Shown here: one piece after another, positions 1 to 64,000 of the stretch | How positions within the stretch are numbered: the first letter of the stretch is position 1 | How the letters are laid out: every line of letters begins with the position of its first letter | The notes under the pieces: model-generated | Told to the model about the DNA's origin: nothing | The model's database searches: none | Seen by the model: the letters and a program-made list of their open reading frames with translations, nothing else | Assembly (NCBI RefSeq): GCF_005860765.1 | Contig: NZ_VCEI01000021.1 | Span: forward strand, 930,001 to 994,000 | Reading direction: 5' to 3' | Source of the DNA: Dyadobacter sediminis | GTDB lineage: Bacteria > Bacteroidota > Bacteroidia > Cytophagales > Spirosomataceae | DNA: 64,000 bases | Translations under genes and position numbers: made by a program

Positions 1-11
1 TTTTCTGATCA

Positions 12-1040
12 TTAATTGTCATCATCATTAGCCGCTGCTGTCGGATCAAATGCCCAGAAATCGTCAAGGCCATTGGAGCCTGTCGGGCTTCCGGTACCAA
101 AATAACCGATGTTACCAATAGAAAACCCGGCAGCAAATCCTCTTGCTCCACCTTCAAATGATGTAACTTCTTTCCAAGTGTTTGCACCCGGTGTATATTC
201 CCAAGTATCAGATTTGTTGTTTCCACCAATTATATAAGCCTTCTCATTGATCACAAGTGCTAAACCATGTGACCTTGTCGGGAAATTATCATCATTATGC
301 TCTGTTCTTGACCATGCTCCGCTTCCTGAATTGCCGGCGGGATCAAATACGTAAAGATCTTTTGTTTCTGTTCCTGAATTATTGGTTCCGAAACCTACGT
401 ATGCATTGCCGCCAACGGTAAAGGAAATGGCACCTCTGCGTTTTCCACCTGTGAAAGTAGCGACCTCAGACCATTTGTCCGTCGTCGGGTTATATTCGTA
501 AAAATCCTGATAAAAGTTACTTCCGTTATATCCCAATCCGACATATGCCCGGTCATTTACTACAAATGAAGTCGCATATTGACGAGTTCCGCCAAGGAAA
601 TCAGCAACGGCTTTCCATTTGTTCGTAGCCGGATCGTACTGGTAAAAATCCTTTTTATAGCCGTTGTCAATCGTTGTAACATTGTCGTAACCTGTTCCAA
701 CATACGCTTTTCCTCCCACAACAAATGCAACTGCGTCCGTTCTGCCGGTTCCGGCGAATGCAGCAACCTGCGTCCATATTTTGGTGCCGGCATCATACGA
801 CCAGAAATCTTTAACTCTGGGGACAATTTCATTGACCAGACCGGTTCCGATATAACCTTTATTATTAATGACAAAACTAACGGCACGTGTTCTTGCAGAT
901 CCGCCGAAACTTGGAATGCCGGTTTTATACCAGTTTCCTTGTTTATCAGCTTCCGGATCGTCTTTATCACAGCTAAACTGAACCAATGAAGTGGAAGCAA
1001 CGAGAAGGGCTAAAGAAGCTTTTTTTAAGGTATTAAACAT
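12..1040 (-). CDS. Kelch-repeat lipoprotein
   Basis: Probable surface or periplasmic lipoprotein with a kelch beta-propeller; the binding partner is unknown. The N-terminus has two lysines, a hydrophobic stretch and a lipobox ending at Cys24 (LVQFSC), followed by an acidic DKDD segment. From about residue 45 to the end there are roughly six repeats of about 48 residues built around G-x-AYVG-G, a DFY-x-YDP motif and W-x-x-V-F-GG-R, the usual kelch blade pattern. The protein ends soon after the last blade with an Asp/Asn-rich tail and no T9SS sorting domain. The stop codon lies just inside the window edge, so the gene is complete. It is divergent from the DUF4270 gene. Family assignment is firm; function is inferred only as a binding scaffold. 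Confidence 0.85.
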   Translation of the reverse strand: MFNTLKKASLALLVASTSLVQFSCDKDDPEADKQGNWYKTGIPSFGGSARTRAVSFVINNKGYIGTGLVNEIVPRVKDFWSYDAGTKIWTQVAAFAGTGRTDAVAFVVGGKAYVGTGYDNVTTIDNGYKKDFYQYDPATNKWKAVADFLGGTRQYATSFVVNDRAYVGLGYNGSNFYQDFYEYNPTTDKWSEVATFTGGKRRGAISFTVGGNAYVGFGTNNSGTETKDLYVFDPAGNSGSGAWSRTEHNDDNFPTRSHGLALVINEKAYIIGGNNKSDTWEYTPGANTWKEVTSFEGGARGFAAGFSIGNIGYFGTGSPTGSNGLDDFWAFDPTAAANDDDN

Positions 1041-1153
1041 GTAAATATGGTTTGACTAATGGATACAAAAGAATTGATAATAAAAGATTTGATTGATTAA
1101 GAATATGTATGAACGTTGCCGTTCCGAAACAGGCATTTTACCTTAAATTTTTG

Positions 1154-1161
1154 CAAACATA
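1154..1161 (-). promoter_or_regulatory. Candidate -7 box for kelch lipoprotein gene
   Basis: Read on the minus strand this is TATGTTTG, an exact match to the Bacteroidota -7 consensus TAnnTTTG, about 115 bp upstream of the start codon. No convincing -33 TTG was found at the right distance, so this is only a candidate. Confidence 0.3.
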
Positions 1162-1521
1162 ACATCTTGATATTGCTAAGTAAAATTATATGTCACTTTT
1201 TGTATAAAGTTTGCAGATCTGCCAACCATTAACGCACAGTATTTGTGCAATGTTGTTTTAAGCGCTGCAAGACGATTATTATTGAAATAATAACCTGCTC
1301 ATTTACGTTTTTTCTCAGGTATTGCCACTTTATTGCACTTTGATACGTATTGTTACTGACACCACAGTCTGCTTGATAGAAAACAGGATAACAGAATTTC
1401 AAGCATTGTGCTGTTTATAAATTCAGTCACGCAGTTATTCAGACATTACGTTTGCAATCCGGCATTTGTTGCAATGTTTCCAGTGCCGATGCACAAATTT
1501 GGTCCATTTATCCGAATCATA

Positions 1522-1551
1522 TTGTAATTACGTTTACATATGATAATTTCG
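1522..1551 (+). promoter_or_regulatory. Weak candidate promoter for DUF4270 gene
   Basis: TTG at 1522-1524 is followed after 19 bp by TAATTTCG at 1544-1551, one mismatch from the Bacteroidota -7 consensus TAnnTTTG. The spacing is right and the start codon is 24 bp further on. The mismatch keeps confidence low. Confidence 0.3.
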
Positions 1552-1575
1552 CACTTTTTACTGTTCTTGCATTAA

Positions 1576-2961
1576 ATGAAATTCAATCCCTTTTTTTATA
1601 AAAGATCCACAGCGGTTTTTAAACTTCTGGTTTTGTTCAGTCTGTTCGCCTATATAACAGGCTGTACATCCGATGTGCAGATAGAAGCGCTCGTTCAGCC
1701 TAATCCGGATGATTTTGCAGTTTTATTTTCAGATACCTCCACGGTTGCCCTTTCTTCCGTAATAACGGATTCCATGATGACCGGTGCTTCGGAGCGGATG
1801 CTTATCGGACGTTATGTTGATCCTTACTTTGGTAAAATCCAGGCTGCCAGCTATTTTCAGACAACTACAAGCGGTGCCGTGACGGTTCCTGAACTTGCAG
1901 TTTACGATTCCCTGGTGCTCTCACTTAAATACGATGGATATACTTACGGCGATACGACCGTTGCCATGAACCTGAGTGTGCATAAGTTGCAATCCGATAT
2001 TCTGAATAAAAATGCATACTATAACGCCAATACAATGCCATTTGACGCTGTGCCGGTTGGTCAGGCAAAGGTTGTTCCCAGGCCAAGAACAAACAATCAG
2101 CTGAGAATAAAACTATCGGATGTATTAGGAAAGGATCTATTTGCAAAGGCACAGAACAATCAGATTACTTCCAATAATGACTGGATCAATCTGGTGAAAG
2201 GTTTGGTATTAAAGCCTGCTGTTACGGATAACGGGTCTTTAGCAGGATTTACGAGAGGCAATACAAACGTGCAGATTCATTATCATGTTTCCAATGCAGA
2301 CGGGATTAAAAAAGATTCCAGCACGGTATCTCTGACGGCCAATTATAATCAGATACTTGCCGACAGGGCCGGCACACAACTTGTAAAGTTGCCGGCTACA
2401 CACAGGATTTCTTTACCTTCTTCACAGACCGGAAATATGTCCTTTATTCAGGCCGGTCTGGGAACGATGACCCGGGTTGATTTTCCTTTTATAAACCAGT
2501 TGAAGTACAACAAATTCACAGTTGTGAACCGTGCCGTTTTGAGGGTAACGCCTTTGCGTGCATCTGTTTCGAATTTTACTGCTCCGCCTGCAATGCTTTA
2601 TGTTTATCTGTGTGATAAAAACAATGAGCTGCTGATCGGCAGTTCCGACGGACTTCCAATTCCACTGTCGGAACTGAATGGAAGAGTAGCTGTATCCGGT
2701 TCTTATTTTACCGATCTGATCAATAACAAGCAATTTTATCTTCTGGATGTGAGTTCGTTTGTTTCATCACTTGTGAGCAGTGATTTTGCGCAAACCGGTG
2801 GCTTGTTGATCAGAACGTCGCCATATGGCAAGTCTGCACAGTATTATGATGCAGGGACGGAATTTTCCCAGAGTGTAAACAGGCTTGTAATCGGCGATCA
2901 GAACAATGGGGATCCCGGCGTAAAACTGGAACTGTATTACACATATGTAAAAGCAGAATAA
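1576..2961 (+). CDS. DUF4270 family lipoprotein
   Basis: Cell-envelope lipoprotein of a family common in Bacteroidota and of unknown function. The N-terminal hydrophobic segment ends in a lipobox with Cys30 (ITGC). The family's early G-x-Y-x-DP-x-FG-x-x-x-A motif is seen as GRYVDPYFGKIQA at about residues 78-90, followed by a long beta-rich region. The length of 461 residues is normal for the family. The gene stands alone, divergent from the kelch lipoprotein and convergent with the bestrophin-like gene, with a strong terminator right after the stop. Family membership is recognised from sequence pattern; no enzymatic role can be claimed. Confidence 0.8.
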   Translation: MKFNPFFYKRSTAVFKLLVLFSLFAYITGCTSDVQIEALVQPNPDDFAVLFSDTSTVALSSVITDSMMTGASERMLIGRYVDPYFGKIQAASYFQTTTSGAVTVPELAVYDSLVLSLKYDGYTYGDTTVAMNLSVHKLQSDILNKNAYYNANTMPFDAVPVGQAKVVPRPRTNNQLRIKLSDVLGKDLFAKAQNNQITSNNDWINLVKGLVLKPAVTDNGSLAGFTRGNTNVQIHYHVSNADGIKKDSSTVSLTANYNQILADRAGTQLVKLPATHRISLPSSQTGNMSFIQAGLGTMTRVDFPFINQLKYNKFTVVNRAVLRVTPLRASVSNFTAPPAMLYVYLCDKNNELLIGSSDGLPIPLSELNGRVAVSGSYFTDLINNKQFYLLDVSSFVSSLVSSDFAQTGGLLIRTSPYGKSAQYYDAGTEFSQSVNRLVIGDQNNGDPGVKLELYYTYVKAE

Positions 2962-2982
2962 TCTGAATTAAAAATAAGCAGG

Positions 2983-3020
2983 GCGGCTTTGTACAGCGTA
3001 TGTGCAAAGCCGCTTTTTTT
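2983..3020 (+). terminator. Rho-independent terminator (probably bidirectional)
   Basis: The perfect 9-bp stem GCGGCTTTG/CAAAGCCGC (2983-2991 and 3005-3013) is followed by seven T. The opposite side is preceded by an A-rich stretch, so it can also end the convergent minus-strand gene, whose stop codon overlaps the T-run. Confidence 0.85.
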
Positions 3021-3921
3021 ACATTACAACGCCGTTTTTCGGAAGAATTTTTTCCGGAATTTTATCTGCATGGATCATTTCCAGCAGATTTATCTCGATC
3101 GTTCTTGACAATGAAGTCATCGGAATGTCATTCGGACCGTTCTCAAACGGATTCTGCATGACATACGCGATCCATTCGACGTAGAAGAAAAGAAATGAAA
3201 TGGTAAAGGTGATCGGAATGGCTATTCTGCCGATGCTTTCCACAAGGCCCATCGGCAGTACAAGCGTGAAAATGAAAATCACCAGTACGACAAAAAAGCT
3301 GTACTGGGTCGGAAAAACCGTATTCTTGATGCGTTCACATTTTCCCATTGCATCGCAGAGCCGCTGTAAAGTCTGATCCACATTCTGAAAAAGCAGCGTC
3401 TTGATCTTTCCTTCTTCATGCAGCTCGGAAAATTTAAACTGAAGCAGGTTTAAAATGGCATTCGGAATATTGTCCTGACTGGCAACATACTCATGCTCTG
3501 ATTGATCCAGATGCAAATCGGCATAAACGAGAACCTGCCCCTTTCTGAGCGAATTGGCAAGTGCATAGCACCACGCAATCTGCAGATGCGCAATATTATA
3601 AATGATTTTGTCTTTTTCTTCTTTGGAAGTTTCAATAAATGAAATCGATTGTCTTACCAGCGTCCGACTGTCGTTTACAATGGCGCCCCAAACTTTCCGC
3701 GCTTCCCACCAACGGTCGTACGCAGAATTGGTCCGGAAACCAAGCAGCAGTGAAAGTGCCGTTCCCAGAATGGTGATAATGGAAATAGGAAAAGAAAGAA
3801 AATGCCAGTTTTTTGCATTGTAGAGGTGAAAAACCAGCGCAGCATAAGCCGTTACGACCAAAAGTCCCGGCCAGATTCCTCGCAGAAGCCGCCAGATTGA
3901 AAAAACCTGCTTTACGTACAT
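3019..3921 (-). CDS. Bestrophin-like (RFP-TM/UPF0187) membrane channel
   Basis: Inner-membrane protein of the bestrophin-related family, whose members are anion or cation channels. The hallmark motif FRTNSAYDRWWEARKVWG lies at about residues 62-79 just after the first membrane hairpin. A second pair of hydrophobic segments follows at about residues 205-250, then PFENGPNDIPM near residues 256-266, which is also typical (charged D/E around the pore). Length of 300 residues is normal for bacterial members. It is a single gene convergent with DUF4270. The channel's ion specificity cannot be told from sequence. Confidence 0.85.
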   Translation of the reverse strand: MYVKQVFSIWRLLRGIWPGLLVVTAYAALVFHLYNAKNWHFLSFPISIITILGTALSLLLGFRTNSAYDRWWEARKVWGAIVNDSRTLVRQSISFIETSKEEKDKIIYNIAHLQIAWCYALANSLRKGQVLVYADLHLDQSEHEYVASQDNIPNAILNLLQFKFSELHEEGKIKTLLFQNVDQTLQRLCDAMGKCERIKNTVFPTQYSFFVVLVIFIFTLVLPMGLVESIGRIAIPITFTISFLFFYVEWIAYVMQNPFENGPNDIPMTSLSRTIEINLLEMIHADKIPEKILPKNGVVM

Positions 3922-4001
3922 GTACAGTTAATTTAGTAGCTTGTTTTTATTAACATAAAATATGATGCCGGCTCATGGAACGTCTTTAAATTTCCCATTA
4001 A

Positions 4002-4040
4002 ACAAAAAAGCGGAGTGCAGAAACCAGATCTGCACTCCGC
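4002..4040 (-). terminator. Terminator of the RND efflux operon
   Basis: A perfect 11-bp stem GCGGAGTGCAG/CTGCACTCCGC (4010-4020 and 4030-4040) with a 9-nt loop. On the minus strand it is followed by six T. It sits about 20 bp after the stop of the pump gene. Confidence 0.85.
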
Positions 4041-4061
4041 TTTGATATGGAACCGTTTTAC

Positions 4062-7000
4062 TTACACCACTACTTCCTGCTCTTTGCCTGGATTTACCGT
4101 GCTTTTCTGTTTGAACTTTTTACCGTTCACCAGTTTTTCAATGGCTACAAAAAGTACCGGCACTACAAATATTGCCAGCGAAGTAGCCGCAAGCATACCG
4201 CCGAATACGGTCCAGCCAATGGTTTTGCGGGATTCGGCTGCTGCGCCGCTTGCAAAAGCCAGCGGAAGAACCCCAAGAATGAACGCCAGCGATGTCATGA
4301 TAATCGGGCGGAGACGAAGCTGTACGGCTTCCAGCGTTGCTTTCACCACCTCCATTCCGGCATCAACCCGTTCTTTGGCAAATTCCACAATCAGAATGGC
4401 ATTTTTTGCAGCAAGACCAATCAGTGTGATCAAACCGATCTGCGCATAAATGTTATTGGATAAGTTCGGTAAAAACGTAAGTGTCAGGATCGAACCGAAT
4501 GCTCCGATCGGTACGGCGAAAAGAACCGAAAACGGAATAGACCAGCTTTCGTAAAGTGCCGCAAGGAAGAGGAACACGAATACAATTGAAATCGCAAAGA
4601 TTGTTGTTGTACTGTCGCCGGCCTTGATTTCCTCACTGCTCATACCGGAAAACTCGTAACTATAACCCGCAGGAAGTGTTTTGGCAACCTCACGAAGCGC
4701 ATTAATTGCCTGTCCGCTACTGTATCCCGGTTTTGGAGTTCCGTTAATTTCTACCGAACGATAAATGTTATAGTGCGAAATCAGAGCCGGGTTTTCAACG
4801 ACTTTGGAAGTAATCAGCGAACTCAGCGGAATCATGTTTCCTTCGCGGTTACGAACATAGAATTTGGATATGTTGTCGAGTGAAGAACGGAAAGTGCTGT
4901 CCGCCTGAACCATTACCCGGAAATTACGTCCGTAAAGGTTAAAATCATTCACATAACTGCTACCCAGCAGTGTGGAAAGCGAACTGAATACGTCCGAAAC
5001 CTGAACACCCAGTTTTTTTGTCTTGTCTCTGTCCACATCGATCTGATAACTTGGCGTTCTTGCATTGAAGAAAGTATATGCCATGGCAATTTCAGGACGC
5101 TTGTTAACAGCAGCAATGAAATTGCGCGTCACGGCTTCAAACTGCTGGATATTGTCCGTACTGGTCGATTGCTGAAGCTGGAACGTAAATCCGGAAGTAG
5201 CGCCAAGGCCGGGAATTGCCGGTGGCGAAATAGCCAGTACGCGCGCTTCCTTAATGTCGCCTGTACGTTTCTGGATTTCCTTGATCACGGCTTGTACATG
5301 ATGTTCGGCACCTTTACGTTCAGCCCATGGCTTAAGATTGACAAACATGGTTCCAACGTTCGACTTGTTGGAAAAACTGATGATGTTAAGTCCGGCCAAA
5401 CCACCGACAACTTTAACTTCAGGAATTTCAGAAACGCGTTTCATGATTTCCTTGATCATTTCGATGTTACGCGTTGTGGAAGTAGCTTCCTGCATTTCAT
5501 ACGTAACAAAAAGACGACCTTCATCTTCAACCGGAATAAATCCGGAAGGCTTGTTTTTGAACAGGAAGAAAAGTCCTACAAAAAGACAAACCATCATAAT
5601 CAGTACCAAAGGTGTTGCTTTGATCCACTTGGACACACCACGCGTATAGGAATGCGAAACTTTGTCGAACCAGCGGTTGAAACGGTCAAAGAACTTTTCG
5701 AGCCAGTTTTTTCTTTCACCTTCCCCTTTGGACGGTTTCAGCATGATCGTACAAAGTGCCGGCGTAAGCGAAAGGGCAACAAATGCGGAAAGAAGAACGG
5801 AAACGGCAATGGTAATGGCAAATTGCTGATAAAGACGCCCTACAATCCCCGGAACAAAACTTACCGGAACAAACACAGCCGCAAGGATCAGGGCAATAGC
5901 AATTACAGGGCCGGAAATATCTTTCATTGCCTGTACCGTAGCATCGCGCGGCGACATTTTCTTTTCATCAATATAATGCTGAACGGCTTCAACCACCACA
6001 ATGGCATCATCCACCACAATCCCGATGGCCAGTACGAAGGCAAAGAGCGTAAGCGTATTGATCGTAAAACCAAACGGAATGAAAAAGATAAACGTACCGA
6101 TCAATGAAACCGGAATCGCCAGAATCGGGATCAATGTCGCTCTCCAGTTCTGTAAGAAAAGGAACACAACGATCACCACCAGAATCATGGCTTCGGCAAA
6201 TGTATGCAGCACTTCCTCAATGGATACCTGTACAACCGTTGCCGTTTCCGTTGGAATAACATAATCGATATCCTTCGGAAACGTCTTTTTCATTTCCGAC
6301 AATGCTTTGATCACGCCTTCGTAGGTATCCAGTGCGTTTGCACCCGGTGCCTGATAAATCAGTACAAAGGCAGCCGGTTTTCCGCTTACAAAAGCATTGC
6401 TGCCGTAATCGAATTTTCCAAGTTCAACACGTGCAACATCTTTAAGGTATACAACACTTCCTTCTGCCGGAGATGACCTTACGACGATGTCTTCAAACTG
6501 TTCTTTTGTATTCAGACGGCTGTTCGTCAGCACACTGTATTCAAAACTCTGCGTATTGGGCTGAGGATTTCCGCCGATTGTTCCGGCTGCAACCTGAAGG
6601 TTTTGTTCTGCCAGTGCTGCTGAGATATCGGCCGGTGTCATGCGAAGGTTGGCCAGTTTTTCCGGATTGAGCCAGATACGCATACCAAAATCGTCCGCAC
6701 GTGAAATAATATCACCAACACCTTTTACCCGCTGCAATGCATCTTTCAGATAAATGTTTGCAAAGTTTCCTATAAACTGTGCATCGTGCGTTCCCTTCGG
6801 TGAGTAAAGCGCAATTGCAAGCATGATACTCGGCTGGCGTTTACGCACTGTTAATCCAAGTCGTTTAACGGCGTCCGGCAATGTAGGCTCGGCCACACTC
6901 ACACGGTTCTGAACGTCAAGCGCGGCAATGTTTACATCCGTTCCGACATCAAACGTGATGTTAATGCTGCTTTGTCCGCTGCTCGTGGAGTTGCTGGACA

Positions 7001-7235
7001 TGTAGGTCATGCCCGGCACACCGTTGATCTGGGTTTCGATCGGCGTTGTCGTCGTCTGTTCAACCGTTTGTGCATCCGCACCGGTGAAGTTGCCGCTTAC
7101 TGTTACAGTAGGCGGGGTTACATCCGGATATTGTGCAACGGGCAGGGTTGATAGAGCAATCAGACCCACAAGGACCAGCACAATGGATGAAACAATTGCT
7201 GTGACCGGCCTTTTAATAAAAATATCTGCAATCAT
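4062..7235 (-). CDS. RND efflux pump, inner-membrane transporter (HAE1 type)
   Basis: Proton-driven drug/amphiphile exporter of the AcrB/MexB type and the inner-membrane part of a tripartite pump. The 1057-residue length is typical. It starts with MIADIFIKRPVTA, the usual N-terminus before TM1, and has the porter motif PPTVTVSG. The TM4 proton-relay pair is present in GIVVDDAIVVVEA near residue 405, and the partner lysine of TM10 in LAAKNAILIVEFA near residue 935. The membrane fusion protein gene lies 34 bp upstream and the outer-membrane factor gene before that, in one transcription unit ended by a strong hairpin. No local TetR or two-component regulator is present. Substrate is not predictable. 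Confidence 0.95.
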   Translation of the reverse strand: MIADIFIKRPVTAIVSSIVLVLVGLIALSTLPVAQYPDVTPPTVTVSGNFTGADAQTVEQTTTTPIETQINGVPGMTYMSSNSTSSGQSSINITFDVGTDVNIAALDVQNRVSVAEPTLPDAVKRLGLTVRKRQPSIMLAIALYSPKGTHDAQFIGNFANIYLKDALQRVKGVGDIISRADDFGMRIWLNPEKLANLRMTPADISAALAEQNLQVAAGTIGGNPQPNTQSFEYSVLTNSRLNTKEQFEDIVVRSSPAEGSVVYLKDVARVELGKFDYGSNAFVSGKPAAFVLIYQAPGANALDTYEGVIKALSEMKKTFPKDIDYVIPTETATVVQVSIEEVLHTFAEAMILVVIVVFLFLQNWRATLIPILAIPVSLIGTFIFFIPFGFTINTLTLFAFVLAIGIVVDDAIVVVEAVQHYIDEKKMSPRDATVQAMKDISGPVIAIALILAAVFVPVSFVPGIVGRLYQQFAITIAVSVLLSAFVALSLTPALCTIMLKPSKGEGERKNWLEKFFDRFNRWFDKVSHSYTRGVSKWIKATPLVLIMMVCLFVGLFFLFKNKPSGFIPVEDEGRLFVTYEMQEATSTTRNIEMIKEIMKRVSEIPEVKVVGGLAGLNIISFSNKSNVGTMFVNLKPWAERKGAEHHVQAVIKEIQKRTGDIKEARVLAISPPAIPGLGATSGFTFQLQQSTSTDNIQQFEAVTRNFIAAVNKRPEIAMAYTFFNARTPSYQIDVDRDKTKKLGVQVSDVFSSLSTLLGSSYVNDFNLYGRNFRVMVQADSTFRSSLDNISKFYVRNREGNMIPLSSLITSKVVENPALISHYNIYRSVEINGTPKPGYSSGQAINALREVAKTLPAGYSYEFSGMSSEEIKAGDSTTTIFAISIVFVFLFLAALYESWSIPFSVLFAVPIGAFGSILTLTFLPNLSNNIYAQIGLITLIGLAAKNAILIVEFAKERVDAGMEVVKATLEAVQLRLRPIIMTSLAFILGVLPLAFASGAAAESRKTIGWTVFGGMLAATSLAIFVVPVLFVAIEKLVNGKKFKQKSTVNPGKEQEVVV

Positions 7236-7269
7236 CTTTTACTGGATTTTATATGTAATAGGAGAGAAA

Positions 7270-8385
7270 TTATTTACCTTCTGCAACTGTTACTCCTTCT
7301 CTTAAATTCTGAACTCCTTCTACCGCGATCTTTTCACCTTCTTTAAGTCCTTCCTTGACAATAATATCCGATCCGATTGCATTGCCGAGCACTACTCTGC
7401 GCTGGCTTACTTTGCTGCTGTCGCCGGCTACATAAACGAAGAATTCGCCAAGCTGCTCGGTAACTGCTTTGTAGGGGATGACGATGGAATTTCCTGCTGC
7501 GTTGTTAAGCACCCTTACAGTTCCGCTCATTCCAGCCCTCAATCGGTTTTCCTTGTTCGGAAAAACAAGACGTGCTTTGATTGTTCCGGTCTGAGGATCA
7601 ACGGCGCGGTCGAGTAATGCAATTTTGCCGGCTTCCGGGTAAATGTCGGTTCCGAATTTCAGTGTAAATGTCGAGTCAGAGGATTTGGCCTTTTTCATCA
7701 AAGTACTGAACCGGTAAATTTCTTTCTGGTCCACATTGAAATCCACTGCAAGCTGATTGTCCGTAGAAACGGTATTCAGAACAGTTTGTCCGGCAGTAAT
7801 GGCAGCACCTACTTTCACTGCAGAAATACCGATCACACCGTCAAAAGGTGCAACCACTTTAGTGTAACGAACACTGGTTTGTACGCCTTTGATATTGGCT
7901 TTTGCAGCTTCTGCCTGCCTTTTAGCTACTTCCAGCGCGGCATCTGCATTGTCAACAAGCTGTTTGGCAACCGCATCGTTTTTTTCCAGTTCATGGTAAC
8001 GGTCGGCATCCTTCTGTGCTCTGGCCAGGTTGGCTTCCTGTACATTCAGATTGGCTACTGCCTGATCATAATTGGCATTGTAAAGCTGCGCATCGATGGA
8101 ATAAAGCAATTGTCCCTTGCGAACACGCGCACCGTCCTTGAAATGGATACCGGTTATAAATCCGGATACCTGAGGACGCAGTTCGATTTCATTCAATGCA
8201 ACTACGGTTCCGGGGTATTCTTCGTAATAAGCCGCTTGTGCACTTTTTACCGCAGTAAGCGTAACGGGAACTGCCGGTGGCTGGGTTGGCTGTTGCTGCT
8301 GGTTTTTATCACCGCAGGAAGTCAGCAGCGCAAATAATACAGCTGCCGGGTAATATTTCATTTTATTTAAAAACATATCATTCAT
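7270..8385 (-). CDS. RND efflux membrane fusion protein (AcrA-like lipoprotein)
   Basis: Periplasmic adaptor joining the RND pump to the outer-membrane factor. A lipoprotein signal ends at Cys24 (ALLTSC), then a Gln/Pro-rich linker. The biotinyl-lipoyl half-motif VTLTAVKSAQAAYYEEYPG begins the barrel-sandwich domain, and FKDGARVRKGQLLYSID with the later VVAPFDGVIG frame the alpha-helical hairpin (about residues 100-180). The beta-barrel and membrane-proximal domains follow. In-frame ATG codons also exist at residues 4 and 9; the start at residue 9 would give a shorter, equally good lipoprotein signal. It lies between the pump and outer-membrane factor genes. Confidence 0.93.
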   Translation of the reverse strand: MNDMFLNKMKYYPAAVLFALLTSCGDKNQQQQPTQPPAVPVTLTAVKSAQAAYYEEYPGTVVALNEIELRPQVSGFITGIHFKDGARVRKGQLLYSIDAQLYNANYDQAVANLNVQEANLARAQKDADRYHELEKNDAVAKQLVDNADAALEVAKRQAEAAKANIKGVQTSVRYTKVVAPFDGVIGISAVKVGAAITAGQTVLNTVSTDNQLAVDFNVDQKEIYRFSTLMKKAKSSDSTFTLKFGTDIYPEAGKIALLDRAVDPQTGTIKARLVFPNKENRLRAGMSGTVRVLNNAAGNSIVIPYKAVTEQLGEFFVYVAGDSSKVSQRRVVLGNAIGSDIIVKEGLKEGEKIAVEGVQNLREGVTVAEGK

Positions 8386-8450
8386 GGAATTTTCTATTAA
8401 TGTATCAAGAGCGTTTAACCGGAGCAGCTGACGGTACTGCGATCCGGTTT

Positions 8451-9812
8451 TTAATAATTCATTTGTCCGAGTGCTTTCTGAACGTCTATTTTACTGGCCA
8501 GAACCTGATAAAGCGCATTATAGTAATTGATTCTTGCGAGCCTGAGATCTGTTTCAGATGTAACAACTTCCAGATAAGTCTTGATGCCCGATTTGTACTG
8601 CAGCTGAAGAACGTCATATACTTCGCGGGCAAGGTCCATGTTTTCCTTTTGTGCAAGCAGCAGGCTCAGATTTCCTTTATAATTGGCCAATGCCGTTGAA
8701 TACTCCGCGCTGACATTCTGCTGCAGACCCTTTATATCCCAGTCCACGCGTTTGATCTGCCATTCCGCTACTTTGGTATTGGCCCGTCTTCTTCCGCCCT
8801 GATAAATCGGAAGCGATAACGTAACCAGGCCAAAGGAGTTCGGGTAATTTCTGTTGTAAAGTTCCGTAAACTGATTATTCTGAAAGTTAAGGTTGTACGC
8901 GCCGTTTATGGAAAGATTCGGCAGATAGCTCCATTTATTGTACTGCAGATTGGCTTCCAGCAATTTTTTCTGCGTGCTCAGCAGCTGGTATTCGATACGC
9001 GTTGTGAAATCAACGTTCTGCATGGTATCCAGTGTAACTTCACGTTCCATCTGAAGCGTGTCATAACTTACTTCCAGCTCCTGTTCCACCGGATAACCCA
9101 TCAGTGCTTTCAGGTTCTGGAGTTTGGATTTCAAGACTTCCTCATAACTTTTTTTGCTTGCTCTCGTATTATTAAGCGAAATAGTAGCCCGCTTGAAGTC
9201 GATTTTGTCGGTTATGCCTGCATTGTACTGGTTTCTGGCATCGTTAAGGCTTCTTTCAAGCCGCACAATATCTTCCTCCGCTACATCGATCTGCTGGGAA
9301 GTAGCCAGTACGTCATAAAAAGCTTTGGACACATTCACCGCCAGATCCGTTTTGTTAAAAGAAGTGTTCTGACTTGCCTGAAGCAAAACATCATTCTTCG
9401 TCTGATTTGCCAGCAAAACATCACGGTTAAAAATCTGCTGTGAAAGTGTAAACTGCGCGGCGGAAAGGTTTTTTACACCCAGTTTGACAGGATTGCCGTT
9501 GATAATGCTTGTTTGTACAATAAAATTGTGCTGAAGGTTGTAATTGAAATTGATCTGCGGGTACCAGTCTGCAAGCCTGCTTCTGATCTGGTTTTCTGTA
9601 ATCCGTTCATCAATGAGCGACTGCTGGATAACAGGCTGGTTTTTAATGGCATAATTTACAACGTCCTGCAATGTTGCCTTTTGCAGTAACGGCGTTTCTT
9701 TGGAACTTTCCTGAATGGCCTGAGAAAAAATAGGGCAAAAAGAAGTAAGGAAAAGGAATGCCGAGCTAAGCGCCAAACGCATTGTTTTTTGTGGCTTAGA
9801 GCAATGATTCAT
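8451..9812 (-). CDS. TolC-type outer-membrane efflux factor
   Basis: Outer-membrane channel for the adjacent RND pump (OEP family). Two long alpha-helical repeats are recognisable: one around LQDVVNYAIKNQPVIQQS and the second around YNAGITDKIDFKRA, with the late motif YKSGIKTYLEVVTSETDL. The gene is the first of the three-gene efflux operon, 65 bp before the fusion protein gene. The reading frame extends upstream only through a TTG, so I chose the ATG at 9812; an ATG at 9782 (MRLALSSAFLFL) gives the cleanest Sec signal peptide, cleaved near FSQA, and may be the real start. Product about 443-453 residues, normal for the family. Confidence 0.9.
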   Translation of the reverse strand: MNHCSKPQKTMRLALSSAFLFLTSFCPIFSQAIQESSKETPLLQKATLQDVVNYAIKNQPVIQQSLIDERITENQIRSRLADWYPQINFNYNLQHNFIVQTSIINGNPVKLGVKNLSAAQFTLSQQIFNRDVLLANQTKNDVLLQASQNTSFNKTDLAVNVSKAFYDVLATSQQIDVAEEDIVRLERSLNDARNQYNAGITDKIDFKRATISLNNTRASKKSYEEVLKSKLQNLKALMGYPVEQELEVSYDTLQMEREVTLDTMQNVDFTTRIEYQLLSTQKKLLEANLQYNKWSYLPNLSINGAYNLNFQNNQFTELYNRNYPNSFGLVTLSLPIYQGGRRRANTKVAEWQIKRVDWDIKGLQQNVSAEYSTALANYKGNLSLLLAQKENMDLAREVYDVLQLQYKSGIKTYLEVVTSETDLRLARINYYNALYQVLASKIDVQKALGQMNY

Positions 9813-10210
9813 GTAGCTGAAATATTTAAGATAGAGAAATAACAAAAAACCGTTTACTGAGAGGATAGATTTTAATATTGAAAGACTGATGTCAGCTATC
9901 CTTCAGAATGTACCTGAAAGCAGGCCGCACCGTCTTTGTAGCAGATAACAACTTCATAAACCGGATAAATGACAAGAATGTAACAATCGGTGACATAGGT
10001 AATCCAGCAATTACATCAACTTTGCTCGAATGTATTGGTTAAGGATTTAAATAGCGGAATAGTTTCATACCATGCGCTAAAAAATTGCAGGAACACTACA
10101 CTTTCTTTAAAAAGTATAATTATTAAATAGAATTATACTGAATAGCAGAAATGGTGTAATGTTTGAATTTTGCAGGAACCAGCTTCCTTCGTATTCGAAT
10201 GGTTCAGGAT
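9813..10210. other. Intergenic region upstream of the efflux operon, no gene seen
   Basis: About 400 bp between the symporter stop and the efflux operon. It should contain the efflux promoter, but I found no exact TAnnTTTG box on the minus strand and no convincing operator palindrome. No ORF here is credible. Confidence 0.5.
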
Positions 10211-11914
10211 TTACAAAGAAGGTTTCCGGGATGCAGATTGCGGCCAGGCATATTCTATAATCCACGCAAAAATAATAACAAGCAGACACCCGATCAGATT
10301 GAGCCACAAGAAAGCGGTCAGATTGAAAATGTAGCTGATGACAACAAAGATTTCTCCGAGAATGCTGCCGTAAAAAACGGCTCTGCTTCCAATGTTCTTA
10401 AAGTAAAACGCCACCAGAAAAATGCCCAGAATAACACCGTAAAACAAGGAACCCAATATATTGACGGCCTCGATCATGCTGCCGAGCCTTGATGCGTACT
10501 GCGCAATGGCAATACAGAAAATGCCCCAGAAAAACGTTGCCCAGCGGGAAGCCGCCACATAGTCTTTGGAATCATCATCTTTGCGGATCATGCGTTTGTA
10601 AATGTCCACAATCGTACAGGAAGCCAGCGAGTTGTAAGCCGCCGCAACCGAGCCCATGGAAGCAAGCAGGATAACGGCAATCAGTAATCCGACCATTCCC
10701 GCCGGAAGATAATCGATTACAAACCGGAGAAAAATATAGTTGACGTCATTGGTATCTCCGCCATTGGCTTCCGAAAGCAGGATTTCAGCTTCTTTACGGA
10801 CTTCTTTAACTTTTGTTTCAAAACCGGCCAGTACAACGCGCGACTCCTGAATGGCATTTTGATCCTCTTTTCTGAGCGCCTCCGTAAGTGCCATGATGTG
10901 CGGGTGCTTGTCTTTCTGGATCAGCTCATGCTTCTTTTCCAGTGCTTCGTACTGTGCAGCGTACTGCGTTTTCCTGACTTTGTCAACAGCTGTTTTATTG
11001 AAAAACAACGGCGGGTTTGTAAACTGGTAAAAAGCAAAGACCAGGACGCCAACAAGAAGGATCAGAAACTGCATCGGAATTTTAAGAAGTCCGTTCATGG
11101 CCAGCCCAAGTTTGCTTTGTCCCTGCGAGCTGCCGGTCAGAAAGCGCCCGACCTGCGACTGATCCGTGCCGAAGTACGATAACTGAAGAAAAAACCCGCC
11201 GATCAGACCTGACCATACATTGTAACGGCTGTTGAGATCAAATGTAAAATCAATCAGATTTATTTTTCCCATTTTGCCGGCAACATGCAACGCATCCGTA
11301 AAAGAAACATCGCTGGGCAAAAACTTTACAACCATAATACCCGCTACAACCATTCCGATTGTGATAATGGCCATTTGCTGAAGATGCGTATGGGAAACGG
11401 CCCTGCTGCCGCCGGCAATGGTATAAAGCATGACGACTCCGCCTGAAATGATATTGGTCCAGGTAATATCCCACCCAAGAATAGCAGATAAAATAAGCGA
11501 AGGCGCATAAATGGACAGTCCGGTTGAAAGTCCGCGCTGCAGCAAAAACAGAAAGGAAGTCAGGCCGCGTGTACGCAGGTCGAAACGACTTTCCAGAAAT
11601 TCATAGGCAGTAAAAATTTTTAACTGGCCGAATTTGGGTACAAACGTAATGCAAAGTACAACCATCGCAAGCGGAAGTCCGAAATAGAACTGCACGAAAC
11701 GCATTCCGTCGGTATAAGCCTGTCCCGGCGCAGACAGAAAAGTAATGGCACTGGCCTGCGTGGCCATCAGTGATAAAGTTACATGGTACCAGGGTAAAGA
11801 CTTGCCGGCCAGCAAGAAAGAATCCATGGTATGCGTTTCACGGCTGCGGTATATTCCATAGGATACAACAAATATTAATGTAAGCGAAAGTACTATCCAG
11901 TCCAGTGAGCTCAT
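10211..11914 (-). CDS. Sodium:solute symporter (SSS family) with cytoplasmic-type insert
   Basis: Sodium-coupled transporter of the inner membrane. The N-terminal half shows family features: DSFLLAGKSLPWYHVTLSL at about residues 31-49, ATQASAITFLSAPG (residues 51-64), and GGSRAVSHTHLQQM near residue 170, the conserved sodium-symporter region. About 13 hydrophobic segments can be drawn. Residues about 308-390 form a highly charged insert rich in Lys, Glu and Ala, probably helical, between two membrane segments. The gene's ATG overlaps the stop of a small membrane protein gene (ATGA), indicating translational coupling. It lies divergent from a rhamnosidase gene, so a sugar or sugar-acid substrate is plausible but unproven. 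Confidence 0.88.
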   Translation of the reverse strand: MSSLDWIVLSLTLIFVVSYGIYRSRETHTMDSFLLAGKSLPWYHVTLSLMATQASAITFLSAPGQAYTDGMRFVQFYFGLPLAMVVLCITFVPKFGQLKIFTAYEFLESRFDLRTRGLTSFLFLLQRGLSTGLSIYAPSLILSAILGWDITWTNIISGGVVMLYTIAGGSRAVSHTHLQQMAIITIGMVVAGIMVVKFLPSDVSFTDALHVAGKMGKINLIDFTFDLNSRYNVWSGLIGGFFLQLSYFGTDQSQVGRFLTGSSQGQSKLGLAMNGLLKIPMQFLILLVGVLVFAFYQFTNPPLFFNKTAVDKVRKTQYAAQYEALEKKHELIQKDKHPHIMALTEALRKEDQNAIQESRVVLAGFETKVKEVRKEAEILLSEANGGDTNDVNYIFLRFVIDYLPAGMVGLLIAVILLASMGSVAAAYNSLASCTIVDIYKRMIRKDDDSKDYVAASRWATFFWGIFCIAIAQYASRLGSMIEAVNILGSLFYGVILGIFLVAFYFKNIGSRAVFYGSILGEIFVVISYIFNLTAFLWLNLIGCLLVIIFAWIIEYAWPQSASRKPSL

Positions 11915-12048
11915 TGAAAGTGATTCATAAATAAGTAGAAGAGGGCAATCAGCAGGAATAGCGTGCCGGTTAGTAAGATATACATCTGTTTCCAGGTTTT
12001 AACAAACGGCGGCAGCCCGTCACGGTTCAGCGGGCTATTTTCTTTCAT
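11911..12048 (-). CDS. Small single-span membrane protein coupled to the symporter
   Basis: A 45-residue protein starting MKENSPLNRD with one strongly hydrophobic segment (residues about 22-41) and a short tail. Its TGA overlaps the ATG of the symporter by 4 bp. The frame also extends upstream to an ATG at 12099, but that extension looks unlike a leader. Small partner proteins before SSS transporters are seen in some bacteria; a role in transporter assembly is inference. It is too short for a homology claim. Confidence 0.6.
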   Translation of the reverse strand: MKENSPLNRDGLPPFVKTWKQMYILLTGTLFLLIALFYLFMNHFQ

Positions 12049-12290
12049 GGCAGGAGCATAATTAATATGATGCTGTAAGTTAACAGCGAATGATACCAAA
12101 TGTCAAAATTAGAACGGTTTTTAGTTAATTTTAGCATGTCCGGAAAAAAGCATTGCAAAGATGTTAAATCCGGATTGCCGGAATTTAAAAAAAAATGTTT
12201 CCTTAAACGGGCAAGGGTTGTTGTCCGGAAAACAGGATACAACAGGTTGGATGAGCAAATTATAATCATTTATTTTCCGGGAATATTTCA

Positions 12291-14069
12291 ATGCAGCTTA
12301 ACCTTTCTATTGTGAAACAATCCCTTTACTTTATCGGAGTCGTTATTTTAATGTGCAGCGGACTGGCCGAGGCGCAGCAACTTCCTCCAATATTCGATAA
12401 GAATACACAGGCTCAGAAAGATTCCCGCGTAAGGCAGTATCTGACACCAAAGCGCATTGTATGGACATCCGACAAAAGCGGCAAAAGTATTGTCAATGCA
12501 CAAAGTCTTTTACTTCCGGGAAGCGGGCAGGCTGACCTTGTCCATAAAAATTTCTGTACGATGATCAGTAAAGACGGCAACACGCCGGGCATACTCCTCG
12601 ATTTTGGAGTGGAAATTCAGGGCGGCATTCAACTGGTTACAGATCAGCCGGCTAATCAGAAACCGATCCGGATCCGGATTCGTTTTGGTGAATCAGTCAG
12701 CGAGGCCATGTCGGATATTGATACCATTCAAGGTGCAACGAACGATCACGCCATGCGCGATTTTACAACGGAAGTTCCATGGCTCGGAACCATGCAGGTC
12801 GGAAATTCGGGATTCAGGTTTGCGAGGGTTGATCTTGTAGATACCGATCGCGAATTGCAGCTCAAAGAAGTACGTGCCATTTTTGAATACCGCGATATTC
12901 CGTATCTGGGTTCATTTAAAAGCAATGACGAACGTCTGAATAAAATCTGGAATACCGGAGCTTATACCGTTCATCTGAATATGCAGGAATTTCTGTGGGA
13001 CGGAATCAAGCGCGACAGGCTGGTTTGGGTAGGAGATATGCATCCGGAAGTCATGACGATCAACAGTGTTTTTGGTAAAAACGAGGTTGTTGCCAAAAGT
13101 CTGGATCAGGCCCGGGATATTACGCCTTTGCCCGGATGGATGAATGGAATCAGTGCTTATTCCATGTGGTGGATTTTGATTCACAGGGATTTATATAAAA
13201 ACCAAGGCAATCTTGAATACCTCAGAAAACAGCAGAAATACCTTGTCGGTCTGCTCGATTTTTTGATGCAAAAAACCAAGGATAACAAAGAGAATCTGGA
13301 CGGAACGCGTTTTCTGGACTGGCCTTCCAGTGAAAATCCAAAGGGAATTCATGCCGGGCTCCATGCCTTGATGGTTATGACGCTGGAAGCAGGTGCCGAA
13401 CTCTGCACCATTCTGGATGAGCCTGCGCAGGCAGCCAAATGCAAAGCTACGGCAACCCAACTCAAACTTTACGTGCCGGATGCAAACGGATCCAAACAGG
13501 CTGCAGCTTTGCTCGCACTTTCCGGTCTTGTGCCGGCGGAAAAGGCGAACGCGGAGGTCATTTCACAAGGTGAATGCGAGCGCTTTTCCACTTTTTACGG
13601 TTATTACATGTTACAGGCAAAAGCCAGGGCCAAAGATTATGACGGCGCACTGAATTGCATTCGTAATTACTGGGGTGCCATGCTGGACATGGGCGCCACG
13701 ACTTTCTGGGAAGATTTCGATCTTGCATGGACAAAAAACGCTGCTCCCATTGATGAGCTGGTCCCGGAAGGGAAAGACGACATTCACGGTGATTTCGGAG
13801 CCTATTGTTACAAAAACCTGCGTCATAGTTTATGTCATGGCTGGGCATCCGGCCCGACGGCATGGCTTACGGAGCATGTGCTTGGCGTCAGTGTAATGGA
13901 ACCCGGCTGTAAAACCATTCAGGTAAAGCCCAATCTTGCTGATCTAAAATGGGTGGAAGGTACTTATCCGACACCAATGGGCATTGTGAAAATCAGACAT
14001 GAAAAACAGGCTGACGGAAGTATCAAATCAACAATAGATGCACCGAAAGGCATAAAGGTCTTACGGTAA
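12291..14069 (+). CDS. Secreted alpha-L-rhamnosidase (GH78 family)
   Basis: Glycoside hydrolase expected to release terminal alpha-L-rhamnose. Residues 1-28 form a Sec signal ending LAEAQ, so the enzyme is periplasmic or outside. The central (alpha/alpha)6 barrel shows the GH78 sequence DGIKRDRLVWVGDMHPE at about residues 237-253, TTFWEDFDLAW near 473 containing a conserved acidic residue, and HGWASGPTAWL near 515, followed by the C-terminal beta-domain. At 592 residues it is short, because the extra N-terminal beta domains of larger GH78 enzymes are reduced. It is divergent from the symporter and convergent with a dTDP-rhamnose biosynthesis gene. No T9SS sorting domain is visible. Confidence 0.87.
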   Translation: MQLNLSIVKQSLYFIGVVILMCSGLAEAQQLPPIFDKNTQAQKDSRVRQYLTPKRIVWTSDKSGKSIVNAQSLLLPGSGQADLVHKNFCTMISKDGNTPGILLDFGVEIQGGIQLVTDQPANQKPIRIRIRFGESVSEAMSDIDTIQGATNDHAMRDFTTEVPWLGTMQVGNSGFRFARVDLVDTDRELQLKEVRAIFEYRDIPYLGSFKSNDERLNKIWNTGAYTVHLNMQEFLWDGIKRDRLVWVGDMHPEVMTINSVFGKNEVVAKSLDQARDITPLPGWMNGISAYSMWWILIHRDLYKNQGNLEYLRKQQKYLVGLLDFLMQKTKDNKENLDGTRFLDWPSSENPKGIHAGLHALMVMTLEAGAELCTILDEPAQAAKCKATATQLKLYVPDANGSKQAAALLALSGLVPAEKANAEVISQGECERFSTFYGYYMLQAKARAKDYDGALNCIRNYWGAMLDMGATTFWEDFDLAWTKNAAPIDELVPEGKDDIHGDFGAYCYKNLRHSLCHGWASGPTAWLTEHVLGVSVMEPGCKTIQVKPNLADLKWVEGTYPTPMGIVKIRHEKQADGSIKSTIDAPKGIKVLR

Positions 14070-14116
14070 AACCTTGTGCCTTCCAGATTTTATAAATAAT
14101 GTTCGCAGTCGTCGGA

Positions 14117-14977
14117 TCAGGCGGTAACTGTCAGTTGCTCCATGCATCTTGCAAGACTGTCGCGCCAGTATAGAATCTGTATGCCAAAAGTGCTCTTGAC
14201 CTTTGTCTTATCCATTACCGAATAGGGTGGCCGAACAGCTTTGGTGACATACTCGGAGGTTTTTAGCGGATTTAAATGCATTGACATGTTACTGATGTCG
14301 AAAACCGCTTTTGCAAAATCAAACCATGATGCAACGCCTTCATTGCTGTAATGATAAATGCCGTACGACTTGCTTTCTGATTCAATGATGTCCAGAATAG
14401 CGCCTGCAAGATCAATGGCATAAGTGGGAGAGCCGATCTGATCCGCAATAACGCCCAGTTCACTTCTGTCTTTTCCGAGCCGAAGCATTGTTTTTACAAA
14501 GTTGTTTCCGAATTCAGAATACAGCCAGCTCGTACGGACAATAAAATGTTCCGGCAGCGTTTCTGCAAGAACTGCTTCGCCTTCCAGTTTTGTAATCCCG
14601 TATATGTTTTCAGGCGAAGTCGGATCGGTTTCTTTCAGCGGATAAGCAATGTTGCCTTTAAAAACAAAATCGGTTGAAATATGAATGAGCGACGCGTGGT
14701 GTTGTTTACATGCTTTTGCAAGGAACAGTACGCCATCACGATTTATCCTGCGGCAAAGTTCCTGTTCATCTTCAGCCTTGTCAACCGCAGTGTAGGCGGC
14801 ACAATTTATAACAAAGGATGGCTTCTCCCGCTCGAAAAGCCTGCTGAGCAATTCTTCATTCAGGATATTGCCGTTTTCCTGCGAGGCGAATACGATATCA
14901 TGTGTGTTTCTTTCGGCCGAGACCTTTTTTATGCAGCTGCCCAGCTGCCCCGAAGCCCCGAGAACTATGATTTTCAT
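14117..14977 (-). CDS. rfbD: dTDP-4-dehydrorhamnose reductase
   Basis: Catalyses the last step of dTDP-L-rhamnose synthesis (NAD(P)H reduction of dTDP-4-keto-L-rhamnose) in the cytoplasm. The Rossmann motif GASGQLG is at residues 8-14. NCAAYTAVDKAE (about 59-70) is a family signature, ISTDFVFKG follows (usually STDYVFDG), and the catalytic YGITK is at about residues 126-130. Length of 286 residues is normal. The genes for the preceding steps (rfbA, rfbB, rfbC) are not in this window, so rhamnose synthesis is split in this genome or completed elsewhere. It probably feeds the EPS or LPS pathways. Confidence 0.93.
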   Translation of the reverse strand: MKIIVLGASGQLGSCIKKVSAERNTHDIVFASQENGNILNEELLSRLFEREKPSFVINCAAYTAVDKAEDEQELCRRINRDGVLFLAKACKQHHASLIHISTDFVFKGNIAYPLKETDPTSPENIYGITKLEGEAVLAETLPEHFIVRTSWLYSEFGNNFVKTMLRLGKDRSELGVIADQIGSPTYAIDLAGAILDIIESESKSYGIYHYSNEGVASWFDFAKAVFDISNMSMHLNPLKTSEYVTKAVRPPYSVMDKTKVKSTFGIQILYWRDSLARCMEQLTVTA

Positions 14978-15001
14978 CTGATTTTGTTAATGTATGTTTG
15001 C

Positions 15002-15028
15002 CAAATATAACGATCGGACCGGCTGCAA
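15002..15028 (-). promoter_or_regulatory. Candidate promoter of rfbD
   Basis: Minus strand TATATTTG (15002-15009) exactly fits the Bacteroidota -7 box, with TTG 16 bp further upstream (15026-15028). The box is about 25 bp from the rfbD start. The spacer is shorter than the usual 19-21 bp. Confidence 0.4.
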
Positions 15029-15399
15029 GAAACTTTATTTAACCAATGGCTAAGCGACGATTTTTCCTTGCTGAACCATTTCCAGTCCGTAATTACCTGC
15101 ATGCTGCCGATTTATAAAAAGGCAAGCATCTTAACAAATATACATACAATGTAGTATTTATTCTTATAACATGGTAAGAATAAATTTAACTACAAAAGCA
15201 TTCATCACTCCTGATGTATTGGATTCAAGCTGGTTACCTCAAAAATAATATGATTTCATACAGCTGCAATTAAGAAGCCGGCACAAGTTGTAGAAATCAG
15301 GAAAGCAAGAAAGTTGTGGGTTATTCAGGTAAAATCTGTTGCATAAAATTTCAAACGCAACCGAAAATCAGGATTGAAATAATGAAGCGATTCTAAGAT
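15029..15399. other. Intergenic region with a small inverted repeat
   Basis: No gene is seen. An 11-bp perfect inverted repeat ATTTATTCTTA/TAAGAATAAAT lies at 15156-15185 with an 8-nt loop. It has no adjacent T-run, so its role is unknown. Confidence 0.5.
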
Positions 15400-15714
15400 T
15401 TATTTCAATGCTTTTTTATTGTAAAAGAATACTCCTGCCAGAGCCAAAAGCATTAAAATAACAACAGCATATACCGGAAGTTTATATGTTAAATTAATTG
15501 CTTTCAATGTAAAATCAAAAATCGGATTCAGCTTGGAATAAACTTTTGATTCTTTTAAAAAATTATAAATCAGAGTTCCGATTGTGCCACCAATCACACC
15601 AATTATAAGCCCGGAGATTAAAGGATATTTGGATGTACTGGATTTTTTCTCCATTATAGCTGTTGGTGTATCAGGATATTTTACGTAATGATTGGTATTA
15701 TTTGTAGTCATCAT
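15400..15714 (-). CDS. Small two-span membrane protein, unknown function
   Basis: 104 residues, with a polar N-terminus rich in Asn and Thr, a first hydrophobic glycine-rich segment at about residues 32-50 (LIIGVIGGTIGTLIY) and a second at about 79-96 (VYAVVILMLLALAGVFFY), then a lysine-rich end. Two ATG codons occur in tandem at the start. The segment with G-x-x-x-G spacing suggests helix packing, but I do not recognise a family. It stands alone in an AT-rich stretch, with a good promoter candidate upstream at 15826-15854. The composition and promoter support a real gene; the function is unknown. Confidence 0.6.
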   Translation of the reverse strand: MMTTNNTNHYVKYPDTPTAIMEKKSSTSKYPLISGLIIGVIGGTIGTLIYNFLKESKVYSKLNPIFDFTLKAINLTYKLPVYAVVILMLLALAGVFFYNKKALK

Positions 15715-15825
15715 AATTATTGTGGTTTTCAGATCTTAAATTATCAATATCTTAAAAAAGAACCCAATAAAATGTTAAATCCTTTTAAATAAATCGTCAT
15801 TTTAGTAAAAAGGAAACTACTACTA

Positions 15826-15854
15826 CAAATATAGCGCAATTCTGATTATCCAAA
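15826..15854 (-). promoter_or_regulatory. Candidate promoter of the small membrane protein gene
   Basis: Minus strand TTTG (15851-15854), a 17-bp spacer, then TATATTTG (15826-15833), an exact Bacteroidota -7 match, about 112 bp before the start codon. Confidence 0.4.
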
Positions 15855-16506
15855 TAATTCATTCATTAGTAAATATAGTTTTGTCGGATAATTTAAACAG
15901 CAAAGCTTGATTAAGGCAGAAATTCTAATATTATTCTAAGCTTCTTACTTGCAAAAAAATCAATTGATTATCGTATAGAAATACATTAAATATTAGTAAT
16001 CTGTAAATCTGTTTTACTCATTTTTTATCAGCAATTTCTGCAACTTCATATAATTTGTATGAAAGAATTCCCTATTAGTTCATGGGCAAGTTGTTCTTCA
16101 TACGCTATGCATTTTTCTAAAACTTAATAATTCATTAATAATAACGGATAGAATCTGGAAGGGTTTTTTCAAAAGTATAACTGCTCATTTAAATTGGATA
16201 TGTATTTGCCAACGTATGTATTGATTTATAAATTTAAATCTGTATAAATTGATTTTCTATCATTTTGAATTTCAAAAGCTTACAATTCAATCGAAAATTG
16301 CCCGAAAATAAATAGGGAATTCTAAACGGATTTGAGCATTCAAAAAATAGATTCGTCCATAGATAATCCGGGCAAATTGGGTATAAATCTCAACAGTCCG
16401 GATACAACATTTGCACCAGTCGGAAAGTTGAACTAGTAAGAACTTCATTGTTCTGTTTCCTTTCTTGAATAAAATAATATCATTTATAGATAAATCCCCT
16501 TCTATT
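15855..16506. other. AT-rich intergenic region upstream of the first LytTR gene
   Basis: About 650 bp of very AT-rich DNA without a credible gene. TAGTTTTG at 15876-15883 matches the -7 consensus on the plus strand but is more than 600 bp from the LytTR start and has no good -33 element. Confidence 0.5.
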
Positions 16507-17325
16507 ATGACTGAAATACTAATCATTGAAAATGAATCCAAAATTGCACAGGAGTTAAAAGATATGATTGAGCTGACAAACGCTGAATTCAAGGTTTGCG
16601 GCATACTTCAATCCGTTTTTGAAGCTAAAATCTGGTTAATTAACAACAAAACTCCTCAGCTTATTTTTTGCAGTATTCAGTTGCCTGACGGATTGGGATT
16701 TGAGATTTTTCAGGATTTATCCATTGCAGCTCCGGTAATTTTTTGCACAGATTATAATGAATATGCATTGGAAGCTTTTGAGAACAATGGTATTGATTAC
16801 CTGTTAAAACCATTGGATCATTTTAAACTCCAAAGGAGTTTAAAGAAGTTTACACAATTGAAAGAGCTGTTTGGTGAAGAGAATGCATTGAATAACAGGA
16901 AATTTAACAATGCAGCTTTATACTTGAACAGTTATAAAAGCTCACTTCTTGTTTATTATCAGGACAAGATTATTCCCGTAAGTCTGGACAAGGTTGATTT
17001 TATATATTACAATAATTATCAGGTGAATGTGTACATGCAAAATGCACATTATGAAACAAGAGATACCCTTAACAATATTATAACTTCATTAAATCCGAAG
17101 GACTTTTTTCGGGCAAACAGGCAATTTATTATTCACCGGAAAGCTGTTGTTAATATTCAGCAATATTTTGGAAGAAAGCTGCTTATCGGAACATCTTCAC
17201 CAACACCGGAACCTGTTGTTGTAAGCAAAGCAAATTCATCGGAATTTTTAAAATGGGTTGAAGGGCTGAATACTGAAGAAAATGCATATTCTGCGCTTTT
17301 TGACAATATGCGTTTAATGAGTTAA
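16507..17325 (+). CDS. LytTR response regulator with Ser in place of the phosphoacceptor Asp
   Basis: 272-residue regulator with a receiver domain (about 1-120) and a C-terminal LytTR DNA-binding domain (about 160-262). The receiver has IFCSIQLPDG where the paralogues have IFCDIQLPDG or IFCDIHLKDG: codon 56 is AGT (Ser), read at 16672-16674. The N-terminal acidic cluster is also altered (ENE). The conserved lysine is kept in DYLLKPL. The LytTR part has DFFRANRQFIIHRKAV, typical of the family. The frame opens earlier only with TTG; the ATG at 16507 aligns with the starts of both paralogues (21355-22149 and 55482-56297). No histidine kinase gene is nearby. It probably cannot be phosphorylated normally. 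Confidence 0.9.
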   Translation: MTEILIIENESKIAQELKDMIELTNAEFKVCGILQSVFEAKIWLINNKTPQLIFCSIQLPDGLGFEIFQDLSIAAPVIFCTDYNEYALEAFENNGIDYLLKPLDHFKLQRSLKKFTQLKELFGEENALNNRKFNNAALYLNSYKSSLLVYYQDKIIPVSLDKVDFIYYNNYQVNVYMQNAHYETRDTLNNIITSLNPKDFFRANRQFIIHRKAVVNIQQYFGRKLLIGTSSPTPEPVVVSKANSSEFLKWVEGLNTEENAYSALFDNMRLMS

Positions 17326-17410
17326 TGTAAAGCTGCTGATTGTTAATGCTGAATCGGCATTTTGATTTTTGGAAATTGCTGAATTTAATACCATTTGCCT
17401 TGACAAGGCA

Positions 17411-17517
17411 GCTCCTCCGGACCTCATATCCACAATGCATCTCTTTGCCAGAATCAGAAAGCTCCTCCGGAGCCAACATCTGCAATGTATTCTTGTTGCT
17501 AAAAACAGAATGCTCCT
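17411..17517. repeat. Degenerate 50-bp tandem repeat, about two copies
   Basis: GCTCCTCCGG starts at 17411 and again at 17461, exactly 50 bp apart. The following 40 bp are similar (for example CACAATGCAT against TGCAATGTAT and CAGAATCAGA against AAAAACAGAA), and a third partial copy starts with GCTCCT at 17512. It lies between the first LytTR gene and the terminator. Confidence 0.65.
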
Positions 17518-17689
17518 TTCAAGCAAGTACAATTATTCACTTCAAAATACTTTGATTGGAAATGGGATAAATGTAAAACTAGTGTACCTATATTCCTTTC
17601 CGTTATTCTTGTTTAACAAAGTTTGCAACACCAATATTTGATTCTTCAATTGACTTTATTCTTCAGCCAGGTAAAACATGGAATGTACT

Positions 17690-17735
17690 AAAAAAGAAAA
17701 ACCTGACGAGATTATTAGATCTGACAGGTTTTCTT
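17690..17735 (-). terminator. Bidirectional terminator between LytTR and sugar transferase genes
   Basis: The stem AAAACCTG/CAGGTTTT (17697-17704 and 17725-17732) contains an inner AGAT/ATCT pairing. On the minus strand it runs into a T-rich tract, placing it as the end of the sugar-phosphate transferase gene; the plus-strand T-run is shorter. Confidence 0.65.
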
Positions 17736-17745
17736 ATATGTGACA

Positions 17746-17754
17746 AACGTTGAG
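17746..17754 (+). promoter_or_regulatory. AACGTTGAG motif (LytTR-site-like)
   Basis: AACGTTGAG fits the published degenerate LytTR half-site pattern WMMGTTNRK. It is one of several related motifs in the EPS locus gaps, here within the extended CGTTGAGTA form (17748-17756). No second half-site at the classical 12-13 bp spacing was found. Confidence 0.3.
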
Positions 17755-17782
17755 TAACGCAGGGAAATTATTTTAATCAATC

Positions 17783-19150
17783 TTATTGGCCTCTTCCCAA
17801 AACCATAACCTGAACTGTACGGAATATCAAAAGAACGTCATCAAATACGCTGTAGGTTTTAAGATACTGAAGATCGTATTTCAAACGCTCCACATTTTTC
17901 GCAACAGTATCTGCATACCCTACATTGATTTGTCCGATGGATGTGATTCCAGGCTTAACCGTTAACAGACGCTGGAAATCATGCGGTGCTGCTTCCATCA
18001 GCATATCAACATCGTATTTGTATAACGGGCGAGGACCTACTACGGACATTTCACCTTTCAGTACATTGATGAACTGAGGTAATTCATCCAGACGAGATTT
18101 TCTTAAAATCCTGCCAATGGAAGTAATTCTTGGATCGTTATCACCTTGCGAATGCTGAAGACCCATTTTGTCGGCGTCTACATGCATACTTCTGAATTTG
18201 TAAATGTCAAACATTTCACCCCAGCGTCCGCAACGTCTTTGTTTAAAGAAAACTGGCCCCGGAGATGTAATTTTGATTGCTGCCCATACGGCGAAGAAAA
18301 CCGGAGCACCGAGAATCATTACAATAATGGAGAACACAAGGTCAAATGTACGTTTCAGCGTTTGTTCGTTGAAACTTGAAAATGGTTTGGTATTAACCTG
18401 AATGATAGGATACATGTCATGGTACTCAATGGTCGCCATGTTGGTCATGAATCCGCGGAAATCCGGAACAAGCCTGATCTGCGTTCTTTGACGTTCGCCC
18501 ATTCTGATTACTTCCTGAACCTGTTCATCGTTCATTTCCGAAAGGCAGCAATAAATGTAATCAAGCTTCTTTTCTTTCACCATCAGTTCCAGAGATGCCA
18601 CGCTGTTTTCTCTTCCGTCCAGTTCCATGATTCCGTAAAACCTGTAACCAAGTTCCTTGCGATTGCTGTAAAATTCACGGATCAAAGAAGCAAGATCGCC
18701 TTTTCCTACAATCGCATAACGGTTGTAATTGTAACCCGCCTGACGATACAACTTAAGGAATAAAATGGCTGCCGCTCTCGATGCCGTGGATGTTGCAATG
18801 AACAAACCGTATGTCATCAGAAACTGGTACCTGGAATATTCCTCACCTTGTTTGGTCAGATAAAGGAAAGCCATCATAACGGCGCAATGTACCGTAACCG
18901 CTTTCAGGAACTGACCAAGCTGTGTGTTGAAATGGTAGGAAAGCCGGGTAAAAATGTACGTTTTAAAAATATGGATCGTGAAAATCCAGACAAGGTTTGC
19001 GACAAGTAAAAGATTGATGTACTGATCCGTTATCAGTCCGGTGAAATTGTCGAACTTAAAAAGATAAGCAACAAAAAAACTGAAGTTCAATATTAAGACA
19101 TCTGTCCACAAATGTACCTTCGGGAGTATGCCGGAGTAGTGATTTTTCAT
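17783..19150 (-). CDS. Undecaprenyl-phosphate sugar phosphotransferase (EPS initiation)
   Basis: Initiates EPS repeat-unit assembly by moving a hexose-1-phosphate (glucose or galactose) to the lipid carrier at the inner membrane; resembles WcaJ. Four to five hydrophobic segments lie in the first 145 residues, followed by a CoA-binding-like domain (NRYAIVGKGDLA) and a last membrane segment near residues 278-295. The catalytic bacterial sugar transferase domain shows SPGPVFFKQRRCG, FDIYKFRSMHVDADK, RKSRLDELPQFINVLKGEMS and VVGPRP. Length of 455 residues is normal. It lies about 12 kb from the GT/polymerase block but in the same orientation. CGCTGAGTA sits about 10 bp upstream of the start. Confidence 0.93.
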   Translation of the reverse strand: MKNHYSGILPKVHLWTDVLILNFSFFVAYLFKFDNFTGLITDQYINLLLVANLVWIFTIHIFKTYIFTRLSYHFNTQLGQFLKAVTVHCAVMMAFLYLTKQGEEYSRYQFLMTYGLFIATSTASRAAAILFLKLYRQAGYNYNRYAIVGKGDLASLIREFYSNRKELGYRFYGIMELDGRENSVASLELMVKEKKLDYIYCCLSEMNDEQVQEVIRMGERQRTQIRLVPDFRGFMTNMATIEYHDMYPIIQVNTKPFSSFNEQTLKRTFDLVFSIIVMILGAPVFFAVWAAIKITSPGPVFFKQRRCGRWGEMFDIYKFRSMHVDADKMGLQHSQGDNDPRITSIGRILRKSRLDELPQFINVLKGEMSVVGPRPLYKYDVDMLMEAAPHDFQRLLTVKPGITSIGQINVGYADTVAKNVERLKYDLQYLKTYSVFDDVLLIFRTVQVMVLGRGQ

Positions 19151-19159
19151 AGTAAAATA

Positions 19160-19168
19160 CGCTGAGTA
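19160..19168 (+). promoter_or_regulatory. CGCTGAGTA motif upstream of the initiating transferase
   Basis: One mismatch from the recurring CGTTGAGTA motif. On the minus strand it is preceded by GTTATAATATA, a sequence also seen (as GTTATAATT) before the motif at 22259-22267. Confidence 0.25.
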
Positions 19169-19433
19169 TATATTATAACAAGTTTAAGTCTTTTCTTTTA
19201 TTAATCAAAATCTTCAATCGAGTAAACCATCATAATTCTTGGATAATCAATAACATATGTTTCTTAATTATTAATAAAATTATTTTCTTCTTCTTTTTAT
19301 ACAAATTCAGATCTAAACTGCTTCAAACTTGTAAATGTAACTTTTACAATATTCTAAAATTTTAAACCAAAGAATTCAATTAATTTAACGCTCACTATTT
19401 GCATGCCAGTTGTCGAACCTGCTTTCATTCACA

Positions 19434-20729
19434 TTATGAAAAAAAGTTTTCTTTTTCCGTTGTCTGCAAATCTTTCACCATGGTTTTAAAAGCATCATTA
19501 TATTGTACTTCTACACGGCTCAGCGTTTGTTTTACAGTTTGCTCGGCACTTTCATAATGATCGTAAACTTTCATTAACTGATCCGAAATCTGTTGTCCGT
19601 TGCTTTCCATGATCTCGAAAGTCCAGTCTTTCAATCCCAGGTCATAATACATCTGTCCTTTGATGGTATCTTCCGGCTGACGCAGGTAAAAAGCAGGTGT
19701 ATTATTTGCTATGGCAATAATCGGCGAATGACATTCCAGGCTGAGAACAGTATGTGCTTCCCTGTAGAGCGAAGCAGCTTCATCCGGCAGCCAGTAGCCA
19801 TGTTTTACAATAAAAGGCTTTACATCTTCCGGCAAAGGATTTACAAGCAGCTCATCTATGATATCTACCTGATACGTCATCTCCGGGCACACGACTATTT
19901 TGTTTCCGGTTTTACGTACCCATGTGATCATTGCTTCACGCACTTTTGAATGATCTTCTTCTTTGTATTTATCATTCAGCGCAATCGTCTCCTGAATTTT
20001 TTCCTGAGACCATCCTGCGTTTTTCGGCCTCATTTTATAATAGGGTGTAAGCCGCAGGCGCGGAATGACACAAATGAATTTGCGGGCTTCCAGTTTATTG
20101 TCTTTGATAAAACTGGCCGCCTTGTTATCATCATGAATCTCAAGGGCAAAAGTGGCATCCGGAGCAAATCGGATGAATTCTCCTGAAATCCCGTTTTCAT
20201 TCAAAACCTTTATGGAAGCTGTTTCCCGGGTAAAAATAAAAGATGCTTTTTGCAGCAAGGATTTCAGATCCGGCTTGATTTCCTGGATCGTTACCCCAAA
20301 AATTCCGAATGGTTTGTCGGTGTGTGCAGCCCAAGCCTGTAGGTAATTGGCTGCAACAACATACGGTCCTGAACCGTGAATAAAGAAATCTGCTTCCTGA
20401 AATGCTTCGCGAACCGACTCGCTTTGCGGTATAAGTTTATCGTTGACTTCGCCGTGAATTACTTTTACATCCGGATAATGCTTGCCGAGCATGGCTTCAA
20501 CCATTTCACTCCGGTTTCTTTTCCAGAGGATAATATTCACATGTGGAAGCCTTTTGCGAATAAGACCAATCAATCCCGGTGTATGGGCAATATCTCCGAT
20601 ATTTACATCCTGCCACCCGGAAACCAGCAATAAGGTCGGGTTTGTCTTTTTTGTCATCTTCACGATTGAAGTGGACAGTAAGGCACCCGTTAAAATACCA
20701 GCATGCTGGAGAAAATTTCTGCGATCCAT
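19434..20729 (-). CDS. Polysaccharide pyruvyl transferase-family protein with Tat-like signal
   Basis: 431 residues. The N-terminus MDRRNFLQHAGILTGALLS matches the twin-arginine pattern RRxFLx followed by a hydrophobic stretch, so it is predicted to be exported in folded form. The rest resembles the pyruvyl transferase family: GWQDVNIGDIAHTPGL near residue 38 (N-x-GD motif), DFFIHGSGPYVVAA, FTRETASIKVL, and LSLECHSPIIAIA, equivalent to the usual S-x-RLH-x-x-x-x-A motif but with CHS in place of RLH. A periplasmic location is odd for an enzyme needing phosphoenolpyruvate, so it may be a non-catalytic or differently acting relative. It sits between LytTR2 and the EPS-initiating transferase. Confidence 0.75.
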   Translation of the reverse strand: MDRRNFLQHAGILTGALLSTSIVKMTKKTNPTLLLVSGWQDVNIGDIAHTPGLIGLIRKRLPHVNIILWKRNRSEMVEAMLGKHYPDVKVIHGEVNDKLIPQSESVREAFQEADFFIHGSGPYVVAANYLQAWAAHTDKPFGIFGVTIQEIKPDLKSLLQKASFIFTRETASIKVLNENGISGEFIRFAPDATFALEIHDDNKAASFIKDNKLEARKFICVIPRLRLTPYYKMRPKNAGWSQEKIQETIALNDKYKEEDHSKVREAMITWVRKTGNKIVVCPEMTYQVDIIDELLVNPLPEDVKPFIVKHGYWLPDEAASLYREAHTVLSLECHSPIIAIANNTPAFYLRQPEDTIKGQMYYDLGLKDWTFEIMESNGQQISDQLMKVYDHYESAEQTVKQTLSRVEVQYNDAFKTMVKDLQTTEKENFFS

Positions 20730-21354
20730 ATTCTGTTTCTTTTAGAACAGTGTCATTCTTGTGGTTTACGTCAATTTTACCATGTCGGAAAATTAGTGAT
20801 AAAGATTGACTCGACCGGTTATCATATTGTTAATTCGGCCAGTTCAATCCAAATCCGACATGTCCTTTATTAATGGTGCAGATTCTGTTTTCATCGAGAG
20901 TATTACTATCCATGAACAACTTGAATCTTGCACATCGCCTGAAATGCATCAGAAAGATGCTTAGGCTTTTTTCTGTTAGTTAAATTAAAAAGTAAAGTTT
21001 TGTCTAACTGTTTTCTGTATACGTTACGAACTAGTTCTAATATGTTTTTTTAATCAAATTGATTGTCAGGTATTCAGCAATCGGGTGTTCACAAGTATTG
21101 TAATCCCTTTTTTGTATTTAAGCATGCCTGAGTATATCAACATATTCATGATTTACAAGCAAATTGCGTTAGAATTATTTTATTGTAAACTATAACTAAT
21201 TTAACATGAAAGAATTGGATAAATTCGATGATGTTAAAGCAGTCAAAGTTAGCGCAAAATTGGATTCTTACTAAATCAAATTTGCATAAATGCAAAAGTA
21301 AAACAAATGGTATTATTATAAGCCGGACAAATTGAGCCTTGAAACGGACAATGT
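20730..21354. other. Intergenic region between pyruvyl-transferase-like and LytTR genes
   Basis: 625 bp without a credible gene. TACTTTTG on the minus strand (21293-21300) fits the -7 consensus but is more than 560 bp from the downstream start and its nearest TTG is too far away. No strong terminator hairpin was found after the LytTR stop. Confidence 0.5.
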
Positions 21355-22149
21355 TTAATGCATAACGCTATATTCCGGTACTTTGTTCAATCCTTCCACC
21401 CATTTGAGAAACTCCGATGCATTGGCTTTGCTGATTATAACTGGTTCAGGAGTAGGAAATGAGGTGCCTACAAGCAATTTTCTGCCAAAATACTGCTGTA
21501 TGCTCGTTACCGATTTCCGATGAATAATAAACTGTCTGTTCGCCCTGAAAAAATCGTGCGGGTTCAGAGAATTTATTATACTATTCAATGTATCCCGGGT
21601 TTCGTACTGTGCATTTTGTGTGTGTACATTTACTTGGTAATTATTGTAATAAATGAAGTCAAGCTTATCCAGACTGATCGGAATGATTTTGTCCTGATAA
21701 TAAACAAGCAATGAACTTTTGTACTTGCTGACATTGGAAACAGCATGGTTAAAGTCCTGCGCTTGAGATACAGTCTGCTGGCCGAATAGTTGTCTGAACT
21801 GTGTGAATTTTCTAAAACTTTTCTGCAATCTGTCGCTGCTGAATGGCTTGACCAGATAATCAATTGCATTGTTTTCAAAAGCTTTAAACGCATGTTCCTG
21901 CGTATTGGAACAAAAAATGACAGGTGCGGCCACAGGAAGGCTGCCGAATAAATCAAATCCCGATCCGTCAGGTAATTGAATGTCACAAAAGATCAGTTGC
22001 GGTGATTTGTTGTTCATAATCCAGTTGCGGGCATCCTTGACCGAATTTACAACTCCGCAGATATTATAGTCAGGATTGGCCTGCTCTATCATCCGCTTCA
22101 ATGCATTGGCATCTTGCAGCTTACTTTCAATAATTAATACGTTCGTCAT
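21355..22149 (-). CDS. LytTR response regulator (second paralogue)
   Basis: 264-residue transcription regulator with a receiver (about 1-120) and a LytTR domain (about 155-257). The phosphoacceptor Asp56 is present in IFCDIQLPDG. However the acidic pocket near the N-terminus is weak (IIESKLQ instead of the IIEDE of the third paralogue), so magnesium binding may be affected. The lysine in IDYLVKPF is kept. The DNA-binding part carries DFFRANRQFIIHRKSV. It lies among EPS and lyase genes with no sensor kinase nearby. ATCGTTGAGTA is found 110 bp upstream, so autoregulation is possible. Confidence 0.9.
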   Translation of the reverse strand: MTNVLIIESKLQDANALKRMIEQANPDYNICGVVNSVKDARNWIMNNKSPQLIFCDIQLPDGSGFDLFGSLPVAAPVIFCSNTQEHAFKAFENNAIDYLVKPFSSDRLQKSFRKFTQFRQLFGQQTVSQAQDFNHAVSNVSKYKSSLLVYYQDKIIPISLDKLDFIYYNNYQVNVHTQNAQYETRDTLNSIINSLNPHDFFRANRQFIIHRKSVTSIQQYFGRKLLVGTSFPTPEPVIISKANASEFLKWVEGLNKVPEYSVMH

Positions 22150-22256
22150 AACAAGGAGGGTATTCTGCCAATAAAACCTGATTCTGCAATGTGACCCGTA
22201 TGCTTTTTAGCATGCTGAAAGCATTACATGGTCAGGTTTTATTAGAATTATTTAGG

Positions 22257-22265
22257 ATCGTTGAG
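22257..22265 (+). promoter_or_regulatory. CGTTGAGTA motif upstream of the second LytTR gene
   Basis: ATCGTTGAG extended to CGTTGAGTA (22259-22267), identical to 17748-17756 and 51877-51885. It lies 110 bp upstream of the LytTR start, in the same orientation as the other copies. Confidence 0.3.
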
Positions 22266-22503
22266 TAATTATAACTGGTAAAATTTTTTTTGTCAATCGC
22301 TCGTCTGATTGACAATACAAAGAAAGTTAATGCAGGCGGAATGTCTAAAATAATGGGGTACAACGGCTTTATTCTGGGGTATCAGGTACTTTCAGGCACA
22401 GCTGCGTAAAACGGAGACAAAATGCAGTTTGAAATTGATGTTGTGCCCTGTACAATTAATATGTATTTGCAACACTTTCAAATAGCCAAATCTAAATAGC
22501 GGG

Positions 22504-22555
22504 CAATAAAAAAAGCCATAAAGTACTTCTTCCCTGCAAAGAAGTACTTTATGGC
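22504..22555 (-). terminator. Strong terminator of the stand-alone companion gene
   Basis: A perfect 17-bp stem (22515-22531 and 22539-22555) with a 7-nt loop. On the minus strand it runs into seven T. It is located 40 bp after the stop codon at 22596. Confidence 0.9.
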
Positions 22556-22595
22556 CTTGACATGTAGCAACCCTGCCCGTTGCTAAATTGGTATT

Positions 22596-23186
22596 TTAGT
22601 TTGTATGCAACACTTTCAATGTCTGAGAAAAGTCCTCGCAGCTTACTTTTACAAGCAGGATGCCGGTCGATAGCTGCGGCACATCCAGCGTGTACGATTC
22701 GGTTGCCTGGTTTTTGGCAACCTGTTTCTTCACCAGCGAACGTCCCTGCAAATCGTAGATCTCGATCGTCGGATTGCTGTTCATCGGGCCTGTGATCTGC
22801 GTCATCACCTTTCCTGCACGTACCGGATTGCCCAGGATCACGGCTTCCCACTTGGCCTCCACTTCGCTTTCATTGACCTGAACGGCTGGCAGAAGAAACG
22901 ATCTGGATGTTTGCTGCTCGATGAAAACCGTCAGGTTTGTAACGCCGTCCTCGGCCGTGTAGCGGATCACACAAGGTTCCGCAGGGATCTGCAGTTTGCC
23001 GGTTTCGTTGCTGATTTCGACAATCTGTTTTTTGCCGTCTACAACGAAGGCGTACTTGCCGTCAGCCACGGGCATCTGGATGGTCAGAGGCTTTGTTTTG
23101 GTAAATAAAGGTGCACTGAAAGAGGAGGATAAAGAAGTAACGATCAGTAAAACAATGAAGAGGAGGTTTTTACGTGCAGTGTTCAT
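22596..23186 (-). CDS. T9SS-sorted small companion paralogue A (Sec signal)
   Basis: 196 residues from the ATG at 23186; the frame extends upstream only to a GTG. A Sec-type signal (MNTARKNLLFIVLLIV..SFSA) is followed by a short domain shared with the proteins at 23476-23835 and 28353-28958: KPLTIQMP, GKYAFVVDGKKQIVEI, CVIRYTAEDGVTNLTVFI. Then comes EAVILGNPVRAGKV and a type A T9SS sorting domain ending QTLKVLHTN, with the typical EIYDLQGRSLVKK and STGILLVKV strands. It should be moved across the outer membrane by T9SS. Function is not known. Unlike its two paralogues it does not directly follow a lyase-fusion gene and it has no Tat-like leader. Confidence 0.8.
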   Translation of the reverse strand: MNTARKNLLFIVLLIVTSLSSSFSAPLFTKTKPLTIQMPVADGKYAFVVDGKKQIVEISNETGKLQIPAEPCVIRYTAEDGVTNLTVFIEQQTSRSFLLPAVQVNESEVEAKWEAVILGNPVRAGKVMTQITGPMNSNPTIEIYDLQGRSLVKKQVAKNQATESYTLDVPQLSTGILLVKVSCEDFSQTLKVLHTN

Positions 23187-23393
23187 GTCAGTATTATTAG
23201 CAGGTGTTGTTTGATTTGATGATTCAAAATTAGGCACAAGCCCGACCTGAAAACATGACCTATATCATACTGAAAACTAATTTTTACTATGCTGTCGAAA
23301 TTATTCGTTAATTATGATTTTGTATAGAATTCAGTGTAAAAATAACCTTTTCAACCTACTGCAATTTGGTCTGTCGTATTCAAAATAGGACAT

Positions 23394-23432
23394 ATAAAAA
23401 AAACCTGTAAAAGCTTGACCAGCTTTTACAGG
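23394..23432 (-). terminator. Terminator of companion gene B
   Basis: Perfect 12-bp stem CCTGTAAAAGCT/AGCTTTTACAGG (23404-23415 and 23421-23432) with loop TGACC. On the minus strand eight T follow. Confidence 0.9.
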
Positions 23433-23475
23433 CATGATGCGGAATGGAATGTAAATCTTTTTACCCTATTTTAAA

Positions 23476-23835
23476 TTACAACTTGCCTTTCATTTCTGAG
23501 TAAGTTTCAGAAAATCCGGGCACCAGAAACAGCTGTTGCGTATCCTGATCAACATTAACAATCAGATTTGTTTCTCCGTCGGAAGCAAGGTATTTGATCT
23601 CGCATGAATATGCCGGTGTAAAAAGCTGGCCTTTTTCATCAACGATATCCACGATTTGCTTTTTGCCATCTACATAAAAAATGTATGTGCCCTGTCCGGA
23701 AGCCATTTGTACAGATAATGGCTTTGTATAGGAATCCAGGTCTGCTTCACCTGAATCCGGAAGTTTGAATCCTGCCAGAACGGTAGTAAGGCTTAAGGAA
23801 GCAAACTGAAGGAAATTTCTGCGTTTGATATCCAT
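23476..23835 (-). CDS. Companion paralogue B, Tat-like leader, no sorting domain
   Basis: 119 residues. The leader MDIKRRNFLQFASLSLTTV carries a twin-arginine-like KRRNFLQ motif. The body matches the common domain of paralogues A and C (KPLSVQMASGQGTYIFYVDG, KQIVDIVDEKGQLF, CEIKYLASDGETNLIVNV, then FLVPGF), but the protein stops about 15 residues later. The E-A-V-I-L-G-N-P segment and the T9SS sorting domain seen in A and C are absent, and only about 45 bp remain before the terminator, so the end is a real loss or an ancestral short form, not a nearby frameshift. Its start lies about 25 bp after the stop of the lyase-fusion gene, so the two are probably one operon. Confidence 0.75.
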   Translation of the reverse strand: MDIKRRNFLQFASLSLTTVLAGFKLPDSGEADLDSYTKPLSVQMASGQGTYIFYVDGKKQIVDIVDEKGQLFTPAYSCEIKYLASDGETNLIVNVDQDTQQLFLVPGFSETYSEMKGKL

Positions 23836-23859
23836 GGCTGTGCAGTTTTGATTGATGTG

Positions 23860-26094
23860 TTATACAATTAACAATGGATTGGTTATACGGGATTCCAGCG
23901 ATGAAGTATACTGGACTTCCATATTGGCATATTCAATAACTATTTTTCTGGGCATTGGTGACCGGTAAATGCCGAATTTCCAGTATGGTCCGGTTGCATC
24001 CGGATATCCGATCCCGATATTGGCAATGTTAAGCAGTTCCTTTCCATCTTTCCACCATTGCAGCTGGCCATTGGTAGGAGAGAAGCGAATACGCATGACA
24101 TTTTTATGCCAGATGCCACGTGTGAACTGTGCCGTTCCTCTCAATATGGATTTCGGACTTTTTTTATGCGGGTTTTCGGTTGTTGCGCAAGTGTATACAT
24201 TGGCAGTATCCAAACCATCAAGCCGGATACCAAGTACCGGTGGCGAGCTGATGTCTCCCGCATCTTCGCTCGCATGGAACTGGCCTATGTAACAGAAGTC
24301 GGACGCTGCCAGAACCAGCGGTTCTCCGGGTTCTATTTTAATGGCGAATGAAAGCCACACATCTCTGTCATAGGGCATTTGGTAATTTTTTAGATAAAAC
24401 TCTGAGCGCTCTCTGTACTGATTGGTATAATCACCCGTCCAGACTTCTCCTGCATTTACTTCAACGCGGTACACCGGTGAGGATTTGTTCACAGCTTTCT
24501 GAAGCGACCATTGCTTGTTGGGTGTCTGGGTATTGTACAGTTTATCAAACATCGTAAGCATGGATCCGCTTACCCCGACAGAAGCATATTGTTCAGGAAA
24601 CAACGTGTGTGCGGTTTCTTCATGGAATTCATTTATTTCACTGGATTCATAGAAGTGGATAACCTGAATCTCGTTTTCGGACGGTACTACTTCATAACTG
24701 GCAGTAACCTGTTTTATCCAGTCACCGCCGTTTTTTCTTTGTATAAAAATATCAAATAAATCGCCTGAACTTGGTTTGGAAAGAGTAACTACGTCTGCTT
24801 TGCGGGTAACAGGCGTTGCGCCTGTCCGGATATAGCTAGTTGCTTCATCGCTGTTTTCAAGCTGTACGCCCCATACCAGAATCCCGCTCGAACCATCTCC
24901 GGCATACGATTGTTTGCCGTTGCTTATTTCAGGACCGATTACCGTTGAAGTGGTGGATGAGGAAGCAATGAAAGTGGCGGAACATCTGAACCAGCCTTGT
25001 CCTACGTTCTCTATTACTGAGTTTATAAAAACACTGCTTTTGTTGCCAATGATTCCGTTAACAAGATCGAAGTGGATGGTAAGCCCGTTCACATTGAAAT
25101 AAGCCCATTTACGTTCTGCCGCTTTGAAATAGACGCTTAAAGTATAGGTTCTTCCGGCTGCGGTAACTAAAGTTGGATTCGGGACAATGTAGTGCGAACT
25201 GGTGGAAGTAGTTTCTCTTATCTTGTAGCCATTCGTTTCACCATCCGGTGATTTGGTGGTTGTTATTGCAATGGTTGCAGATTGTTTACGCCAGGCTGCA
25301 ACTTCCATCTGTTGAGAATAGGGCACCAGGTTTGTTCCGGCAGGTTCGATCAAAGCACCAACAAGTTTCGGACCAGACTCGGCAAGGCTGTAATTGAACC
25401 TGAGACCCATATAAGGAGCATCCAATGTAGGCGTATAAGCAGTCATGTCTCTTCCAGGCTCCATTTGGGCACCCCATGCATAAATGTATTTATCAGGACT
25501 CCCCGCATAGCCTACTGTATTGTTGTCATTCATCAGGTAAATATGAAAACCTGAAACAACACCGAGGTCGGGCATAGCCGTTATCTGAAGCCTCCACCAG
25601 CCGTTTCCGCTATCGACTGCCTTGTAATTAACCAAGTTGGAGCTTTTTGTTATAAAAACACCGGTTGCAAGGTTGAATTTGATCGTCGGATTGCCGCCTG
25701 TGTAAGTGGTGGCATTTGAAAAACTGAGCTGTACCCGGCTTCGGGTTCCTGCCTTAAGATAAACACTTACTGTGACAGGCTGGCCTTGCGGGACATTCAG
25801 GTTTCGTGAAATCCGGTGTTCTCCGGTTGCAGTAGTTTCTGCAATCTTGTTTGCCGTAGCAGTTCCATCAACTGCCATGACATCGCTGGTAACAGAAGGC
25901 GTCACCCGTACATTAATCCAGGGCGTTCTATTGCAATTCTGACTTTGTGCCAACCAGTTTATGCCGGATTGGGCAAAGTGCAAGTAACCGTCAGAGCCAT
26001 AATAGGAAGCTTCACTTTCTCTTTGAAATGAAATGTTGCTATTGAGTTTGGATGGCTCTTCTCTAAAATCGAAAATTTGAATAGGTGTTGACAT
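23860..26094 (-). CDS. Leaderless fusion: two phage-spike-like binding domains plus polysaccharide lyase (module 1)
   Basis: 744 residues from the ATG at 26094 (the frame reaches a TTG six bases earlier). There is no signal peptide: it opens MSTPIQIFDFREEPSK. Residues about 50-235 and 240-440 are two related domains with features seen in phage tail/head-spike binding domains: DGTATANKIAETTATGEH, SVYLKAGTRSRVQLSF, GNGWWRLQI, YIYAWGAQMEPGRDMTAYTPT, then GALIEPAGTNLVPYSQ, SPDGETNGYKIRE, GQGWFRCSATF and ILVWGVQLE. A linker leads to a lyase-like domain (about 525-744) with YRERSEFYL, CYIGQFHAS (Gln-x-His), VMRIRFSPTNGQLQWWKDG and PYWKFGIYRSP, as in heparinase-I-fold lyases. It is followed by companion B. 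Confidence 0.75.
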   Translation of the reverse strand: MSTPIQIFDFREEPSKLNSNISFQRESEASYYGSDGYLHFAQSGINWLAQSQNCNRTPWINVRVTPSVTSDVMAVDGTATANKIAETTATGEHRISRNLNVPQGQPVTVSVYLKAGTRSRVQLSFSNATTYTGGNPTIKFNLATGVFITKSSNLVNYKAVDSGNGWWRLQITAMPDLGVVSGFHIYLMNDNNTVGYAGSPDKYIYAWGAQMEPGRDMTAYTPTLDAPYMGLRFNYSLAESGPKLVGALIEPAGTNLVPYSQQMEVAAWRKQSATIAITTTKSPDGETNGYKIRETTSTSSHYIVPNPTLVTAAGRTYTLSVYFKAAERKWAYFNVNGLTIHFDLVNGIIGNKSSVFINSVIENVGQGWFRCSATFIASSSTTSTVIGPEISNGKQSYAGDGSSGILVWGVQLENSDEATSYIRTGATPVTRKADVVTLSKPSSGDLFDIFIQRKNGGDWIKQVTASYEVVPSENEIQVIHFYESSEINEFHEETAHTLFPEQYASVGVSGSMLTMFDKLYNTQTPNKQWSLQKAVNKSSPVYRVEVNAGEVWTGDYTNQYRERSEFYLKNYQMPYDRDVWLSFAIKIEPGEPLVLAASDFCYIGQFHASEDAGDISSPPVLGIRLDGLDTANVYTCATTENPHKKSPKSILRGTAQFTRGIWHKNVMRIRFSPTNGQLQWWKDGKELLNIANIGIGYPDATGPYWKFGIYRSPMPRKIVIEYANMEVQYTSSLESRITNPLLIV

Positions 26095-26876
26095 TTTCAA
26101 TACATTTAGGGAATAACTTTAAATAAATTCGAATAGGTATCGAAAAGAGCTTAGAGTAAATGACTTATGTAAATCTCTATAAATTGTTTGTAGTACAAAT
26201 TTGATAAATATTATACGTATTTATTTGGTATTAATTATTAATTAAAGCTATGTAACAAAATTTAATATTCAAAATAAATTTTACAAACTAGTATTACAAA
26301 AGGGCATTTAAATAAAGTCAGTATGGATTGATCTGATACGTTTTGTTCAAATAGTTTTTAACAAAAGAACTTGAATGCTTGCTCAGAACTAAGCCGTCCA
26401 AGCTGGAATTACTAAATAGCAGAATGAAGTATGTAAATGGATTAGAAAAGTAAATGGAAAGAAGTGCAAGAATTGAGATTGTAGTATTTATTTTATAATA
26501 ACGTGTTTTTGTTTGTAGCTTTCCTCACAAGGAGTTTGTAAGTCTAACCGCATTTTAATATCAGTGAGGAAGTATTCGGTTACTTTTGCATTGGAGTAAA
26601 GGCAAGGCTTTGGAAAATGCACACAATCCTGTATGAAGCAGTTTGCAATTTGTCAAGTGCACAGCTTTCCATAAAATTGAACTTTCTCCGTATTACGGAA
26701 ACATTAACTCTTTTGCGGACAACGACTATTCTTTGAAACGGCAATGTTAGGGACCGGATTTTTCAGTAACTTACAGATATGCTGTACATTGCCTGATGCA
26801 AGAAGAAAGTAGCGCCGTAATGAACCAGGCATCCGGACCTATGTTGGAAATCTTTATCAAACATCTTTAATCTTTC
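26095..26876. other. Long divergent intergenic region, no gene seen
   Basis: About 780 bp of AT-rich DNA between the divergent lyase-fusion and outer-membrane protein genes. TACTTTTG at 26581-26588 matches the plus-strand -7 consensus, but without a -33 element and about 290 bp from the next start. No hairpin, tandem repeat or credible ORF was found. Confidence 0.5.
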
Positions 26877-28226
26877 ATGAAAAGATTGTATCTCTTTTTC
26901 TTCATGCTTGCAAGCAGCAGTTCATTTGCTCAGTTCAGCACGACAGAATTTAACCAGTATGAATTAACCAATACGTTCTATAATCCTGCTGTCCTGCAAG
27001 TTCCTGAATCGCATAAATGGTCTGCTCATTATGCGTCCCTGTATTTCAGGTCTTCTGCCAATACAGCCAAATTCTCCTTGTTCACGGTATTTCATAATGA
27101 TCTTTTACGCGGAAGCATTTTAGGAATAAAAAAACCGTCATCGGGCTATGCTGAAATCGGATTACTCGGGCCTTCGTTTGCAATCCGTCTCGATGAGAAA
27201 ACGAGTATTGCAGTTACAACCCGTTCGCGCGTGATAGCTAACTATTCAGACGTAATTGGCCGGCTGATTTCGGAAATCGGCGAGACGGCGAAGAAGGTTT
27301 ATACGTATCCAAGCCATATCGTGGCAGAGAAGGATATGCGCATGAATACCGCAGTATTCAATGACTTAGGCATATCGGTTTCCAGAACGTTATGGTCGGG
27401 CGAGCATGCGAGAATCCGGGGAGGGGCTACTTTACGATACATTAACGGTGTCGCAAACAGTTCAATGCTTTCATCGGATCTGGTAGGAACCATTAAGAAA
27501 AACAAAACAAAAGGAAGTTATCTGACGGATGCAACCGGTAAAGTATCTGCGCAGACATCCGGAAATTTCCTTGCAGAATTCGGCCTTCTGGGTTTTTTGA
27601 AACCACGGAAAGCAAGTCTCGGCGCAGACTTCGGTCTGGTTTACGAATATTACAAAGATTTGAAACAAGCGCCGAAACTGACCATTATGGCTTCTGTAAC
27701 GGATGTCGGGAAAGTTCATTATATGCCTGATCCGAAGTATAGCAAATCTTATGATATAGGCATTCCGTCAAACATGAGGCTTTACTTCAACAACAGCATC
27801 AAGTTTTCATCATTCAGCCATACAACCAGAATTTACGATAAATACAGCAAGTTTTTCAAGCAGACTGATACTTTCAAAAAGCAGTATTCATACAGGCTGC
27901 CCATGATGATCCGCTTCAAAATGCATTATAACATCAATGATGCTTACAGTGTGCTTGTTGATGCCGGAATGGACACCAGGAAAAAAGACTTTGCGTATAA
28001 CCTGCATAGTCCGGCTTATGCGGGCATAGTTCCCACATGGAGAAACCACAAGTTCAGAGTATCCGTACCGATTTCCTATCAGGAATATGCGGGTATCAAT
28101 ATCGGGGCAGGCGTGAAGTATAAAAGATTTTATTTCGGCAGCAGCAGCCTGATTTCCGCATTGTTCCGATCAAAACAGATTGATGCACAAATTGGTATGT
28201 CAATCGTTTCAGGAAATTTTAAATAA
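26877..28226 (+). CDS. Outer-membrane protein, DUF5723/PorP-SprF-like beta-barrel
   Basis: 449 residues with a clean Sec signal (MKRLYLFFFMLASSSSFAQF). The mature protein begins with TNTFYNPAVLQVPESHKW, resembling the N-P-A motif at the start of DUF5723 and PorP/SprF-type barrels. The rest is rich in alternating amphipathic strands with glycine and aromatic residues (RIRGGATLRYINGVAN, GIVPTWRNHKFRVSVPISY, NIGAGVKYKRFYFGSSS) and ends without a sorting domain. It is alone on the plus strand between the two lyase/companion modules. PorP/SprF-like proteins often help anchor T9SS cargo at the surface, which would fit the neighbouring sorted proteins, but this is inference. Confidence 0.65.
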   Translation: MKRLYLFFFMLASSSSFAQFSTTEFNQYELTNTFYNPAVLQVPESHKWSAHYASLYFRSSANTAKFSLFTVFHNDLLRGSILGIKKPSSGYAEIGLLGPSFAIRLDEKTSIAVTTRSRVIANYSDVIGRLISEIGETAKKVYTYPSHIVAEKDMRMNTAVFNDLGISVSRTLWSGEHARIRGGATLRYINGVANSSMLSSDLVGTIKKNKTKGSYLTDATGKVSAQTSGNFLAEFGLLGFLKPRKASLGADFGLVYEYYKDLKQAPKLTIMASVTDVGKVHYMPDPKYSKSYDIGIPSNMRLYFNNSIKFSSFSHTTRIYDKYSKFFKQTDTFKKQYSYRLPMMIRFKMHYNINDAYSVLVDAGMDTRKKDFAYNLHSPAYAGIVPTWRNHKFRVSVPISYQEYAGINIGAGVKYKRFYFGSSSLISALFRSKQIDAQIGMSIVSGNFK

Positions 28227-28270
28227 GTACGCTTAGTACAATTGCTTACCCATTTTCTGAGTGTGGCGGA

Positions 28271-28314
28271 TTGTTGTAAAATACTTCAGATCTGACAAAA
28301 GTATTTTACAACAA
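28271..28314. terminator. Perfect 16-bp inverted repeat between convergent genes
   Basis: Arms TTGTTGTAAAATACTT (28271-28286) and its exact complement (28299-28314) with a 12-nt loop, lying between the convergent outer-membrane protein and companion C genes. Neither side has a real T-run outside the stem, so termination by this hairpin is probable but not certain. Confidence 0.6.
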
Positions 28315-28352
28315 TCGGGTTTGTTCGTTCCGCCGTATTCATGCAGCATATT

Positions 28353-28958
28353 TCAGTTTACATGCAGGACTTTCATAGTCCTTGTGAATTCGTCGCTACT
28401 TACTTTTACCAGTAACATGCCTTTTGCAAAACGCTGCACATCAAGCGTAAATGCTTCTACCGACTTGGTTTTGTTAACTGTTTCTTTGATCAGGGAACGA
28501 CCCTGAAGATCAAGAACTTCAATAACGGCATTGGTGTTGACAGGGCCGGAGATCTGTGTGGATAATTTTCCTTCACGGATCGGATTGCCCAGTATGACTG
28601 CATTCCATTCGGAATCATTTTCAACTTCTGTTAACGGTACTCCGGGCAGCAGGTGAGATTTGGCGGTATCCTGATCAATGTAAACGGACAACTTGGTTAC
28701 GCCATCGGCTGCAATATATTTGATAATACACGAATGTGTAGGAATTCTCAGGATGCCTTTTTCATTTGTTATCTGAAGCAGTTGTTTTTGCCCGTCAACA
28801 AAGAACACATATTTGCCATCCCGGGAAGGCATGATGATATCCAGCGTTTTGGTATCCGGAGGAGTTGGTTTTTCCGGAAGTGCTACTTTAAATCCTGATG
28901 CTACAGTTGCCAGACCTAAGGAAACGACCTGAATAAAGTTCCTGCGTTTAAGTATCAT
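28353..28958 (-). CDS. Companion paralogue C, Tat-like leader plus T9SS sorting domain
   Basis: 201 residues. The leader MILKRRNFIQVVSLGLATV carries the same KRRNF(I/L)Q twin-arginine-like motif as companion B. The shared domain follows (TLDIIMPSRDGKYVFFVDG, KQLLQITNEKGILR, CIIKYIAADGVTKLSVYI), then NAVILGNPIREGKLSTQIS and a type A T9SS sorting domain (VIEVLDLQGRSLIKE, FAKGMLLVKV) ending MKVLHVN. Its start lies 24 bp after the stop of the second lyase fusion, the same arrangement as companion B after the first. Combining a Tat-like leader with T9SS sorting is uncommon. No enzymatic motif is seen. Confidence 0.8.
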   Translation of the reverse strand: MILKRRNFIQVVSLGLATVASGFKVALPEKPTPPDTKTLDIIMPSRDGKYVFFVDGQKQLLQITNEKGILRIPTHSCIIKYIAADGVTKLSVYIDQDTAKSHLLPGVPLTEVENDSEWNAVILGNPIREGKLSTQISGPVNTNAVIEVLDLQGRSLIKETVNKTKSVEAFTLDVQRFAKGMLLVKVSSDEFTRTMKVLHVN

Positions 28959-28982
28959 GTTTGTTTAATTAAGCAAAGATTT

Positions 28983-31232
28983 TTACGATATTATAAGTGG
29001 ATTATTGATGCGGGATAATAGTGAATTTACAGAATCAACTTCCATATTAGCATATTCAACAGCAATTGTATTTGACATTGGTGACCGGTAAATACCAAAT
29101 TTCCAGTATGGTCCCACTTCGTCCGGATAGCCGATTCCGATACCGGAGAGATTAACTAATTCCTGTCCGTCTTTCCACCATTGCAACTGTCCGTTGGTAG
29201 GAGAAAAACGGATACGCATGACGTTTTTATGCCATACTCCGCGTTCAAACTGGGTTGTCCCTCTCAATATTGATTTCGGACTTTTGTAATGCGGGTTATC
29301 CGTGGTCGAACAAGTGAATACCTTGATTGTATCCAGTCCTTCCAGCCTTATTCCAAGCAACGGCGGGGAACTGATATCGCGGTCATCTTCGCTGGCATGA
29401 AACTGTCCAAGATAGCAGAAGTCTGCCGATTCAAGGTTTAATGCAGTGCCTGGTGCTATTCTGATGGCGAATGAAAGCCATATGTCACGGTTAAATGGAA
29501 GGTTTGCGTTCTTAAGGTAAAGTTCCGAGCGTTCGCGATCCTGATTGTTGGCATCACCCGACCAAACGTCATTGGAATTGACCTGTGCGCGAAATATCGG
29601 AGCGGTTTTGTTCACTGCCTTCTGCATGGACCACGACTTGCTGGGCGACTGGGTATAATACACTTCATTAAACAACGGAACAGTTGTGCCGCTAATGCCT
29701 ATGGATTCGTATACCTGCGGGAACATGGCCTGAACACTTTCTTCCTTTTCACGTATTGTTACACCGGAATTGTATAAGTTGATCAGAAGTATTTCGTTGA
29801 TTGAGGTTTCAACCTGATAACTGCCGCTTTTACCATTTATCCAGCTGCCGCCTTGTGACCGCTGGATAAATACATCGTATTGATTGGAATCCGGTGAACT
29901 CAGCGTTACAATGTCTGCATCTCTGGTCATAGCGCTTCCGTTGGTACGAATATAACTGGTTGGAACTATACTTTTTTCAAATTGTACGCCCCATACTAAA
30001 ATTCCGCTGTTACCGTCGCCGCCATATGACTGCTGGCCATTGTACTTTTCCGCACCGATGTAAATGGAAGTGGAAGAAGAGGAGGCGATGAATGTGGCGC
30101 TGCAGCGGAACCATCCGTTTCCGGCATTTTCAATCATCCAGGAAATGAAAAGGCTATTCTTGTTTCCGAGCGTTCCGTTATTCAGGTCAAAATGAATGGA
30201 TGATCCGTTTACGTTAAAATAGCCCCAGTCACGTTCCGCTTCGTGCAGAAAGGCGCTTAATGTGTAGGTACCGCCGGAAGAAGTAGTGAGGTTTGAAACG
30301 GGTGCAATGTTATGGGTGGCACTGGAAGTGTTTTCCTTTATTTTATACGCGCTGCTAACGCCGTCCGGTGATTTCGTGCCGGATGTAACGACTGTTGAAT
30401 TTCTCTTGTTCCAGGCGCTTGTGTCAAATTTCTGGGAGTAGGGAATCAGATTGGTGGATTCGGGTTCGATAAGTGCGCCGGCAAGTGTAGGCGTGGAACC
30501 GGAAAGATTGTAATTGTACCGCAAACTACTGCCATACAAAGGAGCTACCGTAGTAGGTATATATGTTGACATATTAGTTCCGGCCTCCATCTGCGCGCCC
30601 CATGCATAAATGTATTTATCACTACCTCCACTGTAATTGATCCCATTGGAATCGTTTACTATATACAGATGAAATCCGGAAGCAGTTCCAAGGTCCGGCA
30701 TTCCGGTCAGTTTGATTCTCCACCATCCGTTTCCGCTGTTGACAGCTTGGGAACTCACAACATTGGAACTTATGGAAGTGAAAGTGCCTGTTGCCAGATT
30801 AAACTTCACGGTAGGATTTCCGCCTGTGTACGATGAACCGTTTGAAAAGCTGAACTGTATCCTGCTTCGGGTGCCTGCTTTGACGTAAATGCTCAGCGTT
30901 ACGGCTTCACCTTTTGTTACAGAAAGGTTCCTGGACATTCTGTGTTCGCCGGTGACCTGATTTTCAGTGATTTTATTAGCACTGAATGTGCCGTCCGGTG
31001 CTGCAATGCTGCTCGGTGTGCTTACCGAAACGCCGACACTGATCCAAGGTTTGACAGTCAGGTTCTGGCTTTGCATAAGCCAGTTTTGGCCAAGTTGTGA
31101 AAAGTGCAGAAGGCCGTCCGCTCCGTAATAGGATGCTTCGCCTTTGCGTGAAAATAGGATGTTGCTGTTTGTAAATGTAGATTCCTGCCTAAAATCAAAG
31201 ATACTTAGTGGTGCCAACTCGTTCAAAAGCAT
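28983..31232 (-). CDS. Leaderless fusion: two phage-spike-like binding domains plus polysaccharide lyase (module 2)
   Basis: 749 residues from a proper ATG, paralogous along its whole length to the protein at 23860-26094. It opens MLLNELAPLSIFDFRQEST with no signal peptide. Two binding-type domains are seen: SANKITENQVTGEHRMSR, GNGWWRIKLTGMPD, YIYAWGAQMEAGTNMSTYIPT, then GALIEPESTNLIPYSQKF, SPDGVSSAYKIKENT, GNGWFRCSATF and GILVWGVQFE. The lyase-like domain has RERSELYLKN, CYLGQFHAS (Gln-x-His), MRIRFSPTNGQLQWWKDGQE and PYWKFGIYRSP. The end INNPLIIS corresponds to ITNPLLIV in module 1. Companion C follows 24 bp later. Because both copies lack a leader, this is not an annotation slip in one of them. 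Confidence 0.75.
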   Translation of the reverse strand: MLLNELAPLSIFDFRQESTFTNSNILFSRKGEASYYGADGLLHFSQLGQNWLMQSQNLTVKPWISVGVSVSTPSSIAAPDGTFSANKITENQVTGEHRMSRNLSVTKGEAVTLSIYVKAGTRSRIQFSFSNGSSYTGGNPTVKFNLATGTFTSISSNVVSSQAVNSGNGWWRIKLTGMPDLGTASGFHLYIVNDSNGINYSGGSDKYIYAWGAQMEAGTNMSTYIPTTVAPLYGSSLRYNYNLSGSTPTLAGALIEPESTNLIPYSQKFDTSAWNKRNSTVVTSGTKSPDGVSSAYKIKENTSSATHNIAPVSNLTTSSGGTYTLSAFLHEAERDWGYFNVNGSSIHFDLNNGTLGNKNSLFISWMIENAGNGWFRCSATFIASSSSTSIYIGAEKYNGQQSYGGDGNSGILVWGVQFEKSIVPTSYIRTNGSAMTRDADIVTLSSPDSNQYDVFIQRSQGGSWINGKSGSYQVETSINEILLINLYNSGVTIREKEESVQAMFPQVYESIGISGTTVPLFNEVYYTQSPSKSWSMQKAVNKTAPIFRAQVNSNDVWSGDANNQDRERSELYLKNANLPFNRDIWLSFAIRIAPGTALNLESADFCYLGQFHASEDDRDISSPPLLGIRLEGLDTIKVFTCSTTDNPHYKSPKSILRGTTQFERGVWHKNVMRIRFSPTNGQLQWWKDGQELVNLSGIGIGYPDEVGPYWKFGIYRSPMSNTIAVEYANMEVDSVNSLLSRINNPLIIS

Positions 31233-31655
31233 TGTAGGTTAGGTATAGTTTAAATCAGATATAATAAGCTACAAGTGAAAAATAAACCGATTATATTATA
31301 CTATAAACAAGTAGAATCTATTGTATAATACAAGATGGACTACATAGACAATTCAGAAAATAATGCCCATATGGCATATTTAATGACCATCCACATGATT
31401 AACATTCAAAAGTTAAATTAAGAGGTTCTGCTTTTAAGACTTTCAATTATCCTGCGGCAGAGACGTTGATCAATTACAAAAAGTAATTTTTAGAGAAAGG
31501 AAAGTTAAGCAAAAACAGGCATATAAGCCATGATTATAGCTTGAAATTTAGATGAAAATTGTACTTTTTTTCTTTTTGATAAATATTATAGGACAATTTG
31601 AATAATAAATTGTCCTATAATATTTTCACATATGTTAGAAAGAAGTGTAGAACTT
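31233..31655. other. Intergenic region between lyase genes
   Basis: 423 bp, AT-rich, holding the perfect hairpin at 31581-31625 and presumably the promoter of module 2. I found no exact -7 box on the minus strand and no ORF. Confidence 0.5.
31581..31625 (-). terminator. Perfect 19-bp inverted repeat after the secreted lyase gene
   Basis: The arm AAATATTATAGGACAATTT (31581-31599) and its exact complement (31607-31625) flank a 7-nt loop, 30 bp after the lyase stop codon. On the minus strand the arm ends in AATATTT but no long T-run follows, so it is a likely but atypical terminator or an mRNA 3'-end stabiliser. Confidence 0.6.
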
Positions 31656-32456
31656 CTAGTCTTTCATTGAATCAAAACTTGCATGTTCATTTCCAACTTT
31701 CACATCCGAAAAATAAATGACTCGGTTGGTTACGATCGAGTTGTTCCTGTAAAATTTCCAGGGGGTTTTATAAATACCGATTTTGAAAAACGGACCTGTT
31801 TTGTCGTTGTAGTAATTGGGCCCTTTGTAATCGACAACCATTTTATCGTTTTCCCAGACTTCCAGAACGCCGTCCTCCTGATAAGAGAACCGGATATGGA
31901 AAAGCCAGTCTGTCCAGACCCCTTTTTTAATGTCACTTAATTCGATGGTCTTCTTCAAACTAATTGTCTTGTCCGTATTGACCGGATCACTGGCGGAATT
32001 AATGCATATTCTCCATTTTTCCTTGTCAGTCTGAAGGGAAATTGGCGCAGAACGCCACTTTTCTCCCAATGAAAAATCAGGAACTTCATGCCACTGCGCC
32101 AATACTTCAAATGTTGAATCGATTTCGTAATCCTTGGGAAGAAAAATACTGAATTTATACCAGCGTTCAATGTCCGCCGTTTTTTCCTTGGCCATTCGGA
32201 GTTCGGACCGATAGCCGTTATTGACTTTCTGGTCGTTGCGGTCCACTTCAAACCGGATGGCATTTCTTCCAGCGACCTGATCAGCACCGGTCAGCAGCTT
32301 TATGGAGTGCGGGCAGCAGCTTTCGGCCTTTTCCCAGTTTTTCTTATAATCCTTGTTTTGGAAAAAGTCCCGAAGAATAACATCATTTCGTTGGGCAATA
32401 ACTTTTCCTGACAAAACACAACCTGTAACAAGCAAGATACTGACCAATTTCTTCAT
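31656..32456 (-). CDS. Secreted polysaccharide lyase, heparinase-I-like fold
   Basis: 266 residues with a Sec signal (MKKLVSILLVTGCVLSGKVIAQ); the Cys at residue 13 lies inside the hydrophobic core and is not a typical lipobox. The mature protein is a single lyase domain: DFFQNKDYKKNW, AIRFEVDRND, GYRSELRMAK, LAQWHEVPDF (Gln-x-His catalytic-type motif), GVWTDWLFHIRFSYQEDG and GPFFKIGIYKTPWKF. It is related to the lyase domains of the two fusions but lacks their binding domains. It follows the GT4 gene by about 34 bp at the end of the EPS operon. A role in trimming or releasing an acidic EPS is inferred; the substrate is not determinable from sequence. Confidence 0.82.
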   Translation of the reverse strand: MKKLVSILLVTGCVLSGKVIAQRNDVILRDFFQNKDYKKNWEKAESCCPHSIKLLTGADQVAGRNAIRFEVDRNDQKVNNGYRSELRMAKEKTADIERWYKFSIFLPKDYEIDSTFEVLAQWHEVPDFSLGEKWRSAPISLQTDKEKWRICINSASDPVNTDKTISLKKTIELSDIKKGVWTDWLFHIRFSYQEDGVLEVWENDKMVVDYKGPNYYNDKTGPFFKIGIYKTPWKFYRNNSIVTNRVIYFSDVKVGNEHASFDSMKD

Positions 32457-32490
32457 TACAACTCCGGTTCAGCTGCACAAGCTTTATAGA

Positions 32491-33681
32491 TTAAAGCAGC
32501 AGTCTTTTATAAAAATCAATTAAAACTTTACTCTCAAATTCCCAGGAAAGCTCTCTTACAACCCTGCTGTAACCAAATGCAGACATCTTTTTGCGTTCTT
32601 CAGGATTGTCCAGAAGCCACATTACTTTCTCAGCAAAGTCTGTTGTATTCGTATTATCCGCATATAAGGAAGCCTGCTGTGCAGAAAAACGTCCTTCTTT
32701 CAGATCATATTGTACAATCGGTTTCTGAAGAGCCATATATTCCATAATTTTATTCATTGTGGAAAGCTGGTTCATGGTTGTTGGCCGGTCCGGATTCACA
32801 CAAACATCCGCAGTATTGAGGATATCGACAAGAAGTTCATCCGAAACCCTTCCGTAGAAATCTACATAATCACCTAATCCCATTTCCAGGGACAGTGCCT
32901 TAAGACTTTCCACGCTGGTTCCGCCGCCTACGATTGCAAGCTGTACATCTTTTCTTCTTTCGACGATGTATTTGAATGATTCCAGCAAAAGGTCAATACC
33001 TTCCTGATCACCGATCACGCCAAGATAACCGATCAGATAAGTACGTCCTTTTTTATAAACCGGATTGCCGGCTGTAATTTTAAGACGGTCCAGTTTCGGG
33101 CCGCTTCGTACTACGGTAACTTTTGCAGGATTCATGCCTCCGCGCTGAATGGCGATGTTCCGGTACGATTCGTTGGTTGCAATGCTCGCATCCGCCGTTT
33201 TGAAAGTCAGTTTCTCAAAAAAGACCATCAGTTTGTAAAACCAGTCCTTCTTGTTGAATTTGGCCTCGTACAATTCCGGGTTAATGTCATGATGATCAAA
33301 TACGTATTTGACACCCAGCAGCTTAAACGGCAATGCGATAAGGAAAATCAGGTCGGGCGGATTGCAGCCCTGAATGACATGAAAGCGTTTTTTACTATAG
33401 ATACGGATCGCTAATACCAGTTCCCAGAAAAGCGCAGCCCCGTATTCCATCAGATAACCCAATGCGCCGCTCGCTTCAAGCGGAAGCGGATGACGGTATA
33501 TTTCAATACCGTCAATCACTTCTCTGCTCTGAGTATATCCTTTCATTTTAGGGCAAATAATGGATATTTTTGCGCCTTGCTCTTTTAATGTATTTGCTTC
33601 CTGCCACACACGCCGGTCAAACGGAACGGGAAGGTTTTCAACTACAATTAAAATATGCTTACCTAAAAGGTCATTGTTCAT
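32491..33681 (-). CDS. Glycosyltransferase family 4
   Basis: GT-B fold transferase adding a sugar to the lipid-linked EPS repeat on the cytoplasmic side. The N-terminal domain shows ENLPVPFDRRVWQEANTL, and the C-terminal donor-binding domain GYLGVIGDQEGIDLLLES, FYGRVSDELL and STMNKIMEYMALQKPIVQYD with the two conserved Glu region. 396 residues from the ATG at 33681 (a GTG lies one codon earlier). The motif set resembles WcaI/Alg-type GT4 enzymes in EPS loci. It lies 34 bp before the secreted lyase gene and about 32 bp after the AlgD-like gene, inside the main EPS operon. Donor and acceptor sugars are unknown. Confidence 0.9.
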   Translation of the reverse strand: MNNDLLGKHILIVVENLPVPFDRRVWQEANTLKEQGAKISIICPKMKGYTQSREVIDGIEIYRHPLPLEASGALGYLMEYGAALFWELVLAIRIYSKKRFHVIQGCNPPDLIFLIALPFKLLGVKYVFDHHDINPELYEAKFNKKDWFYKLMVFFEKLTFKTADASIATNESYRNIAIQRGGMNPAKVTVVRSGPKLDRLKITAGNPVYKKGRTYLIGYLGVIGDQEGIDLLLESFKYIVERRKDVQLAIVGGGTSVESLKALSLEMGLGDYVDFYGRVSDELLVDILNTADVCVNPDRPTTMNQLSTMNKIMEYMALQKPIVQYDLKEGRFSAQQASLYADNTNTTDFAEKVMWLLDNPEERKKMSAFGYSRVVRELSWEFESKVLIDFYKRLLL

Positions 33682-33713
33682 CACTTATATTCTTTGGGTG
33701 CGATTATTCGATC

Positions 33714-35027
33714 TTACCAGTTAATTCCGTGGTAAGTATTTTCTGCTTTAACTTCGTTGTGAGCCGGCAGACGAACCAGATCCACAATGGTTTTTCCTTT
33801 TATTGCAGAAAGCTTCTGGATGAACTCCTTTTCTTTATTGCAGACAACAAGTACATCGCTTTTCTCAATTACGTAATCCAGGTTATCGACAAGCAGTTTG
33901 GAAAGGTGCGGAATGCGGCTTTCGATATAATCCTTGTTTTTTCCGGTCAGTTTGGCAATCTGGATATTGGAGTCGTAAATCGAAATATCAAATCCTTTTC
34001 CGATCAGGGTTTCCACCAGTTCAACCGAAGGGCTGTTTCTCAAATCATCTGTTCCCGCTTTAAAGCTCAGACCAAGAATCGCAATTCTTTTTCCAAAAAA
34101 CTTGCTCAGCAAGCTGACGGCACGCTGGATTTGAATAACATTGGTTTGGTCTATACTTTCGATCAAAGGCACTTTTACGTACAAATCATGCGCAAGCGTC
34201 TGCAGACCTTTCAAATCTTTTGGCAAGCAAGAGCCGCCGTACGCAAATCCAGGCTTGAAATAATACGGAGAAATGTTCAGCTGCTTGTCCTTGCAGAAAA
34301 TCTCCATTACTTTATGCGAGTCAATGCCCAGCGCACTTGAAATGTTTCCAACTTCATTGGCGAACGAAATTTTAAGCGCATGAAAAGTATTGTTGACATA
34401 CTTCATGATTTCCGCAGTCTTTGTATCCGTTACAATCACTTCTGCAGGAAGCTGCTCGTAAAGGCTTGAAATCAGCGAAGTCGCTTTTTCGCTCTCTCCG
34501 CCGATCAAAGTCAATGGCGGATTGTAATAATCTTCTACCGCAGTCCCTTCTCTCAAAAATTCCGGATTGTCGACAACGGCAAAATCCACATTGCTTTTCT
34601 TGCCGGAAGCATCTTCAATAATATGCGCGAATTTTTCGCAGGTTCCGGGTAACACAGTAGAACGAAGCGCAACCACGTGAAATGCTTCTTTTTCTTTCAG
34701 CACTTCACCGATATTGCGTGCTACATTGAAAATGTAATCCAGGTTCAAATGTCCTTTTGCGCTGGAAGGCGTTCCTACCGCAACAATGGAAACTTCAGTC
34801 TGAAAAATAGCGGCTTTGAAATCCGTGGTGGCGCTTATTCTTCCTGCTTTATGTTGTTCTGCGATGATTTCATCAATATCTTTTTCGACGATTGTAGCCT
34901 GTCCGTTGTTGATCTGATCAACTTTGTCCTGACTTACATCTACACCGATTACTGTGTGGCCATTTTTTGAAAGACATCCAAGGCTTACGCAGCCAACATA
35001 CCCCAAACCGAATATACTAATGTTCAT
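33714..35027 (-). CDS. algD: GDP-mannose 6-dehydrogenase-like nucleotide-sugar dehydrogenase
   Basis: NAD-dependent four-electron oxidation of a nucleotide sugar to a uronic acid. The sequence follows Pseudomonas AlgD much more closely than Ugd: MNISIFGLGYVGCVSLGCLS, GVDVSQDKVDQINNG, VVALRSTVLPGTCEKF, NPEFLREGTAVEDY, GGSCLPKDLKGL with the catalytic Cys near residue 266, LGLSFKAGTDDLRNSPSVEL and KDYIESRIPHLSKLL. The expected product is GDP-mannuronate. 437 residues is normal. Its ATG overlaps the stop of the heparinase-like gene by 4 bp (ATGA). With ManC (46740-47744) supplying GDP-mannose the pathway is complete within the locus. A UDP-ManNAc or other substrate remains possible. Confidence 0.85.
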   Translation of the reverse strand: MNISIFGLGYVGCVSLGCLSKNGHTVIGVDVSQDKVDQINNGQATIVEKDIDEIIAEQHKAGRISATTDFKAAIFQTEVSIVAVGTPSSAKGHLNLDYIFNVARNIGEVLKEKEAFHVVALRSTVLPGTCEKFAHIIEDASGKKSNVDFAVVDNPEFLREGTAVEDYYNPPLTLIGGESEKATSLISSLYEQLPAEVIVTDTKTAEIMKYVNNTFHALKISFANEVGNISSALGIDSHKVMEIFCKDKQLNISPYYFKPGFAYGGSCLPKDLKGLQTLAHDLYVKVPLIESIDQTNVIQIQRAVSLLSKFFGKRIAILGLSFKAGTDDLRNSPSVELVETLIGKGFDISIYDSNIQIAKLTGKNKDYIESRIPHLSKLLVDNLDYVIEKSDVLVVCNKEKEFIQKLSAIKGKTIVDLVRLPAHNEVKAENTYHGINW

Positions 35028-36982
35028 AACGTTGATAAAATTTTAATTTTAGTTTCGAGAGAAATAGATTTACTTAATTTAATACTTCCTAATACTAGCG
35101 AGGAAGGCACTTTTACCATAAAAGTAGGAGAGTACCATCCCAGCGGATTTTCTTCTTTTGCTTTACAGATTTCGTAATTCAGCTGCGAAGATAATTCAAT
35201 GTGAATTCTTAATTCCGTATCGCCGGGCCTTGACAAAATAAAATTTACCGGGTCAATCTGTTGGATCTGCACCGAAGGGTGTACATGGAAAGGCATTCTG
35301 AGCTGCGTTTCCTTCGTTCCTTCCAATGTGATTTCATCAGAAATCCTGAATTCAGATTGCTTTTTGTCGAATTCAAACGTTCTTCTGTGCAGCACACCGC
35401 TTTTCAGATACCCGTTGTGGCTCGCAACCACTTTTTGCGTATTGCCTTCTTTCTGAACAGATTCCACACTGCTTTCGAAATGCTGAAGCCACATGGTCGG
35501 GCCTGCCAGTTTCGCCTGATCTTCGTCACCAACGGCAATCGTATTGTGCGCAAGTGTGCTGACAAAGTACTTTCTTACTTCCGGATGCGTGTGATACGTA
35601 AATGTGCCGGGATCAACGAGAAACGGAAATCCGTCCAGATTGATAAAATACGAAAGTGAATCCGCATGGCCGTGCGCTGCAATGGACAGAAATCCAAGTG
35701 CTGCCGCATCAAGGTGCGCATATATTTCTTTACCTGTGTTTGTGGCGCCCTTGAAATAAAAATGTCCTTCTTCTGAATAGAATTTGCTTTCAAGCGGTAT
35801 GGCCGAAGGCGTGATATTGTTCCAGTATGCTTTGCCGTTCCGGTGCGCAGTCAGCAATTCCGATTTAATGTCCCATTCCGAATCCGGTCTCTTCCATTCA
35901 GGTTTTTGAAAAAGTACAGCCGCAGTATTCAGAATCGAGATGAAATTGTTGCTGTGCGTATCAAAATCCGGAAGGATTACACGGCCATCGTCTTCATCGC
36001 CATATTTCGGAAAGTTGCCTTTTGCATCCAGAAAATGATAAATGTACTCACAGATTTTGCTCAGCATATTTCCGTACGAAGCCGAAAACTTGATTCCATG
36101 CTGTTCGCCGACGACATAGCTGATCAGAAAGAAATCTGTAATAAACTGGATGTATTCCGCAGCTTCTTCTTTGTTAATACCATTTGCAGAATGCTGAACC
36201 AGAATTTCCTTTTCCAGCCCTTTTACCGCAAATTCCAGCCATTTGTCCGATTCTTCAAATTTCCAGAGACAATTGGCAATGAACAATCCGGCATATTCCG
36301 AGATCAAATGATTGTTTGCAGAGGAGTAATAAGATGGATTGTTATGCGCATAAAAGCAATGCTGATAAATCAGCGGCAGCCATATTTCGTTCGTAAATTT
36401 CTTGTAATCCGCGCCTGATGTCCATTTTTTATCATCTGCCAGCAGCAGCCAGCACCAATACCAATTGATCAGCCGGATGTTAACTTCAATGTTACTGTAC
36501 CAGTTTACACCTTTCAGATACGGATTCTGCGCATTCCAGTCGGTCATGATCCGGACAAACTGATCCAGAAATGATTTATCGCCGGTTTGTCTGTATTTGA
36601 TCAGGATCGGTAAAAGAAACTGCAGCCGGTTAACTTCCCAAACTACTTTTGCGCTTCCGAATGCATCTGAACGGATATTGATATCTTTTGAAAAAGACAT
36701 CGGGAAATCCTTTCCGGATGAAATATCATGATGAAAATTGATCGGTTTGTCCAGATCAATTTCCAGGCCGAAAAAATGGAATTTACCCGTTTCCGGCAGT
36801 TCAAACGCACTGAAATCAAAAGTCTTGAAGGAAGACAGATCCGCCGTACGGATCAAAGTGGATTTAGGAACAGTTAGCCTCTTCTTTTCAATTTTTTTCT
36901 TTACAAACTGACTGGTTCTGAACTGGATTTCACCAGCACTCATCGTTTTCAGACGATTGATCAACCATTTTACATCAGCCAT
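35024..36982 (-). CDS. Heparinase II/III family protein
   Basis: 652 residues with an N-terminal alpha-helical toroid (about 60-390: VWEVNRLQFLLPILIKY, NPSYYSSANNHLISEYAGL) and a C-terminal beta-sandwich with the heparinase II/III core AAHGHADSLSYFINLDGFPF, VDPGTFTYHTHPEVR and STLAHNTIAVG. Such proteins lyse uronic-acid polysaccharides, and alginate lyases of related families share the fold. There is no signal peptide, which is usual for members inside EPS operons, where they may act on the chain during or before export. It ends in a 4-bp overlap with the AlgD-like gene and starts 28 bp after the upstream GT4 gene, so it is clearly part of the EPS operon. Confidence 0.88.
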   Translation of the reverse strand: MADVKWLINRLKTMSAGEIQFRTSQFVKKKIEKKRLTVPKSTLIRTADLSSFKTFDFSAFELPETGKFHFFGLEIDLDKPINFHHDISSGKDFPMSFSKDINIRSDAFGSAKVVWEVNRLQFLLPILIKYRQTGDKSFLDQFVRIMTDWNAQNPYLKGVNWYSNIEVNIRLINWYWCWLLLADDKKWTSGADYKKFTNEIWLPLIYQHCFYAHNNPSYYSSANNHLISEYAGLFIANCLWKFEESDKWLEFAVKGLEKEILVQHSANGINKEEAAEYIQFITDFFLISYVVGEQHGIKFSASYGNMLSKICEYIYHFLDAKGNFPKYGDEDDGRVILPDFDTHSNNFISILNTAAVLFQKPEWKRPDSEWDIKSELLTAHRNGKAYWNNITPSAIPLESKFYSEEGHFYFKGATNTGKEIYAHLDAAALGFLSIAAHGHADSLSYFINLDGFPFLVDPGTFTYHTHPEVRKYFVSTLAHNTIAVGDEDQAKLAGPTMWLQHFESSVESVQKEGNTQKVVASHNGYLKSGVLHRRTFEFDKKQSEFRISDEITLEGTKETQLRMPFHVHPSVQIQQIDPVNFILSRPGDTELRIHIELSSQLNYEICKAKEENPLGWYSPTFMVKVPSSLVLGSIKLSKSISLETKIKILSTL

Positions 36983-37010
36983 ATTTATGGTAATTCTTTT
37001 GAAATAATAA

Positions 37011-38159
37011 TTATTGTGTAATTGCCGTATTCATTCTTTCCACCATCAGATCAATGCTGGCTTCTTCCTGAATCGTTTTCAATGCATTGGCGCTCAGTTG
37101 CTGCAGCAAAGCTTTGTCGCTTAGCAAATGAAGGATTTTGTCGGCAAGCTGCTTTTCATCATTTTCCTTTACAAAGTAGCCGTTCTGACCGTCGTGCAGC
37201 AACTGGATTTCAGGACTGTGAAAATCAATATCTTCGGTAATCAGCGGAAGTCCGTATGAAAATGCATGCACAATCGCCAGCCCGACATAACCCGGCATGA
37301 TGAAGATATCGGATGCAAGAAAGTATTGTCCGACAATCGTTTCCTCAAAAATATAGCCTGTAAAATGTACCTTGTTCTGAATGTTCAGGGAAACGGCCAG
37401 TTCTTTCAGCAATGTCATCTGGTCGCCGTCACCGACTACAATGAGATGAATGTTCGGGTCCTGTTTGTTGAGCAGCGCCATGGCCCGAATGATCGCATCT
37501 ACTTTTTTAAATTTGTTGAGCCTTCCGGAAAAAATGATCACTTTGGAATTCTCGTTCATTTCCGGAGAAACGGTTTTCAGGAACGAAGTACGATCAAAAC
37601 CTACTTTGATTTTTTCCTTAATCGCAAGCAGTCTGTTGGTATCCAGCGTATTGGGTGCAACATGAATTTTTTCTTTCGGAAATCCTTTTTCAATCAGGTA
37701 ATCCCTTCCTGCATAGGAAAAAGTCACAATGGAATCGGCCAGTGTAAAGAAATAGTAATTCTGTGCAGCTTTGAACAACTTTTTAAGCGGATTTTTGATC
37801 GGTTTGTGATCATATGCATGCGTCCACGCAATGAACTTGATCCCGGCCAGTTTGCAAAGCAGGATGCCGATGTATTCCGTCAGCTGCGTTCCGTTATTCA
37901 ATCCAAGCACATAGCCGGGCTTGTTTTTAAGCATGTAGGACAAAGCGCCCGGAAAGAAACTTTTTTTGGCTTCATCTGAAAATACATTTTTGAAAATTTT
38001 GTATTTCAGACGGTCATTTTCATGAAGGTACGGTTTCAGCTGGCCGGTAGTCAGAATTTCCACCTGATAATCGTGCTTGTTGGCAAGATAGGTAAGAACT
38101 TCATTGCGGTAATGCTGCCAGTTGGCATCCCGTGAAATGAAATATAGCTTTTTACTCAT
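37011..38159 (-). CDS. Glycosyltransferase family 4
   Basis: 382-residue GT-B transferase of the EPS operon. The N-terminal half has HYRNEVLTYLAN and AWTHAYDHKPIKN, and the donor-binding half IIFSGRLNKFKKVDAIIRAM, HLIVVGDGDQMTLLKEL, VHFTGYIFEETI and VGLAIVHAFSYGLPLITEDI. It has conserved serine/glycine turns but the usual E-x7-E pair is modified here, with VH-x-F-S-Y-G-LP in its place. It lies between the heparinase-like gene (28 bp downstream) and a second GT4 gene (59 bp upstream). Sugar specificity cannot be told from sequence. Confidence 0.88.
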   Translation of the reverse strand: MSKKLYFISRDANWQHYRNEVLTYLANKHDYQVEILTTGQLKPYLHENDRLKYKIFKNVFSDEAKKSFFPGALSYMLKNKPGYVLGLNNGTQLTEYIGILLCKLAGIKFIAWTHAYDHKPIKNPLKKLFKAAQNYYFFTLADSIVTFSYAGRDYLIEKGFPKEKIHVAPNTLDTNRLLAIKEKIKVGFDRTSFLKTVSPEMNENSKVIIFSGRLNKFKKVDAIIRAMALLNKQDPNIHLIVVGDGDQMTLLKELAVSLNIQNKVHFTGYIFEETIVGQYFLASDIFIMPGYVGLAIVHAFSYGLPLITEDIDFHSPEIQLLHDGQNGYFVKENDEKQLADKILHLLSDKALLQQLSANALKTIQEEASIDLMVERMNTAITQ

Positions 38160-38218
38160 ATAATTTTAAAGTAGAGTGTTTTCAGTAGATGATAGAATCA
38201 GTGTTTACGGAGGTTGTT

Positions 38219-39322
38219 TTATAGTATTTCTTTGTAAATATTGAAAAAGTGCTCTGCGGTAATTTCCATATTGAACTGCTCGGCAAAGGCTCTGCGTTTT
38301 TTCTTGTGTTCATCCGAAAGCAAATCGCGGTTTTGATAATAGTTGTCAAAAGCGCCTGCAAGTGCGTTAACATCACTGACCACGTTTTCCGGTTCTATTT
38401 TTTCGATGAGTTCCGTAATGCCGCCGCCGTCTTTAAAAACAAGAACAGGCTTCCCGAGATACAGACATTCAATGGCAACCAGACCAAATGCTTCAGTTGT
38501 AGAAGGGAACACACAAACGTCCATTAATGACTGATAATGGGTCACATTGGTCGTATATCCGGTAAATGTAACCTTGTTTTCGATATGAAGCTCTTTTACA
38601 AGCTTTTTCAGATTGTCCATTTCAGTCCCGTCGCCAACCAGCAGTAATGTAACGTCCTCTTTGCCAGCCTGAAACAATGCAAATGAACGAATCAGCAGAT
38701 CAACGCGCTTCCAGGGAATAAACCTGGAAGATGTTCCGATGACAAAATGGTTTTTATTTACCGGAAGAATCGGTTCTGCACTGTTTTTGGGAGCGGTATC
38801 CGCTGCAAAAGTAACCCCGTTGTAAACGACCTGGTTATGCTCGTTTGAAATGCCTCTTTCCTTCCAGAACTGCTTGGTGTAATGTGAGTTATAAGTAACA
38901 TAATCCACTTTTGTATTCAGGAAATTTCGGAGCATCATTCTTTTCAGGAAATCAGTTTTTTTGGTTACCCGGCCAATCCCGTCGACGCTGTGCTGCGTGA
39001 AAATCCTTTTTGATCCGGATCGGGATGCAAGCAAATCCCGTATCGGAAGAAACGTATGAAAATGCAGAATGTCGAAATCCAGTGAAATCTTTTTGAATGC
39101 TGCATATTTATTGATGTCAAGATCAAACGGTTTGATATTCAGAAAAAAACATTTGACGCCGGTTGCAATAAACATTTCTTTAAGATTTCCATCCGGCCTT
39201 GAAAACAGGAGTGAAATATCCAGCTGCGGATTATTCTGTTGTACTTTGGTTAAATAATAAACAAAAGTTTCAATGCCGCCGATAGACGGGTTATTAAGAA
39301 TATGCAGTACTTTAATTTTCAT
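38219..39322 (-). CDS. Glycosyltransferase family 4
   Basis: 367 residues from the ATG at 39322 (MKIKVLHILNNPSIGGIETF), the expected GT4 N-terminus; the frame extends upstream to 39367, but that part looks unlike a GT. The donor-binding domain has IGTSSRFIPWKRVDLLIRSF, LLLVGDGTEMDNLK, VTFTGYTTN and PSTTEAFGLVAIECLYLGKP with the E-x7-E motif. It follows the polymerase candidate after 142 bp. AACGTTGAG lies 13 bp upstream of the start. The acceptor and donor sugars are unknown. Confidence 0.9.
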   Translation of the reverse strand: MKIKVLHILNNPSIGGIETFVYYLTKVQQNNPQLDISLLFSRPDGNLKEMFIATGVKCFFLNIKPFDLDINKYAAFKKISLDFDILHFHTFLPIRDLLASRSGSKRIFTQHSVDGIGRVTKKTDFLKRMMLRNFLNTKVDYVTYNSHYTKQFWKERGISNEHNQVVYNGVTFAADTAPKNSAEPILPVNKNHFVIGTSSRFIPWKRVDLLIRSFALFQAGKEDVTLLLVGDGTEMDNLKKLVKELHIENKVTFTGYTTNVTHYQSLMDVCVFPSTTEAFGLVAIECLYLGKPVLVFKDGGGITELIEKIEPENVVSDVNALAGAFDNYYQNRDLLSDEHKKKRRAFAEQFNMEITAEHFFNIYKEIL

Positions 39323-39334
39323 AATAATTCTTAA

Positions 39335-39343
39335 AACGTTGAG
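39335..39343 (+). promoter_or_regulatory. AACGTTGAG motif upstream of a GT4 gene
   Basis: One of the recurring CGTTGAG motifs of the EPS locus, 13 bp upstream of the GT4 start at 39322 and within the only sizeable gap of this part of the operon. Confidence 0.3.
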
Positions 39344-39464
39344 CATTGACTGAACAGACCACGGCACTGTTATTTGTATGAATGCCTTTAATTCGATCTG
39401 TTGCTGCAGAAATGATTACTTTAAATCAACTGCCAATTTTCATTAATGCAGAAAAGTTAATCGG

Positions 39465-40715
39465 TCAGCCGATTGCAATCGTTTCTACTGATTTAGTGCG
39501 TACCATTCTGGCTGCTTTTTCCGCTTTTTCTTTTTTATCCGCATGCAAAATCCGGTACTGTGCCATGCATAAAATAGTCATGGCATTCACAACCATTGTG
39601 TTTACTGCAAGCGAATTATTGGAAGATGCTGCAATCAAAAAGCATCCGAGTACAGCATACCGGTTATATAATCCCCACGGAAAACCCAGTTTTGTAATCT
39701 TGAAAAGAAAAATAATAAAGTAAACGGCAAGATAAGCTGTAAATACAATACCATATTTAAGTACCCAGATTATCCAGAAATTTTCAATGATTTTGATGTT
39801 ATAGATGTACATGAGGTAATCTATAAGTTCTTGTGGCGTTCCCCAGATAATTTCATTCCATGAAATACCCAAAAACAAACTGTAAGCACCAAAACGAACT
39901 TCTGTACTATTATCCTGAAAACTTCCGACCGCTGTGATCCTTGTGCCGAGTGATGTATAAAATACGATGTAAATAACGCTTACAAACAAAATAACAAGCG
40001 TGGCAATATTCTTCATTGAAAAGTTTAATTTACCATTTTCAACGAATTTCAAACTGAGTAAAGTAATACCAAGAGAAAAGGCCACCAATCCCGATCTTAC
40101 ACCAAAACTTGCCAGCGCACCAACAGTAAGGGCAATGATAATCATTTGTCTGACAAAGTTCTTTTCATATGCATAAAAGAACAGACCAAAAAATATCAAA
40201 AAAAGCGAGTTATTCAGCGGATGGCCCTGAAATGCATTGGAGCGAAAAAGAATTGCCGTTTCATTAATTGGAAATAATTTGAAGCGGAAAACATTTTCAA
40301 GAATCGCGAGGACACAATCGGAATAAAAAAATATTTTCAGGATTAACATGACTTGTCTCCATCTCTTAATATCCATAAACTGGAAATTGTAAATGACAAG
40401 CGCAGGGCAAAAAAGCACATTAAACAAAAACAGATTCCCTTTCGAAGTACCGTAGGTTAATGAATAGATAAGTACAATTGCAACACAGATGGTATAGCCC
40501 CAGTATTCCTTAAATATTCCGACAAAATAATTGTATCGGATTACATTATAAATGGTAAGTAAAATCAGAAAATAGCCCAGCGGGTGAATACGGAAAATAG
40601 CTGAACCACCTGCGTCAGATTGCGGATATCCAATGAAAAGTAAAACACCCGGCCCGCCAAACATGCAGAGCATCGTTGCGATTATCGGAAACCATTTTTT
40701 ATCAAAAATTGCCAT
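39465..40715 (-). CDS. Candidate O-antigen/EPS polymerase (Wzy-like) membrane protein
   Basis: 416-residue polytopic inner-membrane protein with about ten to eleven hydrophobic segments, a large loop at about residues 255-300 (VGSFQDNSTEVRFGAYSLFL) and short charged ends. The pattern and location fit the O-antigen ligase/Wzy superfamily, whose members show little sequence conservation. It would join repeat units in the periplasm. It lies 11 bp after the upstream GT-like gene. Support is context plus topology, so an O-antigen ligase or another polymerase type is possible. Confidence 0.7.
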   Translation of the reverse strand: MAIFDKKWFPIIATMLCMFGGPGVLLFIGYPQSDAGGSAIFRIHPLGYFLILLTIYNVIRYNYFVGIFKEYWGYTICVAIVLIYSLTYGTSKGNLFLFNVLFCPALVIYNFQFMDIKRWRQVMLILKIFFYSDCVLAILENVFRFKLFPINETAILFRSNAFQGHPLNNSLFLIFFGLFFYAYEKNFVRQMIIIALTVGALASFGVRSGLVAFSLGITLLSLKFVENGKLNFSMKNIATLVILFVSVIYIVFYTSLGTRITAVGSFQDNSTEVRFGAYSLFLGISWNEIIWGTPQELIDYLMYIYNIKIIENFWIIWVLKYGIVFTAYLAVYFIIFLFKITKLGFPWGLYNRYAVLGCFLIAASSNNSLAVNTMVVNAMTILCMAQYRILHADKKEKAEKAARMVRTKSVETIAIG

Positions 40716-40726
40716 AAGTGTGGTAT

Positions 40727-41833
40727 TTAAATCATGCTGAGAAGTTGTTCGGCTCTTTTTTCGCTTGAATTCAGTGACGCCATATATTTGGCTTTTTCTG
40801 TAAAATCTTCTCCATTCTTGATTTTCTGAATCATTAATCCTAGTTGCTCTACAAACTCGGAAGAACCGGTTACGCCTACGGCAACTTCTTTAAGAGATTC
40901 GTAATCATTGTGATTTTTCTGAAAAACAACCGGCTTTCCGAGTGCCAGATACTGATACATCTTATTATGATGATGATAGGAAGCATGTTCACTGATTGCA
41001 TCAATCATAATGCATATATCCCATGTCATTACTTCTTGCGGAAGTTGTGTGTAATGGATATAACCTTTATAGTTTACATTCGGAGCACTGATTATCTTTT
41101 GAAATATTTCTTTTTCCGGCGCGTTTGCAGGAAAATTATCCTTTCCGGCCAGAATAAAAGTTACATTTTTCATTTTTTGTACAACTTCATAAAGCAGATG
41201 GATATCCGTAGCTTCCATAAAGTTCCCTGCAAAGCCAACAGTAATTTCATCGTTTACCGATCTGGATTTTTTTTCATTTAGTTTCCTAGGATCCCAAACT
41301 TCAAGATCTACGCAATTGGGCCAGTAAACGATTTTCTTATCCGTAATAGAATAATATTTTTGTACATATACTTCTTTCAAAGCCATGCTTGTAGCCATAA
41401 TAACATCGGCCATTTCAATGACTTTTCTGGTTTCATCCAGCGTATTTCCCATGGTATGATACGCATCGCTCAAAATTACAATCTTCTTTTTGTCTTTGAT
41501 ATAAGGCCCGAAGATATGATTGTGCGGACGTGAAAGAATTACAGTGTCGAAATCTTCCAGATGAAAGTTTTTGCGCATGCGGTTAATCATAAAATTGATG
41601 TAATTCAGAATCCTGAATCTTCTGATTAACTGATACGGGAAATAATAAAAAAACGGTGTAATTTCAAGATGGTCGCTATGCAGTCTCAGCTCTTGCGGAA
41701 ACCAGTATGAAACGGTTGAAATGCATTTCGTTCCCGGCGACAATTTGGCAATTGACTCCAGTGTAGCTCTTCTGGTATAAGCCGTAAAATCAAAAACATT
41801 ACACAGAATAAGTATTTTATGAGCTTGATTCAT
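40727..41833 (-). CDS. Glycosyltransferase (GT4-like)
   Basis: 368 residues from the ATG at 41833 (MNQAHKILILCNVFDF); another in-frame ATG at 41872 gives 13 more residues that look unlike a GT start. The protein has GT-B features: DAYHTMGNTLDETRKVI, MATSMALKEVYVQKY, YWPNCVDLEVWDP, TVGFAGNFMEATDIHLLYEV, TFILAGKDNFP and YHHHNKMYQYLALGKPVVFQ. The last part parallels the donor-binding end of GT4 enzymes, with an aromatic-rich variant. It sits directly before the polymerase candidate in the EPS operon. Donor and acceptor are unknown. Confidence 0.8.
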   Translation of the reverse strand: MNQAHKILILCNVFDFTAYTRRATLESIAKLSPGTKCISTVSYWFPQELRLHSDHLEITPFFYYFPYQLIRRFRILNYINFMINRMRKNFHLEDFDTVILSRPHNHIFGPYIKDKKKIVILSDAYHTMGNTLDETRKVIEMADVIMATSMALKEVYVQKYYSITDKKIVYWPNCVDLEVWDPRKLNEKKSRSVNDEITVGFAGNFMEATDIHLLYEVVQKMKNVTFILAGKDNFPANAPEKEIFQKIISAPNVNYKGYIHYTQLPQEVMTWDICIMIDAISEHASYHHHNKMYQYLALGKPVVFQKNHNDYESLKEVAVGVTGSSEFVEQLGLMIQKIKNGEDFTEKAKYMASLNSSEKRAEQLLSMI

Positions 41834-41883
41834 TCCTTTTACTGATAAATAAATCCGTTGAGTTGCATTCAATTTTTTTTTGA

Positions 41884-42747
41884 CTATTCCCTGTTTGCCT
41901 GGTTTCCGTAAGAAATCCTTATTTTTTCTACACTGCAGGTAATTGCCAGGTAATATTTGATGGAATAAACTTTAAGTTTCTGGCTGAAAGACAAGTCATT
42001 TCCGTACTTTTTGATCTGATGGAATGCAATTCGCAACGGTGGTTTCAGGTTTTTCATCAAATCCAGAACAGCCATCGTTTTTGACAGATTATCGCCTCCA
42101 ACCACACGCTTTGTCTTTTTGATCAGATCAGACATTTTGTCTCGGGCCGGATGTTTTATAACCACATTGTGACCATAAACAATTTTGAAACCCGCATTGG
42201 AAGCTCGTTTGGACCATTCGTAATCACCGCCGGAAAGCAGCTCTTCATTAAATATTCCAACTTTGTCAAATACATGTTTGTAAGTAAACATATTGCCGGT
42301 AACACTCAGTCCGCTTTTGACAATTTCTTCCTGTTTGAAAGCGTATACTTTTTCGTATAATTCCGCAGGAGTAAGGTCATTGCTCTTGAAAAACAACTCT
42401 ATATTTCCGGCTATTCTGCTTACGTCTTTATGCTTTTTCAGATAATCAACCGCATTGTAAATCCAGTCTTGTGCAGGAATACAATCAGAATCGGTAAAGC
42501 CTATAATATCGCCTTGCACCAGTCGGATTCCTGCATTTCTGGCTGCGTAAGAACCCGGTCTTGCTTCCGTTACGATTTTACAGTTAACAGGAACCGGATA
42601 ATTTTCAGGAACCAGGTCAGCAGGATTATTATTGATTACAATAATTTCAAAATCACTGGCAGGAAAAGTTTGCTCTTCCAATGCTTTCAGGCATAGTAAA
42701 AGACGGTTCCAATCCTTATATGTCGGTATTATAATGGATACTAGCAC
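41884..42747 (-). CDS. Glycosyltransferase family 2 (GTG start)
   Basis: 287-residue GT-A transferase. It begins MLVSIIIPTYKDWNRLLLCL with a GTG codon; a stop codon lies a few codons upstream and no ATG fits, so the GTG is forced. Conserved features are VINNNP, ARPGSYAARNAGI, GFTDSDCIPAQDW (the DSD nucleotide-binding motif) and LLSGGDYEWSKRAS. It has a hydrophilic C-terminus and no obvious membrane span. It lies 38 bp after the next GT2 gene upstream and probably adds one sugar to the EPS repeat. Confidence 0.9.
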   Translation of the reverse strand: MLVSIIIPTYKDWNRLLLCLKALEEQTFPASDFEIIVINNNPADLVPENYPVPVNCKIVTEARPGSYAARNAGIRLVQGDIIGFTDSDCIPAQDWIYNAVDYLKKHKDVSRIAGNIELFFKSNDLTPAELYEKVYAFKQEEIVKSGLSVTGNMFTYKHVFDKVGIFNEELLSGGDYEWSKRASNAGFKIVYGHNVVIKHPARDKMSDLIKKTKRVVGGDNLSKTMAVLDLMKNLKPPLRIAFHQIKKYGNDLSFSQKLKVYSIKYYLAITCSVEKIRISYGNQANRE

Positions 42748-42785
42748 GACGCTTATATTTTAATCTGAAAGATCATACTGCTATT

Positions 42786-43718
42786 TTATCTGCTCGTTTT
42801 ATTGCCAAGGATTAATGATTTAACGTTGCTTTTAAGCGTGCGTTTTGTATCATTCCAATAGGCGTTAAATCTCAGATTATAGGGAACATCTATGGAAAAA
42901 CCTTTCAGCTTTTCTGATTGATATTTCTTTACATTAATCCCGTTTCCAGCAAGTTCCTGATAAATATACTTGTGAATCATGGCTTCTCTTTCTTTCGTAA
43001 GCTGGCCGGTTTCTGTCAGATATTCAAAAATCTGTAATCTCAGATTAATCCTGTTGTCAATGATTTTAAGCATTTTACTTTTATCAGGATTTTTTGAGAT
43101 AGCACTGTCCGTTTTATGAATCAGCGTATTTGTACTTTCTTCAAAAATGACCTTGCCGCCGGCTTTCAGCATTCTGAACATCATATCGTATTCCTGCGAT
43201 GATGTCAGCTGTTCATTCCAGCCATTGATCTTATCAAGTATTTCTTTTTTCCAGAGAATGGCACTTGTAATTCCAAGCTGGGAAGTTGTTAGACCGATCC
43301 ACACATCGGCAGAATATAACGGCCTGATGCTTCTTACGGTTTTTTCACCTTTTTTCTCAATCAATTCAGCATTTCCAATAATACAGTCTGCATTGTTTTG
43401 TTCTGCCGAATTCAACTGATTTTTTATTTTATCAGGCAGCAATTCGTCATCTGCATCGAGATACTGAACCCATTTTCCTTTTGCATTCTGAAGCCCTTTA
43501 TTTCGTGCAGCCGGAGCGCCTTTTTTGTTTTCCTGAAAAATAAAAATGCGTTCCGGATTTTTGCTTTGGCAAAGTTCAAGTACTTTCTGTGTATTGTCCG
43601 TAGAATTATTATTTACCAACAAGAGTTCCCAGTCCTCAAAAGTCTGCCTAATAACACTATCAATGGCACGATTAATGAAACCTTCGCAATTGTAGCATGG
43701 AATAATAATGGATACCAT
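42786..43718 (-). CDS. Glycosyltransferase family 2
   Basis: 310-residue inverting GT-A transferase: VSIIIPCYNCEGFINRAIDS, VNNNSTDNTQKVLE, GAPAARNKGLQNAKGKWVQ and YLDADDELLP, the DXD-type motif near residues 87-90, plus SQEYDMMFRML in the acceptor region. It is in the middle of the EPS operon, 34 bp after the pyruvyl transferase gene. Which sugar it transfers cannot be told. Confidence 0.92.
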   Translation of the reverse strand: MVSIIIPCYNCEGFINRAIDSVIRQTFEDWELLLVNNNSTDNTQKVLELCQSKNPERIFIFQENKKGAPAARNKGLQNAKGKWVQYLDADDELLPDKIKNQLNSAEQNNADCIIGNAELIEKKGEKTVRSIRPLYSADVWIGLTTSQLGITSAILWKKEILDKINGWNEQLTSSQEYDMMFRMLKAGGKVIFEESTNTLIHKTDSAISKNPDKSKMLKIIDNRINLRLQIFEYLTETGQLTKEREAMIHKYIYQELAGNGINVKKYQSEKLKGFSIDVPYNLRFNAYWNDTKRTLKSNVKSLILGNKTSR

Positions 43719-43752
43719 GTTGATAGTTTAAATAATCCGGTTGACTATAATG

Positions 43753-44871
43753 TTACTGATTGAAAATATTGTTCAGTTTGTCTTCAATTACTTTTTTATT
43801 TCCAGCCTGAATGGTTTTGAATTCAGCCATCATTTCATTGCTTTTTGAAAGTCCTTTTTTCAGTCTTTCCGCATTCGCGTTTGCATTTTCCTTTACATCA
43901 AGGATCAGTTCTTTCAGGTTATTATCGTGAAAAATACTGGTTATTTTTTTGTTGTCTTTCTGATCAACCAATGCAAAAGACAAACCTCCGCATTTTAATG
44001 CAAGCAGCAAAACATGGAGCCTGTTACTTACAATGAATTTGGCGCTTCCGTAAATTTTATTGGCTTCTTTAAGCGTCAGTTTACTGTCTACAAATTCGCA
44101 GTCAAATTCATTTTTCAGGTTTTCATACAGTTCTACGCAAGCATCTCTGTCGTATTTTACCTGATAGGTAATCATGACCTTAAGTGATTGCTGGCCGGCA
44201 TGGATCAGTAACTCCCTGAACTTTGCAATAAGCGGCTGAAGGTAAGCCGAATCATGTTCCTTTCCGTACGCATTGGAGCGCAGGCTGATCACCACGTAAT
44301 CACCGGCTTGTTTTTCTATTTTTTCAGGCGCATATGCCCATGCAAGGTCCGGAAAATACTGCGGATTTTTAAAATTATATTGCTGCGCAATTTTCAAAGA
44401 TTCATGATCTCTTAATGCGTAATAATGGTATGCACGCGATCCGATGGATTCTGCCCAGCCGTTCGGAACATCCACGGGGCCAATTGAAAAACCGATCCTG
44501 CAAATCCGCAACCCCAGCATCTTCAGCAGATTCATTTTCAGATTCAGCTTCAGCGTTGACATGGCAAGATCGTTGCCGGTTCTGGAAGTGTGGCCAGGCT
44601 GAATAAAAAGATAGTACTGATATTTTTTGGAAAACAATTGTTTCACCAGCAGCGAAGAAAGCGTTTTCAACAACTGATTTCCTGAAATTTTTGATAAACG
44701 CTGATCCGCAGGAGAAGTACTGATTTCATCAACAAACCAGGAAGGAGCTGAAAGATCGTCTACTACAATCTGACCATATGGACGCAGCAATTCAACTTCC
44801 ACCAGATTGATCAGCAGATCTCCGATATTTTCAGTTTGCTTCGCAGGTTTAAAAAAAATAATATTTTTCAC
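43753..44871 (-). CDS. Polysaccharide pyruvyl transferase (cytoplasmic type, GTG start)
   Basis: 372 residues, expected to add a pyruvate ketal from phosphoenolpyruvate to an EPS sugar, giving extra negative charge. Features are TENIGDLLINLVEVELL (the N-x-GD motif), YYALRDHESLKIAQQ, FPDLAWAY, YVVISLRSN and FIVSNRLHVLLLAL, the family's S-x-RLH motif. It starts with GTG that overlaps the flippase stop by 4 bp (GTGA), showing translational coupling. It has no signal peptide, in contrast to the Tat-tagged relative at 19434-20729. This is the likely working pyruvyl transferase of the operon. Confidence 0.87.
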   Translation of the reverse strand: MKNIIFFKPAKQTENIGDLLINLVEVELLRPYGQIVVDDLSAPSWFVDEISTSPADQRLSKISGNQLLKTLSSLLVKQLFSKKYQYYLFIQPGHTSRTGNDLAMSTLKLNLKMNLLKMLGLRICRIGFSIGPVDVPNGWAESIGSRAYHYYALRDHESLKIAQQYNFKNPQYFPDLAWAYAPEKIEKQAGDYVVISLRSNAYGKEHDSAYLQPLIAKFRELLIHAGQQSLKVMITYQVKYDRDACVELYENLKNEFDCEFVDSKLTLKEANKIYGSAKFIVSNRLHVLLLALKCGGLSFALVDQKDNKKITSIFHDNNLKELILDVKENANANAERLKKGLSKSNEMMAEFKTIQAGNKKVIEDKLNNIFNQ

Positions 44872-46388
44872 TTTTTTTTGGTTTTTTTTAATACGGTGTT
44901 CAGGATCATCTTTTTCTCATCTTTATTAAGTAATAAAAATGAAATACCGGCAAATATCAGGAACAGAATGCCGCTGTGAAGAATCAGATGAAACCAGTCG
45001 GTAATTACAAAGAAATCGAAATAAACAAGGCTTGTTCCAACTGCTATAACCAGCAGGAGCATTGTACTCAGGGATGCTTTAAAGAAGGTCAGCTTGTTAA
45101 TACCCATGTTGCTGGCAACGTAAATGGGCATAAAAATGAAATTTTTGAAAGTAAGTACAATCCCGCTTGCTGCTGCCACTCCATACAACTTCAGACTGGT
45201 TTCCCCAACCAGATACATGGCCAGAAAAAGGTTGCAGGCTCCCATAATAACCGTGTATATACCCGGAACACGCAATTTGTTGTAAGCCCGGTTTAATGAA
45301 AACAAAGGTAAAACGCCCAGATTGATCGGTAGTGGGAGCAAAACAAGCATAAACAGCCATCTTAACGAAGCATATTCCGGCCCGATCCAGATGGAAAGCA
45401 GTGCCGGCGCAATGATGCAAAGTACGCTTACCATACAACCGATGAAAAGCGAAAGGACTTTGTTCGACATCTGCGTCAAACGGATCATCTGATCAAATTC
45501 CTTTTTGGCATAAAGATTCAGGATCAGCGGTCCAAGTGATCCTGAAAGTGCAATGGCGAGTGTTCTGATGATATGGCTCCACCCAAGGATAATCCCGTAC
45601 TTTCCTGCCTGTACGTTTCCGAGCAATTTGTTGATAACCAATAAATCAATTTGTAAAAACAGAATACTTCCGAGCTGAATTACAATCAGCCACCAGCCCA
45701 TGGAAAGCATTTCACCCAGAACCGATTTGTCAAAAAGCTTGAAATCGATTTTGATTGTAGGCGTAAATTTTCTGAAAAGGTAGAAGCTGTAAGAACTGGA
45801 AATAATACTTGCGATCAGAATAGAAGTTCCGTAACCCGCCAGGGAAACGTTGATAAGAAAGAAGATGAGGAGAATTAAAATTACTCTTGTGTATGTATTG
45901 ATGACAGAAACCCGGTTAACAAGATCCAGTCTGTTTGCAATGTAAGCGGATGAATTGAAAATGGATGTAAAGGCGGACATAATAAAGCCAACGCTTACAC
46001 ACATAAACAGGATGGAAGCATCATGTCCAAGTCCTTCGGGTATGGAAATGAATTTGGAAATGTTGAACGAAAATATAAACAGACAAGGCGCAAGAAGCGC
46101 CAGCAGGGTAAACAAAGAGGTAAAAGCGGTATTGAAAGTTCGGTTGGCGGCTGTATAATTTTCATTGGTAAGATCGAGTGCCAGAAACCGGGAAACGGAA
46201 CTATTGATAGCAACAGTTATGATCGCAGCATATCCGATCATGGAAGTGGAGAGCGGGATAAGACCGTAAGCGCCGATTCCAAGCTTTTTTACCAGAAACG
46301 GAGGCAACCAGAAACTGATTATTCCATTTAAAACAAACAGTAATATATTGGAAATTAGATTTTTCTTTAATGCACTGGCAGTATTCAT
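44868..46388 (-). CDS. EPS flippase (Wzx/MATE-type oligosaccharide transporter)
   Basis: Moves lipid-linked repeat units across the inner membrane. 506 residues from the ATG at 46388 (one GTG codon precedes it), with about 14 hydrophobic segments. The N-terminal ISFWLPPFLVKKLGIGAYGL, the central LGEMLSMGWWLIVIQLGSI and LVINKLLGNVQAGKYGIILG fit the polysaccharide biosynthesis (MviN/MATE-like) family. The C-terminus is lysine rich. The next gene overlaps it (GTGA), so expression of the pyruvyl transferase is coupled. It is the first gene after a 351-bp gap and may have its own promoter. Confidence 0.88.
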   Translation of the reverse strand: MNTASALKKNLISNILLFVLNGIISFWLPPFLVKKLGIGAYGLIPLSTSMIGYAAIITVAINSSVSRFLALDLTNENYTAANRTFNTAFTSLFTLLALLAPCLFIFSFNISKFISIPEGLGHDASILFMCVSVGFIMSAFTSIFNSSAYIANRLDLVNRVSVINTYTRVILILLIFFLINVSLAGYGTSILIASIISSSYSFYLFRKFTPTIKIDFKLFDKSVLGEMLSMGWWLIVIQLGSILFLQIDLLVINKLLGNVQAGKYGIILGWSHIIRTLAIALSGSLGPLILNLYAKKEFDQMIRLTQMSNKVLSLFIGCMVSVLCIIAPALLSIWIGPEYASLRWLFMLVLLPLPINLGVLPLFSLNRAYNKLRVPGIYTVIMGACNLFLAMYLVGETSLKLYGVAAASGIVLTFKNFIFMPIYVASNMGINKLTFFKASLSTMLLLVIAVGTSLVYFDFFVITDWFHLILHSGILFLIFAGISFLLLNKDEKKMILNTVLKKTKKK

Positions 46389-46739
46389 CACATCATTTTT
46401 ACTTGGAGGAATTTAATTGGCTTGCCCGGAAGGACTGGATTTAACAAAAGGCATGCAGGCCGCAAACGGTTATAGTATCTTAAAATCGCATGTTGTTGAA
46501 GTAGAGGAACGTACAGCTTTTGGAAACATGGACAGATGCCAGGGAGTAAAAACAGGATTTAGGGAATGCCACTTTAATGCATGTAAAACGGACAGGAATG
46601 TAGCAAAGCTTACCGCGTTGAATAACATTTTGCTTTGTTAATAATTTTGGTAGTATTATTTATTTCTATGATACTGTAAAAGTGCGAACTGTAAGGGTAA
46701 GTAAAAAACGATTGCAAATTAACTTTCGATTTTTAATCG
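46389..46739. other. Intergenic gap upstream of the flippase gene
   Basis: 351 bp without a credible gene; it splits the EPS locus into two probable transcripts. CGTTGAATA at 46616-46624 is a variant of the recurring motif. No exact -7 box on the minus strand was found. Confidence 0.5.
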
Positions 46740-47744
46740 TTAATTAACCAGTTCCGGCTTTTCCTTTTCCAGTCTTTCATAAATCTTTTTCACATCCTGT
46801 GAACTGCCCTTGGCCAGAACCAGAATGGCATCATTTGTTTCGACCAGAACAAGGTTGTCAACTCCAAGAAATTCAACATGCTTGCTGGAACCTACGACAC
46901 AGTTGTTTTTCACAAAGCGGTGATTTTCACCCTGACCTTCCCAATGTTCCCAGATGGATTCAAACGAACCCAGATCAGACCATCCGAAATTTGCTTTTAC
47001 AACCTTGATTTTATCCGAGCGTTCCATTACCGCATAATCTATACTTTTGGAAGGGATCAGCATGCTTTCTTCAGTTGGAAGAAAATCGTCGGACCTCAGA
47101 GAAAAAGCTGTAAGCGAAGCTTCATAAATTTCCGGCTCAAACTTTTTCAGTTCGTCCAGATAGGCGCCTGCCTGAAAACAGAACATGCCGCTGTTCCAAA
47201 GAAAATTTCCTGATTCCAGAAACGATTGAGCCGTCTCCGAATCCGGTTTTTCCCTGAAAGACAACACCGCATTTCCATCACACTCAATATAGCCGTAACC
47301 CGTTTCCGGTTTGGTTGGCGTGATTCCGAAGGTCACAAGGTAACCTTCGGAAGCAAATCCAACTGCCTCGGAAATAGCCTGGGCATAAGCATCTTCATTA
47401 GTTATAATGTGGTCAGAAGGAGTAACCAGCAAGATATCATCTGAATGAACCGCGAATGCGGCGAAAGCAACAGCCGCCGCCGTATTCCGCGGTAACGCTT
47501 CAATTATTTCATCGTAAATAGCAATGTCCGCTCTCACCATATCCGCCTGTGACAGCAAATAATTTTCCTTGTTTCCAACTACAAGTGCCTGGCTTACCAA
47601 ATGCTTGTTACGCTCGGCGCTGAGCTGAAACAGGGATTTGTCACCAAACATGGGAATGTACTGTTTGGGCATGGATTTGCGGGATACCGGCCATAAGCGG
47701 CTTCCTACTCCTCCGGATAATATGACATGTATGAGCTTTGACAT
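46740..47744 (-). CDS. manC: Mannose-1-phosphate guanylyltransferase
   Basis: Makes GDP-mannose from mannose-1-phosphate and GTP in the cytoplasm. The signature LSGGVGSRLWPVSRKSMPKQ is at about residues 9-28, followed by LPRNTAAAVAFAA, LVTPSDHIIT, GYGYIECDG, FREKPDSETAQ, GNFLWNSGMFCF and NFGWSDLGSFESIWEHW. At 334 residues it is the short form without the phosphomannose isomerase domain. It is 27 bp after the UDP-glucose dehydrogenase gene. Its product would be the substrate of the AlgD-like enzyme and of any mannosyltransferases in the operon. Confidence 0.95.
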   Translation of the reverse strand: MSKLIHVILSGGVGSRLWPVSRKSMPKQYIPMFGDKSLFQLSAERNKHLVSQALVVGNKENYLLSQADMVRADIAIYDEIIEALPRNTAAAVAFAAFAVHSDDILLVTPSDHIITNEDAYAQAISEAVGFASEGYLVTFGITPTKPETGYGYIECDGNAVLSFREKPDSETAQSFLESGNFLWNSGMFCFQAGAYLDELKKFEPEIYEASLTAFSLRSDDFLPTEESMLIPSKSIDYAVMERSDKIKVVKANFGWSDLGSFESIWEHWEGQGENHRFVKNNCVVGSSKHVEFLGVDNLVLVETNDAILVLAKGSSQDVKKIYERLEKEKPELVN

Positions 47745-47771
47745 TGTTTGGCTTTTACGATTGTCGGGTAA

Positions 47772-49094
47772 CTAAACCAGTTCTTTTACGTTTAATGCTT
47801 CCCGTCCTATGCTGTAATAAGTAAATCCGTTATCACGCATCTGGTCCAGTTCGTACAGGTTTCTTCCGTCAAAAATTACTTTTTCTTTAAGAAGTTTACC
47901 CATTTTTTCGAAATCAGGTGTACGGAACTGAGGCCATTCTGTAAAGATCATCAAAGCATCAGCATCGTCCAGTGCAGCATAAGCGGTATGGCAATAAGTG
48001 ATTCCAGGAATCAGGCGTTTAACGTTATCCATTGCTTCCGGATCGTAAACTGTCACTTTTGCACCTGCGTCAAGCAGCGCTTTGATGTTTTCCAATGCCG
48101 GTGCTTCACGGATGTCATCCGTGTAAGGCTTGAATGCAAGACCCCATACTGCAATTGTTTTATCTTTAAGATCTCCGTCGAAATACTCTTTAACCACAGG
48201 AATCAGTTTTTTCTTCTGATCGTCGTTAACGGCCATAACCGATTTCAGCGTACGGAAATCATATCCGTAATCTTCCGAAGTTTTGGCAAGTGCCTGAACG
48301 TCTTTCGGGAAGCAGCTTCCACCGTAACCGATACCGGCAAAAAGAAAACGTTTTCCGATACGGCTGTCTGTACCGATACCGCGACGGATGTCATCTACAT
48401 TGGCGCCTACTTTTTCACAAAGGTTGGCGATTTCGTTCATGAACGTAATTTTCAGCGCAAGGAATGAATTGGCTGCATATTTCGTCATTTCAGCGGAACG
48501 CTCATCCATAAAGATGATCGGATTTCCCTGACGTACCAGCGGAGCGTACAGTTTCTCCATTACTTTCTGCGCTTTTTCAGACGTTGTTCCGATTACAACA
48601 CGATCCGGCTTCATGAAATCTTCAACTGCAACACCTTCTCTCAAAAACTCAGGATTGGAAATGACGTCAAAGTCAACTTTCGCATTCTTTGCAATGGCTG
48701 CATGTACTTTTTCAGCAGTTCCAACCGGAACAGTACTTTTGTCGATAATTACAGCGTAAGATTCAAGGATCGGACCAAGATCATTGGCAACGCCAAGAAT
48801 ATACTTAAGGTCAGCGGATCCATCTTCTCCCGGAGGTGTAGGAAGTGCAAGGAAGATAACTTCCGCATCTTTGATACCTTCCTGAAGGTTGGTTGTAAAT
48901 GTTAAACGGCCTTCGGCAACGTTTCTGTCAAACAAAACATCAAGACCTGGCTCATAAATAGGAATCTCGCCATTTCTAAGACGTTCAACTTTGTTGATGT
49001 CGATATCGACACAAGTAACCTGATTTCCTGTTTCAGCAAAGCACGTGCCTGTTACCAGGCCAACATACCCTGTTCCAACTACTGCTAGTTTCAT
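47772..49094 (-). CDS. ugd: UDP-glucose 6-dehydrogenase
   Basis: Oxidises UDP-glucose to UDP-glucuronate using two NAD. Features: MKLAVVGTGYVGLVTGTCFA (NAD-binding), VDIDINKVERLRNGEIPIYE, DKSTVPVGTAEKVH, NPEFLREGVAVEDFMKPDRV, GIGYGGSCFPKDVQAL with catalytic Cys near residue 260, and WGLAFKPYTDDIREAPAL. 440 residues is normal for Ugd. It is clearly distinct from the AlgD-like paralogue at 33714-35027, so the locus makes two different uronate donors. The upstream gap of 360 bp carries AACGTTGAG and should contain its promoter or an internal one. Confidence 0.95.
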   Translation of the reverse strand: MKLAVVGTGYVGLVTGTCFAETGNQVTCVDIDINKVERLRNGEIPIYEPGLDVLFDRNVAEGRLTFTTNLQEGIKDAEVIFLALPTPPGEDGSADLKYILGVANDLGPILESYAVIIDKSTVPVGTAEKVHAAIAKNAKVDFDVISNPEFLREGVAVEDFMKPDRVVIGTTSEKAQKVMEKLYAPLVRQGNPIIFMDERSAEMTKYAANSFLALKITFMNEIANLCEKVGANVDDIRRGIGTDSRIGKRFLFAGIGYGGSCFPKDVQALAKTSEDYGYDFRTLKSVMAVNDDQKKKLIPVVKEYFDGDLKDKTIAVWGLAFKPYTDDIREAPALENIKALLDAGAKVTVYDPEAMDNVKRLIPGITYCHTAYAALDDADALMIFTEWPQFRTPDFEKMGKLLKEKVIFDGRNLYELDQMRDNGFTYYSIGREALNVKELV

Positions 49095-49231
49095 AATTTG
49101 TATAAATAAGATGTAATAATATTCAGTGAGAGATCCGGAAATTTAAGAACATGCAACCTGCATTTGGAATGCACAGGAGATACATTGATCCGGATGTTGT
49201 CGGGAGATAAGCAAAGACTTTTTCATGATAT

Positions 49232-49240
49232 AACGTTGAG
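49232..49240 (+). promoter_or_regulatory. AACGTTGAG motif upstream of ugd
   Basis: Recurring EPS-locus motif (CGTTGAGTT form), 137 bp upstream of the ugd start, in the same orientation as the other copies. Confidence 0.3.
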
Positions 49241-49367
49241 TTGATTAATGATTTTTATAAGCCTGATTAAGGTAATAATGCAATCATTATATTTGGATAT
49301 CTAAAAATAGTACAATTCTTAGTCCAATGCAATTTTAATTTAAAAATTCCTCAAGAAGTGAAGAAGT

Positions 49368-49436
49368 ATCTTGTTTTTATCTATCAATCCATGCCTGAAA
49401 GTGGATTGCAAAAGGATTGAACGACAAAAACAAGAT
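49368..49436 (-). terminator. Imperfect 23-bp inverted repeat after wzc
   Basis: Arms ATCTTGTTTTT...CAATCC (49368-49390) and GGATTG...AAAAACAAGAT (49414-49436): 11 bp and 6 bp of perfect pairing separated by a partly paired 6-nt segment. It sits about 20 bp after the wzc stop. It may be a partial terminator or an attenuator inside the locus. Confidence 0.5.
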
Positions 49437-49454
49437 TACTTTCCGTGTTATTCT

Positions 49455-51839
49455 CTATGAACTTCTGCTAAGCATTTTTCTGACTTTCGTTCCGAAATTC
49501 GGAGATTTGGTATCCTGATCTTCGGAGTAATAGCCGTATCCGTAACCACCGTATCCATATCCGCCGTATCCGTATCCGCCGCCATATTTAACGCCGTTAA
49601 AGATCACAGACAAATTGGCAAAACGGTGTGTACGCTGCAGTTCTCCAATACGCTTAAGGTGATCCTGCAAAGTATAGTTATGACGTACAACATAAAGCGT
49701 TGCATCCACATACTTCGCGATCAGCGAGGAATCCGTCACCAGACCGAATGGCGGTGAATCAATCAGGATATAATCATAACGTTCACGCAATTCAGCAATC
49801 AATACGGGCAGACGTCCGTTGCTCAGCAGTTCGGATGGGTTCGGCGGAATCGGTCCGCTGGTCAATACGTCAAATTTAGGGTGTATGCCTGTGGATTGAA
49901 TGAAATCAACGGTATTGCCCTGACCGATCAGACAGTTGGACGCACCGAATTTATTGGAAACATGCAAACGTTCATGAAGCGTAGGCTTGCGCAAATCCAG
50001 TCCGATCAGTAACACTCTCTTATCGGAATAAGCCAAACTTGCAGCAAGGTTGATGCTGACAAAACTTTTTCCTTCACCGCCGATGGAAGATGTAAACATA
50101 ATGACACGGCATGTTCCGTCACCAAGATACTGAAGGTTGGTACGAAGCGCCCTGAACTGCTCGGCAACTGCGCTGCGGCTGGTCATTTTAATAATGGCCT
50201 CTTCACCCGGCTGGTCACCCGTTGTTTTCATATGCCCGATTTCACCAATTACCGAAGACTGAGACATTTTAACGATTTCGTCGCGTGTCTGAACGGTGTT
50301 GCTGAAAAGCAGCAGCAGATTGATCAGCAGAACCGGTAACATGATTCCGGCCAAACCGGCTCCGAGCCATACCAAAGGTTTCTGAGGTTTTATCGGTAAA
50401 TAAGCGGCTTGCGGCGCATCAACAAGTCTGCTGTCTGTAACCGTAGCAGCATATCCCAATGCCGTTTCTTCTCTTTTCTGAAGCAGATAAAGATACAAGC
50501 CTTCTTTGATGGTTTGCTGACGCTTGATGCCGACGTACTCACGTTCTTTTTGAGGAATGCTTCTCAAACCTGCGGAGAATCTGGAATTAACAGCTTCAAG
50601 GCTTTTCTTTGTCACATCCAGTCCGCGGCGAAGATTCTGCAGGTTCTCCGTAATTGCCTGGCGTGTATTTGCAATCTGTGTGTTAATTGTACCCAGCAAC
50701 GGGTTATTGGCTTGCGTTGTCTGCGCGTACTTTTCTCTTTGTAACTGTAAGTCGTTGTATCTTGTCAATAAAGCAACAAGAACCGGATCATTAATCAGGT
50801 ACGTGGCAGGAGCAGGAGAACCCGCGTCCGCATTTTTGATGTAATTGTCAACACTTTCCAGAACGGAAATTTTAATGTTCACATCATTCAACTGCGTATC
50901 GTTTTCTTTAATATTCTGAAGATACAGATTTGATTCAGCACCGATATCCGTCAGACCTTGGGTCGTTTTGTAAGATTCAACATCTCTTTCCACATCGCCG
51001 AGTTCACCGGTAATCAATCCAAGCCTCGACTCAATAAATTTCAGCGTATTGCTCGCTTCATTGTTTTTATCATTCAGGGATGACTGCACGTATACATCCA
51101 GAAGCTTGTTCAGAACGTCTTTTCCTCTTTGGATCGAAGTATCTTCAAAAGTCAGTTCAAGCACCGTACTTTTGGGGTTCGGAGCTGCAATTTCCAGCCT
51201 TCCAAGCATACCCGCAGTCATACTGGCAATGTTATAGAACTTTACAGTAATATCGCTGTACAACGATTCAGTTCCTTTTGTAACCGTGAAAACACCCCAG
51301 GCATTACGAAGTTTCTGTCCGTACTTGTGAGATGTATCTTCATCATTGATCGTAAATTCCGACTCGCTTTTAACATGAATGACCAACGGATTCTGATACG
51401 CATATTCAGAAATCAGTTCAGGCTGTACGTTGACCGGACTTGCTTTGTACAGATCAATGGTTTTAAGCCCGTCCTTAGCTTCATAATTTACATCAAGCTG
51501 CAGTTCGCTTGCAGTTTGTTCCATTAAGGTCTGGGATTTCAGGATTTCAATTTCGTTTTCAACCAGTTTGTTGCCGCCAAACTGAGTCATCTGCTCGAAA
51601 ATATCACCTGAACTTCCGGAAATTCCTTTTTTCTCATCTTTTATCAGCAGCGTAGCTTTTGCCAGATATACCGGCTGCGTAATCTGCAGGTAAAAGAATG
51701 CAGCTGTTAACGTCAGAACAAGAAAGATAGGGAACAGAAACCAATATCTCAGATATCCTCTGACATAGTTATGTATGTCAAATTTCTTTTCCTGCTCCTC
51801 AATTTGTTCCTGATAAAAATCAATACTTTGATTGCTCAT
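49455..51839 (-). CDS. wzc: Wzc-like polysaccharide co-polymerase with bacterial tyrosine kinase domain
   Basis: Controls EPS chain length and export together with the Wza-like protein. 794 residues: a Wzz-type N-terminal domain with a membrane segment near residues 30-50 (YWFLFPIFLVLTLTAAFFYL), a long coiled periplasmic part with a GNVR-type region (IPQKEREYVGIKRQ), a second membrane segment near 490-510, and a cytoplasmic BY-kinase with Walker A TSSIGGEGKS near residue 580, Walker A' LLIGLDLRKPTLHE and Walker B YILIDSPP near 690. The C-terminus has nine Tyr in a Gly/Tyr run (about 750-772), the autophosphorylation cluster. CpsB-type phosphatase at 52962-53699 should dephosphorylate it. Confidence 0.93.
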   Translation of the reverse strand: MSNQSIDFYQEQIEEQEKKFDIHNYVRGYLRYWFLFPIFLVLTLTAAFFYLQITQPVYLAKATLLIKDEKKGISGSSGDIFEQMTQFGGNKLVENEIEILKSQTLMEQTASELQLDVNYEAKDGLKTIDLYKASPVNVQPELISEYAYQNPLVIHVKSESEFTINDEDTSHKYGQKLRNAWGVFTVTKGTESLYSDITVKFYNIASMTAGMLGRLEIAAPNPKSTVLELTFEDTSIQRGKDVLNKLLDVYVQSSLNDKNNEASNTLKFIESRLGLITGELGDVERDVESYKTTQGLTDIGAESNLYLQNIKENDTQLNDVNIKISVLESVDNYIKNADAGSPAPATYLINDPVLVALLTRYNDLQLQREKYAQTTQANNPLLGTINTQIANTRQAITENLQNLRRGLDVTKKSLEAVNSRFSAGLRSIPQKEREYVGIKRQQTIKEGLYLYLLQKREETALGYAATVTDSRLVDAPQAAYLPIKPQKPLVWLGAGLAGIMLPVLLINLLLLFSNTVQTRDEIVKMSQSSVIGEIGHMKTTGDQPGEEAIIKMTSRSAVAEQFRALRTNLQYLGDGTCRVIMFTSSIGGEGKSFVSINLAASLAYSDKRVLLIGLDLRKPTLHERLHVSNKFGASNCLIGQGNTVDFIQSTGIHPKFDVLTSGPIPPNPSELLSNGRLPVLIAELRERYDYILIDSPPFGLVTDSSLIAKYVDATLYVVRHNYTLQDHLKRIGELQRTHRFANLSVIFNGVKYGGGYGYGGYGYGGYGYGYYSEDQDTKSPNFGTKVRKMLSRSS

Positions 51840-51874
51840 AACTAAATTTTTCTTCTTTAGAGTTTATCAATTGG

Positions 51875-51883
51875 ACCGTTGAG
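51875..51883 (+). promoter_or_regulatory. CGTTGAGTA motif upstream of wzc
   Basis: ACCGTTGAG fits the LytTR half-site pattern WMMGTTNRK, and the extended CGTTGAGTA (51877-51885) is identical to copies at 17748 and 22259. It is 36 bp upstream of the wzc start. Confidence 0.3.
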
Positions 51884-51910
51884 TATGTACTTGTATTCAA
51901 AAATTTACTG

Positions 51911-52726
51911 TTATAACCTCAATCTGTAAATCAACAAGGCTAAGGCAGTTACCATACTTACAAACAGAGGAGCCAACTGAACTGCCCTGTCGGTAGTGTT
52001 CATTTTTGCCTTGATTGGTTCTATATATACTACATCGTTTTTGTGCATATAATAGAAAGGCGATTCAAAGATTTTCCGCGAAGTAAGATCAACACGTGCA
52101 TATTGTCTTTCTCCTTTTTCTTCTCTGATAATCATAACGTTGTTCCTTCTTCCGTAAATTGTCAGGTCGCCTGCAAGACTCAGGATTTCAGGAAGGGTGA
52201 TTTTTTCATCAGGGACAACGTAAACGGCCGGCCTGTTCACTTCTCCAAGTACTGAAACCTTGAAGTTGATATTCTTGATGTTGACAGACGGCTCTTTAAG
52301 ATACATCTGCAGGCGTCCGCGGATTGTATCTGCTGCAATCGGCGTGGTAAGTCCTTCCACTTTGATTTTTCCAACCAGCGGAAGTTCAATGTTTCCGTCC
52401 CGGTCTACAAGATAACCGAAAGGCTGGCGTCCCGAGCTGCTTCCTGAACCATAACTGGTTGATGTCGTTGCATATTCATTTGCCGAGTTGAAGATGGCGT
52501 TGGCTTCCTGGTTTAAGCTTCCGACCACAATGGAAAGCATGTCGTTACTCTCGATAACCGGCACGTAGCTTTGTTGTATTTTGGCTTTTGAAATGCTTGC
52601 GGTGTCTCCTTGGAAATAAATGATCGATTGCGGCGATACGCACGAGGTGGTTCCTCCCAAGATAGCCATGTACGCAAGCGATAAAAATACTAGTAATCGA
52701 ACAGGCAAAAAGCGGTGTATTTTCAT
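51911..52726 (-). CDS. wza: Wza-like polysaccharide export lipoprotein
   Basis: Outer-membrane export channel subunit. The frame extends to 52861, but the ATG at 52726 (MKIHRFLPVRLLVFL) starts a clear lipoprotein signal ending at Cys29 (GGTTSC), giving 271 residues. The poly_export domain shows SNDMLSIVVGSLNQEA and FGYLVDRDGNIELPLVGKIK with VEGLTTPIAADTI, and the SLBB-like part VSVLGEVNRPAVYVVPDEKI and LPEILSLAGDLTIYGRRNNV. A hydrophobic segment at the C-terminus (about 248-268) suggests a membrane anchor. It lies 71 bp before wzc. Length is short but usual for Bacteroidota Wza homologues. Confidence 0.9.
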   Translation of the reverse strand: MKIHRFLPVRLLVFLSLAYMAILGGTTSCVSPQSIIYFQGDTASISKAKIQQSYVPVIESNDMLSIVVGSLNQEANAIFNSANEYATTSTSYGSGSSSGRQPFGYLVDRDGNIELPLVGKIKVEGLTTPIAADTIRGRLQMYLKEPSVNIKNINFKVSVLGEVNRPAVYVVPDEKITLPEILSLAGDLTIYGRRNNVMIIREEKGERQYARVDLTSRKIFESPFYYMHKNDVVYIEPIKAKMNTTDRAVQLAPLFVSMVTALALLIYRLRL

Positions 52727-52932
52727 GTAAAAACGGTGAGTAAAAAGTTTTGTTGGTGAGAAATAAATTTTGGGTTGAATCTTCGGCTTTTTTTGAAAAA
52801 ATGATTTTGGATTTGACAAGGGCCCGTCGCCAGTTTGGAAGTGTAACTTCAAGTTATACACTCATTTGCGATTTCTTTTTTTCTTGATGGTACAAAATAA
52901 TATACTAATACAAATCAATTAAATATTTATTG

Positions 52933-52940
52933 CAAATGTA
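52933..52940 (-). promoter_or_regulatory. Candidate -7 box upstream of wza
   Basis: Minus strand TACATTTG, an exact -7 consensus match, about 207 bp before the wza start; TTG lies 16 bp further upstream (52957-52959), a somewhat short spacer. Confidence 0.3.
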
Positions 52941-52961
52941 GAATAAATTCAATTATCAATA

Positions 52962-53699
52962 TCAAATATTAATAAGTTTTTCGTTCTGAAAAGGATATTT
53001 AGTGAGCCATTTATTTTTGTTGCTTTTCAGGATCAGTTCAACGTGCTGAATCTTGTGCGCATCGGTTCCGAGATAGGAGATAAGGTCATTCCGCAAAAGC
53101 CATTCTGCCATTTTATGAACGTTTTCTCCGTAATGATTGCTCAGCGAAAGAATGTTCACCTGCAGTTCACAACCCTGATCCGCCAGTTTTTTATAAACCG
53201 AAGGATCGGAATAAAAATAGGTATAACGTTCCGGGTGCGCCAGAACTGGCTGATATCCTCTTTCAATGATGGAAAAAAGCGTTTCAGACGTGTTCATCAA
53301 AGGAGTGGAATAAGGAAGTTCGACCAGAAGCCTGTTTCCCGGCAATGTCATGAGTTCCTGTCCGGTTGTCAGAAGATCGATAAAGTGTTCATCAATAAAG
53401 TATTCCGCTGCTGCATTGATCTCTATGGTCAGGCCGGCTTCTTTCGCTGCGTTTCTTACGTCTTCCAGCCCAGTTGATATGATTTCGGGTGTGTTTTTGT
53501 AACAATCCCACATAACGTGTGGAGTTGTAAACATGCGTGAGTAACCATATTCCTGCATTTTTTTTGCCATTGCAACCGATTCTTCAATCGTTTCAACACC
53601 GTCATCAATGCCCGGAATAATATGGGAGTGAATATCGATCCCGATTCGGGACAAATCCAGCTCCTCTTTCTTTTTAGTGTCAAATAACCAGTTGAGCAT
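52962..53699 (-). CDS. CpsB/YwqE-type tyrosine-protein phosphatase (PHP family)
   Basis: Manganese-dependent PHP phosphatase that dephosphorylates BY-kinases and so sets EPS output. The metal-binding motifs are all present: DIHSHIIPGIDDG at residues 22-34, MFTTPHVM near 57, AAEYFID near 98, LAHPERY near 153 and YLGTDAH near 215. 245 residues is normal. It is the first EPS gene in transcription order and lies about 235 bp from the Wza-like gene, next to its expected partner Wzc. Cytoplasmic. Confidence 0.92.
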   Translation of the reverse strand: MLNWLFDTKKKEELDLSRIGIDIHSHIIPGIDDGVETIEESVAMAKKMQEYGYSRMFTTPHVMWDCYKNTPEIISTGLEDVRNAAKEAGLTIEINAAAEYFIDEHFIDLLTTGQELMTLPGNRLLVELPYSTPLMNTSETLFSIIERGYQPVLAHPERYTYFYSDPSVYKKLADQGCELQVNILSLSNHYGENVHKMAEWLLRNDLISYLGTDAHKIQHVELILKSNKNKWLTKYPFQNEKLINI

Positions 53700-53781
53700 A
53701 ATAATTTCGGTTATATAACATTGAAGCTTACTGCGGCAACAACATTTTTAAACCGGAATTTTGTTGTTTTATAAAGTTGGA

Positions 53782-53789
53782 CAAATTTA
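53782..53789 (-). promoter_or_regulatory. Candidate -7 box upstream of the phosphatase gene
   Basis: Minus strand TAAATTTG, an exact match to TAnnTTTG, 83 bp before the start codon. No -33 element at the right spacing. It could drive the first EPS transcript. Confidence 0.3.
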
Positions 53790-53839
53790 AGATAAAAAAA
53801 ACAAGAGTTAGCAGAATGTTACCCTGATTTTTTTTTAAA

Positions 53840-54181
53840 TTAATAAAAATGTAAAATTGGATTATTCAATTGTATGATTCCTGTAATGGAGTGTGTATCA
53901 GTTTTTAGTTGTAAATATTTATTAAAATTTAGTAGTTGTAAGGCCTTCATACTGGTCAGAAACAAGCCGGAAGGTATTTTGTTTTTATAATTTATCCTTG
54001 TAACGATTTTTATTTTATGCCTCAAAATCTCCTGAATCGAACTTTGAGAAATCCCTTCTTTATTGATGCTTTGCCTTTTTTCAGTATGTAACTGCTTTTT
54101 CTGCCTTTCCAAAACAGTTTCCGGCACCTTACCGCATAAACGCAATCGCATGTATTCCGTTCCATGCTGCGCATTTTTCAT
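53840..54181 (-). CDS. Doubtful small basic ORF, unknown
   Basis: 113 residues, ATG start, strongly basic (LERQKKQLHTEKRQ, ILRHKIKIVTRINYKNK) with no signal or membrane segment. It lies between the EPS operon start and the divergent DUF1080 gene, in a gap that otherwise would hold two promoters. I do not recognise a family; the amino acid mix is plausible but not convincing. It may be a spurious ORF, so treat as low confidence. Confidence 0.25.
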   Translation of the reverse strand: MKNAQHGTEYMRLRLCGKVPETVLERQKKQLHTEKRQSINKEGISQSSIQEILRHKIKIVTRINYKNKIPSGLFLTSMKALQLLNFNKYLQLKTDTHSITGIIQLNNPILHFY

Positions 54182-54205
54182 CTGAATACTTTAAATGGTG
54201 AGGAG

Positions 54206-54213
54206 TAGTTTTG
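54206..54213 (+). promoter_or_regulatory. Candidate -7 box of the DUF1080 gene
   Basis: TAGTTTTG, an exact match to the Bacteroidota -7 consensus, 75 bp before the ATG at 54289. No -33 TTG at the right spacing. Confidence 0.3.
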
Positions 54214-54288
54214 TCCGTATTTAAGATTTACTAGCTGTACGTTAATTTGTATTGCCAAATTTTATCAACAGTTAATCATAAAGCATTC

Positions 54289-54930
54289 ATGAAAAAAGTT
54301 TCGGGTACATTTCTGATGAGCATCCTGTTCTGCCTGTCAGCCAGTTTTTCCGTTGTGGCGCAGGACGGCTGGGTTTCATTGTTCAATGGCAAAAATCTGG
54401 ATGGCTGGAAAGTTGGAGCCAATGCTTCCTCATTTTCAGTTGTGGACGGCGCCATTCAGGTCGCAGGGCCTCGTGCGCACCTGTTCTACGACGGACCGGT
54501 AAAAAATCATATGTTCAAAAATTTCGAGTTCAAAGCGCAGGTAAAAACCAAACCGGGCGCAAATTCCGGAATTTACATTCATACCATGTATGAAGAAGAT
54601 GGCTGGCCTTCCAAAGGCTATGAAGTACAGGTTAACAATTCGCATACGGACTGGAAAAGAACCGGAAGTTTGTACAACATAAAAGATGTAAAGGAAACCT
54701 ATGTGAAAGACGATGAATGGTACACGGAGTACATCAAAGTGGAAGGCAAGCATATTACAATCAAGATTAACGACAAAACGGTTGTTGATTATGAAGAAAC
54801 GGATGCAGACCAAAGGCCGGGCGACATGAAGAACCGGATTTTGAGCAGCGGTACGTTTGCTTTGCAGGCACATGATCCCAAAAGCGTCGTTTTCTACAAA
54901 GACATTCAGGTTAAGCCATTGACTGAGTGA
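54289..54930 (+). CDS. Secreted DUF1080 (3-keto-disaccharide hydrolase-like) protein
   Basis: 213 residues from the ATG at 54289; the frame reaches back only to a TTG. A Sec signal (MKKVSGTFLMSILFCLSASF..VVAQ) precedes the single concanavalin-like domain: GWVSLFNGKNLDGWKVG, FKNFEFKAQVKTKPGANSGIY, GYEVQVNNSHTDWKRTGSLY, WYTEYIKVEGKHITIKINDK and FALQAHDPKSVVFYKDIQV. The family is seen in glycan-degrading loci of Bacteroidota and members act on 3-keto-glycosides. It is a single gene with its own terminator, on the opposite strand to the EPS operon. Confidence 0.88.
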   Translation: MKKVSGTFLMSILFCLSASFSVVAQDGWVSLFNGKNLDGWKVGANASSFSVVDGAIQVAGPRAHLFYDGPVKNHMFKNFEFKAQVKTKPGANSGIYIHTMYEEDGWPSKGYEVQVNNSHTDWKRTGSLYNIKDVKETYVKDDEWYTEYIKVEGKHITIKINDKTVVDYEETDADQRPGDMKNRILSSGTFALQAHDPKSVVFYKDIQVKPLTE

Positions 54931-54934
54931 TAAT

Positions 54935-54968
54935 AAAAAGCCGCAATGATATAAAAGATTGCGGCTTT
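54935..54968 (+). terminator. Terminator of the DUF1080 gene
   Basis: A perfect 11-bp stem AAAGCCGCAAT/ATTGCGGCTTT (54937-54947 and 54958-54968) right after the stop codon. The plus-strand T-run is short. Confidence 0.75.
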
Positions 54969-55481
54969 AACTCTCAGTTTGTAATTGCATCTGCAGGAAT
55001 CCCGTTCCGGTTGCATTTGCACGTTTACGTTATTAGGTAGTATTAAAATCCATACTGAACGGATGAAGTATACACATGCCGCAAAAGAGCAGGCCAATTT
55101 TCGGGTAACCCGTTTTAGTACTTCTCCGTAGTTGACTTAATGTTGTTTTTGAGTAAAATCAGACATCATATTATTCAAGGTATTCTTTTGGTTTTTGCAA
55201 TGCAGCCGGCTGTGATAAATAAGTCTGCGGCAGTTGATGCATGAGCCGGTAAATAAATTACCAATAGCAATTTAGAACTATTTTAACCGATACCTATATA
55301 CGTTATAAACAGTTTCTACATTATCAAATAATGTTTCTTTGCTTTAATCAGGCGAATAATAATTAGAAGCCGTGTACAATTCTTCAAATGCCTTCTAATA
55401 AACTAGTATGTCACTGATAACGGGAGCAAAAGTCTGTAAAGATCCACCGCAGTCAAATATTGCCGGCACCAATCAGACAAG
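54969..55481. other. Intergenic region between convergent genes, no gene seen
   Basis: About 510 bp between the DUF1080 terminator and the stop of the third LytTR gene. No ORF, obvious hairpin or motif found. Confidence 0.5.
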
Positions 55482-56297
55482 TTAATTGATAAAGCGGGCA
55501 TTTTCCAGCATCAGCGGCAAAGGAGTCTGGTAATTAACGCCTTCAACCCATTTGAGGAATTCACTGGAATTGGCCTTGCTTATAATGACAGGTTCCGGCG
55601 TAGGCGATGATATGCCGATCAGCAATTTTCTCCCAAAGTACTGCTGAATGCTTGTAACTGCTTTCCGATGAACGATAAACTGCCTGTTTGCCCTGAAAAA
55701 GTCTCTTGGATTAAGTGTGGTAATTATATTGTTTAGAGTATCGCGTGTTTCATATTGTGCGGTCTGCGTGTGAACAGTTACGTGATAATTGTTGTAATAG
55801 ATAAAATCCAGTTTATCAAGGCTGATCGGAATTATCTTATCTTGATAATAAACGAGCAGCGAGCTTTTATAGCCATTCATATAAGAAACTGCATTGCTGT
55901 TCCGCTTGTTGAACAAAGCATTTTCTTCAGTAAAAATTTCCTTCAGCTGTAAAAATTTCTTCAGGCTCCGGTTAAGCCGGGCATTGTCTATCGGTTTGAT
56001 CAGATAATCTATGCCATTGTTTTCAAAAGCTTTCAGGGCATACTCGTGATAGGAAGTGCAGAAGATTACGGGCGCAACCACCGGAAGGTTACGGAAGATT
56101 TCAAAACCCAAACCATCTTTCAGATGAATATCGCAAAAAATAAGCTGAGGTGCTTTATTGTTCATCAGCCATACTCTTGCATCGAGAACAGAATGAAGAA
56201 TGCTGCATACCTTGAAGTTGCTGTTGCTTTGCTCAATCATGAACTTAAGTTCATTGGCAACTTTTACTTCATCCTCAATAATCATAACGTTTGTCAT
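55482..56297 (-). CDS. LytTR response regulator (third paralogue, canonical receiver)
   Basis: 271 residues. The receiver is complete: acidic pair in IIEDEVKVANEL, Asp56 in IFCDIHLKDG, Thr/Ser in IFCTSYHEYA and Lys in IDYLIKPI. The C-terminal LytTR domain carries DFFRANRQFIVHRKAV and SSEFLKWVEG. It is closely related to the two paralogues at 16507-17325 and 21355-22149, and the three together bracket the EPS locus. No sensor kinase is adjacent, so its partner must be elsewhere. It is the best candidate of the three for a phosphorylation-controlled activator. Confidence 0.93.
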   Translation of the reverse strand: MTNVMIIEDEVKVANELKFMIEQSNSNFKVCSILHSVLDARVWLMNNKAPQLIFCDIHLKDGLGFEIFRNLPVVAPVIFCTSYHEYALKAFENNGIDYLIKPIDNARLNRSLKKFLQLKEIFTEENALFNKRNSNAVSYMNGYKSSLLVYYQDKIIPISLDKLDFIYYNNYHVTVHTQTAQYETRDTLNNIITTLNPRDFFRANRQFIVHRKAVTSIQQYFGRKLLIGISSPTPEPVIISKANSSEFLKWVEGVNYQTPLPLMLENARFIN

Positions 56298-57278
56298 AGC
56301 AGTGTAAATTTTAGCTATTAGAATATAATAGTAGGGAAATAGAATATTAAATATGGATCATCATTCTGTTCTGGCGGATCTGCAAAATTTCTTTTATGCT
56401 GTGACCTGTTTTCAATTTTCAAGCAAATAAAATTCAGTTAAGCATTTGCAGTTATACCCGTATAAAAGGCTGTTCACTATCGCATCGGACTGCTGTTATG
56501 CAGCTTTACAAAGGAACATATTCGACAATTAACTGACTTTTAAAACCAGGCTTAAAAAGGAAAACAGGTATAATTTCGACCTCTTAATCCCGTAAATTCA
56601 TTCCATAATACTGAAACAGAAATTTCAAATTCATTAAAACCAATAATTGCTTGTTAATCAACTGTTACCTGACCATTACAATTGTAATATTGCATGAATT
56701 GTACAACCGATTATAATAATTTGCAAAATCGTTTTGTTCAGAAGAGTTTGTTAAGCAAATATATAAATAAAATGTCTTGTAAATGATCAAATGGTATTTT
56801 ATTAAGATGTAAAATACAACCAAACAACATCTAATGTTGAATTAATTCAGGTTGTAAATATTTTCTTGTTGTATAAATAACTGATTTTCAATTGGTTATT
56901 TTAGCGTATTTATTTGGCCCGGAACACTAGTCTGCAATTCAAATAGTTGATAATTATTCAAGAAATTATCTAACGGCGAAGATGTACTTGGAAATTATTT
57001 TGAAAGTCAGTTGAAATCAGATCCATTGACAAGTACACACAAAGGATAAATAATATAAAAAAAGCAATTTTATTAATTGTATACGGTGCAGAAAAGCAGT
57101 TTTGATTTAATTAGGATTGTATAAAATAGCTGCTGAGTACAAAGCTTTCTAATTGGATGAACTATCAAACAGACAAGTAATAAAAATTTAAATAGTAAAA
57201 CTATTTCTCTTTTAATTAAGACTATTATGTATATACGCACTTAACTAATTCTACAATATATATATTTTGAATAATGGA
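56298..57278. other. Long AT-rich intergenic region, no gene seen
   Basis: 981 bp with no credible ORF. TATATTTG on the minus strand (56756-56763) fits the -7 consensus; its nearest TTG is 24 bp away, too far. It holds the promoter of the third LytTR gene and the downstream end of the AraC gene. I saw no long repeat or tRNA-like structure. Confidence 0.5.
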
Positions 57279-58211
57279 TTATTTAATTTCCTGTGCATTG
57301 GAAACTATGCGGTACTGAGTAGGAGAAATTCCTTCCGACTTTTTAAATTGTCTTCCAAAATAATTGAGATCGGAAAAGCCGAGTTGATAACAAACGTCTG
57401 AAATGCTTGTTTTTGTTTCCGACAGCATCTGCTTCGCTTTTTTGATTTTTTCCTTTAGGATAAACTCCAGCGGACTGATACTGAATTCTCTTTTGAATGC
57501 CCGATAAAATGAAGTCCTGCTCATGCATGCTTTTTCGCTGAGTTCATCCACCTGAATTTTCTCGCTGATGTTGGCCTGAATGTAACTGATTACATAGGCA
57601 AGCGGACTGTCTTCTTTGCTGTAAGAGAAATGGGCGGCCGACTCAAGATTCTGCTTCTGGATTATATGCACGATCAGTTCCTGAAGCGTCAGATCAGCCA
57701 GAACATCTTTGCCTATTTTTGAACTTGAACAGATATGGATAAGCTTGTTCATGCTTTGCGCCAGTTCCAGGTTGTTCAGAAAGTGATATTCATGATGATC
57801 CAGTTTCCAGTATTCGTCGCTGCCTTCCCGCGGATATTCTTCATTCAGCCGGTTTACGATCTGTCGGATTTTGGCCTGATCCAGTGAAAGCGCCATGCAT
57901 TGCGTCGGATTTGCCTGATTGGCATCCGGAAAATCTATTTTCATCGTCACATTCGCCGGCACCAGTACGGTTTCCCCGGGTAAATAGTCGAAGCCCGGCT
58001 TGTCAAAAAGATGCATTACTTTTTTTCCGCGAAGCATGCTCGTAATGACCAGGTCATTAAAAGTAAGCGGCACAAGATGCGAAGGCTGGAACGTTTCAAA
58101 AATGTTTAGTTCACAATTCTGAAGCGTAAAGGCGCGGCGGTTTTCAACAAGTGTCTTGAGTGACTTCTCTTCTGAAACCATAATCTGGTTCAATCGGTGT
58201 CCTGTTGCCAT
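57279..58211 (-). CDS. AraC-family transcriptional regulator
   Basis: 310 residues with an AraC-type N-terminal sensing domain (about 30-190, with MLRGKKVMHLF and YLPGETVLVPANVTMKI) and a C-terminal two-helix DNA-binding domain (about 215-305): IQVDELSEKACMSRTSFYRA, FKREFSISPLEFILKEKI and ISDVCYQLGFSDLNYFGRQF, SEGISPTQYR. It is divergent from the aldehyde dehydrogenase gene with about 175 bp between starts, so it probably controls that operon. A second in-frame ATG is found 10 codons in (MVSEEKSLK). The inducer is unknown. Confidence 0.92.
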   Translation of the reverse strand: MATGHRLNQIMVSEEKSLKTLVENRRAFTLQNCELNIFETFQPSHLVPLTFNDLVITSMLRGKKVMHLFDKPGFDYLPGETVLVPANVTMKIDFPDANQANPTQCMALSLDQAKIRQIVNRLNEEYPREGSDEYWKLDHHEYHFLNNLELAQSMNKLIHICSSSKIGKDVLADLTLQELIVHIIQKQNLESAAHFSYSKEDSPLAYVISYIQANISEKIQVDELSEKACMSRTSFYRAFKREFSISPLEFILKEKIKKAKQMLSETKTSISDVCYQLGFSDLNYFGRQFKKSEGISPTQYRIVSNAQEIK

Positions 58212-58385
58212 TGCTGCTGAATGCGGGTTAATTGAGGTTTGCCAAAAATGGAGATAAGTTATAAATATAATTCTTTTTTGATTAAATGAGATAATAGTGC
58301 TACTAAATGGAACAATCGTGCCAATGAAAAGCAGGCTTACCGACTAGGTTTGTGTCATCATTCATTTTAAATCAATTTTCAGGAT

Positions 58386-59939
58386 ATGGATACAGTCACG
58401 GAGAGCGCAGCGGTTGAAAGCAAACCTTATGCAAGTGAAAGCCTGGCCAGAAGGCCGGAATTCAAGGAACGTTACGGTAACTTTATTGACGGCCGGTTTG
58501 TAGAGCCGGTTAAAGGTGAATATTTTGAAAATGTTTCCCCGATAGACGGACAGGTTTTTACCAAAGTGGCACGCTCGACAAAGGAAGACGTAGAAAAAGC
58601 ATTGGATGCGGCGCACAAGGCATTTCCTTCATGGAGCAAAACGGCTGCAACTTACCGCAGTAACCTGCTTCTCAAAATTGCGCAGGTTATTGAAGATAAT
58701 CTGGAATATCTGGCTGTTGTTGAAACCATTGACAACGGAAAAGCCATTCGTGAAACACGCGCGGCAGACCTTCCATTGTGCGTGGATCATTTCAGGTATT
58801 TTGCCGGCGTGATCCGTGCAGAAGAAGGCAGCGTTTCGGAGCATGATGAAAATACAGTTTGTATCAATCTTCATGAGCCGCTTGGCGTTGTTGCACAGAT
58901 TATTCCGTGGAATTTTCCTTTGCTGATGGCCACCTGGAAAATCGCTCCCGCATTGGCGGCCGGCTGCTGCGTGGTCGTTAAGCCGGCCGAGCAAACGCCA
59001 ACTTCCATTATGATTCTGATGGAACTGATCGGTGATATTTTGCCAGCCGGGGTTTTGAATATCGTAACGGGATTTGGTGTGGAAGCCGGAAAGCCGCTCG
59101 CATCGTCGCTGAGAGTTGCGAAAGTAGCTTTTACAGGCGAAACAACAACAGGCCGGCTGATTATGCAGTATGCTTCCGACAATCTCATTCCGGTGACCAT
59201 GGAGCTCGGCGGAAAATCACCGAATATTTTCTTTCCTTCGGTTGCGGACGAAGACGATGCATTTTTTGACAAAGCCATTGAAGGCGCCGTGCTCTTTGCT
59301 TTGAACCAGGGCGAAGTATGTACATGCCCGTCCAGAATGCTGGTGCATGAGTCTATCTATGATAAATTCATGAGCCGCGTTATTGAACGAACCAATGCGA
59401 TTAAAATGGGCCATCCGCTGGACAGTACAACCATGATGGGTGCGCAGGCTTCGAACGATCAGTACGAAAAAATTCTTTCATATCTGAAAATCGGTAAGGA
59501 AGAAGGAGCGGAAGTACTTGCAGGCGGCGATGCACAGACTTTTGAAAACGGGATTTCAGGTGGCTATTACATCAAGCCGACAATTTTCAAGGGACATAAT
59601 AAAATGCGGATTTTTCAGGAAGAGATCTTTGGTCCGGTTGTATGCGTAACGACTTTCAAAACTACTGAAGAAGCCATTGCCATTGCCAACGACACGTTGT
59701 ATGGCCTGGGTGCAGGCGTGTGGACACGCGACGCGCACGAGATTTATCAGGTTCCGCGTGCGATTCAGGCGGGCAGGGTCTGGGTCAATAATTATCATGC
59801 GTACCCGGCACATGCACCTTTCGGCGGTTACAAAAAATCGGGATTCGGGCGCGAAAACCATAAAATGATGCTTGGCTACTATCGCCAGACCAAAAACATG
59901 CTGATCTCTTACGACAAGAATAAACTCGGCTTCTTTTGA
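58386..59939 (+). CDS. Aldehyde dehydrogenase (NAD-dependent)
   Basis: Cytoplasmic oxidation of aldehydes, probably acetaldehyde-type, to acids. 517 residues: NAD-binding and proton motifs [41 protein letters not shown], catalytic Glu in MELGGKSPN near residue 271 and Cys in [11 protein letters not shown] near residues 309-313, EEIFGPVV and [16 protein letters not shown]. It is most like the ExaC/AldB group, which often precede a DUF779 gene. Here DUF779 starts 12 bp after the stop. An AraC regulator is divergent. Substrate remains a guess. Confidence 0.95.
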
Positions 59940-59951
59940 ATCAAACAAGAA

Positions 59952-60326
59952 ATGACAACATCCAGAGTACTGATCACTCCAGAAGCCGAAGAAGTAGTAA
60001 ATACGCTGAAAGAAAGGTTTGGCGAGCTCATGTTCCATCAGAGCGGCGGCTGTTGCGACGGTTCGCAGCCGATGTGCTTTGAAAAAGGCGAATTCAGAAC
60101 TTCTCAAAGCGATGTACTTCTTGGAGAAATTGCAGGTTGTGAATTTTTCATGAGCCGCGACCAGTTTGAATACTGGCAGCATACGCAGCTTACCATTGAT
60201 GTTACCAAAGGCCGTGGCGCAAGCTTTTCGCTGGAAATTCCGCTGGGCGTAAGGTTCATTACAAAGTCCAGATTGTACACGGCTGAGGAAACGGCTGAAC
60301 TTGCACCGGTTCCGGCGCAGGAATAA
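59952..60326 (+). CDS. DUF779 family protein
   Basis: 124-residue small cytoplasmic protein of unknown function. The family pattern is clear: LITPEAEEVVNTLKERFGEL, MFHQSGGCCDGSQPMC with its paired Cys, GEIAGCEFFMSRDQFEYW, HTQLTIDVTKGRGASFSLE and IPLGVRFITKS. It is almost always next to an aldehyde dehydrogenase, as here with 12 bp spacing, so a helper role in aldehyde metabolism is likely; the conserved Cys could bind metal. A terminator follows. Confidence 0.93.
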   Translation: MTTSRVLITPEAEEVVNTLKERFGELMFHQSGGCCDGSQPMCFEKGEFRTSQSDVLLGEIAGCEFFMSRDQFEYWQHTQLTIDVTKGRGASFSLEIPLGVRFITKSRLYTAEETAELAPVPAQE

Positions 60327-60344
60327 AGATTTAAGGTCAAGAAC

Positions 60345-60395
60345 GGGATTGAACGGGTATGCTGCATACTTGTTCAATCCCTTCTTTTATTTTAG
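60345..60395 (+). terminator. Terminator of the aldehyde dehydrogenase operon
   Basis: Stem GGGATTGAAC/GTTCAATCCC (60345-60354 and 60372-60381) with an inner GTATG/CATAC pairing, followed by a T-rich tract. Confidence 0.85.
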
Positions 60396-60407
60396 ACCGG
60401 TTTTTAT

Positions 60408-60415
60408 TATATTTG
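60408..60415 (+). promoter_or_regulatory. Candidate -7 box of the DEAD-box helicase gene
   Basis: TATATTTG, an exact match to the Bacteroidota -7 consensus, just after the upstream terminator and 92 bp before the start codon. No clear -33 TTG. Confidence 0.35.
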
Positions 60416-60506
60416 TTAAAATCAAGCGGTTTGCTGACAGGAAAATGAAAGTCAGCTCTTTATTAACTTCCTGAAGCAAGTGGCTTTGGGCTATACAAGC
60501 TGAATT

Positions 60507-61781
60507 TTGAATTTCAATGAATTTGAGCTCCACGAAGACGTACTCAACGCCGTGGATTCCATGAACTACCAACAGGCCACACCCATTCAGGAGCAGGCTA
60601 TTCCTTATATTCTTAGCGGTAAAGACCTTTTAGCCTGCGCGCAGACAGGGACCGGCAAAACAGCCGCATACCTCATTCCGATCCTGGACAAAGTCGCTCA
60701 CGAATCCGCCCAGCATACCGGGGCGCTGATACTTGTTCCGACACGCGAACTTGCCGTCCAGATCGATCAGCAGATTCAGGGGCTGGGCTATTTTGTCGGA
60801 GCCACCAGTATTGCCGTTTATGGCGGTAACAAGGGTCCCGAGTGGGATCAGCAGAAAAAAGCACTTACACAAGGAGCGGATATTATTATTGCCACACCCG
60901 GACGGCTTATTGCGCATTTACAACTGGGTTACGTCAGTTTCAGCGATGTAAAGCATCTTGTACTGGACGAAGCCGATCGTATGCTGGATATGGGCTTTTT
61001 GGGAGACATTCTGAAAATCATGAGCTATTTGCCTGCTAAAAGGCAAACGCTGATGTTCTCGGCAACGATGCCACCGAAAATCAATGAACTTGCCAAACGC
61101 ATCCTGCAAAATCCGGAAGAAATCAGGCTGGCTGTGTCGCGTCCGGCAGACCGTATCGATCAGCAGTTTTATCTTGCCAAAGATGAACAGAAGCTGCCTT
61201 TGCTGCTTCATTTGCTTTCGCAGGTGCAAAGTACAAGCATGGTGCTCTTTACTTCCAGAAAATCCACGGTTGAGCCGATTGTCCGTTCTCTCCGCAAGCT
61301 GGGGCTTTCCGCCAGAGGAATTTCATCGGATTCTGAGCAGGCCGAGCGCGAAATTGTTTTAAGAGATTTTAAAAACAGGACTTTTCCGGTTCTTGTTGCT
61401 ACCGACGTATTGTCAAGAGGAATCGACATTGATAATCTGAGCCACGTTGTAAATTACGATGTGCCGCGTGATCCGGAGGATTATGTACACCGGATCGGGC
61501 GTACTGCACGTGCCGAATCAAAAGGAACGGCCATCACCTTTATCAATGAATCGGATCAGAAGTATGTCCTGAAAATTGAAAAACTTTTTGAAAAGGAAGT
61601 TGAAAAGCAGGCCATTACAAAGGAACTTGGTCTCGGAGAAGCACCTGTGTTTGAAGCCCGGCGTTCCCGTTCAAAAGGACCAAGGAAAAGTAATTCAACT
61701 AATTCTTCTTCTTCAAAGTCGCCGGGAAAAAATAAAAGACGTAAACCCAAGCAGGAACAAAAGAAACCGACCCAGGCATAA
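60507..61781 (+). CDS. DEAD-box RNA helicase (RhlE-like), TTG start
   Basis: 424-residue ATP-dependent RNA helicase. Motifs in order: Q-motif (FELHEDVLNAVDSM, then ATPIQEQAIP), motif I AQTGTGKT near residue 50, Ia PTREL, Ib ATPGRL, II DEAD near 152, III SAT near 183, IV, V ATDVLSRGIDID, VI HRIGRTAR. The C-terminal tail is very basic (KGPRKSNSTNSSSSKSPGK). The upstream in-frame stop at 60501-60503 leaves TTG at 60507 as the first usable start, and the Q-motif Phe requires it. It probably acts in ribosome assembly or cold response. Confidence 0.93.
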   Translation: MNFNEFELHEDVLNAVDSMNYQQATPIQEQAIPYILSGKDLLACAQTGTGKTAAYLIPILDKVAHESAQHTGALILVPTRELAVQIDQQIQGLGYFVGATSIAVYGGNKGPEWDQQKKALTQGADIIIATPGRLIAHLQLGYVSFSDVKHLVLDEADRMLDMGFLGDILKIMSYLPAKRQTLMFSATMPPKINELAKRILQNPEEIRLAVSRPADRIDQQFYLAKDEQKLPLLLHLLSQVQSTSMVLFTSRKSTVEPIVRSLRKLGLSARGISSDSEQAEREIVLRDFKNRTFPVLVATDVLSRGIDIDNLSHVVNYDVPRDPEDYVHRIGRTARAESKGTAITFINESDQKYVLKIEKLFEKEVEKQAITKELGLGEAPVFEARRSRSKGPRKSNSTNSSSSKSPGKNKRRKPKQEQKKPTQA

Positions 61782-61940
61782 CCCTGTCAGAGTTTGTCAG
61801 ACGTAAGCAGCATGAATCAGGAAAATATTGAAATGACACCTGTGTCAATTACTGAGCAGGATATAGGTCTGGTATGCGTTTTTTTATTTTCATTTGCTTT
61901 GCATTTTAAGCCGTCGTGCATGAACTAAAATGAAGTACTA

Positions 61941-62660
61941 TTGGATCGTTTGATAGATTGGATAAGAAATCACAAGTTTAGCGTATCAGATCCTGCCATC
62001 ATTTCCATGGAAGGTTTGTTTTCGCTGTTACTGCTGTTATTATTAAGCTTCGTCGCTGTATTTTTTCATCTTATCCGTATTTTGTTTAATTCCCCCGTTG
62101 ATTTTTCAATGGACTGGAATTTGTTTCTAAGCTGGATTCCGTTGATCATTGCTTTTTTTGCGGATAACTTTACAAAGCGTTTTGGCAAAATTCCTGTTGT
62201 ACTCATTCTGCTGAGTGTTGTATGGCTGGCTTTTTTCCCAAACGCGCCTTACATGATCACAGATCTGGCGCATCTCACCGTCGATTATGAAAGGGACCTT
62301 ACATGGCACGATGTCATTATGCTGTTTTTTTATGCAGAAGTCAGTCTTTTCAACGGCCTGGTTTCATTGTACTGGATTCACCGTTCCTGGCGCCGCATTT
62401 TTAACCGTGTAACCAGTAATTCTTTTCTTCTGGCAAGTTTGCCGCTTGCCGGATTTGGCGTATACCTCGGAAGGGTCAGGCGAATGAACAGCTGGGATAT
62501 TATTCACGACCCGCAATTAATCCTGAAGAATTTGCTGGAAAGTGCAATGGATCGTACGGCATTGGTTTTCAGTATGGAAATTGGTATGCTGCTTGGCATT
62601 TTGTACCTTGTACTATGGGTAATTGTCCGTTTCCGGATCAGATACAACAGGAAAAGCTGA
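61941..62660 (+). CDS. DUF1361 membrane protein
   Basis: 239 residues from a TTG start, or 217 from the ATG at 62007. About six hydrophobic segments, with family features SMDWNLFLSWIPLIIAFF, AFFPNAPYMITDLAHL (the N-A-P-Y motif), LTWHDVIMLFFYAEVSLFNG, PLAGFGVYLGRVRRMNSWDI and a last segment. Function unknown. The start is uncertain because both a TTG and a later ATG fit; the N-terminal IRNHKF segment is hydrophilic, so the ATG is reasonable too. It stands alone between the helicase and the LRR gene. Confidence 0.8.
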   Translation: MDRLIDWIRNHKFSVSDPAIISMEGLFSLLLLLLLSFVAVFFHLIRILFNSPVDFSMDWNLFLSWIPLIIAFFADNFTKRFGKIPVVLILLSVVWLAFFPNAPYMITDLAHLTVDYERDLTWHDVIMLFFYAEVSLFNGLVSLYWIHRSWRRIFNRVTSNSFLLASLPLAGFGVYLGRVRRMNSWDIIHDPQLILKNLLESAMDRTALVFSMEIGMLLGILYLVLWVIVRFRIRYNRKS

Positions 62661-62693
62661 TTCCTGTCGTATCCGGTCCGAACTGTTAATTTA

Positions 62694-64000
62694 TCAGTTA
62701 CTGATAATTACTCTGAATACTTCACTGCCAATTTTTATCAGATACAATCCATTTTCAAGTTCACTGATATCCAGCGGCTTGACAGGAAGCAGGGCAGCTT
62801 CTCTGACCATAACACCATAGCTGTTTTTGATACTGTATGCCAGGTTCCTGTTCTCGGCTTCTATAAAAAGCTCGCCTTTCGCAGGGTTAGGAAATAGTTT
62901 GACAGCAGGATGAGCAACGCCCTGTTTTACATTGATAATCCGGGAATAAGTGATTGTGTTGTCGAAATCCGTCTGTTTCAGTCTGTAATAGGTGATTTCA
63001 TATGGGTTTGTGTCTGTAAATGTATAATTGTATGGCCGGCCGGAATTTCCCTGGCCTTGTAAAAAGGCCAGTTTTTCAAAATTCCGCGCATTTCTGCTTT
63101 TTTCCAGAGTAAATCCTGCATTGTTTATTTCGGATGCCGTTTGCCACGAAATAACATTTCCTTCAACCGAATTTTTACCCGCAAAACTTACAAGATCGAC
63201 CGGCAGTGCAGTCTGGCATGAGGAAGAACTGGTCACTTCCGGCTGCGAAGCACAACCGGGACCATTGTCACTCAAATTGTGATTGGTGCCGGAAGCCAGA
63301 AGCTGACAGATGCTTTTGACACCGCAAATCGAAAGCTGGTCATTATTCTGAATCTGTAAAAATTCAATGGACGAAGAATTGATATTGTCAAGGCCGGCGA
63401 GATTGGTTAATGCGTCATTATCTTCAATATTCAGGTATCCGGAAATGGTCGTCAGCTTGTTTAATCCCGCCAGACTGGTCAGAGCAGGATTTCTTCCGAT
63501 GTAGAGGAACCCGCCGATGTAGGTTACTCCGCTCAGTCCATCCACATTTGTTAAACTGTCATTGGCTGCAATGGCAACGGCGCTGTTAATGGCATTGATA
63601 CTTTCCAGACCGTGAAGGTCGGGCAGCGAGGCATTGCGTCCAATGGAAAGGAGCCCGTTTATGGTTGTAAGTTTATGCAGGGAGGCAATGCTTTTCAGCG
63701 ACTGGTTTGCCGCAATCCTGAGATTGCCGCCTACGGAAATCAGCGAATCGAATCCGGACAAGTCGCTTAAAAGCGGATTATTGTTGATATTGATGTAGCC
63801 GAGAACTTTGGAAAGCCGCGACAAACCATTCAGTTTTTTGAGAACAGGATTGTTGCTGATATCCAGAAAACCGTTTATGTTGGTAAGAGAATCGAGGGAA
63901 GACAAGCTGCTCAATACATTGTTTTCCGCAATTCTCAGATTGCCTCCGACCAGCTGCAAGGATCCAAGTCCGGATAAACTGGTGAGCAACGGATTTTGTG
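62694..64000 (-). CDS. Leucine-rich/L-domain T9SS protein, partial (5' end outside window)
   Basis: Partial: the coding frame runs off the right edge of the window, and the codon at 63987-63989 is only a TTG inside it. The visible 431 residues begin with about nine 24-residue L-domain-like repeats (LRIAENNVLSSLSSLDSL, ININNNPLLSDLSGFDSL, LYIGRNPALTSLAGLNKL), then a Cys-containing cap (ICGVKSICQLL), a Ser-rich linker, the module LPVDLVSFAGK..VISWQTASEINN common before T9SS domains, and a type A sorting domain (KLFPNPAKGELFIEAE ... ENGLYLIKIGSEVFRVIIS). It should be an outer-surface or secreted protein. Ligand unknown. Confidence 0.85.
   Translation of the reverse strand, partial: QNPLLTSLSGLGSLQLVGGNLRIAENNVLSSLSSLDSLTNINGFLDISNNPVLKKLNGLSRLSKVLGYININNNPLLSDLSGFDSLISVGGNLRIAANQSLKSIASLHKLTTINGLLSIGRNASLPDLHGLESINAINSAVAIAANDSLTNVDGLSGVTYIGGFLYIGRNPALTSLAGLNKLTTISGYLNIEDNDALTNLAGLDNINSSSIEFLQIQNNDQLSICGVKSICQLLASGTNHNLSDNGPGCASQPEVTSSSSCQTALPVDLVSFAGKNSVEGNVISWQTASEINNAGFTLEKSRNARNFEKLAFLQGQGNSGRPYNYTFTDTNPYEITYYRLKQTDFDNTITYSRIINVKQGVAHPAVKLFPNPAKGELFIEAENRNLAYSIKNSYGVMVREAALLPVKPLDISELENGLYLIKIGSEVFRVIISN

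What the first reader, a model, noticed from the sequence alone, without database searches (positions are those of the whole stretch)
23476..31232. Duplicated module: leaderless phage-spike-like/lyase fusion plus small Tat-like companion
Seen: two paralogous proteins of about 745 residues (23860-26094 and 28983-31232), each with no signal peptide, two tandem domains with phage tail/spike-type binding patterns (for example DGTATANKIAE, WGAQMEPG, GALIEPAGTNLVPYS, WFRCSATF) and a C-terminal lyase domain with a Gln-x-His motif. Each is followed about 24 bp later by a small protein with a KRRNF-type leader. Known: similar binding domains occur in phage spikes, where they bring a depolymerase to a capsule. 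Inferred: a phage-derived depolymerase has been recruited into the EPS locus, acting on EPS inside the cell, during release or as a self/competitor polysaccharide remodeller. How a leaderless protein would reach polysaccharide is unexplained; the companion may be involved.
Basis: partly seen in the sequence, partly recalled or inferred. Interest (0 to 1): 0.8.

Follow-up and report, generated by a model that had tools for sequence, protein, structure and literature searches.

The report
Phage-spike lyases riding Tat-tagged partners
Some Dyadobacter bacteria carry up to nine copies of a domesticated phage-spike sugar-cutting enzyme that has no export tag of its own; several copies sit beside a small protein with a tag for exporting folded proteins, and a related species has that tag on the enzyme itself, so the enzyme probably leaves the cytoplasm by riding on its partner.

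Summary
In detail: two 61%-identical leaderless proteins on the minus strand carry two phage-tail/GTA-head-spike-like domains plus a heparinase-I-like PF14099 lyase, each followed 24 nt later by a small protein with a twin-arginine (Tat) signal. The genome (Dyadobacter) holds nine intact fusions; only two lie in this EPS locus. How a leaderless enzyme reaches polysaccharide has a supported but untested answer, Tat hitchhiking: (1) the companion family occurs in exactly the 4 of 48 Dyadobacter genomes with leaderless fusions; (2) in a fifth genome the fusions carry the Tat signal themselves and the companion family was not found; (3) companion paralogues not directly behind a fusion have Sec-type signals. 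Most Tat-type companions (8 of 13) also end in a T9SS-type C-terminal domain, so the pair may be relayed across the outer membrane; this is less certain. Limits: 9 fusions against 4 intact companions here, no complex could be modelled, relatives of both domains elsewhere use Sec-like leaders, and one copy lies about 5 kb from a contractile injection system. Label: new variant of a known kind (Tat hitchhiker pair) with phage-derived cargo. Confidence in hitchhiking about 0.6.

The parts
23860..26094 (-). Fusion W1, 744 aa, leaderless: two phage-spike-like domains plus PF14099 lyase (His607 in the Gln-x-His motif)
23476..23835 (-). Companion of W1, 119 aa, Tat-type signal (KRRNFLQ), short form without the C-terminal domain
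28983..31232 (-). Fusion W2, 749 aa, leaderless: two phage-spike-like domains (about residues 7-488) plus lyase
28986..29720 (-). Lyase domain of W2 (residues 505-749), heparinase-I-like fold; His612 falls on heparinase I His151
28353..28958 (-). Companion of W2, 201 aa: Tat-type signal (KRRNFIQ), small beta domain, T9SS-type C-terminal domain
22596..23186 (-). Companion paralogue with a Sec-type signal and T9SS-type domain (ATG at 23186; one of three near-identical copies in the genome); it lies about 0.3 kb beyond the W1 companion
31656..32456 (-). Stand-alone PF14099 lyase with a Sec-type signal

Best explanation
The window holds two copies of a dispersed Dyadobacter family of domesticated phage-type proteins: two spike-like, probably glycan-binding domains fused to a heparinase-I-like lyase (shown by sequence and fold). 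The enzyme is made without an export signal and, I infer, folds in the cytoplasm. It binds the small companion encoded just downstream and is carried through the Tat translocase on the companion's twin-arginine signal (hitchhiker export). In the periplasm it binds and cuts a polysaccharide, plausibly the cell's own EPS for the copies in the EPS locus. Where the companion also has a T9SS-type C-terminal domain the complex may be passed on to the surface (weaker inference). Shown: architecture, pairing, signal types, co-occurrence, and that the Tat signal sits on the enzyme in one species and on the partner in four. Inferred: complex formation, Tat dependence, substrate.
For: Companion family in 4 of 48 Dyadobacter genomes, the same 4 that have leaderless fusions; a chance of 5e-6 if genomes were independent, which they are not. 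All 5 G032 homologues (4 intact, 1 broken) start with RR-x-F signals, and the mature part aligns where the leaderless proteins begin. RR-[NK]-F in 13 of 13 intact Tat-type companions, 11 of them 11-125 nt behind a fusion stop. The Sec-type paralogues of the same domain show that the fold can go through Sec, so Tat on the fusion-linked members suggests cargo. Peak hydropathy of 12 Tat-type companion signals 1.38-1.99 and of 5 G032 fusions 1.37-2.03, against 2.58-3.14 for 5 Sec-type signals. TatC in 48 of 48 genomes. Fusion and companion distances agree (r 0.79 for 13 pairs, permutation p 1e-4; r 0.54, p 0.003 for 9). None of 42 other T9SS-domain proteins read in this genome has a clear Tat signal. 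A pyruvyl transferase of the same EPS locus also has an RR-x-F Tat-type signal.
Against: Nine fusions but four intact companions here, so five would need a shared companion or another route. The co-occurrence and the Tat/Sec contrast rest on few independent events. The distance agreement is also expected if the module was simply duplicated as a unit. The companion part of the joint model was not confident, so there is no docking evidence. Both domains can go through Sec elsewhere: the stand-alone lyase has a Sec-type signal, and several binding-domain or lyase relatives have Sec-like leaders (by eye). One copy lies near an eCIS.
Confidence: 0.6

Rival explanations
1. The leaderless fusions stay in the cytoplasm and are freed by cell lysis, acting like free phage spikes on polysaccharide of kin or competitors; the companion is exported for its own reasons.
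For: Leaderless like a phage virion protein; several fusions have no companion next to them.
Against: G032 homologues carry Tat signals; companion and leaderless fusions co-occur in the same 4 of 48 genomes.
Confidence: 0.17
2. The companion is only a periplasmic or surface partner (docking or T9SS adaptor) that meets the enzyme after export; the enzyme leaves by an unrecognised route of its own.
For: In G032 a different Sec-signal protein with a T9SS domain follows 3 of 4 intact Tat-signal fusions, so a downstream T9SS-domain partner is present even when the enzyme has its own signal.
Against: It does not explain why fusion-linked companions use Tat while their paralogues use Sec, nor what else would export the enzyme.
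Confidence: 0.13
3. The fusions are payloads of a contractile injection system (eCIS) and leave through it.
For: In G000 one copy (C1b) begins about 5.3 kb from an eCIS sheath gene with CIS_TMP, Pvc16_N, spike and gp25-like neighbours; in G013 the nearest relative of that copy is also near a sheath match.
Against: 8 of the 9 copies here lie elsewhere; G025 and G004 have leaderless fusions but no sheath match; G032 has a sheath, yet its fusions carry Tat signals. Only one sheath family was searched.
Confidence: 0.05

Closest known systems
Tat hitchhiker complexes (FAD-glucose dehydrogenase gamma/alpha, PMC6719666, passages; E. coli PaoABC, PMC4273604, start of abstract in the listing; Ni-Fe hydrogenase, named in PMC9251779, passages)
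   Same: A partner with a twin-arginine signal and a larger enzyme without one
   Different: Cargo is a phage-derived polysaccharide lyase rather than a redox enzyme; the signal is on the enzyme in a sister clade; most carriers also bear a T9SS-type domain. Binding and Tat dependence are not shown here
Phage tail and GTA head-spike receptor-binding proteins (Rcc01080, phrog_5939)
   Same: Binding domains related by sequence and fold; the RcGTA head-spike fibre binds capsule (PMC10218006, abstract)
   Different: Here fused to a lyase, in several dispersed chromosomal copies, without virion genes beside the window copies
Polysaccharide lyase PF14099 / heparinase I (fold of PL13, family number recalled)
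   Same: Pfam match, fold Z about 22, Gln-x-His motif
   Different: Phage-type N-terminal domains, no signal; substrate unknown, glucuronan lyase fits nearly as well (Z 20.6)
T9SS cargo proteins
   Same: C-terminal domain of the companion resembles those of mirolase, PorU and NucA
   Different: Tat-type instead of Sec signal, and it would carry a second, untagged protein

Membership tests
Tat hitchhiker complex | One partner has a twin-arginine signal | tested here: met
   RR-[NK]-F with a weakly hydrophobic core in 13 of 13 (motif) and 12 of 12 (core) Tat-type companions; no signal predictor was available
Tat hitchhiker complex | The cargo has no signal of its own | tested here: met
   24 leaderless fusions in four genomes, by eye; for the G000 C22c and G013 C39c copies the start codon is less certain because the frame stays open further upstream
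Tat hitchhiker complex | Partners bind before export | tested here: inconclusive
   Joint model: companion part mostly below pLDDT 60
Tat hitchhiker complex | Export of the cargo depends on Tat and on the partner | not testable with these tools
   TatC is present in 48 of 48 genomes
Polysaccharide lyase PF14099 | Score above the Pfam cut-off and lyase fold | tested here: met
   66.9 and 65.9 bits against 29.9; heparinase I Z 22.3
Polysaccharide lyase PF14099 | Lyase activity | not testable with these tools
   Motif conserved
Phage tail spike | Encoded among virion genes | tested here: not met
   Neighbours of the window copies are EPS genes; other copies were read by eye only
T9SS cargo (companion) | T9SS C-terminal domain | tested here: met
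   8 of 13 Tat-type companions have the domain; in the 6 of these scanned with Pfam 3 exceed the PF18962 cut-off and 3 fall below it; fold near mirolase, PorU, NucA, though other Ig-like domains are close
T9SS cargo (companion) | Sec signal, as stated for T9SS substrates in PMC9251779 (passage) | tested here: not met
   Tat-type signal in 13 of 13 Tat-type companions; the unpaired paralogues do have Sec-type signals
eCIS payload | Encoded with an eCIS cluster | tested here: inconclusive
   1 of 9 copies about 5.3 kb from a sheath gene; 2 of the 4 genomes with leaderless fusions gave no sheath match

The most novel reading that the evidence does not exclude
The companion is a two-membrane address label in one small protein: its Tat signal drags a folded, untagged phage-derived lyase across the inner membrane, and its T9SS-type C-terminal domain then drags the same folded complex through the outer-membrane T9SS channel. 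Within one genus the Tat signal sits on the enzyme or on the carrier, and the short companions keep their lyase in the periplasm.
Probability: 0.28. Interest if true: 0.85.

Novelty: new variant of a known kind. Interest (0 to 1): 0.68.

Why it matters
It would extend hitchhiking from redox enzymes to phage-derived carbohydrate-active enzymes, and would make it testable whether T9SS can carry a piggybacked protein.

Tried and rejected
Corrected start giving a signal: rejected for the window copies, the frame closes 8 and 2 codons upstream. Fusions confined to the EPS locus: rejected, 7 of 9 copies lie elsewhere. A phage protein of the whole architecture: none found; 38 of 50,697 phage records match W2 but none covers 80%, and the 3 IMG/VR loci match mainly the lyase end. 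Homology of the G032 downstream proteins to the companion: only the T9SS-type domain aligns, weakly (probability 7%, E 0.005), so I do not call them one family. Docking by a read-through chain: the first alignment misplaced the companion rows, the second left three rows for the companion, and the model says nothing on docking. Companion N-terminal beta domain: no informative match; rows are dominated by the C-terminal Ig-like domain, where T9SS domains (Z 10.6-11.8; PorZ 9.5) are only slightly above unrelated Ig-like folds (Z about 10-11). Tat on other T9SS-domain proteins: of 103 matches in the genome I put 50, in stretches chosen for convenience and without the companion family, into a script; 8 were cut at the N-terminus, 42 were read, 2 had RR-x-hydrophobic but with cores of 2.2, and none is a clear Tat signal. 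Companion beyond the genus: 3 of 390 genomes of the order match, all Dyadobacter. Other Foldseek rows (unrelated beta-sandwich proteins) were not pursued. The binding-domain relatives outside Dyadobacter were read as sequences only; their neighbours were not checked, so prophage or host origin is open.

Literature: searches (listings), passages of PMC6719666 and PMC9251779, abstract and outline of PMC10218006. None of what I saw describes this pair; that is no proof that it is not in print.

Dropped rows: the tree used 27 of 28 intact fusions (G013_C39c left out); its 13 pairs include two companions 2.8 and 3.9 kb from their fusion. One search typed 12 of the 13 Tat-type companions (the G013 counterpart of the W2 companion was left out).

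Full report
Where it lies. The window is part of a 6.2 Mb draft genome, taken as Dyadobacter from its best relatives in D. flavalbus and D. bucti. It holds an EPS locus: Wzz-like and Poly_export proteins, CpsB/CapC, a flippase, glycosyltransferases, two UDP-sugar dehydrogenases, a heparinase II/III-like protein, two pyruvyl transferases and a LytTR regulator.

The proteins. W1 (23860-26094) and W2 (28983-31232) are 61% identical. Their first two thirds match phage tail proteins, and W2, the one searched, matches the RcGTA head-spike fibre and phage baseplate or tail-fibre proteins in the PDB. The last third is PF14099. A model of W2 read through into its companion is mostly confident over the fusion (ten-residue means 62-97) and not over the companion. 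Within residues 7-488 it superposes on a phage Pa193 tail protein (Z 23.4, rmsd 3.9, 225 aligned), and residues 505-735 on heparinase I (Z 22.3, rmsd 2.8, 222 aligned), with glucuronan lyase at Z 20.6. Gln and His of the Gln-x-His motif are invariant in the seven lyases aligned, among them a prophage protein and the stand-alone lyase of the window. The His falls on position 151 of heparinase I (that stretch alone scores -1.0 bits, but it agrees with the fold), and a His151-to-Ala structure is listed.

Phage relatives. The closest lyase outside the family that I found lies in a phage contig with terminase and head genes (L043) and is 45% identical to the W2 lyase over 237 positions. Proteins with PHROG tail-fibre matches in G004 and G025 also end in this lyase. 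Nine genomes of the family outside Dyadobacter match in the binding-domain part; several of those proteins begin with Sec-like leaders by eye, and I did not check their neighbours. No phage record held the whole architecture.

A dispersed family. The genome has nine intact fusions on four contigs and one fragment. In the genus 7 of 48 genomes match at E 1e-20. Five have full-length fusions: G000 9, G013 9, G025 3, G004 3 and G032 4, plus one broken in G032.

The companion. Tat-type companions: G000 4 intact and one broken (behind a C22 copy), G013 5, G025 2, G004 2. Sec-type paralogues: 3 in G000 and 3 in G013. Of the 13 intact Tat-type ones, 11 start 11-125 nt after a fusion stop and two lie 2.8 and 3.9 kb downstream of a fusion in the same locus. 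Of the six Sec-type ones, two lie just beyond the W1-type companion (window 22596-23186 and its G013 counterpart), and four have no fusion in the stretches fetched around them. Four of the nine fusions here have an intact companion behind them. The companion profile hits 4 of 48 Dyadobacter genomes, those with leaderless fusions, and 3 of 390 genomes of the order, all Dyadobacter.

The signal swap. In G032 all five homologues begin with a twin-arginine signal (RRDFLK, RRSFLR, RREFLR, RRDFLR, RRNFLK), and the mature part of the four intact ones aligns where the leaderless proteins start. Two of these genes lie in an EPS locus with the same kinds of neighbours, judged by the starts of the proteins and, for the stand-alone lyase, by Pfam. 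No companion-family match was found in G032. Instead 3 of its 4 intact fusions are followed by another small protein with a Sec-type signal and a T9SS domain. So where the enzyme has a Tat signal the downstream partner uses Sec; where it has none, the companion behind it uses Tat; and companion paralogues not directly behind a fusion use Sec. Hitchhiker export predicts this, since the Tat system moves folded proteins and complexes (PMC9251779, passages). Hydropathy separates the two signal types without overlap in the peptides tested. In the fusion tree 23 leaderless proteins and 4 G032 proteins fall into two clades, rooted by midpoint only, so the direction of the change is unknown.

T9SS. 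Eight of 13 Tat-type companions end in an Ig-like domain; in six of these scanned, three exceed the PF18962 cut-off and three fall below it. In the model (mean pLDDT 79) it is closest to the C-terminal domain of mirolase (Z 11.8), PorU 11.1 and NucA 10.6, though unrelated Ig-like domains reach 10-11. SprA is present in 5 of 5 genomes with fusions. Of 42 other T9SS-domain proteins of this genome whose N-termini I read, none has a clear Tat signal. A review says that T9SS substrates have Sec signals and cross the outer membrane folded (PMC9251779, passages). Five of 13 companions lack the domain, so a relay cannot be general.

Weak points. Fusions outnumber companions. No complex was modelled. 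The co-occurrence and the Sec/Tat contrast rest on few independent events, and matching trees are also expected of a module duplicated as a unit. Relatives of both domains elsewhere go with Sec-like leaders. One copy, and its nearest relative in G013, lies near an eCIS, so another exit is not excluded for it. A role in trimming or clearing EPS is inferred from the locus and the lyase fold only.

Verdict. Observation confirmed and enlarged. Phage-related enzyme: very likely. Tat hitchhiking: about 0.6. A T9SS relay on top: about 0.28.

Noticed in passing
window 19434-20729 (-): A polysaccharide pyruvyl transferase of the EPS locus starts with MDRRNFLQ, a Tat-type signal; proteins with similar starts stand in the loci of G004, G025 and G032. 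A Tat-type pyruvyl transferase would be an unusual EPS enzyme.
   Followed up: partly
window 22596-23186; L130 3932-4573; L131 3395-4036: Three near-identical copies (97% over about 0.69 kb) of the Sec-type companion paralogue at unrelated places in the genome, with similarity ending just outside the gene, as if copied as a unit.
   Followed up: partly
L154 and L155 (G000:C1:955000-986000): A contractile injection system (sheath, Phage_base_V spike, gp25, CIS_TMP, Pvc16_N) about 5 kb from one leaderless fusion copy, with a PKD-domain protein and a DUF5122-like protein between.
   Followed up: partly
L043 5827-6714; L133 960-1847: A phage-encoded leaderless lyase of the same kind in a contig of G013 (probably D. 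flavalbus), beside terminase and head genes.
   Followed up: partly
window 26877-28226 (+): A DUF5723 protein lies between the two modules on the opposite strand; other opposite-strand genes stand between modules in G004 and G025.
   Followed up: no
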